NCBI GenBank assembly: GCA_028278545.1
Contig: JANQED010000115.1
Span: forward strand, 124,001 to 188,000
Direction: 5' to 3'
DNA: 64,000 nucleotides
Source of the DNA: Anaerolineales bacterium
Lineage (GTDB): Bacteria; Chloroflexota; Anaerolineae; Anaerolineales; UBA11858
Under the pieces are notes generated by a model that worked only from the letters and a program-made list of their open reading frames with translations, did no database searches and had not been told where the DNA came from. The position numbers were made by a program, and so were the translations under genes. Below, in pieces: positions 1 to 64,000 of this stretch (position 1 is the first letter of the stretch; the number at the start of each line of letters is the position of its first letter).

Positions 1-1760
1 GCTTTCTCGACAGGTTCGGGGGAGGTCATATCCACGCCAGCCGTCTTCAACGTCTCCAGCGGATACTGGGAGCTACCTGCTTTCAAGAAGTCGATATATT
101 TCTCGGCAGCCCCCTCCTTGCCCGAAAGGACGCCTTCGGCCAGGGCATTCGCGCCGGAGATACCGGTGGCATATTGGTAGACGTAGAAATCCATGTACAT
201 ATGACCGAACTGCGCCCAGGTGATACCGATGCGGTCGTGATCGAACTCGACTTCATCGGCATAGCCCTCTTTGAAGAGCTCGGCGGTCAGGTCGCTCATG
301 CTTTTGGCGCTCACAGGTTCGCCCTTTTCGACGCGATAGTGCATCTCTAATTCCCAGCGCGCCAGGGTGGGCATGATGAAGAAATACCTGTGGTAATTAG
401 ACATGGCCTCCTCGATCAGCGCCAACTGGAAGGTAGGGTCGTCCAGCGTCTTGAACAGGTAATCTCGCGTCATGGCCTGGTTGAAATTCGAGGCCACTTC
501 CGCTACGAAGAGCGAGTATTGAGAGTAAACAAAGGGCTGAGCATGGCGCGAGTAATGTGAGTGCATCGAATGGCCGAGTTCATGGGCCAGCGTGCTCAGG
601 CTGAAGATGTCATCCGCATAACTCATCATGATGAATGGCTGTGTGCCGTAAGCCCCCCACGAGAAAGCGCCCTGGCGTTTGCCTTTGTTGAGAGCGCGGT
701 CTACCCAGCGGTTAGTTGTACAGCCCGCTCGCATCACATCGACATATTCATCTCCCAGAGGCGCCATGCCCTCGCAGATCCACTCCACGGCCTGCTCGTA
801 AGGCACCGTGGGCTTGGTCTCCATGATGGGGGCCTTGATATCGTAAACGTGGAATTTCTCGTAGCCCAGAGCCTGGCGGCGGATGCGCCAATAACGATGC
901 CAGGTGGGTAAGTTCTTCTTGAAGACATCGATCAGGTTGTGGAAGACCTCTTCGGGGATGCTAAAGGGTTGCAGCGAGGCCTGCAAGGATGAATCATAAC
1001 GGCGGGCGCGCATGTTGAACACATCCCGCTGTATGACCTGCGTTTGAATGCTGGCGAGGGTGTTCTTGAAGTCCAGATAGGAATCGGCGTAATTCTCCCA
1101 GGCCGTTCGGCGGACTTCTCGATCTTCGTGTGTGATCAATGAGCCGATGCTGCTCTGCCCGACTTCCAGCTTTTCGCCGTCAGAGCTGATTGCGGGTTCG
1201 AACTTCAGGTCGGCATTGGTCAGCGAGGAGTAAGCTGCCAGGACCATCTTAGGGGGCAGGGGATCACCCACCATGGCAATCACCTCTTCGACCTCTGGGG
1301 GTCGTACGTGGGCCCCGCGTTTCCTAAGCTGATCGAAATAGTGTTCGTAAATTGCCAGTCGCGGCTCTTCTTCGATCCATTTTTTGAGCGCCTCAAAACC
1401 AATCGCCATGATTTCCGGTTCTACGAAGGCGGTGGCTGCGCGCATCTTGGCCAGCAGCCCTCGCCCTTGACCGAAGCGGGCCGCGGCTTCCTGATCGCCC
1501 ACATCCACCGAGGCCGCCAGGCCAGCATATACATAAACCTGCATGCCCGGGATGAAAACTTGCTCGAAGGTCTCTAGCCCTTTCAATAGGGATTGGGCGT
1601 TTTCACTAAATTTGCCTTGGTACTTCTCGATCTCTGGAAGCTGAGCCTGAACACTTTGATAAGTTTCCTCCCAATGCTCTGGAGTAGCGAAGATACTCTC
1701 CAGGTTCCAGGTTTTTTCAGTAGGGACTTCACTGCGTAACGCTAGCGATTTTTGAGACAT
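1..1760 (-). CDS. pepF: Oligoendopeptidase F-like M3 family metallopeptidase (3' end truncated by window edge)
   Basis: Minus-strand reading frame from the ATG at 1760 running off the window start (not in the ORF track because it is open); contains HELGHSMH (HExxH) and M3/PepF-like sequence. Confidence 0.88.
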   Translation of the reverse strand, partial: MSQKSLALRSEVPTEKTWNLESIFATPEHWEETYQSVQAQLPEIEKYQGKFSENAQSLLKGLETFEQVFIPGMQVYVYAGLAASVDVGDQEAAARFGQGRGLLAKMRAATAFVEPEIMAIGFEALKKWIEEEPRLAIYEHYFDQLRKRGAHVRPPEVEEVIAMVGDPLPPKMVLAAYSSLTNADLKFEPAISSDGEKLEVGQSSIGSLITHEDREVRRTAWENYADSYLDFKNTLASIQTQVIQRDVFNMRARRYDSSLQASLQPFSIPEEVFHNLIDVFKKNLPTWHRYWRIRRQALGYEKFHVYDIKAPIMETKPTVPYEQAVEWICEGMAPLGDEYVDVMRAGCTTNRWVDRALNKGKRQGAFSWGAYGTQPFIMMSYADDIFSLSTLAHELGHSMHSHYSRHAQPFVYSQYSLFVAEVASNFNQAMTRDYLFKTLDDPTFQLALIEEAMSNYHRYFFIMPTLARWELEMHYRVEKGEPVSAKSMSDLTAELFKEGYADEVEFDHDRIGITWAQFGHMYMDFYVYQYATGISGANALAEGVLSGKEGAAEKYIDFLKAGSSQYPLETLKTAGVDMTSPEPVEK

Positions 1761-1947
1761 GAGTATCGTTTCTCCTGTATCGGTGTTTCTATATGATAAG
1801 ATTATCGAGCAGCGATTTCAGGAATCTTACCACCAAAGAGAAATTATAAAACACGGTGAGCCAAAGAACGGGGTGATGCGGAGCAGCCGCATCTCCTCAT
1901 GCTTTCGGATGGTCTTCTGCAATGGGTTTTCAATGAAAGGACTTTTT

Positions 1948-3276
1948 ATGTTTAGCAAGATGAAGAATATCAATCGCGAGCATCTGGCCTGGTATTTGTA
2001 TGATTTTGGCAACTCGGCTTATGCCGCAGTGGTCTTATTAGCCATTTATTCAGCTTATTTTAAAGGGGAAGTTGTTGGCGGTGCCGAGGGTTCACGTCTA
2101 TGGGGGATTTCTGTAGGCATCGCCATGTTAGTGGTGGCAGTCATCGCCCCGATCCTGGGGTCAGTGGCCGATTTCTCAGCTTCGAAGAAACGCTTTTTGC
2201 TGGGCTTTTCCGTGATGACCTGGGTCTTCACCGCCCTGCTCTTTTTCGTTCAGAAAGGTGATATCGTTTTGGGGATGCTGTTTTTCATTTTGGCGGAGAT
2301 CGGCTATCGCGGTGGACAGGTTTTTTATAATTCGCTGCTCCCAGAGATTGCCGAACCCGACGAGTTGGGACGTGTTTCCGGAAATGGCTGGGCGATTGGA
2401 TCGTTGGGCGGGATCCTGTGCCTTTTGTTGATCCTGCCCCCCATCGTTCTCATCGAAGGGACTCTCGTCGTGAGGCTGGCCCTGGTGTTCACGGCGATCT
2501 TCTTCGCCATCTCGGCAATCCCCGTCTTCCGCTGGATCACCGAGCGCGCCCAGGCGCAGACCCTGCCCCCGGGTGAAAACTATTTCTCCATCGCTTTCAA
2601 GCGTATCGGCAAGACTCTGAAATCCATCCGCCACTATCGCGAGTTTGTCAAGTTCATCGTTTCTTTCTTGATCTATAACGATGGCATCTTGATGGCCATG
2701 GATTTCGCCGCCATCATCGGCGCGGTGCTCTTCGGCATGAATCAGGAGCAGTTAATCATCTTTATGATCGTCGTGCAAGTGACCAGTGTAGCCGGGGCAT
2801 ATTTATTCGCCGTTATCGGCGGTCGCTTTGGCTTCAAGCCTTCTCTGTTGCTTTCCCTGGTGATGATGATTGGCGTCGTCCTGGCGATGCTTTTCACTAC
2901 AACGCTCACCGGCTATTTCATCATCGGCGCCTTTGCCGGTTTCGCCCTCACCGGGGTGCAGTCGCTGAGCCGCACGATGGTGGGCTTCTTCGCCCCTGAG
3001 GGGCAGAGCGCTGAGTTCTTCGGTTTCTTTGCCATTGCCGGGCGGACTTCTTCTTTCATCGGCCCAACTATCTACGGCATCCTGGCGGCGGAGGCGGCGC
3101 TGTGGTTCCAGGCCAATCGTGCTATGGAGGCGTTGCCAGCCGAGCAGGCCGGTCAGAAAGTGGCGATCCTGTCAATCGCTATCTTCCTCCTGGCCGGGTT
3201 GGCGATCTTGCTCTCCGTCAATGAAGCCAAAGCCCGTCAGGCCGCAACTGCTGCGCCAGTCCCTGCAGGGGATTAG
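1948..3276 (+). CDS. MFS transporter, UMF1/Atg22-like
   Basis: ORF 1759..3276; likely start 1948 with AAAGGA upstream; N-terminus NREHLAWYLYDFGNSAY and ~12 hydrophobic segments. Confidence 0.85.
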   Translation: MFSKMKNINREHLAWYLYDFGNSAYAAVVLLAIYSAYFKGEVVGGAEGSRLWGISVGIAMLVVAVIAPILGSVADFSASKKRFLLGFSVMTWVFTALLFFVQKGDIVLGMLFFILAEIGYRGGQVFYNSLLPEIAEPDELGRVSGNGWAIGSLGGILCLLLILPPIVLIEGTLVVRLALVFTAIFFAISAIPVFRWITERAQAQTLPPGENYFSIAFKRIGKTLKSIRHYREFVKFIVSFLIYNDGILMAMDFAAIIGAVLFGMNQEQLIIFMIVVQVTSVAGAYLFAVIGGRFGFKPSLLLSLVMMIGVVLAMLFTTTLTGYFIIGAFAGFALTGVQSLSRTMVGFFAPEGQSAEFFGFFAIAGRTSSFIGPTIYGILAAEAALWFQANRAMEALPAEQAGQKVAILSIAIFLLAGLAILLSVNEAKARQAATAAPVPAGD

Positions 3277-3303
3277 GCACCTCGTCCCGAGCGGTCCTCC
3301 GAC

Positions 3304-4056
3304 ATGCCAGAATATAAGTACCCCCGCCGACAGGTCATCCGCTGGGTAATGCACCAGCTATCCAAACCGGCTTTAGCGCTGTTTGCTGAAGTGGAGATTC
3401 TTGGCCGAGAAAATCTCCCCAAAAAAGGCCCTCTGCTGGTCATTGGAAATCACTTCAGCTTCCTCGACCCAGTGGCCTTTGTGCGCTTCTCCCCCTGGCC
3501 GATCGATTTCATCGGTGCTGCATTCCCACCCTTCGCTCCTCCTTGGACCAAATTCATTACCACGATGTGGGGCTTCTACAAGCTCTACCGCGGCACAGGT
3601 TCGACGGAAGCCCTGCGCGCCGCGGAAGCGATTCTGGCCCAGGACGGTATTTTAGGGATTTATCCCGAAGGGGGCAGTTGGGCCACTGTGCTGCGCCCCG
3701 CCAGACCGGGAACAGCGTACTTGGCCGCGCGTACTGGGGCAAAGCTGCTGCCCGTGGGGTTATACGGCTTCAATGACGTTTTCCCACCGCGGCTGCGGAA
3801 TCGTGCCAGGCCTGTGATCAAGATCGGCCAGCCCTTTGGCCCATTCAAGGTCACCGGGCGCGGACGCGAACGCCGGCGCCAGCTCGATGAGATTGGCGAC
3901 ACCATCATGCGCAAGCTGGCCGACTTGCTGCCTGACGAGCTGCGTGGGCGCTATTCAAGTGATCCCGCGGCCCAGGCGGCGGCTAAAGCGGTCGAGGATT
4001 ATCCCTGGGATGAGGCCCCAGAGGGGCTGGTCGATGGGGGCGGGGTGGTCAACTAA
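3304..4056 (+). CDS. plsC: 1-acyl-sn-glycerol-3-phosphate acyltransferase (PlsC-like)
   Basis: NHFSFLD (NHx4D) and IYPEGG acyltransferase motifs. Confidence 0.88.
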   Translation: MPEYKYPRRQVIRWVMHQLSKPALALFAEVEILGRENLPKKGPLLVIGNHFSFLDPVAFVRFSPWPIDFIGAAFPPFAPPWTKFITTMWGFYKLYRGTGSTEALRAAEAILAQDGILGIYPEGGSWATVLRPARPGTAYLAARTGAKLLPVGLYGFNDVFPPRLRNRARPVIKIGQPFGPFKVTGRGRERRRQLDEIGDTIMRKLADLLPDELRGRYSSDPAAQAAAKAVEDYPWDEAPEGLVDGGGVVN

Positions 4057-4115
4057 ACGCGAACCGAGATCAACCTTTTAGCCCCTAAAGATATGGCCTG
4101 TCATTATCTTGGCCT

Positions 4116-5996
4116 CTATGAAGGGGCTGTGTAGCACAGCACCGTATATATTCCCAAGTCGAGCTCGACCTTTTTGCCTGTGAACTCAACCGTTTCGTGG
4201 TACGGGGAGATGATCTCTCCCATCGCGGATTGCCCAATCGTTACCTGGACAGTCTGCGGGTTGGGTCCGTAGTTGACCAAATGGATTTGGCGCTCTCCGC
4301 CGCGCTGCCAGACTTCGATCAGCACCGGCGCTTCAGTGGATTCCACGCGTGGAGCGGGTAGTTCCCCCAAAGCACCTAAAATGGTGCTCTGATCTTCATC
4401 TGCGGGCATCCTGAAGTGGGGCGATTGCAGGAACCATTGGGTGATGCCCAGCCCGTCTGTAATCCGACGCGCCCAGCGATAGCGGAAATAGGCGCGATAG
4501 TACCAGGACAAGAAGCCCGAGAGGAGGTCGAGCAGACCTCGGTGACGAGCCAGGTAGGATGGTTTGGGCAGCGACCAGCCGGGCAGGTCAGGCACATAGA
4601 TGATATGCGGACTTGGGGTGGGGTGGTCGGCTTTTTCGAGGGTGAATAGTGTCTCCAGGCCATCCCAATCGCCCCCTGCAGTGACCACCCTCCAGGGGAT
4701 GCCGGCATTGGTCAGGGTTTGGCAGACCCCGAAGTAGCGCGGCGCCAACTGATCCCATTGGAAGTGCATCCCCTCTTTGGGGTACAGTAGCCCCACCCGG
4801 GCCGCGTTCCGGCGCTCCCTGTACAGGTCGGCGTGAGCGCTCAACCAGTGGTGGATATCGTTTGCCGCGGCGCGCTCCGGGGCGTATTTTTTCGCCGTCA
4901 AAAGGGTGAAGACACCCTGGCTGTCAACGTACTCGGTGCCTTTGACCACCATGGTCGCCCCACAGGCTGCTGCCTCGACGATGCCGCTCTGCAGGCGGCG
5001 CGGCGGGTAGACATCATCGAATCCGATACCCTTATCGTAGGGATCGGTGCTCAGAGGCGTGTCGCCGACAAGGGCCAGGGCGGTGCGCAGAGTGATGGCG
5101 TTGTTGACCAACTCGGCGCTATTTTGAGAGTCGCCGGGCTGCCAGCGCGGCAGGGCGAAATCCTCGATCATCACCACGTCCTGTACCTGGGCCAGCCCGC
5201 GCAGATCAATGCCGTGGGTGATGTAGTTGGGCCGCATCACGGCGTCGTAATCGTTGGCACTGATGAAGATACCCGGGTTAAGGGAGCGAGCGTACGCTGC
5301 CAGCTCCCCCAGGGTGCTGGTCACCAGGTCGGCGCGCCAGCGTAAGTAGTCGCGGCTGGTTTTGTCGCTTTCCAGGTCGATGCGGGTAGGGATGGTCAGC
5401 CCGGTCTCCTGGCGGAAGGCCCTCTGACAACGGTCGCAGTGGCACCCCGCAGACCCCGACCATGTGCCGCCGAAATGGATAGGCGCTTCGCCGAGCCAGG
5501 GGTTGTCGAAGAAGACGCCATCGGAGCCGGCCCCGATAATGCCGCTGATCATTTTCCGAAGCTGGTCGAGCCATTCGGGATGCAGCCAGCAGGTCATATA
5601 GCGTCCGGTGTAATAGTATATGGGGCGGCCCTTGGGGTCTTGGGCGTACCAGTCTTTGTCTTTGAAGCTGCCCTGGAAGGCGCAGTTGGAAGTTTGCACA
5701 TAACCAAAGACTTTGATTCCCTCGGCCTGGTAGATCTTTGCGGCTTTGTGGAAATCCTCCCAGTCTCCCGCCTCTACTTCTGGAGGGAAACCCCAGTTGT
5801 ACATCAGGTAAGCCCAATTGAAACCGGCCTCCTCGACCATGCGCCGGGCACCAACCTGGGTATGGGCTTCGTCATGGACGAAAACATCCACTGGCGCATC
5901 CATGAACTTGAGCTGGTTCATGCGCACCGTACCGGGTCCGGCCCACAGGTAGACGGGGCGGTGGTGTCCGATGGCGAATACGTTATTTTGCGTCAT
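4116..5996 (-). CDS. Putative glycoside-hydrolase-like TIM-barrel protein
   Basis: 626-aa ORF; WAYLMYNWGFPPEVEAGDWEDFHKAAKIYQAEGIKVFGY... GSDGVFFDNPW resembles alpha-amylase/beta-galactosidase-superfamily barrels. Confidence 0.55.
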   Translation of the reverse strand: MTQNNVFAIGHHRPVYLWAGPGTVRMNQLKFMDAPVDVFVHDEAHTQVGARRMVEEAGFNWAYLMYNWGFPPEVEAGDWEDFHKAAKIYQAEGIKVFGYVQTSNCAFQGSFKDKDWYAQDPKGRPIYYYTGRYMTCWLHPEWLDQLRKMISGIIGAGSDGVFFDNPWLGEAPIHFGGTWSGSAGCHCDRCQRAFRQETGLTIPTRIDLESDKTSRDYLRWRADLVTSTLGELAAYARSLNPGIFISANDYDAVMRPNYITHGIDLRGLAQVQDVVMIEDFALPRWQPGDSQNSAELVNNAITLRTALALVGDTPLSTDPYDKGIGFDDVYPPRRLQSGIVEAAACGATMVVKGTEYVDSQGVFTLLTAKKYAPERAAANDIHHWLSAHADLYRERRNAARVGLLYPKEGMHFQWDQLAPRYFGVCQTLTNAGIPWRVVTAGGDWDGLETLFTLEKADHPTPSPHIIYVPDLPGWSLPKPSYLARHRGLLDLLSGFLSWYYRAYFRYRWARRITDGLGITQWFLQSPHFRMPADEDQSTILGALGELPAPRVESTEAPVLIEVWQRGGERQIHLVNYGPNPQTVQVTIGQSAMGEIISPYHETVEFTGKKVELDLGIYTVLCYTAPS

Positions 5997-6033
5997 TGTT
6001 CAATCTCCAGTGAGAGTGCCTATTTGCCGGTTT

Positions 6034-6762
6034 TTAATTGGTTCTGATCCCTCGCCGGTCGCGCACTGCGTAGGGGGCGTAGAGTAAAAGAAAGATGATC
6101 AGGGCGATGATCTCTGCGTTGACCAGGTACCAGGGCCAGGGACCGAGGAAATCGAGAAGCGTGACAACATGGGGTTTGTGCAGCGTGTAGAGATAGTTGC
6201 TGTCGATCAGCAGGTTGATGATGGTCACGAAGATGAGATAGATGTTTCCCCAGATGAAAACCTTTTTGATGGATGACCAGTACGGTCGGTAGCCTTCGAC
6301 AACTGCCATAAAGACTGCAGCCGCGATGATGCCGCCATGGGAAATGAATAGCTGGACAGGGTAGAAGTGTGGGAAGCCGTAAATGCCCGCGTCGGGAGTC
6401 AGCAGGGGTTGCAGGGCGCCGCCGATCCCCAGGAAATAACCAAATTCGAAAATCGCATAATTTTTCGTGATCAGCATATATGCGCTCAACCACACGAAGA
6501 TTGTGCACAGGTGCAAGGGGAGATTCCATTGGATGCCCCATTGCTCATAGTAGATCAACCAAACCTGTCGGGCAATTTCGTTGACGATCAGCAGGATTGC
6601 CAGACCATGTCTTATCCAGTCTTTGAGTTTGGAGCTGGATGACTTGCGGAGGAATACGAGGGATACATTTACTAGCAAGACAATCCCCAGCGCAGTCAGA
6701 TGAGCGGAGTCAAAAAGGACGAAGGGCGCTCCAGTGTAATCTTTGGCAAAATAGGGGATCAT
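6034..6762 (-). CDS. YwaF/TIGR02206-like integral membrane protein
   Basis: ~7 hydrophobic segments; close paralogue of the adjacent ORF. Confidence 0.7.
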   Translation of the reverse strand: MIPYFAKDYTGAPFVLFDSAHLTALGIVLLVNVSLVFLRKSSSSKLKDWIRHGLAILLIVNEIARQVWLIYYEQWGIQWNLPLHLCTIFVWLSAYMLITKNYAIFEFGYFLGIGGALQPLLTPDAGIYGFPHFYPVQLFISHGGIIAAAVFMAVVEGYRPYWSSIKKVFIWGNIYLIFVTIINLLIDSNYLYTLHKPHVVTLLDFLGPWPWYLVNAEIIALIIFLLLYAPYAVRDRRGIRTN

Positions 6763-6768
6763 TTTGTT

Positions 6769-7503
6769 TCAACTGCTGACGAGTGCTTTAGCCCGTTGAT
6801 CCTGGATCAAGAAGGGCAGATAAAGGAGAAAACAAATCACCAGGGCAACGCCCTCTACGGCCAGTAGATACCATGGCCAGGGCCCTAGAAGGTCCATCAG
6901 GCTGGCAGTATCAGGTTTACGTAGCGTGTAGAGATAATTGCTGCTGATCAACAGGTTGATGATGGTCACAAAGACCATATAGATGTTCGTCCAGATGAAG
7001 ACCCGTTTGAATGAAGACCAGTACGGGCGAAAACCCTCCACAAGGGTCATGAAAATCCCCGCCGTGACCAGGGTCCCGTGGGAGAATAAGGTTTGGAAGA
7101 CGCGAAAATGAGGAAAGCCGTAGATGCCTGCCTCGGGGGTGATGACTGCTTGAAGGGCACCACCTACTCCCAGGAAATATACGAACTCATAGATGCGATA
7201 ATTTTTGCTGATCAACATATAAATACCCAACCAGATGAAAATCGAACAAAGGTGTAACGGCAGGTGGCGTTGAATCGTCCACTGGTCGGTTGCGATATTC
7301 CAAATATGCCAGGAGCTTTCGCTGAGCAGCAGGATTCCGGCGATGGCATATCTGACTCCGTCTTTAAGTTTTTGATCCTTACTCTTCCTGAGCCAGATAA
7401 AGCTGAGATTGATGATGACCAGAATCCCTATGGCGATCAAGTGCCCAGGGCCGAAGAGATGAAAGGGTTCACCATTCCATTCTTTGGCAAAGTATTGGAT
7501 CAT
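6769..7503 (-). CDS. YwaF/TIGR02206-like integral membrane protein (tandem paralogue)
   Basis: Same length and conserved blocks (GIYGFPHF, VEG.RPYWSS.K.VFIW.NIY). Confidence 0.7.
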   Translation of the reverse strand: MIQYFAKEWNGEPFHLFGPGHLIAIGILVIINLSFIWLRKSKDQKLKDGVRYAIAGILLLSESSWHIWNIATDQWTIQRHLPLHLCSIFIWLGIYMLISKNYRIYEFVYFLGVGGALQAVITPEAGIYGFPHFRVFQTLFSHGTLVTAGIFMTLVEGFRPYWSSFKRVFIWTNIYMVFVTIINLLISSNYLYTLRKPDTASLMDLLGPWPWYLLAVEGVALVICFLLYLPFLIQDQRAKALVSS

Positions 7504-8669
7504 GATGCTCCCTTGGCATTTTTCATCCTGTTCAGCGCTTCTTCGACCAGCGAACGCGGAGCGCCGAAGTTGAAGCGCACGTGTCCTGCGCCACCCTGGC
7601 CGAACCAGCCGCCATCGTTCATGGCCACGTGGGCCTTTTCCAGGAAGAAGTCGCTGGGAGTCCCCGTGGTTTCCATCTCCCGGCAGTCCAACCAGGCCAG
7701 ATAAGTGCCTTCGGGCTTGATCATTGAGACTCCAGGGATTTGCTCATTGATGAAGTCGTGCGCGAAGTCGCGGTTGGCCTGGAGATACAGCAACAATGCC
7801 TCCAACCACTCTTCTCCACCTTTGTAAGCAGCCTGCATGGCGACTTGCCCTAACAGGTTGACCCAACCGACCAGGCCTTGTTTTGCTCCTTCGAATTTCT
7901 GGCGGAGCTCGTCGTTTTCGATGACCGCCACAGAGGCTTTCAAACCAGCGATGTTGAAGGTTTTGCTGGGGGCTAAAAGGGTGATCGTATTGGCGCTGAT
8001 CTCGGGGTCTAGTGAGGCGATGGGGATATGTTTGTGGCCGTTGAAAACCAGATCGCTGTGGATTTCGTCAGAGCAGATGATCACTCCGTGGCGCAGACAG
8101 ATTTCGGCCATGGCTTCGAGTTCATCGACCCGAAAGACGCGCCCGGTGGGATTCTGGGGGTTGCAGAGCATAAAGATGCGCGTCTTTTCATCGATGGCGG
8201 CCTCGAAGGCGTCTAAATCGATGATGTATTGCCCATCCTCGCCGCGTATTAGTTCATTCTCTTGCTGGACCAGTTTGACATTCTCTGCGACTTTTAGGAA
8301 AGGGCCATAGGTTGGAGGCTGCACTAAGACGCCGTCACCGGGTCTGGCGACCGCGTGGGCCGAGAGATTGAACCCGGTCACCACGCCGGGGACGAAGATC
8401 AAATGCTCGGGGTTCACCGCCCAACCGTGGCGTCGGTCCAGCCAGGCCACCACCACTTCTGTGAGTTCGTCCCGGGGCCAGGGATATCCAAACACGCCGT
8501 GAGCTATGCGCTCCTGCAAAGCCTGGATCACCGGCTCGGGAGAGGGGAAATCCATGTCGGCCACCCACATGGGCAGCACGTCTTCATCGTAAACGCGCCA
8601 CTTGGCGCTCTCAGTGCTTCGCCGGTCGGGAAGCGTGTCAAAATCAAAAGGCATATTATTGTTCTCCAA
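7500..8669 (-). CDS. MalY/PatB-family PLP-dependent C-S lyase / aminotransferase
   Basis: FDTLPDRRSTESAKWR...LPMWVADMDF and LAPSKTFNIAGLK PLP-lysine motif. Confidence 0.9.
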   Translation of the reverse strand: MENNNMPFDFDTLPDRRSTESAKWRVYDEDVLPMWVADMDFPSPEPVIQALQERIAHGVFGYPWPRDELTEVVVAWLDRRHGWAVNPEHLIFVPGVVTGFNLSAHAVARPGDGVLVQPPTYGPFLKVAENVKLVQQENELIRGEDGQYIIDLDAFEAAIDEKTRIFMLCNPQNPTGRVFRVDELEAMAEICLRHGVIICSDEIHSDLVFNGHKHIPIASLDPEISANTITLLAPSKTFNIAGLKASVAVIENDELRQKFEGAKQGLVGWVNLLGQVAMQAAYKGGEEWLEALLLYLQANRDFAHDFINEQIPGVSMIKPEGTYLAWLDCREMETTGTPSDFFLEKAHVAMNDGGWFGQGGAGHVRFNFGAPRSLVEEALNRMKNAKGAS

Positions 8670-8737
8670 CTCCGCAGGATTTTCTCCTTGGAATGATTCG
8701 CAAAACTGCGGAGTTTTTTCTACTCCTAAATTCTACC

Positions 8738-9214
8738 TTAGGTTATTGGGCTGAAGTTCACAACCTCCACATCCCCCAGCGATTTCATCAAGTCAGCCGA
8801 TTTCAGAAGCACTGCCACGCCGCGAAGACCTGATCCCATCGAAACCTCTTCTTCCGCCAACACCGATTCATCCACCAGTACTCGCAAAGGGTTTGGCAAC
8901 CCAAAGGGAGCAACGGCCCCGAGCTCATAGCCGGTAACCGCGAGCACTTCTTCTCGGCTAGCCATCGTAATGCGTGACTTACCCACAAAACGACGCAGCG
9001 ACTTCCAATCGATCTGCCCGGAGCCTGCCATCAGCACCATCAAATACTCTCCACGCGAAATGCGGAAGAGAATACTGCGTACAACCTGTTCGGGCCGTTG
9101 GCCGCGCTCCTTGGCGGCCTGCTCCAACGAGCGGGGCGGCTGCTCGTGCTGGAAGACTTGGTGGGGGATGCCTAATTCTGTTAATGCCAGGGAGACGGGA
9201 GGGATTTGTGTCAT
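8738..9214 (-). CDS. YbaK/ProX-family aminoacyl-tRNA deacylase-like protein
   Basis: YbaK-like fold signatures: [34 protein letters not shown]. Confidence 0.82.
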
Positions 9215-9249
9215 TGGTGGACGGTGCTAAATCAGTCGCCGGTAACGGG

Positions 9250-10263
9250 TCACTGAATATGGATGGCTGCCTGCGTTTTTGCTGATTCGTAGAGCGCCAA
9301 CACTGTCTTTATGTGATTCCGGGTCTCATCTAAAGCTAGGTAGTTGGGCTTTCCATCCAGGATCGCCGCATGCATATCCTCGACTTCCCCCAGGTAGAGT
9401 TCCATCTCCGGGACGGGGACCTCTACGGGTTGACCTCTTTTGGGGTAGAAGGTCATCATTCTGCCCTCCTGGAGGCCAACGAAGGGTTTGGTCAGGTATA
9501 AACGCCCTTCGGTGCCGACGATCTCGATGAAAGTGTGGAATGGTGTGCGGAAGGAGGACGAGATTTGCGCGTAAGAGTCCCCCGCTTTTTCGGAATATCC
9601 CATCTGCCCGGCGAAGACTTCATCCACACCCGTCTCTCCGATCCACTGGCTGCCGAAGACCCAGGTTGGCGGACCGCCCATAATGAACTGGGCGAAGCTC
9701 AATGGGTAAACGCCCACATCCCACAGACAGCCACCGCCGAATTCGGGTACAAGACGCACATCCAACGCATTGGGTTGACGTCGTTCGGGGGGCAGGAGAA
9801 AGTCAAACGCACCACGCACCAATATGATCTCGCCCAGTTTGCCAGAATGGGCCCATTCTCCTGCGATCCTGGTTTGCGGGTGATGGCGATACATGAAGGC
9901 CTCGGCTAATACCACGCCGGTTTCTTCTTTCGCCGCCATCATGGCATCGACTTCCTCAAGGGTGAGGGCAAAAGGCTTCTCGCAGAGCACATGGACACCC
10001 GCCTGCATGGCCCGGATGCTCCATTCGACATGCAGATGGTTGGGCAAACCTATGTAAACGGCATCGATTTCCCCGGAGTCGAGCATCTCTTGATAGCTCC
10101 CGAATGTTTTGGGGATTTCCCATTGTATGGCGTAGGCTTGAGCTTTGACTTTGCTGCGACTGCTCACGGCGACCAGTTCCCCCCGTTGAGAAGCCCGGAT
10201 AGCCGGGATCAGCGCTTGGTTAATGTTTGCGGTGGAAAGTAGTCCCCAACGGACTTTGGACAT
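9250..10263 (-). CDS. Gfo/Idh/MocA family oxidoreductase
   Basis: N-terminal Rossmann segment; IGLPNHLHVEWSIRAMQAGVHVLCEKPFALT (EKP motif). Confidence 0.92.
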   Translation of the reverse strand: MSKVRWGLLSTANINQALIPAIRASQRGELVAVSSRSKVKAQAYAIQWEIPKTFGSYQEMLDSGEIDAVYIGLPNHLHVEWSIRAMQAGVHVLCEKPFALTLEEVDAMMAAKEETGVVLAEAFMYRHHPQTRIAGEWAHSGKLGEIILVRGAFDFLLPPERRQPNALDVRLVPEFGGGCLWDVGVYPLSFAQFIMGGPPTWVFGSQWIGETGVDEVFAGQMGYSEKAGDSYAQISSSFRTPFHTFIEIVGTEGRLYLTKPFVGLQEGRMMTFYPKRGQPVEVPVPEMELYLGEVEDMHAAILDGKPNYLALDETRNHIKTVLALYESAKTQAAIHIQ

Positions 10264-10276
10264 GGCATACTCCCTT

Positions 10277-12676
10277 TCATTTGCCTTTATTTTTTGCTAT
10301 CGAATCCTTTTCAGTAGTTTTGAAATATACCCGGAAAGCGGCGGTTTCGTCGAGCAGGGATTTGAGAGCCATGGCAACATCGCCCAGTGCGTGGCCTGGG
10401 TTTCCGCCAGCGCGTAATTGAACCTCCTCACTCGCTGCGTCACTTCGCGAGGCATCCCCGGTGGGGAGTTCTACGATAATATGCCCCTTCTCTTCCAGCC
10501 AGGCCAGTCCTAACCGCACCGTTGCTTCTCGATGGGCCATGGCTGCTGCTAACGTGGGCACGTGAGCGAGGCCATCTTTGGCTTCCAGTGTGTGCTTGAC
10601 CAGTCCGGCCAGTCGGCCCAGGAACTCCTCTGGCTCGTCGAGACCTGGGTCAGCGCCGAAGAGATACACAATCTGAGGGGATACGGCGCCCAGAAGTGCT
10701 CCCAATTCCCTGGGGCCGGGCGGCGGGGTCCATAGAATCAGCTTTTCAGCAGGTGCTAGTTCCAGTCGGTCGCGCCCACCCAAACGGCGTTTTGCCTCTC
10801 CCTCTGCAAAGAGCAGGATATCGCTATGGGATTTAAGTCCCTCCAAAACCGGGAGTGGATGCCGCTCGCCGCGGTAATCCACGATCTCCAAAGGGGGAGC
10901 TTCGATGGCTACCTCTGGGGTGGTGCCCTCACTTAGGCGGTATTCTAGCCATTGGGCCTGGACGCGGCGTTCACCGCGAAAGGTGTTGGTGCGAACGGTG
11001 AAGGCCAGGTCGAAGGGCGTGCGGGGCAGTTCTTCACCGGCGCCCCGCCACCACAGGAAATCCTGGCTGAACCCGTCCTGGTCTTCGACTACTAATTGCA
11101 GGTGCTGACGTGCACGGCCGATGGGCCTGTGGCTGACCAATTTGAGATCGCGGCAGGCCAGGGTCAGGGGTGGGTTGCCAGCACCAAAGGGGGCCAGGCG
11201 CTCCAAGTCTTCGACGAATTCCAGCGTCAGGGTTGAAAGGGGGGTGAAGGCGTCGATGGACAGGCTCGGCTCAGGGGGCGCGTCTGCCGTCATCGCCCGG
11301 ATGGTGCGAGAGAGGGCCTGGCGGAAATCGGGGATGCGTTGTGGGTCGATGGAGAGCCCCGCCGCCATGGGATGCCCCCCGAAGCCCAGCAGCATCTCGC
11401 TCTGTGCGGCGATGGCTGCGGTGATATGGATGCCCTCGACTGAACGGGCCGAGCCGCGGGCGGGTTCCTCTTCAGGATTCGAGAGCAGGATGGTGGGCTT
11501 GTTGAAGCGCTCCACCAGGCGGCTAGCGACGATGCCGATCACCCCAGGAGGCCATTGAGGGTGCGCCAGAACCAGCGCAGCGAAGTTCAATAACTCAGGT
11601 TCCGCTTTGATCTGGCTCAGAGCGGCCTGGTAGATCTGGTCGGTGAGCAGGCGGCGTTTGTTGTTCAGGCCTTCGAGCTGCGTGGCGATGACATTCGCCC
11701 GGCCAGGGTCTTCGGTGGTCAAGAACTCGACGATGGGGTTGGCGTCCGATAGGCGTCCTAGGGCATTGAGCCGCGGCCCGATGGAAAATCCAATCGATTC
11801 TTCAGTTAGCTGATCGGGAATCAACTCGGCGGTCTTGAAGAGCGTTTGTAGGCCCAGGCGCTGGCTATGCCGTAAAGCCTCCAGGCCGCGCTGGAGCAGA
11901 TAGCGGGTGTCGCCGGTTTGCAAAGCTACATCGGCGACAATGCCCAGGGCGACCAGGTCGAGATATTTATCTGCTGAGTGATGGGCGGCCAAAGATGGGG
12001 GCATTTGTTCCCCGTTATTTGTCCTCCGTCTTCGGTCATATAACTCCTCAACCAATTTGTACGCCACGCCTACCCCCGGCAGCGCTGAGAGAGGATGTCC
12101 CTCAGGCAGCAGTTTGGCGTTGACAATGGCGTCTGCGTTCGGCAATGAGGCTGGCAGATCATGGTGGTCGGTGATCACTACGGTCAGGCCGCGCGCTTTG
12201 GCGTAGTCAACCGCTTCGTGTTCAGCGATGCCGGTGTCGCATGTTAGCAATAGACTTGGAGTAGATACACCTGGTCGGGGCGTCTCTATCTGTCCCTGCA
12301 GAGAAGTTATTTGGATGCCGTGACCTTCTGTCGCGCGAATGGGGATGTAATAGATCACTTCCGCCCCTAAATCGCGCAATGCTTCGACGAGCAGGGTGGT
12401 GGCGGTCTGCCCATCGACATCGAAATCCCCCCAGACCAGGATGCTTTCACCCCCGTGAATGGCGCGCTCGATGTGGTCCGCGGCCTCGTTTAGGCCAGGG
12501 AGTTCGCTGGCGGGCGTGGGAATGTAGTAATTTGGATCGAGGAAGGCGCGCGCTGAATCTGGGTCGCTGATGCCCCGGCGGGCGAGAGTCTGCGCGACGA
12601 GAGAGTGACCGCCGACGGCAGCCTTCAAATCATCCGGGACGGAGATCGGTTTTGGTTTGAGCCAGTGTCTAGGCAT
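10277..12676 (-). CDS. recJ: Single-stranded-DNA-specific exonuclease RecJ
   Basis: DFDVDGQTATTLL, TDHHDLP, FGGHPMAAGLSI DHH/DHHA1 motifs. Confidence 0.93.
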   Translation of the reverse strand: MPRHWLKPKPISVPDDLKAAVGGHSLVAQTLARRGISDPDSARAFLDPNYYIPTPASELPGLNEAADHIERAIHGGESILVWGDFDVDGQTATTLLVEALRDLGAEVIYYIPIRATEGHGIQITSLQGQIETPRPGVSTPSLLLTCDTGIAEHEAVDYAKARGLTVVITDHHDLPASLPNADAIVNAKLLPEGHPLSALPGVGVAYKLVEELYDRRRRTNNGEQMPPSLAAHHSADKYLDLVALGIVADVALQTGDTRYLLQRGLEALRHSQRLGLQTLFKTAELIPDQLTEESIGFSIGPRLNALGRLSDANPIVEFLTTEDPGRANVIATQLEGLNNKRRLLTDQIYQAALSQIKAEPELLNFAALVLAHPQWPPGVIGIVASRLVERFNKPTILLSNPEEEPARGSARSVEGIHITAAIAAQSEMLLGFGGHPMAAGLSIDPQRIPDFRQALSRTIRAMTADAPPEPSLSIDAFTPLSTLTLEFVEDLERLAPFGAGNPPLTLACRDLKLVSHRPIGRARQHLQLVVEDQDGFSQDFLWWRGAGEELPRTPFDLAFTVRTNTFRGERRVQAQWLEYRLSEGTTPEVAIEAPPLEIVDYRGERHPLPVLEGLKSHSDILLFAEGEAKRRLGGRDRLELAPAEKLILWTPPPGPRELGALLGAVSPQIVYLFGADPGLDEPEEFLGRLAGLVKHTLEAKDGLAHVPTLAAAMAHREATVRLGLAWLEEKGHIIVELPTGDASRSDAASEEVQLRAGGNPGHALGDVAMALKSLLDETAAFRVYFKTTEKDSIAKNKGK

Positions 12677-12729
12677 ATCTTGAATGCTTGATGTTAGCGA
12701 AATTCACGTTCAATCTGCCAGCGGGAGTG

Positions 12730-13590
12730 CTAATACTCAATTTCGGCGATGTGCTCAAAACCGAGTTCCAGCTCGAAGCCCCCTTCGGCTTCCCAATCGC
12801 CCTCGGCTTCTTCCAGCGGCCCCGCCTCGACGCCACGGTTGCACAGTGAACGATAGACGCAGAAACGGCAGCGGCGTTCGTCTTCCGTGAGAGGGGCTTC
12901 TCCTTCGCCCATGCTTTGGATCTCTGAGATCAGGCGGGCTAGATAAGCCTGGTCTTCATCGAATTGCTTTGGGCTGTAGGGGATGCGCGCTAGCTGGTCG
13001 GGGAAATCAGTGTACCAGTAGATCATTTCGATCTGTTCGGGCTTGAAAGGTTCTCCCTCGTTCAGTTGCGCGCCAGCCTGGACTAAGAGGTATGGATAAA
13101 CACGACTCTGTAAGCGATGGATCAGCCATTCCCGTTTGGGCCGCTTGCGCGATGTCTTCCAGTCGAAGATAATGGCCTTACCCTCGGGCTGGATGACCAA
13201 CAGATCGTATTTCGCCATGATGCGGAAATCCCCGATGGGCGCTGAGAGACTGATTTCAGGGAAGGGTTTCTGGTTTTGGAAGTTCCTCTCCTCGAAGCCT
13301 TTTGATCCTGCGAAGTTCTTCCACCATCGACTCAGAATCTTATCCCCCTTCACCTGCCCGGCGATCTTCTCCTTGGGCACGCCCAACCAGTATTGATGGG
13401 CCATTTGATGGAACTGTAAGCCGCGCTGCATAAAATGCTCGTTGTCCATGGCAGGTTCGGCTTCCACTGCCGGCCAGGCGCGCTGCTGGATATAACGCAA
13501 CTGAAACCTTCGCTGGCAATCAACATAATCTTGAAGGGAGCTTTGGCTGAATACGAATGACGATTGAAGTTTATCAATGGGTGCGGGCAT
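12730..13590 (-). CDS. PD-(D/E)XK nuclease (RecB/AddB-like) with probable Fe-S cysteines
   Basis: Start at MPAPIDKLQSS; IFDWKTSRK nuclease motif; cysteines DYVDC...CRFCVYRSLC typical of a Fe-S staple. Confidence 0.82.
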   Translation of the reverse strand: MPAPIDKLQSSFVFSQSSLQDYVDCQRRFQLRYIQQRAWPAVEAEPAMDNEHFMQRGLQFHQMAHQYWLGVPKEKIAGQVKGDKILSRWWKNFAGSKGFEERNFQNQKPFPEISLSAPIGDFRIMAKYDLLVIQPEGKAIIFDWKTSRKRPKREWLIHRLQSRVYPYLLVQAGAQLNEGEPFKPEQIEMIYWYTDFPDQLARIPYSPKQFDEDQAYLARLISEIQSMGEGEAPLTEDERRCRFCVYRSLCNRGVEAGPLEEAEGDWEAEGGFELELGFEHIAEIEY

Positions 13591-13606
13591 ATTTCTCCTG
13601 TCGCAC

Positions 13607-15877
13607 TTACTCCCTGACTTCCCCATTCTGCTTCCAATATGACTGCAATGCCACCAACGGGATCGCCGGTTGCTGGTTGCCCTTGCGCCCTGCATTCCAG
13701 GTGATGATCAGGTCTCTCTTTGCGCGGGTGATCCCCACATACAGCAAGCGCAGCCGCTCGCGTACGTACTCCATGCGGGCTTCGTACGTCGGCCTGCCCT
13801 CAGCGTACCACTCATAGGCGTCGCGAGAGAAGGCAGCTTCCAATTGGGCCAGGGTCTCGGCTTCCAGGTTCAAGTTATCGCGGATAAACCACTTTTCTGG
13901 GATGTAACTGTCGTATTCCATCCCCGATGGAAAATCATAGTTGTTGACCGACATTAAATAGACTCGATCCCACTCCAATCCTTTGGCCTTGTGGACGGTA
14001 GCAATGACCACTTTGCCTTTGTGCTTGTCCGGGTCGAAGCCGGTGTCATCTTCGCTGAAGCCCAGGAAGCGGCGCTCGTTCTTGGCGATCACAGCCAGCT
14101 CGCCGGTCAGTTCCGGCAGATGCCATTCCGGGTGCATGTTGCGGGCGCGCCGCAGCAGCACGGCCAGTTTGTGGGCGATGGCGAGATCGTTGGGCTTGGT
14201 GAATAATTCCTGGGACAGGGTCAGGATCATCTGGTCGATGGGCAGTTCGATGGTTTTCAACCACCTTGACAGGACGAGCCGGAAACCTTCGAGTTGGTCC
14301 AACTCATCGCCGGGGATGTCCTGCTCCCGAAGGTACTCCAACCAATCACGTTCCGGGCCTGGTCTCAGGAAATCTTCGACGTGGCGGCAGCTTTGAAGGA
14401 TTTTGGCCGTCGCTTGGACCTGCTTCCAGAGGTCAGAGTCGCCCCGGTCGGCGCGACGCCAGACTCGGTAAACCCTGGCTAATTTGCCAGGCGACCCTGG
14501 ATCAGCGAGATATTGCAGGATATTGCCCAAGGCTCCAGCAGTGAAACGCGTTGAGCTGGAACTGCGCAGTAAGCTGTCAACAGTTTCGATCTCCCTACGG
14601 CGCAGTTCATCGTTGAGGGCGAAGCCGCGCGTGTTGCGCGGAGCCAGGACTGCCACCGTCTCATCGGGGTGCTCCTCCAGCCAGCGTTCGATGGAATCGG
14701 CAACGGTCTGGATTTCGCCGTCAGGGGAGAACTTGGTCTCGACTAAGTGGATTCCCTCGGGGGCATCAGCCGGGTTGGGTTGGGGGTCCCCCTCGGGGGT
14801 CGGTTCGATGTACGGAACATCGAGAGCGTTGCGCACCTCTAAAACAGGATGTTCGCGCTGGGTCCAGTCGATCAGATAATTGGCCAGGTTGATCACACTG
14901 CGCGTGGATCTGCCAGAATTGGGCAGCTCTCGGGGCAGGTCGGCCTGCGCCATGAATTCCCGCAGATACTTGGGATCGGCCGTTGTGAAGGATTCGTAGA
15001 TGGCCTGGTTGGGGTCGCCGACGCGCACCCAATTCCCGTTTGATCCTGCCAGCAGGCGTAGAATCTCCTCCTGCAGGTGGCTGCTATCTTGGGCTTCGTC
15101 TTCCAGAATGAAAGGCCACATCTCTTGCAGGCGGCCCAACAAGTCATCGTCGGTGTGCAGCGCCTGGAGAGCGAGACGAATGAGATCGTCGAAGTCGACC
15201 GCTCCGCGATAGGCCAGGGAGCGCTGATAATCGCTGTACATGGCCGCGCCCATCTCAGCCAGGGGCAGGGGGAGAGGTAGGTCGTCGAGTTGCCGGCGTA
15301 AGGTGTCAGGGGTGCGCTGCATATCCTTGGCTGTGCGAATGAAGCTCAACGCAATGCCTTTGACTAAATCAGGCAGTTGGTCACGCCGCACCCAATCTCG
15401 CCGGCCTTCGTCGAGTTCAGGGTCGAGGTACTCGTCCAGGGTATGGGGGTTGGTTCGCAGCCAGGTGTTGGCTACTTCATCCCGGATGGCATTGGCCTCG
15501 CGCTCGTCGATGATCTGAAAGTTGGAATCCAATCCCGCCAGTTCAGGGCGCTCACGCACGATATCATGGGCCAGGCCGTGCAGGGTACGCACCCGATAAT
15601 ATGGCAGCAAAGGACGCCCTTCCTGATCTCGAAGGAAACCTTCGATGCGGGTGGCGAAATGATCCACCGCCGAATTGGTCAAGGTGACGATGAGGATCTC
15701 CTGGTTTTCGGTCAGCGTGCCCTCCAGGATGATCTGGGCGGCCAGGGCTGACAGCGTCCAGGTTTTTCCGCTGCCCGGCACGGCAGAGATTCCCATCGTG
15801 CCGCCGGGGTATTCCAGGACGGCTTGCTGCGCGGGGCGGGGGGTGAAGTCAGACATCGGTGATCGAATTTCGGTCAT
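13607..15877 (-). CDS. UvrD/PcrA-like SF1 DNA helicase
   Basis: Walker A AVPGSGKTWTL; DEAQD; VGDPNQAIYESF; ATVHKAKGLEWDRVYL; YVGITRAKRDL. Confidence 0.92.
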   Translation of the reverse strand: MTEIRSPMSDFTPRPAQQAVLEYPGGTMGISAVPGSGKTWTLSALAAQIILEGTLTENQEILIVTLTNSAVDHFATRIEGFLRDQEGRPLLPYYRVRTLHGLAHDIVRERPELAGLDSNFQIIDEREANAIRDEVANTWLRTNPHTLDEYLDPELDEGRRDWVRRDQLPDLVKGIALSFIRTAKDMQRTPDTLRRQLDDLPLPLPLAEMGAAMYSDYQRSLAYRGAVDFDDLIRLALQALHTDDDLLGRLQEMWPFILEDEAQDSSHLQEEILRLLAGSNGNWVRVGDPNQAIYESFTTADPKYLREFMAQADLPRELPNSGRSTRSVINLANYLIDWTQREHPVLEVRNALDVPYIEPTPEGDPQPNPADAPEGIHLVETKFSPDGEIQTVADSIERWLEEHPDETVAVLAPRNTRGFALNDELRRREIETVDSLLRSSSSTRFTAGALGNILQYLADPGSPGKLARVYRVWRRADRGDSDLWKQVQATAKILQSCRHVEDFLRPGPERDWLEYLREQDIPGDELDQLEGFRLVLSRWLKTIELPIDQMILTLSQELFTKPNDLAIAHKLAVLLRRARNMHPEWHLPELTGELAVIAKNERRFLGFSEDDTGFDPDKHKGKVVIATVHKAKGLEWDRVYLMSVNNYDFPSGMEYDSYIPEKWFIRDNLNLEAETLAQLEAAFSRDAYEWYAEGRPTYEARMEYVRERLRLLYVGITRAKRDLIITWNAGRKGNQQPAIPLVALQSYWKQNGEVRE

Positions 15878-15912
15878 GGCACTGCCAACGAGGGTGGCCT
15901 GCCATCCAAATT

Positions 15913-16713
15913 TTATGGATTCTGGACATCTTGATTGTTGTCAACGTTGCCAAGTCGCTTTGCGAAGGTTAAAAAACTCAATTCATCGAAGACCGGATGT
16001 GACATGGCGGGCACTTCCTTGAGAAGGGTGTAGCCGTGTTTGTGGTAGAAAGGCACGGCTTTATGGTTGCGGCTGGATGTCCCCAGGTGGACGCCATGAA
16101 TATCCAGGTCTACCAGATGCGCCTCGAAACGTTGCAGCAAACGTGTGCCAATGCCCGTTCGATGGTATTCCGGCAGCACATTGATGTGCAAGTGAGCCGG
16201 GTAGTAGGTCTGAATCTCGGCAGTGAGCTCTGGGTCTTCTTTCAGTTCAACCAGCATTTTGCCCAATCTTATCAGTGTAGTGAAGGTCTTTGGAGAGCGC
16301 CAACTGGTGACCAGAAGTGCCCGTGTGACGATCTGCCAGATCATCTTGCGTGCGAAGCGTTTCTCTTGCAAAGCTGTATTAAGCGTTCCACAGATGAAGC
16401 CGACCACCTTTCCTTTCCGAGTATCGAGGAGAGGAGAAGGTGAACTTATACGCTGTACCGGTGAAACTGTTGTTGAATCCCTGGGAAATTTCGACTTTTC
16501 CTCTGTATTTTGGGATGAAACATCGACTGCGACGAAAAAGTGTTCCGGTTCGAAACGGGCATAATATGCGATGAAGATCAGGTAAAACAGCCGTTTGTCG
16601 TTGAAATAATCGCGCCCTTCTAAGCCTTCTCCTTTGAAGCCCGTTCGGAAAGTGATATTCTCGATGGTGGGCTCATTTCCTGGATGAAAGTTTTGGATGA
16701 CGATATTTTTCAT
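15913..16713 (-). CDS. GNAT-family N-acetyltransferase
   Basis: LHINVLPEYHRTGIGTRLLQRFEAHLVD...HGVHLGTSSRNHKAVPFYHKHGY. Confidence 0.85.
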   Translation of the reverse strand: MKNIVIQNFHPGNEPTIENITFRTGFKGEGLEGRDYFNDKRLFYLIFIAYYARFEPEHFFVAVDVSSQNTEEKSKFPRDSTTVSPVQRISSPSPLLDTRKGKVVGFICGTLNTALQEKRFARKMIWQIVTRALLVTSWRSPKTFTTLIRLGKMLVELKEDPELTAEIQTYYPAHLHINVLPEYHRTGIGTRLLQRFEAHLVDLDIHGVHLGTSSRNHKAVPFYHKHGYTLLKEVPAMSHPVFDELSFLTFAKRLGNVDNNQDVQNP

Positions 16714-16732
16714 GGCGCAAATGGTTCTCTGT

Positions 16733-18850
16733 TTACTCTTCTTTGCCCGCTGACCTCAAAGCACGGTCGATGGCTTTCAACAGCAACCCTTTATGCTCAT
16801 AACCCTGTTCACCAAGTTCGCTCAACCCGAGGAAAATACCCCTACGGCAGCGGCGGATCAGCCCCAGCACCAGGCGATGAAGGGAATCCCGGCTGGCATC
16901 GTACTCGTCAGCATCGGTCCAGGGGCGGTGCAGGTCCCAGTGGCGGCTGAGCACATAGGGATGGGTCAACGGCTGGCGGATGCGCTCATACCAGCCGCGC
17001 GAGCCGATGTCCAGCCAGAACTGGTATTCGACAGAACGGTTGCGCATCAGGAAGGTGTAAGCCGGGGCCAGGAAGACGGCGTCTTCGATTTGGGTTTGCC
17101 AGCGATAGAGATATTGCGCGGCGATGACCCCGTCATCGACCATCTGCAGGTACTCTTTCCCCAAGGGGATGCCTTCAGCCTCTAAGCTCTCGCCAACCGC
17201 CCAGCGGAACTTGCGCACGGACTCGATCAGGTTGGCGGTGACTTCTCCGGCGTCATAATCGGCGTGGAAGCCGAACCCCGGCTGGGACAGCATCTCCCCG
17301 AAGAGGCGGTTGAAGAAATGATCCAGTTCCTCAGGGGGTTCTTGGATGTAGGCATCCAACCAGAGACGCAGTTTTTCGTAAAGGTTGCCCAGTTTATAGG
17401 TAATCCGTTCCTGGGTTTCGGGTTTGATCTGGTCGAAAGGGGAGAGCCTGCCGTTGCGTTTTTGATAGACGATGTCGGTGAGCAGTTGGGCACGCACTAA
17501 GTCTAGCCCGGCGATGGCCTGGATGAAGGCATACGCCAGGTCGAATTTCGAGGGGGGCAGCCCCCAGTGTGGATGGGCCAGTGCCGCCAGGGTCAGCAGG
17601 GTTTGGGTGGCAGGCTCTTCCCGCAGAGAACGTGAGGGGCGGTGAGAGTAAGTGGGGATGCCCAATTCATCCAGGCGCTCTGTTAATGAGAAGCGCAGGG
17701 CATCACTGAGATAGGAGGACAGCACGACGATCTCCCCTGGCGGAACCCCGTCTTCGATGAGAAGCGCGATCTGCTCGACGATCCAATCCAGCATCTGCGG
17801 GTAGTAGCGGGTGGAGTCTAGAGGGGAATGGTGAATTGGGAATGGTACATCGTCGATTTTGAACGGCCCGCTTTCGTCTTCGGGCAGCAGAGATTGGGCG
17901 ATGGCGTAACCGAAATTCAGCACTTCGTCTGACGCGCTGAAAGACTCAGAGAACGTAACCTGTTGGTCACAATAGTCTTTCAGTTCGTACATTGTCTGGG
18001 GGTCGGCACCGGTAAATCGGCGGTAGCCAGCCTCGAGATCATGAATCAGCAGCCCCGATTCTAGTTCGGGCAGCCACGCTTGGAGCAGATCATGCGTGAC
18101 GGGGGCGTTCTCCTCTACATTGTCAGCCACCAGATGGCGGTAGTTCTCTAAAAGGTATTCGTGACAAACGGGGGCAGGCCAGAGATGATTCCGAAAGACC
18201 TCGATCTGCAAGGAGAAATCGAGCAGGTTGTGTTCCAGGCAGTAAGTGCGGAAGAGGTTGGCGCAGTGCTGGGCATCATCATAGATGTGGGCCTGACCGG
18301 GCTCTCCTGACCAGGCGCTTTTGAGCTTCTGGCTGATCTCGGTGTGTGGAAAGCCGACCACGGCGGCCTTGCTCAGGTTGTCGAGGATCTGGCTGTAAAG
18401 GCGGTTGCGCTCGATGGTGATGGATTCGAAGAAACCTTGATCCAGCAGCGGGCGCACCAGGTGGGCCATGTTGTACTGGGCGGTCTCCAGGGTGAGGAAG
18501 GTGGGAGGGCGGTTGGGATTGGCGAAGCCAGCTTCAGCGGAGATCAGCGGCCAAAATAGCTCCACCATGCGCTTGGCCAGACCACCAATCGTCAACACGG
18601 TCACCGCACCCCCGGCGGTAGTGGTGGGGCTGCGCAGGGCCTCATAATAGGGCGCGGCCAGGGTGCGCTGCGGCACGAGCAGGAGCATTTGGTTGCCGGG
18701 GATGCCTGCCTCAAGCAGCGTTAGAATGCGCTCCACGCCGACGGTGGTCTTGCCCGTGCCGGCGTGCCCTTCGAGGAAGATTTTCGCATCGAGCGGGGCT
18801 TCGATGATGGAGATTTGGTCTGGCGTAAGTTGGTTTGCGATGGAGGGCAT
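16733..18850 (-). CDS. UvrD-like ATP-dependent helicase/AddB-like protein
   Basis: Walker A GHAGTGKTTVGVERIL; ISEKLEGHAGTGKTT-type N-terminus; PQRTLAAPYYEAL. Confidence 0.75.
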   Translation of the reverse strand: MPSIANQLTPDQISIIEAPLDAKIFLEGHAGTGKTTVGVERILTLLEAGIPGNQMLLLVPQRTLAAPYYEALRSPTTTAGGAVTVLTIGGLAKRMVELFWPLISAEAGFANPNRPPTFLTLETAQYNMAHLVRPLLDQGFFESITIERNRLYSQILDNLSKAAVVGFPHTEISQKLKSAWSGEPGQAHIYDDAQHCANLFRTYCLEHNLLDFSLQIEVFRNHLWPAPVCHEYLLENYRHLVADNVEENAPVTHDLLQAWLPELESGLLIHDLEAGYRRFTGADPQTMYELKDYCDQQVTFSESFSASDEVLNFGYAIAQSLLPEDESGPFKIDDVPFPIHHSPLDSTRYYPQMLDWIVEQIALLIEDGVPPGEIVVLSSYLSDALRFSLTERLDELGIPTYSHRPSRSLREEPATQTLLTLAALAHPHWGLPPSKFDLAYAFIQAIAGLDLVRAQLLTDIVYQKRNGRLSPFDQIKPETQERITYKLGNLYEKLRLWLDAYIQEPPEELDHFFNRLFGEMLSQPGFGFHADYDAGEVTANLIESVRKFRWAVGESLEAEGIPLGKEYLQMVDDGVIAAQYLYRWQTQIEDAVFLAPAYTFLMRNRSVEYQFWLDIGSRGWYERIRQPLTHPYVLSRHWDLHRPWTDADEYDASRDSLHRLVLGLIRRCRRGIFLGLSELGEQGYEHKGLLLKAIDRALRSAGKEE

Positions 18851-18928
18851 AGTTTAACCACCAAGAACACGAAGTTCCTTGGGCTCATTTTACACCAAAG
18901 ATGGGCGAATCCGCGTGGATTGTCTCTC

Positions 18929-18957
18929 TTGACGCCCTGCGCGTTCAGTGCTATATT
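18929..18957 (+). promoter_or_regulatory. Predicted sigma70-type promoter TTGACG-N17-TATATT
   Basis: TTGACG at 18929-18934, TATATT at 18952-18957, spacer 17 bp. Confidence 0.65.
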
Positions 18958-18963
18958 TTCTCA

Positions 18964-19043
18964 CTGTAGGATGCCAGAAAGTTTTCGTTGGAAGCAAGAA
19001 AGAAAGACAACAGCTCGAGGCAGGGTCCTTGGGCTGTTTTTTT
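18964..19043 (+). ncRNA. Candidate ~80-nt small RNA or attenuated cspA leader
   Basis: Lies between the promoter above and a strong terminator; no ORF on this strand in that span. Confidence 0.5.
19009..19043 (+). terminator. Rho-independent terminator upstream of cold-shock gene
   Basis: AACAGCTCGAGG-CAGGGT-CCTTGGGCTGTT (12-bp stem with G-U pairs) followed by a 7-T tract. Confidence 0.75.
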
Positions 19044-19107
19044 GACCCTCCGATGGAACGATCAAGCACCTCGTTTTATATCAGATGTAGTTCAAAAGGA
19101 GAAAAAA

Positions 19108-19317
19108 ATGTCTGAACGTGTCGTCGGTACGGTCAAGTGGTTCAATGGAAGCAAAGGCTATGGCTTCATTGAGCGCGAAGGTGGCAAGGATGTCTTTGTT
19201 CACTATTCTGCTATCCAGGGCGAAGGCTTCCGCAACCTCGAAGAGGGCCAGCGAGTTGAATTCACCGTGGAAGAGGGCCACAAAGGGCCTCAGGCCGCTG
19301 AGGTAATTGCCCTGTAG
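19108..19317 (+). CDS. cspA: Cold-shock domain protein
   Basis: [46 protein letters not shown]. Confidence 0.96.
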
Positions 19318-19337
19318 GGATCATACCTTTTCAAAAC

Positions 19338-19370
19338 GAGACCTCGCCAAACGGCGAGGTCTTCTCTCTT
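19338..19370 (+). terminator. Rho-independent terminator of csp gene
   Basis: GACCTCGCC-AAAC-GGCGAGGTC then TTCTCTCTT. Confidence 0.75.
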
Positions 19371-19451
19371 AAGCTGGAAAGCAGGATGCCGACGCCGCAG
19401 GCCTGCCCTTGGTGCGGCAAAAGTGGGTTGTCAGGCTCTTTTGCACCCATG

Positions 19452-19874
19452 TTAAAGCCTGTTTTGCAGTGTTAACAATGTCTTTTCAGTTTCGTGGCTC
19501 AATTTTTTGAAGGCTTCTTCCGCAGGGAGCCAGAGCAACTGATCGACTTCTTCGTTGGGGGTAAAAGAGAGCTCTTCTCGTAAGACCATATTCCAAAAGA
19601 GGACTATTTTCGCCACCCCCTTGACAGTATAGGCCGTACTTCCGGCAAAGCTGGTCAATTGCGCTTTGCAGCCGGTTTCCTCTTGCACTTCGCGGAGGGC
19701 AGTTTCCTGCCAGCGCTCTCCGGGGTCGCGTTTGCCCTTGGGGATGGTCCAGTCATCGTAGCGCAGTCGGTGGACGAGGGCTAGTTCTCGCCCTTCGGGG
19801 GTCTCTCGCCAAAGCAGACCCCCGGCAGCTTCGACCACGTCAGCAGAAGGGTTTTCGATCTCTGAATTTGTCAT
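19452..19874 (-). CDS. NUDIX hydrolase
   Basis: Nudix box GKRDPGERWQETALREVQEETG. Confidence 0.92.
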   Translation of the reverse strand: MTNSEIENPSADVVEAAGGLLWRETPEGRELALVHRLRYDDWTIPKGKRDPGERWQETALREVQEETGCKAQLTSFAGSTAYTVKGVAKIVLFWNMVLREELSFTPNEEVDQLLWLPAEEAFKKLSHETEKTLLTLQNRL

Positions 19875-19971
19875 GGTTTCATTATAAGCCAACTGCCTAC
19901 CTTCAGACACGGGACTAATCCTTGCCGCGCTGGACGCGAAAAAGTAACGAGAGAACAAGAAATCTGCGCAC

Positions 19972-21213
19972 TTAGCGACTCAAAGTAGCGAACAAGCACT
20001 TCAGATATTCTCCCTCAGGAAATCCGATAGGGTGATCAATCGGGTGTCCGGTGCATTCGATATCGCCCAAAGGGCGACCGGCCAGTTGGGCTTCCTGGTG
20101 AATGGCGGCGAAAAAATCCCCCGGGGATACGCGGCTGGAACAGGAGGCCTGTACGAAGACCCCTCCGGGGTTGAGAACGCTGAGGCCCAGCCGGGTCAAG
20201 CGGCGGTATGCACGCAAGGCTTTGTTGGCCTCGGACAGGCTTTTAGCGAAAGAGGGCGGGTCGATGATCACCATATCATAACGCAGGCCGTCGGCGTGGA
20301 GCTGGGATGTGATTTCGAAGGCGTCTCCGACCACGGTTTTGTGTTCGGCACCGGCGATGGCAGGATGATCTTGGTTGTGGGCGAAATTCCTTTCAGCGGC
20401 CTGTAAAGCTGCGCTGCTGATGTCCACGCTGGTGACTGAACGGGCACCTCCTCGCGCGGCGTAGAGCGAGAATCCCCCGCTGTAAGCAAAGAGGTTGAGC
20501 ACAGATTTGCCATCCGCCAGTGATTCGACTCTGGCGCGGTTGTCGCGTTGGTCGAGGAAGAAGCCGGTCTTCTGGCCGTGTACAGGATCGACTTCGAAGG
20601 TCAGCCCGTTTTCCTTGAAGAGCACAGGGCCCTTGAGCGGAGGCCCCCAAAGGATTGTGCCATCCGCTAAACCATGGAGGTGCTCGGGATGGCGCGCTAC
20701 TTCACGACTGAGTCTCAATATGATCCGCTCAGGGGACAGATCAATCAATAGGGGCAGCAGATCACCTAAAAAGGAAATCCAGGCTGCGCTGTAGATTTTC
20801 AGCACCCAGGTTTGGGCGTAGGCGTCCAGCACTAATCCTGGCAATCCATCGTTCTCACCGTGGATCAACCTGTATCCGGTCGTTTCCGCAGGGAGTGCGG
20901 ATCGGATTCCACGCGCTTGCTCTATTTTCCCGGCAAGCCAATCCTGGTTGATGGGGGTGGGCTCTGTGTGCTGCAAAATCCGCACTCGAATCGGAGAGCA
21001 CGGGTCATACAAGCCAATTGCCAGGAAACGCTTCTTATGGTCGAAGACTACCGCCAGGTCGCCGGGTTTTCCGACGTGGCTTTGAGTGCGGATGGCGTTG
21101 TCATAGAGCCAGGGGTGTCCATCTCGAAGGGCGCGTTCCGCCGGACGGGTGACGCGTAAGGCGATGCGCTTCTCCGCTGGCACTGGCAGTGAGGCTAGGG
21201 TTTCGTCGAGCAC
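19972..21213 (-). CDS. Class I SAM-dependent rRNA methyltransferase, RlmI-like (PUA + MTase)
   Basis: N-terminal PUA-like segment (GHPWLYDNAI); KTGFFLDQRDNR, VLNLFAYSGGFSLYAARGGA, IDPPSFAKS. Confidence 0.9.
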   Translation of the reverse strand: MLDETLASLPVPAEKRIALRVTRPAERALRDGHPWLYDNAIRTQSHVGKPGDLAVVFDHKKRFLAIGLYDPCSPIRVRILQHTEPTPINQDWLAGKIEQARGIRSALPAETTGYRLIHGENDGLPGLVLDAYAQTWVLKIYSAAWISFLGDLLPLLIDLSPERIILRLSREVARHPEHLHGLADGTILWGPPLKGPVLFKENGLTFEVDPVHGQKTGFFLDQRDNRARVESLADGKSVLNLFAYSGGFSLYAARGGARSVTSVDISSAALQAAERNFAHNQDHPAIAGAEHKTVVGDAFEITSQLHADGLRYDMVIIDPPSFAKSLSEANKALRAYRRLTRLGLSVLNPGGVFVQASCSSRVSPGDFFAAIHQEAQLAGRPLGDIECTGHPIDHPIGFPEGEYLKCLFATLSR

Positions 21214-21216
21214 GTC

Positions 21217-21945
21217 TTAATCGGAGTCCTTTTCCAATATGGCAATATAAATCGATGTGTCCGAGTCGATGAAGCGGTCGATTCGCCAACCGGTGTCCGC
21301 AATGATTTGTTTCATTTCGTCTTTCGACACTATCAGGTAGTCCATCCAGGGAGATTTGTATTTGCGATGCCGCACCCGCAAGCGGATTTGGCCGGGCATC
21401 CGATCGCGCTGGCGGTTGAATTGGTGATAGGAAAGGTGATCGGGGTTCTCGGTTTGATAGGGGTCATTGCTCTCGGCGATGAGCGTCCCGCCCGGAAAGG
21501 TCAGATTGTGAAAGCGGCGTAGCAGCCGTTTGGCGCGTTGGGGATTGGCAAACAGGCCAAAATTGTTGCCCATCATCAGGATCGTATCGAAGGGTTCGAT
21601 GTGGCGGCTGATCTTGGTGATGGGCAGGAGGCGTGCATCCTTGACGCCCCGCAGCCGGCACAGTTCAATGGCTTTAGGCGAATTGTCAACGGCCGTCACT
21701 TCGAAACCCCTGGCTTGCAAATAGAGTGTGTGGCGGCCTGCCCCAGCACCGATATCCAGCACCCGGCCGTGGACATATTTCATCGCTTCTCGGTGGTGGT
21801 TGGGCCATTCTTCATAAGGGGCGAAATATGCGCTGATCTTGCCAGCAGAGATGAAGCCGTCATCACGTTCGATGATTTCCACTCCTTGTTTGTGGGTGTA
21901 GTAATCGATAAACTCATGCCCATAGGCGTCTTCAGAATCCTGCAC
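21217..21945 (-). CDS. Class I SAM-dependent methyltransferase
   Basis: VLDIGAGAGRHTLYLQARGFEVTAVDNS. Confidence 0.9.
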   Translation of the reverse strand: MQDSEDAYGHEFIDYYTHKQGVEIIERDDGFISAGKISAYFAPYEEWPNHHREAMKYVHGRVLDIGAGAGRHTLYLQARGFEVTAVDNSPKAIELCRLRGVKDARLLPITKISRHIEPFDTILMMGNNFGLFANPQRAKRLLRRFHNLTFPGGTLIAESNDPYQTENPDHLSYHQFNRQRDRMPGQIRLRVRHRKYKSPWMDYLIVSKDEMKQIIADTGWRIDRFIDSDTSIYIAILEKDSD

Positions 21946-22073
21946 GGTGTTCCTCCTACTTCTTCGTTGATCAGATATAATTCACACGGTCTGATCAGAC
22001 AAGGTGGCTTTTTACCCCAGGGCTTCTATATCTGGTGAACTGGTGGTGTACATATTTATATCATGGAGTTAGT

Positions 22074-22985
22074 ATGCCCGTTGAAGGACGAAGGAAATTA
22101 TCCCAATTCGAGGCCTGGATTTTAGCGATCCGCCCTAAGACCTTGTCGGCTGCCGCTTCGCCTGTGGTCATGGGGTCGGCATTGGCTTTTGTGGATGGTC
22201 AATTCGATTTTTTGCCGGCACTGGGCGCGTTGCTGGGATCGCTGCTGCTTCAAATCATTTCCAATGTCGCCAATGATCTATACGATTTCAAACGCGGCGC
22301 GGATGCCGGGGAGCGGTTGGGGCCGACGCGCGTTACTCAGGCTGGGCTGTTGACTCCGGAGCAAGTCCAGCGCGGCTTGATTGCCCTGATCGGGTTGACC
22401 GTAATCATCGGTATTTACCTGGTCCTTCACGCGGGATGGCCGATCCTGGTTGTGGGGTTGGCTGCCATTTTCTCGGCGATTGCTTACACCGGGGGGCCAT
22501 ACCCCCTGGCTTATCATGGACTGGGGGATATCTTTGTGTTTTTGTTTTTCGGCCTGGCTGCTACGGTGGGTACATATTATGTGCAGGTGGGATCGGTGCA
22601 GCCCCTCGTCTGGTGGATGGCTTGTGCGATGGGGCTGTTGATCGTGGCAATTTTGGTCGTCAACAATTTGCGGGATATCGAGGGCGACCGTTTGGCAGGT
22701 AAGCGTACCTTGGCAGTTCGGCTTGGAGCCAGAGGCACCCGCCTGGAGTATGTATTGTGTATCATCGGCGCTTATGCCATCCCAATTCTCGTATGGGCCT
22801 TTCATATGGCCTCCATTTGGAGCTGGTTGGTTTTTCTATCGACTCCGATGGCCTGGCGATGTATCAAGGCTATCTATACCGAGAGAGGACGTGCTTTGAA
22901 CAAGGCCTTGGCTGGTACGGGCCAGTTGGGGTTGGTGTTCGCGGTGCTGTTTTCCATCGGAATCATCACAGATACTTTATGGTAA
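22074..22985 (+). CDS. menA: 1,4-dihydroxy-2-naphthoate polyprenyltransferase (UbiA family)
   Basis: WILAIRPKTLSAAASPVVMGSA; NDLYDFKRGAD; NNLRDIEGDRLAGKRTLAVRLG. Confidence 0.9.
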   Translation: MPVEGRRKLSQFEAWILAIRPKTLSAAASPVVMGSALAFVDGQFDFLPALGALLGSLLLQIISNVANDLYDFKRGADAGERLGPTRVTQAGLLTPEQVQRGLIALIGLTVIIGIYLVLHAGWPILVVGLAAIFSAIAYTGGPYPLAYHGLGDIFVFLFFGLAATVGTYYVQVGSVQPLVWWMACAMGLLIVAILVVNNLRDIEGDRLAGKRTLAVRLGARGTRLEYVLCIIGAYAIPILVWAFHMASIWSWLVFLSTPMAWRCIKAIYTERGRALNKALAGTGQLGLVFAVLFSIGIITDTLW

Positions 22986-23065
22986 TATTGGGCGCAATGC
23001 TGTTTTCTTGACACGCAGAATTCTCTACGCTAGATTCAGCGCTTTGATTTGACGAGTAAGATATT

Positions 23066-23437
23066 TTGACAAAATCACGTTCACAACTCATGGTAGAACG
23101 CTTGCGTGATTTGCAAGCCTCCTCTCCCGAAATCGAGGCCTCGGCTGTCGTTAGTCTGGATGGTTTGACAATCGCCTCAGCCTTGCCCAAAGACGTGGAA
23201 GAGGATCGTGTTTCGGCCATGTCAGCGGCAATGCTCTCTTTGGGCGAACGCATCACTTCGGAGTTGGGGCGCGGGACGCTGGATCAGGTATACATCAAAG
23301 GAGAAGAGGGGTTTGTGATCCTGATGTCGATTGGTGAAGATGCAGTGCTTACGACCCTTGCGCGGGAGGATGCTAAACTAGGCTTGATCTTCCTGGATAT
23401 GCGTCGCGCCACGGATGATCTTTCCAAGCTGGTCTAA
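23066..23437 (+). CDS. Roadblock/LC7 domain protein
   Basis: MVERLRDLQASSPEIEASAVVSLDGLTIASALPKDVEEDRVSAMSAAMLSLGERI; TTG start or internal ATG at 23090. Confidence 0.85.
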   Translation: MTKSRSQLMVERLRDLQASSPEIEASAVVSLDGLTIASALPKDVEEDRVSAMSAAMLSLGERITSELGRGTLDQVYIKGEEGFVILMSIGEDAVLTTLAREDAKLGLIFLDMRRATDDLSKLV

Positions 23438-23448
23438 CGAGAAATGCT

Positions 23449-24132
23449 ATGGAATCTATTCCGAAAAGCGGATATTTTTTCCCAAATAAATTTGCTCTGA
23501 GCCTGATCGAGGCGCTTGAAGATATGATGGGGGAAAATGGTCTCAAAGCGGTATTGAATCTGGCGAACTTGACTGAATTGGTTGATAGCTTTCCTGGGGA
23601 CAATCTGAACAAAGAATTCGATTTCTCAGATGTTTCAGCGATTGGCCTGGCCCTTGAAGAGATATATGGTCCGCGAGGAAGTCGTGGTCTGGCCTTGCGG
23701 GCTGGGAGGGCTACCTTCGATAGTGCGCTAAAGAACTTTGGCGCTCTGGCTGGGGCCCGAGATTTGGCGTTTAAGGCTTTGCCTCTGGAAGCCAAGCTGC
23801 GCATAGGCTTACCGGCGATGGCAAGGATCTTTAGCCAAATGAGCGATCAGCTCTCAACGGTAGAAGAGCAGGCGAACGAGTTTATTTACACAATCCATCG
23901 CTGTCCGGTGTGCTGGGGTCGCAGCGGAGAGGACAACGCAGTTTGCTTTATCGCCGCAGGCCTTTTACAAGCTGGTCTGACATGGATCTCAGACGGCGAG
24001 GAATTTCGTGTTAATGAGTCGAAATGTCATGCCGCCGGTGATGAGGTCTGTGAGTTCGTTATCCAGAAAAGACCCACAGAAAGAATGGATAAAGGATCGG
24101 GTGGAGCAGAAATCGGAAATCCTGGTAGTTGA
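23449..24132 (+). CDS. V4R (4-vinyl reductase-like) domain protein
   Basis: C-terminal cysteine pattern HRCPVCWGRS...NAVCFIAAGLLQAGLTWI...ESKCHAAGDEVCEF. Confidence 0.82.
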   Translation: MESIPKSGYFFPNKFALSLIEALEDMMGENGLKAVLNLANLTELVDSFPGDNLNKEFDFSDVSAIGLALEEIYGPRGSRGLALRAGRATFDSALKNFGALAGARDLAFKALPLEAKLRIGLPAMARIFSQMSDQLSTVEEQANEFIYTIHRCPVCWGRSGEDNAVCFIAAGLLQAGLTWISDGEEFRVNESKCHAAGDEVCEFVIQKRPTERMDKGSGGAEIGNPGS

Positions 24133-24949
24133 GGACGATCTGGATGTGGCCGAAATGCTTGAAGCCTATTTCCGTGTTCAGGGGTATTCAGTGACGACGG
24201 CGAATTGGGGAGAAGACGCCGTCCAAGTATGCCAGAGTCAACATACTGATTTGGTCATCCTGGATATCCGTCTTCCTGATATCGACGGTTACGAAGTCGC
24301 CAGACGTCTGCGGAAAAATCGCCGGACGGAGAGTATTCCCATCATTTTTTTGACAGAGAAACGCGCTCGCGTTGACAGGTTGCAGGGACTTGAGTTGGGG
24401 GCCGACGATTATATTACCAAGCCATTTGATATTCAGGAGCTGCGTTTGCGAGTCCGCAATTCCTTGCAGCGTGTATCTCAAGACACCATCAATAATCCTG
24501 TGACAGGTTTTCCCGAAGGCGCCCTGGTCGATGAAAGGCTGACAGAATGTTTAGAGAGCGATGACTGGGCGCTGTTGTCCATCTCTCTGGAAAACCTGGA
24601 TGCATTTCGAAATGATTATGGATTCATCGCTTCCGATGATGTCCTGCGCGCTGTCAGTTTGATGGTTCACAACGCCGTGCGCAAAGTTGGCAGCACATCA
24701 GATTTCATCGGACACATAACTGCCACGCAGCTGGTCGTGGTTACGACCCCTGGTTCGTTCATCGATTTAGGTGAGCGCATTCGAGCGCGTATTGAACAAT
24801 CGTTGGACTATTTTTATCCTCTCAAAGATCGCGGTAAAACAGAAGGTCTCAGCAAAAGGTTGGGGCTAAAAATGGGAGCGCTCTTGCCGAAACATGCCCC
24901 CTTCACCGACCTGGAGGGTTTGAAAAACAAGCTGACTGAGCTTCGATGA
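24101..24949 (+). CDS. Response regulator with C-terminal degenerate GGDEF-like domain
   Basis: GTG start VEQKSEILVVEDD overlapping V4R gene; receiver LVILDIRLPDIDGYEV, GADDYITKPFD; GGDEF position reads GHITATQLVVV. Confidence 0.85.
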   Translation: MEQKSEILVVEDDLDVAEMLEAYFRVQGYSVTTANWGEDAVQVCQSQHTDLVILDIRLPDIDGYEVARRLRKNRRTESIPIIFLTEKRARVDRLQGLELGADDYITKPFDIQELRLRVRNSLQRVSQDTINNPVTGFPEGALVDERLTECLESDDWALLSISLENLDAFRNDYGFIASDDVLRAVSLMVHNAVRKVGSTSDFIGHITATQLVVVTTPGSFIDLGERIRARIEQSLDYFYPLKDRGKTEGLSKRLGLKMGALLPKHAPFTDLEGLKNKLTELR

Positions 24950-25016
24950 AACGTTTTATATCCTGAATCGTCGTTGGGATGGTGATCTGCCGCCATCCCA
25001 AATCGCGCAAGAATTC

Positions 25017-25778
25017 ATGCAACCTACAATTGTTATCCCAACCTACAATGAGTTCGATAATTTGCCTAAGATTGTCGCTGCATTATTTGATTTGCCGCTG
25101 CCCAAGTTGAAGATATTGATCGTCGATGATGGCAGTCCAGATGGCACAGGTGATTTGGCCGACGATTTAGTCAGCCAATACCCTTCTCGAATAACCGTTA
25201 TCCATCGAACTGGGAAGTTGGGTTTGGGCACCGCTTATCTCCAAGGATTCCAAAAGGCATTGGAAGATGGGGCGGATTACGTGGTCCAAATGGATGCAGA
25301 TTTTTCTCATCCGCCGCAAAAGATCGTTGAGTTTGCCGAAGCCATGGAACAATATGATGTTGTTTTGGGATCTCGCTATGTTCAAGGGGGGCAACTAGAT
25401 GAAGATTGGCCGTTGTGGCGTAAGGCATTATCCTTTTTTGGTAATTATTATGCTCGTTTGATTCTAAATACGTCTGTGCTTGATGTCACTGGGGGTTTTC
25501 GGATGTGGCGGCGAGAGACGTTGATGCGTATGCCGTTGGAAAGAGTGCGCTCCAACGGATATGCATTCCAGATTGAGACGATCTATCTTGCCTCCCGCCT
25601 GGGATACAAGATCAAAGAGATCCCCATCTATTTCGCCGAGCGCAATATGGGGGAGTCAAAAATGTCCCTTCGAATTCAACTAGAAGCTGCCTTTAGGGTC
25701 TGGCAAGTACGCAATGCCTATCGCGATCTAAAGCCTATCGTTTCCTCCGGGCCTGCAACCCATGATCTCTCTTTATGA
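25017..25778 (+). CDS. Polyprenol-phosphate mannosyltransferase-like GT2 glycosyltransferase
   Basis: VIPTYNEFDNLPKIV, IVDDGSPDGTGDLAD, VVQMDADFSHPP, VLGSRYVQGG. Confidence 0.92.
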   Translation: MQPTIVIPTYNEFDNLPKIVAALFDLPLPKLKILIVDDGSPDGTGDLADDLVSQYPSRITVIHRTGKLGLGTAYLQGFQKALEDGADYVVQMDADFSHPPQKIVEFAEAMEQYDVVLGSRYVQGGQLDEDWPLWRKALSFFGNYYARLILNTSVLDVTGGFRMWRRETLMRMPLERVRSNGYAFQIETIYLASRLGYKIKEIPIYFAERNMGESKMSLRIQLEAAFRVWQVRNAYRDLKPIVSSGPATHDLSL

Positions 25779-25913
25779 GATTGCGCGGTTTGACGCAATT
25801 CTGGCGAAACAGTATAATCGCTTTGTTACCCCAAAATATGGACTGGAGCGGATTACAAACTGGGCAGTTTGACTTATTTCTGAATATCTGAGTGAAGTAG
25901 CGGACAATTTCAC

Positions 25914-26729
25914 ATGGCCTTAAAGGGCAATCTTCGTGATTTCTCGATCAATCAGCTCCTAAATCTCATCAACTTGGCTCAAAAGACTGGCACCTTAGTC
26001 GTAGAGGGACCGAGTGATTCTGCTTGGGTGTCTTTTCGTGAGGGGAAATTAGCCTATTCCAAGATGGGTTCGGAAGAGGATGATTTAGCTACCGTTCTGC
26101 ATCGTTCCCGGAAACTCTCGAAATCACATTTCAATACGATCAAAGCACGCGCTGCCAATATGAGTGACAAAGAGCTGGGGCTGCTCTTGATCAATGCCAA
26201 TTACCTTTCTCAAGAAGAGATTCTGGACAGTTTGAGGTCTGAGTTTGTTGGTATTCTGCATCGCATATTCACATGGGTGGAAGGGAACTTCCGTTTTGAA
26301 GATGGGGTAATGCCTTCGGATGGCAAGATCACCCTTCAGATTGGTCTGGAGAACATCATCATCGATGGCACACGCCGCCTCCGGGAATGGGAACAACTCC
26401 AAGATGAGATTCCCAGCCTGGATATCGCCTTGCGGTTCACTGATCGGCCTGGAGCAGATATTCGGAAAGTCAATCTGAGCGTGGAAGAGTGGCGAGTAGT
26501 TTCCTATATTGATCCCAAGAACACTATCAAGCAGATTGCTGACACGATAAAAATGAACGATTTAGAGATTCGACGAGTTGTATATGGATTGCTTCAGGCG
26601 GGATTAGTTGAACTCGTTCGTCCGGAGGGAGTGGTATTTGAACGGAAGAAGCCTTCTTTCCCGGTTACAGATGCGGAGGAGCAGAAATCATTGGTAAATC
26701 GGATTATCAACCGGATTCGTTCACTTTAG
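25914..26729 (+). CDS. DUF4388 domain protein
   Basis: MALKGNLRDFSINQLLNLINLAQKTGTLVVEG...WVSFREGKLAYS. Confidence 0.85.
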   Translation: MALKGNLRDFSINQLLNLINLAQKTGTLVVEGPSDSAWVSFREGKLAYSKMGSEEDDLATVLHRSRKLSKSHFNTIKARAANMSDKELGLLLINANYLSQEEILDSLRSEFVGILHRIFTWVEGNFRFEDGVMPSDGKITLQIGLENIIIDGTRRLREWEQLQDEIPSLDIALRFTDRPGADIRKVNLSVEEWRVVSYIDPKNTIKQIADTIKMNDLEIRRVVYGLLQAGLVELVRPEGVVFERKKPSFPVTDAEEQKSLVNRIINRIRSL

Positions 26730-26783
26730 TTTTCTGACGAGAGCAGACACCTGTAGTTCTCTCAGCATTTGAGGCATGCAATT

Positions 26784-27323
26784 ATGCAAACGGTAAAAAT
26801 GGTGGTCACAGGCCCATTCAATTCAGGAAAAACTGAGTTCATCCAGACCGTCAGTGAGATCGACGTTGTCGCCACTGAGCGGAAAATATCTTCCGAAGCT
26901 GAGCGGATCAAGGAAACGACCACAGTTGCTATGGATTTTGGCCGTATCACTGTGGATGATAATCTGGTGCTCTATCTATTTGGTACGCCGGGGCAGAAAC
27001 GCTTCGATTTCATGTGGGAGATATTGTCGGAAGGGATGTTGGGTTTCATTGTTATGGTGGACAGTGCGCGTCCCGAGACATTTCGAGAAGCCCGGAGTAT
27101 TTTAGAAACCTTCCGCGCTTATGCGCCAACACCTTATGTAGTAGCCGCGAACAAGCAAGACCTCGACGACGCCTGGTCGGTTGATGATATGCGCATTGCC
27201 TTGCGTCTTGATCCTGAGATCAAATTTCTCCCTTGTGTGGCTCTAGAAAAGGAATCTGTTAAGGGCGTATTATTGGAGTTGCTCTACAGCATTCTAGCCG
27301 AGATGGAGGCTGGAGAGTTCTAG
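26784..27323 (+). CDS. Small Ras-like GTPase (MglA/Rab-like)
   Basis: P-loop GPFNSGKTEFI, FGTPGQKRFDFMW, AANKQDLDD (NKxD). Confidence 0.88.
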   Translation: MQTVKMVVTGPFNSGKTEFIQTVSEIDVVATERKISSEAERIKETTTVAMDFGRITVDDNLVLYLFGTPGQKRFDFMWEILSEGMLGFIVMVDSARPETFREARSILETFRAYAPTPYVVAANKQDLDDAWSVDDMRIALRLDPEIKFLPCVALEKESVKGVLLELLYSILAEMEAGEF

Positions 27324-27386
27324 ACACTGTATGTGGGGAAAGGCTTGTTTATCTACAGCAATTCATCGTTTTCTGGATAAAGCATC

Positions 27387-28016
27387 GTGAACTTTCAGAC
27401 TAAACAATTTTGTGGTCCAAATATGATGGGGCGGATCGTTTTACTTGGGGTAGAAGATGTTCTTGGTCGTAACGGGCTGGAGAAGGTCCTGAATCTGGCA
27501 GATTTGTCTGAGGTTGTTGGAAGTTTGCCGGAAGCAAGCTTTGATCGCCAATTCGGTTTTGATCGTTTAAGCCGTATCATGTTATGCATTGAAAGGTACT
27601 TTGGCCCCCGTGCTGGTCGTGGGATAGCACTGAGGTTGGGGAGAGCTTGTTTCAAACGTGCCTTGCGCGCATATGGCCCAAGATTAGGGGTCAACGATAT
27701 GTCTTTTCGATTGTTGCCTCTATCCACAAAGTTGAACAAAAGCTCTGAGGTTTTTGCCAACATGGTCAATAAACATACCGACCAGGAAATATATCTTGAA
27801 GAAGGTGATGACAAAATCTGGTGGCATATTGAGCATTGCCCAATTTGTTGGCAGCGCAAAACGGAGTCTCCCGCCTGCCACCTGGCTGTAGGGTTTCTTC
27901 AAGAAGCACTTTATTGGGTTAGTGGTGGAAAAAGCTTTCGAGTTGAAGAAACTGCCTGTATTGCTCAGGGGAACCCCGTATGTACAATTGAGATCAACAA
28001 AGTGCCCTTGGGCTGA
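27387..28016 (+). CDS. V4R domain protein (paralogue of 23449..24132)
   Basis: Conserved with first copy: GLEKVLNLADLSEVV, YFGPRAGRGIALRLGRA, HCPICWQR...PACHLAVGFLQEAL...ETACIAQGNPVC. Confidence 0.82.
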   Translation: MNFQTKQFCGPNMMGRIVLLGVEDVLGRNGLEKVLNLADLSEVVGSLPEASFDRQFGFDRLSRIMLCIERYFGPRAGRGIALRLGRACFKRALRAYGPRLGVNDMSFRLLPLSTKLNKSSEVFANMVNKHTDQEIYLEEGDDKIWWHIEHCPICWQRKTESPACHLAVGFLQEALYWVSGGKSFRVEETACIAQGNPVCTIEINKVPLG

Positions 28017-28422
28017 TTTGTGCAAAAGTCATTATCAGATGTGGGGCGGAAAGCCCATTTTGGGGTTTATACTTACTGGCAAAATAAACTTCCTTCGTGT
28101 ATTTCCTACCCCAATATTTACCTGAAGCCCATGGGACTACCTTTGCTGCCACTGGCAAACAGATTAGAGTTGATTGCATGGCTCTTGACAGCCGAGCATA
28201 TGTTAGAATTGCCTGAAAAGATGGCGTACAACGAATTTGTTCAAGTTGCTCGTCTGCCTGGGCGTTGGACGCAAAGATGCTGAGCCTGGGAGCCTCTGCA
28301 CCCATAGTTGGGGAAGGTGGAATAGTGATAACAAAACCCGTAGATGTGCCCGTGACAACCGATGGTGCAAATATGATCTCAGCAGTGTTATCTCTATCCC
28401 CGGTGTTCTTCGTGAGTATCCG

Positions 28423-29310
28423 ATGAGCAAACACCGCTTGCTAATCGTCGAAGACGATTCGGACACCTCTAATATGCTCCGCGTCTATTTTGCAGGTCAA
28501 GGCTATCAGGTACTTGTGGCCTCTCGTGGATCCGTAGCCTTGGAGAAGACCCGGCAAAACTTACCTCATCTGATTATCTTGGATATCATGCTCCCAGACA
28601 TCGATGGTTATGAAGTCTGTCGGAAGCTTCGGATGAACACGCGTACTGGTCATATCCCTGTGATTTTCCTGACTCAGAAAAATGAGCGGGGCGACCGTTT
28701 GCAAGCTTTAGAGTTGGGTGCAGACGATTACATTACCAAGCCTTTTGACATCGAAGAACTAAAGCTCAGGGTGCAAAACGTCATCGCGCGTGCCGAGCGT
28801 GAACGCCTCACTGATCTGCGTACCGGGTTGCCATCGGGGCACTTGATCGAAGATCACCTCCGACGCATCATGCACAGCGATGACTGGGCATTAATGGATA
28901 TTCGTATCAATCACTACCAGTCGTTTAAAGAAAAGTATGGTTTTGTGGCGGCGGATGATGTGCTGCGACTTACAGCCGCGCTTCTCAATGAGGTTATAGA
29001 TGAACGGGGCACCCCAGACGACTTCATCGGCCACGCAGGTGGCGATAATTTTATCGTTATCTCCACCAAAGAGAGCGTCTTGGAAATACGGGATGAGGTC
29101 AAAGCCCGCTTCGGTGAAGAGATACTTGTGCACTATAGCAGCATAGACCGCGAACAAGGCTATATGGCGATGATGAATGATTCTGGTGAGCATGAAAATG
29201 TTCCTCTGATGAATTCGGCTATTGGGGTGATTTCTGCTACTGATTACCAATTTGCGGATATCAGGGAGATTACGGAAAGGGCTGTAGAAGCACGCCGTTT
29301 AAGTAGCTAA
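28423..29310 (+). CDS. Response regulator with degenerate GGDEF-like domain (paralogue of 24101..24949)
   Basis: MSKHRLLIVEDDSDTSNMLRVYF...LIILDIMLPDIDGYEV; GHAGGDNFIVI in GGDEF position. Confidence 0.88.
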   Translation: MSKHRLLIVEDDSDTSNMLRVYFAGQGYQVLVASRGSVALEKTRQNLPHLIILDIMLPDIDGYEVCRKLRMNTRTGHIPVIFLTQKNERGDRLQALELGADDYITKPFDIEELKLRVQNVIARAERERLTDLRTGLPSGHLIEDHLRRIMHSDDWALMDIRINHYQSFKEKYGFVAADDVLRLTAALLNEVIDERGTPDDFIGHAGGDNFIVISTKESVLEIRDEVKARFGEEILVHYSSIDREQGYMAMMNDSGEHENVPLMNSAIGVISATDYQFADIREITERAVEARRLSS

Positions 29311-29350
29311 TCACCTGGTTCTCTCTCCGCACGTGAGAGTTCTGGATTTT

Positions 29351-48320: not shown

Positions 48321-48936
48321 AGTTGATTTCAAAAAAGAATATAAAGAGCTGTATGCTCCCCCGAAGAAGTTCGTGGTCGTCGATGTGCCCGATATGCAGT
48401 TCTTGATGGTCGATGGTCATGGTGACCCCAACACTGCCCAGGAATATCAAGACGCTTTGGAAGCCCTTTATGCTGTGGCCTATAAGTTGAAGTTCATCAG
48501 CAAGAAGACCTTGGGCAGGGATTATGTTGTCCCGCCGCTAGAAGGGCTTTGGTGGGCTGAGGATATGGATGCTTTCACCATTGAGCGTGACAAATCCCAA
48601 TGGGATTGGACCATGATGATCATGACCCCGGAGTGGGTCTCGGCCGAGTTGTTTGCCGATGCGGTTGAGCAGGTGCACAAAGGCAAAAACCCGGTTTCGC
48701 TGGACAAGGTTCGACTCGAGAGCTATCACGAGGGATTGTCCATCCAGATCATGCACATTGGCTCTTATGATGATGAAGCGCCCACTTTAGAGAGATTGCA
48801 CCATGAATTCCTCCCTGAGAATGGCTACACTGAAAACGGCAGGCATCACGAAATCTATCTCAGTGACCCGCGCCGGGTGGCTCCTGAGAAATTGAAGACC
48901 GTTTTGCGACAACCGGTCAGGTCAGTTAACCAGTAA
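48313..48936 (+). CDS. GyrI-like small-molecule-binding domain protein
   Basis: FDFKKEYKELYAPPKKFVVVDVPDMQFLMVDGHGDPNT; GGLWWAEDMDAF-type; overlaps padR stop. Confidence 0.85.
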   Translation: MSKVDFKKEYKELYAPPKKFVVVDVPDMQFLMVDGHGDPNTAQEYQDALEALYAVAYKLKFISKKTLGRDYVVPPLEGLWWAEDMDAFTIERDKSQWDWTMMIMTPEWVSAELFADAVEQVHKGKNPVSLDKVRLESYHEGLSIQIMHIGSYDDEAPTLERLHHEFLPENGYTENGRHHEIYLSDPRRVAPEKLKTVLRQPVRSVNQ

Positions 48937-48995
48937 CCGGTTTTAAGTTATCTAGACTTGATAAGCTCACAGACCACGAAGTTGGAGGCGAATAT

Positions 48996-50024
48996 ATGAC
49001 GCTCAAACCATTTCCCGGTTTCGAATCCCTTGAGACGCACCACTGCGTCACCGGCTCGATGCTGCATATTTACCGCTATCACGATATCCCCATCAGTGAG
49101 GAGATGCTCTTGGGGCTTGGCTCAGGAGTGGGGTTCATGTACTGGCACCAGAAAGGGATTGACCCCTTCATCGGTGGGCGCGCCAACGTAGAACGTCCTG
49201 GCGGTGAGGGCCTGGAGAAAACCGTCTCCCATCGGTTGGGTGTAGTGCCAGGCTCGTTCTATACTGCCAGCGCTTCCAAGGCGGAGAAGACTCTCCTGGA
49301 AATGCTGGAAAACCAGCAGCCAGTGATGCTGCAAGTCGATATGGGCTATCTGCCATACTTCGACTTTGGAGGGGAGGAGTATCATTTCGGCTATCACGTC
49401 ATCGTCGTGGCTGGCTACGACCCGGGCACTCGCCAGGTTCTGATCGCCGACCGGGACTTGGGACTGCACCCCGTCTCGTGGGAGGATTTGTCCAAAGCGC
49501 GTGGTTCCACCTATAAACCCTTCCCGCCCAAAAATCATTGGTACACCTTTGATTTCAGTGCATACCATCCCCCGACGCCAGAAGATGTACTCCTTTCCGT
49601 TCAGGAGGCAGCCGAGGGCATGTTGGAACCGCCTATTTCTAATTTCGGGATCAAAGGAATCCGCAAAGCCGCTGGACGAATCCTGAAATGGGCAGAAGTA
49701 CTGGACGACGATGCCCTGCGCCGAACCTGTTTCAATACCTTCGTTTTCATCGACGCCATGGGCGGTACCGGTGGGGGCATTTTTCGCTATATGTATGGCC
49801 GTTACCTGAAGGAAGCTGCCGAGATCACCGGAAAAGCTCAATTGGCGGAAGTGGGAGATGAGTTCAAGGAGATTGGCGACCGCTGGCAGGCTGTCGCGGG
49901 GATTTTCAGGCGCGCTTCCGAGCAAAACGAGCCCGCCTCTTTGTTGCCCGAAACCACCGAGCCACTCATGGAAATTGCCGATATGGAGCAAACCGCCTGG
50001 GAACGATTACGGAAAGTGTGTTGA
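48996..50024 (+). CDS. BtrH_N/DUF4872-like cysteine-peptidase-fold protein
   Basis: HHCVTGSMLHIYRYHDIPISEEMLLGLGSGVGF; YHFGYHVIVVAGYD. Confidence 0.75.
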   Translation: MTLKPFPGFESLETHHCVTGSMLHIYRYHDIPISEEMLLGLGSGVGFMYWHQKGIDPFIGGRANVERPGGEGLEKTVSHRLGVVPGSFYTASASKAEKTLLEMLENQQPVMLQVDMGYLPYFDFGGEEYHFGYHVIVVAGYDPGTRQVLIADRDLGLHPVSWEDLSKARGSTYKPFPPKNHWYTFDFSAYHPPTPEDVLLSVQEAAEGMLEPPISNFGIKGIRKAAGRILKWAEVLDDDALRRTCFNTFVFIDAMGGTGGGIFRYMYGRYLKEAAEITGKAQLAEVGDEFKEIGDRWQAVAGIFRRASEQNEPASLLPETTEPLMEIADMEQTAWERLRKVC

Positions 50025-50102
50025 GCGTGATAGAATCACCCTATACCCTGAATATCAGTTTTGTTGAGAACATAGCCTATTCAGGGAAGTCAGGAAGATT
50101 CC

Positions 50103-51734
50103 ATGGTCACAAAAACCACGCACAACCTGAGTGAAAGGATTTCCGATCTCATTTTTTCCGTCCCGGTGCGGATTAAAATTGCCGGGATCATGGTGTTGCC
50201 GGTGGCAATTTTGGGCTTGGCCCTGAACTACTGGGTTCAGACGGGCCTCTCAGATTGGTTGTCATATCTGTTGACAGATGAACGTGTGCAGATGGCGATG
50301 GAGGCTGGCAGCCGTAGCGTGAGCCTGGTGACCGCGCTCTCTGCACTGGCGTCTATTTTGCTGACTTCAGTATTGATGTTGAGCCTGACCAAGCCCTTGC
50401 TAGAGCTGCGTCAGGTCGCTCAACGGGTTGCCGACGGAGACTTTGCTTCCCGGGCCAGGATTTGGGTGCAAGATGAGATCGGCGAGGTAGCTCGCTCGAT
50501 CAATCTTATGATCGACCGCCTGGTGAGCAGCCAGCAAAAACTTGAACACAGCAATCGACGCCTGGAGGCGATCAACCGAGTGGCTGTGGCTGTAGGCAGG
50601 GAACTGGAACTCCAGGATGTTTTGGATGCTTCGCTCAGAACGACTCTGGATGTTTTTGGGCTTGAGAGTGGTTGGGTCTATATGCGAGACCCCACGGATC
50701 CTGGAGAGGCCAGATTCCACTTGGCAAGTGCAGTCTCCCTGCCCCTTGAGCTGCGTGCAGACATAACTGATAACACCAAAGAATTGTGCGCATGCAAACG
50801 CGAGTTGTTATCACAGGATTCTGGAGTGGAAGCCCAAATTCATAACTGTGAGCGTTTGGCGCGTTTGGTTGGGGGAGATGAAGAGGAAATATTCCACATC
50901 ACCATCCCACTGGAAGCGCGCGGCCAGCGATTTGGTATGATCAACGCGGTTTGCCCTGATGATTCCAAGCCCACAGAAAATGATATTGACACGCTGACGA
51001 CCATCGGCGCGCAGGTATCGGAATTCGTCGCCAATGCCTGGCTCCATGCCAGTCTGAAGGAGAAGGAAGCCGCGCGCCAGGTGCTTTTGACGGCCCTGGT
51101 CAACGCCCAGGAAAATGAACAGGCACGTTTAGCCCGCGAATTGCACGACGATGCTGGGCAAAGTCTGACCAGTTTGTTGATCCGCTTGAAAACCCTCGAG
51201 AAACACGCCACAACCGCCGACCTGCGCGACAGCGTCACGGAGTTATGCAACACTACTTCAGAGACTATTGAGAAAGTGCGTGGTATCTCGCATCGCTTAC
51301 GACCGGCTGCGTTGGAAGAATTTGGCCTGGAGGTTGCCTTGCGGACCTTGGCCGAGGAGATGTTAGCCGATGTCGGCGCTTCGGTGGGTTGTGAATTCCA
51401 TCTGGATGGGCAGCGTTTGCCCTTCGAGATCGAAACCAATCTGTATCGTATTACCCAGGAGGGGCTTACCAACGTGGTTCGTCATGCCCAGGCCAGCAAT
51501 GTGCTGATAGAACTGGTCGTTTTGCCCCATGCCATCGGCTTGCGTGTCGAAGACGACGGGGTGGGATTTTCCCCCGAGGAGATCGTTAGTAAAGAGAATC
51601 ATCACCGTTTGGGGTTGATCAGTATGCAAGAGAGGGCTGAAATGTTGGGGGGTTCCCTGGCTGTGCAGTCTGCTCCAGGAGAAGGGACTTCGCTCCAGGT
51701 TCGGATACCTTTTGGGGTGGAGGATGCCTCCTGA
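50103..51734 (+). CDS. Sensor histidine kinase (2 TM-HAMP-GAF-HisKA_3-HATPase)
   Basis: HAMP after TM2, ENEQARLARELHDDAGQSLTSLLIRLK, EDDGVGFSPEE. Confidence 0.93.
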   Translation: MVTKTTHNLSERISDLIFSVPVRIKIAGIMVLPVAILGLALNYWVQTGLSDWLSYLLTDERVQMAMEAGSRSVSLVTALSALASILLTSVLMLSLTKPLLELRQVAQRVADGDFASRARIWVQDEIGEVARSINLMIDRLVSSQQKLEHSNRRLEAINRVAVAVGRELELQDVLDASLRTTLDVFGLESGWVYMRDPTDPGEARFHLASAVSLPLELRADITDNTKELCACKRELLSQDSGVEAQIHNCERLARLVGGDEEEIFHITIPLEARGQRFGMINAVCPDDSKPTENDIDTLTTIGAQVSEFVANAWLHASLKEKEAARQVLLTALVNAQENEQARLARELHDDAGQSLTSLLIRLKTLEKHATTADLRDSVTELCNTTSETIEKVRGISHRLRPAALEEFGLEVALRTLAEEMLADVGASVGCEFHLDGQRLPFEIETNLYRITQEGLTNVVRHAQASNVLIELVVLPHAIGLRVEDDGVGFSPEEIVSKENHHRLGLISMQERAEMLGGSLAVQSAPGEGTSLQVRIPFGVEDAS

Positions 51735-52396
51735 TGACCGAAGCGCTAATTCGCGTTGTCCTGGTGGACGACCACCAGGTATTGCGAGAGGGTTTGCGTG
51801 CCCTTCTGGATGAAGAGGGGGATATTGATGTTGTTGCAGAAGCAGGTTCGGCTGGGGAGGCTATCAAACAGGTTTTAGCCCATGATCCTGATATTGTAGT
51901 CATGGATCTGGGTTTGCCCGACAAAAGTGGTTTAGAGGCTATTAAAGAGATACGGGCTGATGACCTCCCCGTGCGGGTCATCGTGCTTTCTATGCACAGC
52001 GGCAGGGAATTGGTGATGCAGGCCCTGCAAGCTGGCAGTGATGGCTATGTGCCCAAATCCTCAGCGCACACCGATTTGTTGCAGGCCATTCGAACGGTCT
52101 ATCAGGGCAAGCGGTTCCTTCATCCAGATGCGGCTACCGCAGTGGTAGATGAACTGCTCGAAAAACGAGTCGAGGCTCAAATGCTGGAAGACCTCTCAGA
52201 GCGTGAAGAAGAGGTATTGCGGCTCATCGCAATGGGCTATACCAGCCGCGAGACCGGTGAGCAGCTATCGTTAAGCCCAAAAACTGTGGATACCTATCGC
52301 CAAAGAGCGATGGAGAAGTTGGGTCTTAATCACCGATCTGAGGTGATCCAATTCGCTTTGAAAGCGGGTTTGCTTGATGACATCACGAAGCCGTAA
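51734..52396 (+). CDS. NarL-family response regulator adjacent to rdhA1
   Basis: VVLVDDHQVLREGLRALLDEE; VVMDLGLPDKSGLEA; LuxR HTH; start overlaps kinase stop. Confidence 0.94.
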   Translation: MTEALIRVVLVDDHQVLREGLRALLDEEGDIDVVAEAGSAGEAIKQVLAHDPDIVVMDLGLPDKSGLEAIKEIRADDLPVRVIVLSMHSGRELVMQALQAGSDGYVPKSSAHTDLLQAIRTVYQGKRFLHPDAATAVVDELLEKRVEAQMLEDLSEREEEVLRLIAMGYTSRETGEQLSLSPKTVDTYRQRAMEKLGLNHRSEVIQFALKAGLLDDITKP

Positions 52397-52399
52397 GCG

Positions 52400-52467
52400 T
52401 GTCAGAAATTACCTTACAAATGCGCGGTGGTTTCCTGATAGATATGTAGTATCATCTTTGCTAGTAT
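52400..52467 (+). promoter_or_regulatory. Composite promoter of rdhA1 (upstream box + TTTGC-TAGTAT -10)
   Basis: TGTCAGAAATTACCTTACAAAT ... TTTGCTAGTAT; shared with 54208-54275 at identical spacing. Confidence 0.65.
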
Positions 52468-52500
52468 TATCTGTATGGGCATAATCGTAGAGGAGCATTA

Positions 52501-53904
52501 ATGGTGGATGAAGGTAAGAAACTCATCAGTCGCAGGGATTTTCTGCGCATTGCCGGCCTGTCGGCATCATCCATTGCCGCGGGGAATCTCCCCTCGACAT
52601 CGCATACCCCGCTGATGTCCAAAATGTCGCCTCTGAGCAAGCAGGCCGCGGGCAAGGTACGTCCATGGTGGGTGCGAGAAGTCGATCAGCCAACGGTGGA
52701 AATCGATTGGGATCAGGTTCGTCGTTTCGATGCCCGGAACACGGTACGCGGCCTGGGATTTGCGAAATATGCCGGGCAGGCCGAGCTTGATCGCTTGAAC
52801 AAACTTGATGCGGAGATTGAAAAGAAACGCATCCTCGAGGGAATCCCTGGTTACACTTTACAAGACTACGCCTTGAACGATGCCCAGGCGAGTATCGCAC
52901 GGGGGAAACGCTATTTTCTAGGCCCCCAGGAAGCACAGACGCCTGAGGAGCGCGGGGTCCCGAAGTGGACAGGCTCCCCGGCAGAGGCCGCCCGTGTTTT
53001 GAGGGCTTCTATGCGACATTTTGGCGCTGCAACAATTGGCTTCGTCCAATTGGATGAAAACACGCGCAAATTAATTTACTCTCACGACCCTGATGGGAAG
53101 AAAATCGTTTTCGAGGAAGTCGATGAGGCCTACGAAACCAGCGCTAAGCGCGTTATCCCTAACAAAGCGAAATGGGTGATCGTCTACACGGTGCAGATGT
53201 CAACGGAAACCATGAAGCGTGCTCCAACCATCCTGGCCGAACAGACCACCAAGCTTTCGTACGGTCGAGGTTTGGAGGTTCAATTCAAAACCCAGGAATT
53301 TATCCGCGCCTTGGGTTATCAGTGTTTGGGTGAAGCCTCGAGCAACGCCTTGGGAATTTCACCCGCTTTAGCTGTGATGGCTGGCTTAGGAGAACTTTCC
53401 CGACAAAACCGGGTGATCACGCCGGAATTTGGCCCCATGGTGCGCATTTTTAAGATGATCACTGATCTTCCCGTAGAACCGGATAAACCCATCGACGCTG
53501 GGATCATGGAGTTTTGCCGGCAGTGCAAAAAATGCGCTGAAGCTTGCCCTGCCAGCGCGTTAAGTCTTGACGATGAACCCAGTTGGGAAACGACGGGCGG
53601 ATGGAATAACCCAGGCCACAAAGCGTATTTCGAAGATTCAATTAAGTGCCGCACTTACATGAAAAGTGAGGCAGGCAGCAACTGCGGTATCTGTTTTGCT
53701 GTTTGTCCCTTTGCCAAAAAAGAGAAGGCCTGGCTCCATCAATGGGTTAAAGCAGGAGTTTCTACTTTTCCTGTGTTCGATGGGGTAATCCGCAGTATGG
53801 ATGATGCCTTTAGTTACGGAGCGCAAAAAAACCCGGAAGAGTGGTGGTATTTAGACTTGCCCGAATTTGGGATCGACACCGAGCAAACCACAAACGATGG
53901 ATGA
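52501..53904 (+). CDS. rdhA: Reductive dehalogenase catalytic subunit RdhA (copy 1)
   Basis: Tat signal SRRDFLRIAG; CRQCKKCAEACP and CGICFAVCP ferredoxin motifs; GWNNPGH; followed by rdhB-like gene. Confidence 0.92.
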   Translation: MVDEGKKLISRRDFLRIAGLSASSIAAGNLPSTSHTPLMSKMSPLSKQAAGKVRPWWVREVDQPTVEIDWDQVRRFDARNTVRGLGFAKYAGQAELDRLNKLDAEIEKKRILEGIPGYTLQDYALNDAQASIARGKRYFLGPQEAQTPEERGVPKWTGSPAEAARVLRASMRHFGAATIGFVQLDENTRKLIYSHDPDGKKIVFEEVDEAYETSAKRVIPNKAKWVIVYTVQMSTETMKRAPTILAEQTTKLSYGRGLEVQFKTQEFIRALGYQCLGEASSNALGISPALAVMAGLGELSRQNRVITPEFGPMVRIFKMITDLPVEPDKPIDAGIMEFCRQCKKCAEACPASALSLDDEPSWETTGGWNNPGHKAYFEDSIKCRTYMKSEAGSNCGICFAVCPFAKKEKAWLHQWVKAGVSTFPVFDGVIRSMDDAFSYGAQKNPEEWWYLDLPEFGIDTEQTTNDG

Positions 53905-54139
53905 TCGGGAAAATATAGACAACGAAGAACATATCACCATCAAACTCACCCGCAGACCCTGGTATCAGTGGATACTTTGGGGTCTCTGGCTCTTTCTGGA
54001 AGTCGTATTCTTCCAGGCAGCTGTTGCCAGCGGGAAAGAGTTCGAGCCGCGCGCTGCATTGGTTTTTTGGCTGCTCTTTGGCGTGCTTTTACTTGGGGGG
54101 ATTATTATCTGGGTCATCCGCCGACAGCGGTTGCTCTAA
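53897..54139 (+). CDS. rdhB: RdhB-like small membrane anchor
   Basis: 80-aa, two TM helices, start overlaps rdhA stop. Confidence 0.75.
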   Translation: MDDRENIDNEEHITIKLTRRPWYQWILWGLWLFLEVVFFQAAVASGKEFEPRAALVFWLLFGVLLLGGIIIWVIRRQRLL

Positions 54140-54207
54140 GCACTGAAATCAACTTATTGATATCAAATCGCAAGAAAATGGTGTGAAAACCCGCACCATT
54201 TTTTGTG

Positions 54208-54275
54208 TGTCGGAAAAAACCTTACAAATCAAAGGGCTTTTCCCGCTACAACGAAAGACTCGCATTTGCTAATAT
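54208..54275 (+). promoter_or_regulatory. Composite promoter of cytochrome/tat operon, homologous to rdhA1 promoter
   Basis: TGTCGGAAAAAACCTTACAAAT ... TTTGCTAATAT; 19/22 identity in the upstream box. Confidence 0.65.
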
Positions 54276-54344
54276 GACGGTGTAGCGTTTCGATCTTAAT
54301 CGTCACTGAGTAAGTGCCGCTGCGTGCGCACACAGGAAACCTCA

Positions 54345-56111
54345 ATGAAGCCCTTTTTTAGACGAATTCGCCGATTTTTCTATCCAGCGCCGAACGCCTC
54401 CCGCTGGCTAAGAATCCTTCCCTACGCAGTATTAACCACACTCTTTCTGATCATAATCGTCGCTGGCGCGTATGCCTGGGACTATACCAATTCTCCTGAA
54501 TTTTGCGGCTCTGCGTGTCATGGAATCCACCCTGCCGAGAACTTGACTTACCTCTCTTCTCCGCACGCTGAAGTCAAATGCGTCGAATGCCACATCGGGC
54601 GCGCCTTCATCGGCAATCAGGTCACCCGCAAAATCGGGGATTTCCGGCATGTCACGGCGGCAGTGTTTAAGGGGTATGAATATCCATTGCACGTGAAGAC
54701 CCTTCGGCCTGCTCGTGAAGTCTGTGAACTCTGCCATAACCCTGATAAGTTCTCCGATGATAGCCAGCGGGTGATTTACCATTATGGTTCCGATGATCAA
54801 AACACGCTCGAGAGAACATATTTGGTGATGAAGACGGGCGGGGGGACGGTGCGCGAGGGTCTGGGAGATGGCATTCACTGGCATATTAAAAATGAAGTCC
54901 TTTACTACGCCACCGACAAAACAGAACAGACCATCCCTTATGTGAAGGTCTTTGATGAGGAATACAGCGCGGTTTACGAATACGTCGATATCAGCGCTGA
55001 TTTTGACCCCTATGCGATTAATGAAGCTGATCTCAGAGAGATGGACTGCATCACTTGCCACAACCGCGTTACCCACACCATCCTGGTCCCCGAAGATGCA
55101 GTGGACAGCGCTATTTCTAGAGACTTGATTTCTAGTGATATCCCCGAAATTCGACGCAAAGCTGTGGAGGTTTTGAGCGCCTCGTATGAATCAACAGAAA
55201 AGGCCTTGAGGGATATTGATCTCTTGCGCAATTTCTATCGCGATAATTATGCCGATTTCCAACAAAACCATATCGATGATATTGATCAGGCCATTCGTAC
55301 CATCAAAGATATTTATCAGCAGAGCGTCTTCCCAGACCAATTAGTGGATTGGGATACCCACCCTGACAATCTTGGACACATGAACGATCCAGGGTGTTTC
55401 CGCTGCCATGACGGCAAGCACCTGGATATTGCCGGGTATGCCATTCGCCTGGAGTGCAATCTTTGCCACGCCATTCCGGTGATCACCGGGCCGGACGATC
55501 TCGAAACGCAGATCGTCATCACCCATGAAGATCAACCCAATAGCCATCACAACCCCAACTGGATCGCCCTGCACAGATATGTCTACGATGAGAACGATGA
55601 AAATGAGTATTGCAGTGATTGTCACGATGTGAGCAATTTTGGCGAGGCGGATAACACCTCATTTTGCTCGAACTCTGCTTGCCACCACCAGACCTGGGAG
55701 AGCGTCGATCTGGATTTGTTGGATAATGGCGAAGTGTTCGAAAAGATTGTCCAGCAATTGGCGCACTATCCGGGCACCCTGGAGCCAGTGGTTGCCTGGG
55801 CCGATGAACCATCCCTGGACGAAATTCACAGAGAGCAGGAGGAGATGTTGTGTGAGGACTGTCACACTGATTTTCCACCCCTGGGCCCGCCGCCTAATGA
55901 TATCTGTATCGAATGTCACGGCGAGAGCATCGCTGGTGTGGAAGAACTGACCGCCAAGTACGAACCAAACCCGCATGACTCTCACTACGGTGAAGATTAC
56001 CCTTGTTCCTCCTGTCACGTTAATTTCGGCACCCTTGCACCAATAGAATCGTGCGGTTTTTGTCATGCCATGGAGGATATCAAGCTCATTGAAGAGGCAT
56101 CCTCTAATTAG
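54345..56111 (+). CDS. Membrane-anchored multiheme cytochrome c (NapC/NirT-like N-terminus)
   Basis: One N-terminal TM; 10 CxxCH motifs plus one CxxxCH (CGSACH) and one Cx4CH (CSNSACH). Confidence 0.92.
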   Translation: MKPFFRRIRRFFYPAPNASRWLRILPYAVLTTLFLIIIVAGAYAWDYTNSPEFCGSACHGIHPAENLTYLSSPHAEVKCVECHIGRAFIGNQVTRKIGDFRHVTAAVFKGYEYPLHVKTLRPAREVCELCHNPDKFSDDSQRVIYHYGSDDQNTLERTYLVMKTGGGTVREGLGDGIHWHIKNEVLYYATDKTEQTIPYVKVFDEEYSAVYEYVDISADFDPYAINEADLREMDCITCHNRVTHTILVPEDAVDSAISRDLISSDIPEIRRKAVEVLSASYESTEKALRDIDLLRNFYRDNYADFQQNHIDDIDQAIRTIKDIYQQSVFPDQLVDWDTHPDNLGHMNDPGCFRCHDGKHLDIAGYAIRLECNLCHAIPVITGPDDLETQIVITHEDQPNSHHNPNWIALHRYVYDENDENEYCSDCHDVSNFGEADNTSFCSNSACHHQTWESVDLDLLDNGEVFEKIVQQLAHYPGTLEPVVAWADEPSLDEIHREQEEMLCEDCHTDFPPLGPPPNDICIECHGESIAGVEELTAKYEPNPHDSHYGEDYPCSSCHVNFGTLAPIESCGFCHAMEDIKLIEEASSN

Positions 56112-56122
56112 GAGAAGAAGCT

Positions 56123-56305
56123 ATGTTTGGGTTAGGCGCTACTGAATTGATCATTATTCTCGTCATTGTCATCGTTTTGTTCGGCGTTGGACGGGTGAGC
56201 AAGATCGGTGGTGAATTGGGGTCTGCCATCCGAGAGTTTCGTGCGGGTATCTCGAGTGACAAGGAAAAAGATACTGAAGAATCGACTAAAGAGGCTGTAA
56301 GCTGA
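56123..56305 (+). CDS. tatA: Twin-arginine translocase subunit TatA
   Basis: LGATELIIILVIVIVLFGVGRVSKIGGELGSAIREFR. Confidence 0.92.
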   Translation: MFGLGATELIIILVIVIVLFGVGRVSKIGGELGSAIREFRAGISSDKEKDTEESTKEAVS

Positions 56306-56356
56306 GGCGACAGTCAAATCTCTGGAAAAAATTTGACTTAGAGGCCCCATAGTGTG

Positions 56357-57127
56357 ATGACCACGGAAGATCAAACCCATTCTCGAAAGGGCATCAGCCA
56401 ACGCCGCCAGGTATTTTGGGCGCACATGGAGGAACTGCGTCAGCGTTTGCTGAAAGCGGTGATCGTGTTGGTGCTTGCTTCGGGAGTCAGCCTGATATTT
56501 GTCAAACGCGGCCTGGAATTACTGCTGCTGCCCATGGGAGAGAACCGGCCAGTGGCCTTGCATCCTACTGAGTCGATTGTGGTTTACTTCCGCATCGCCT
56601 TGATGATGGGATTGGTATTCGCCATGCCGGTGATTGTCTACCAGATCCTGGCCTTTTTCCTGCCGGCGCTGACGCGAGGTGAACGCAAGATTCTCTTGTC
56701 CTCGGTGTTTGGAATTGGGATCTTTTTCGCTCTTGGGGTCGCTTTTGCGGGCGGCGTGATGCTGCCGTTGGCGATACGCTATTTGCAGGGTTTCATGGAT
56801 GAATTGGTACAACCTACCTATTCTATCGATGGTTATATCTCCTTTGTCACCACGGTCATGATCAGCAGTGGGGTGGTGTTCGAGACCCCTTTGTTATTGG
56901 CTTTGCTGGCTCGCATGGGCTTGGTTACCTCCAGGCAATTAGCGAAGAGCAGGCGCTTTGCGCTGGTAGCCATTGCAATCATCGCCGCGGTTATCACGCC
57001 AACGCCCGATATGTTCAATATGTTATTGGTTATGGCCCCTCTGCTCATGCTGTACGAACTGGGCATTGTGATGGCCTGGTTTGCAGGGCGAGCTCGTCAA
57101 AGAGCCTTAGCTGAGGCCGGTGTATGA
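56357..57127 (+). CDS. tatC: Twin-arginine translocase subunit TatC
   Basis: FWAHMEELRQRLLKA; VYQILAFFLPALTRGERK; ITPTPDMFNMLLVMAPLLMLYELGI. Confidence 0.95.
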   Translation: MTTEDQTHSRKGISQRRQVFWAHMEELRQRLLKAVIVLVLASGVSLIFVKRGLELLLLPMGENRPVALHPTESIVVYFRIALMMGLVFAMPVIVYQILAFFLPALTRGERKILLSSVFGIGIFFALGVAFAGGVMLPLAIRYLQGFMDELVQPTYSIDGYISFVTTVMISSGVVFETPLLLALLARMGLVTSRQLAKSRRFALVAIAIIAAVITPTPDMFNMLLVMAPLLMLYELGIVMAWFAGRARQRALAEAGV

Positions 57128-57136
57128 GGTGCTGAG

Positions 57137-57349
57137 ATGAGATTCTTTAGCTTAGGCGCTGGCGAACTCTTATTGATCTTGGTTTTTGCGATTCTGGCTG
57201 TTGGTCCCAAAGAGACCATCCGTTTGGCTTCTCAGGCTCGCGATGTCATCGGGACTGTCCAGAAGGCTTTTAATGAATTGTCATCCGAAGTGACACGTAT
57301 GGCGTCAGATGTTGTCAGTTCCATCGATGACACTGAGACGAAAAATTAA
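57137..57349 (+). CDS. TatA/TatB-like protein
   Basis: FFSLGAGELLLILVFAILAVGPKETIRLASQARDVIG. Confidence 0.85.
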   Translation: MRFFSLGAGELLLILVFAILAVGPKETIRLASQARDVIGTVQKAFNELSSEVTRMASDVVSSIDDTETKN

Positions 57350-57396
57350 TTTTATTAGACAAACCCTGTGATCCATTTCAAATTGGAGGCGAACGA

Positions 57397-57807
57397 ATGA
57401 AAAAAATCTTACTAACTGCATTTTTGCTGGTGGCTGCTGTACTGCTGGCGGCCTGTGGTGGGGGTGGGCAAAGCGATGAGATCATCATGGATGAGCCTGT
57501 GCCTAAAGGGGCGGAAGACGCCTTTTTGGTAGAGCTTGAGTTCTCTGCGGAGGAGATCATCCCCGATCACATCACAATCCCTGCTGGCGAGAAGATCTAC
57601 TTTGTCGTCTTTAACAGCGATACCGAAGCTGGCGACATGAACGAAGATCACAACCTGGTTGGGCCTGATCTTGGCTTGCGTGAAATCCTGGTTGTTCCCG
57701 GCCAAACTGTGCGCCGCATCTGGGATGGTTATGATGTCCCTGGTACGTACAAAGTTGGCTGTACCATTCATCCCTGGATCACCATGGAGATCACCGTTGA
57801 GGAGTAA
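57397..57807 (+). CDS. Plastocyanin-like cupredoxin lipoprotein
   Basis: Lipobox VLLAAC; EDHN and C-TI-H-PWIT-M (Cx2Hx4M) type-1 copper ligand pattern. Confidence 0.85.
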   Translation: MKKILLTAFLLVAAVLLAACGGGGQSDEIIMDEPVPKGAEDAFLVELEFSAEEIIPDHITIPAGEKIYFVVFNSDTEAGDMNEDHNLVGPDLGLREILVVPGQTVRRIWDGYDVPGTYKVGCTIHPWITMEITVEE

Positions 57808-57913
57808 CCTTGCCTGAATGATTTTTTGTGATGAAAGGAGGCCAATAGGCAAAATTGTTTTCGGGGACACATCCCCTAAAATGTGAACGATTGCAACAGG
57901 ATCTTTATCAATT

Positions 57914-64000: not shown

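Follow-up and report, generated by a model that had tools for sequence, protein, structure and literature searches.

Two-component control of reductive dehalogenase (rdh) genes is known from Sulfurospirillum PceP/PceS, where an OmpR-type regulator uses the direct repeat CTATW-N17-CTATW overlapping the −35 (PMC7755780), and a 2025 survey of rdh regulators covers CRP/FNR, MarR and two-component types (PMC12090745). GacA/UvrY uses the operator TGTAAG-N6-CTTACA (PMC4682653, PMC4950607), and NreC binds a GC-rich palindrome (PMC8139620). The locus described here resembles PceP/PceS in having a two-component system beside dehalogenase genes, several units and repeated sites, most overlapping the −35 (PMC7755780); it differs in its NarL/GacA-like regulator, in an operator that combines a near-palindrome with a third half-site, and in an extended −10, and is not of the PceP type, the regulator being GerE-type and the operator different. 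The GacA/UvrY/SirA half-site TGTAAG resembles TGTMRG here, and csrB too carries an extra half-site near its palindrome, but the same six-base arms are separated there by N6 and here by N7 (TGTMRG-N7-CYKACA), and the system there acts on small RNAs through distant upstream sites. Among NCBIfam models the regulator scores best with UvrY/SirA/GacA (NF007018), yet its 165.7 bits fall well short of the cut-off of 280, and TGTAAG-N6-CTTACA is not matched, so that it falls outside that equivalog. The BarA/GacS kinase is of a different build from the kinase here. Staphylococcal NreBC is likewise a two-component system that governs an operon for anaerobic respiration through a GC-rich palindrome (PMC8139620), but responds to oxygen/nitrate through an FeS kinase, with sequence kinship to the present system known only at NarL superfamily level. 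The CprK dehalobox and MarR-type rdh regulators likewise control rdhA at the promoter (PMC12090745), but are CRP/FNR- or MarR-type proteins; the dehalobox is set apart here by regulator type, not base by base.

The window (the whole 64,000-nucleotide stretch of DNA that was analysed) contains a reductive dehalogenase cluster with the following features.

50103..51734, + strand: sensor kinase, HAMP-GAF-HisKA_3-HATPase_c (Pfam; orthologs in 13 rdh clusters aligned), the proposed first partner
51734..52396, + strand: response regulator, receiver plus GerE (Pfam), proposed DNA-binding activator, recognition helix SLSPKTVDTYRQRAMEKL
52400..52418, + strand: rdhA1 promoter site I, TGTCAGA-N5-CCTTACA, first 19 bp of the box
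52430..52440, + strand: rdhA1 promoter site II, GTTTCCTGATA, over the −35 position (block conserved in 23 promoters)
52459..52467, + strand: rdhA1 promoter extended −10, TGCTAGTAT (predicted start ~52474)
52501..53904, + strand: rdhA1, reductive dehalogenase with Tat-type signal (TIGR02486, 301.9 bits; PF13486)
53897..54139, + strand: small membrane protein, resembling RdhB in position and predicted make-up, conserved behind rdhA1
54169..54205, + strand: terminator-like hairpin and U run (folding energy −17.7 kcal/mol, z −5.4), placed between the rdhA1 unit and promoter 2
54208..54226, + strand: cytochrome/tat promoter site I, TGTCGGA-N5-CCTTACA, first 19 bp of the box
54238..54248, + strand: cytochrome/tat promoter site II, TTTTCCCGCTA with flank, over the −35 position
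54267..54275, + strand: cytochrome/tat promoter extended −10, TGCTAATAT (predicted start ~54282)
54324..56111, + strand: multihaem cytochrome c with NapC/NirT-like N-terminus, heading the second unit (Pfam, NCBIfam)
56123..57349, + strand: tatA-like, tatC (PF00902), tatA-like, order conserved in relatives
57397..57807, + strand: cupredoxin-like lipoprotein, final gene ahead of the riboswitch (PF13473)
57909..58067, + strand: cobalamin riboswitch between the second unit and rdhA2 (RF00174, 55.5 bits)
58121..59518, + strand: rdhA2, second reductive dehalogenase (TIGR02486, 254.7 bits)

Both rdhA genes match TIGR02486; the small membrane protein gave no family match, and as a partner it is RdhB-like by position only. 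Hairpins occupy the position equivalent to 54169..54205 in five relatives, and an alternative ATG at 54345 is possible for the cytochrome gene. The riboswitch ahead of rdhA2, also present in G001, G003, G004, G005 and G252, may add a second control layer on that gene; it adjoins a presumed B12-dependent enzyme, for which repression at high B12 would be an odd choice. Behind rdhA2, a 667-aa fusion of a cupredoxin/NosZ-tail-like domain with a NapH-like Fer4 membrane part (60334-62337) is conserved in several families and is a possible electron-transfer partner. Elsewhere in the window, positions 18980-19367 match the cspA thermoregulator family at 93.8 bits (gathering score 78); the match covers a cold-shock gene, whose coding part may carry the score.

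A preliminary description of this DNA had pointed to two 22-bp boxes, and both TGTCAGAAATTACCTTACAAAT (52400-52421) and TGTCGGAAAAAACCTTACAAAT (54208-54229) are exactly present, with the −10 hexamers TAGTAT (52462-52467) and TAATAT (54270-54275) each beginning 62 bp after the box start, the identical spacing that it had claimed. It had proposed a whole-genome search to define the regulon; our searches, by patterns and sequence models, returned just two exact degenerate matches in the 3.95-Mb assembly, both at this locus. A 52-column sequence model found no further full copy in the genome, the window holds no further box (and hence none for rdhA2), and the shuffled window contained no box match even at 3 mismatches. 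At lower stringency the signal dissolves: with 3 mismatches the core matched single genomes, its own included, at control level, and the loose palindrome occurs in the window at chance frequency. Across ~85,000 species genomes (~264 billion bases, records very near the window possibly excluded) the core pattern gave 19 chance-like matches, all lacking the second half or −10 and none a recognisable copy of the element; with two copies in the genome, this excludes an unrelated widespread repeat, one of the cases that had been named as fatal to the proposal.

To describe promoter anatomy we used 23 promoters (weighted to ~14 effective sequences, from at least four families), which display three conserved blocks: a near-palindrome, a third half-site and an extended −10. 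Site I, TGTCRGG-N5-CCYTACA, has 7-5-7 arms and lies inside the 22-bp box (positions 1–19); site II, TTTTCCYG(A/C)TA, covers the −35 position (box positions 31–41) and is one site I arm inverted (TAKCRGG vs TGTMRGG) with no partner arm; the −10 is of the extended type, TGnTAnnnT. Mean information is 1.44 bits/position over site I (1–19), 1.40 over site II (32–41) and ~1.05 over the extended −10, and is near zero (~0.1–0.2 bits/position) over linker 42–58 and downstream. Fourteen of 16 promoters share the same box-to-−10 register, and so do later independent ones. Conserved symmetry resides inside the box; the dyad first singled out (CGGAAAAAACC / GGCTTTTCCCG) is not the main one, and pairing of the box with TTTTCCCG in that role was rejected. 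The “GG..TTTCC” block reported after each box is real, and is the inverted half-site II, but its preceding GG is not conserved.

No −35 is conserved across the promoter set. On visual inspection with a 17-bp spacer, the −35 hexamers, both previously called poor, are so for the second promoter (TACAAC, 2/6) but not for the first (TAGATA, 4/6), which would have less need of an activator. An alternative promoter from a scan, TTGCTA-N16-CATAAT at 52458, was rejected because its −10 is not conserved. If +1 is assumed to lie 12 bp after the −10 start, the centre of site I would fall near −65 and the half-site of site II would span ~−39 to −33; operator overlap with the −35 position and absence of a conserved −35 amount to class II geometry, in the sense of sequence geometry only. 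Site II itself comes in two variants, GATA mostly in rdhA1 promoters and (G)CTA in cytochrome promoters, alike across different families, which argues that the twins are old and separately kept and do not stem from a recent duplication.

The same cluster occurs in five genus relatives (G001–G005). All five carry the box ahead of the cytochrome gene with identical −10 spacing, and the rdhA1 box is kept in G001; it is missing in G003, G004 and G005 (regulator–rdhA1 gap ~45 bp), and the G002 contig ends at the regulator/rdhA1 region. G091 also lacks the rdhA1 box, with rdhA1 ~45 bp after the regulator, so rdhA1 need not always be controlled in this way. The twin arrangement is found in G001, G290 and G252, and in G213 across two contigs.

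Conservation extends well beyond the genus. Over 300 genomes of the order, the core pattern at 1 mismatch gave 17 matches against 2 for the reversed control; those in rdh clusters of other families comprise both boxes in G290, the rdhA1 box in G131 and G171 and the cytochrome box in G091. Diverged rdhA1 boxes are found in G061 and G073, and palindromes such as TGTCGGGCTTTTCCCGACA lie between regulator and rdhA1 in G029, G054 and G149; among the genomes searched, each one whose rdhA1 ortholog reaches 54% identity or more carries some form of the box. In G171 and G131 site I is kept before rdhA1, but the −10 at position 63 is absent.

A blind scan of 399 genomes with a 76-column model (sites plus −10) listed 22 matches down to E ~1e-6, weak ones aside, 14 of them already in the model; 21 of the 22 lie in rdh clusters. 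G131, known earlier but outside the model, was matched again, and seven promoters were new, from four genomes unseen until then: two each in G213, G252 and G326, and one in G337. These precede rdhA1 or the cytochrome gene, apart from one in G326 that precedes btuF-btuC; the −10 sits at position 63 in all seven, with TGn in six. Gene order in G326 and G337 is regulator-kinase-box-rdhA1, which shows the box to be independent of the regulator gene end. The btuF-btuC case (G326:C75, L221, 1539-1775) consists of a box promoter followed by a cobalamin riboswitch and then the two genes. The exception to rdh context (G002:C258, L188, 2102-2177) is an orphan promoter of full geometry before genes for a FixH-like membrane protein and a NapH-like ferredoxin, outside any rdh cluster seen.

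We regard the adjacent pair, a HisKA_3 plus HATPase_c kinase and a receiver plus GerE regulator of the NarL/FixJ type, as the best candidate for the system acting at these sites, as the preliminary description had also suggested. The regulator retains the receiver residues Asp58, Asp12-13 and Lys108, and its helix SLSPKTVDTYRQRAMEKL is identical in genus orthologs. Recurrence of the layout in distant relatives beside the same sensor–regulator pair makes it very probable that the pair turns on the dehalogenation genes. Cysteines 229 and 249 of the kinase GAF domain are invariant in 13 orthologs, which hints at the signal through a possible redox, metal or haem site; we conjecture that the stimulus is an organohalide or redox signal. 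A weak box-like stretch at G000:C141:244063 (L060), flanked by another HisKA_3/NarL pair and by a BtuF-like gene, has 7-6-7 spacing and a different helix; it was rejected and is probably due to chance.

The same palindrome also appears in a second context. In G001 it is flanked by a paralogous HisKA_3/NarL pair and by an ArrA-type reductase gene, the paralogous regulator sharing the helix SPKT(V/I)DTYRxRxMEKL with that of the window; two further genomes have the order kinase-regulator-palindrome-TtrA-like operon, with a phosphonate-type binding protein, and in two genomes the palindrome precedes TtrA-like operons beside arsenic-type genes. This sister class resembles the AioX/ArxX/ArrX-linked systems, in which such a binding protein is paired with a kinase/regulator before a molybdenum reductase operon (PMC5908839), but its regulators are NarL-type, and TtrA-like is a name given by likeness. 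Site I stands 43–45 bp before the site II CC in the TtrA/ArrA class but 34 bp before it in rdh promoters; site II and the −10 (TATAAT or TATAGT in the sister class) are 27–29 bp apart, and 28 in the window. A one-turn shift of site I at a fixed site II/−10 distance suggests two DNA-bound units on one helix face, one of them touching polymerase; no other single observation argues as strongly as this helical-turn rule for a putative activator at site II.

Operator and helix are linked when approached from the protein side as well. Thirty regulators were picked by protein similarity alone to the TtrA-linked regulator, 28 of them readable; for the helix type KT(V/I)(D/E)TYRxRxM a palindrome (at least 12/14 positions within 300 bp after the gene) stood just after the gene in 12 of the 28, compared with 0 of 19 NarL-type regulators outside that type and 1.1% of shuffles. 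Three of the 12 positives had been met earlier via DNA and some are closely related; in the remaining 16 helix-type regulators no palindrome lay within 300 bp. Such linkage, with the recurrence of the architecture in several families, lends strong comparative support to the earlier proposal of twin composite, activator-dependent promoters under the adjacent HisKA_3/NarL pair.

We consider it highly probable that both boxes are operators of the upstream-adjacent two-component system, which would activate the rdhA1 and cytochrome/tat units. A phosphorylated dimer of the NarL/GacA-like regulator would bind TGTCRGG-N5-CCYTACA, centred ~65 bp before the start site, and a further regulator subunit would bind the inverted half-site TTTTCCYG(A/C)TA covering the −35 position; from there it may help sigma-70 RNA polymerase at the extended −10 (TGnTAnnnT) without a conserved −35. 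The predicted outcome is that two separate units are switched on, one made up of rdhA1 and the gene for its small membrane partner, the other of the cytochrome, tat and cupredoxin genes. That the boxes instead serve another regulator of this type whose gene lies elsewhere, and stand beside the present pair by happenstance, is improbable: genus genomes hold many NarL-type regulators, some of them paralogs with nearly the same helix, and G002:C258 and G210/G256 have the operator with no adjacent pair in the stretch read, but in the window genome the adjacent regulator is the sole close recognition-helix match among the NarL-type regulators read, the operator accompanies the regulator in several families, whatever the kinase/regulator order, and the linkage recurs in the sister class.

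The placement of site II over the −35 position, and the 4/6 hexamer of the first promoter, would also suit a repressor whose occupancy blocks polymerase until a signal removes it. We think this very unlikely, in that the promoters offer no conserved −35 to obstruct, the spacing of 28 bp between site II and the extended −10, fixed despite the site I shift, better fits polymerase contact, and Sulfurospirillum PceP sites overlap the −35 yet activate (PMC7755780). That fixed distance could also be read as the footprint of an alternative sigma factor at site II and the −10, with the regulator at site I only; slightly less credible again, this reading must contend with a site II that is an inverted copy of a site I arm, with a cluster containing no sigma gene and with a −10 of the ordinary extended type, which in the sister class reads TATAAT or TATAGT. 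An explanation by chance resemblance or by a dispersed repeat, which would accord with the scattered matches of the core pattern alone and with control-level own-genome counts at 3 mismatches, has a negligible probability, being already refuted by exact spacing and context kept over several families with diverged linkers and by a copy number of two.

The sister regulator class would drive TtrA/ArrA-type operons through the same code. Broader, and doubtful as yet, is an order-wide operator code in which paralogous HisKA_3/NarL systems with a near-identical helix and the same half-sites control RdhA, ArrA and TtrA-like enzymes, their promoters told apart partly by a palindrome 34 versus ~44 bp before site II; if true, the one-turn spacing would keep signals separate in cells with both systems (e.g., G001).

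The open-access literature searched yielded no published report of this operator. Two-component control of organohalide respiration is itself known; what is new is its proposed reliance on a half-site resembling that of GacA/UvrY, where the rdh regulators named in the cited sources are CRP/FNR-type, MarR-type and OmpR-type two-component proteins. For rdh clusters of a lineage represented here by genomes alone, the analysis predicts an operator, its regulator and the geometry of the promoter. Regulon membership becomes readable from sequence, as in the corrinoid-uptake promoter of one relative (G326), whose box would subject the uptake of corrinoids to the two-component system as well as to B12, and the rdh and ttr/arr spacing classes make insulation between paralogous regulators testable.
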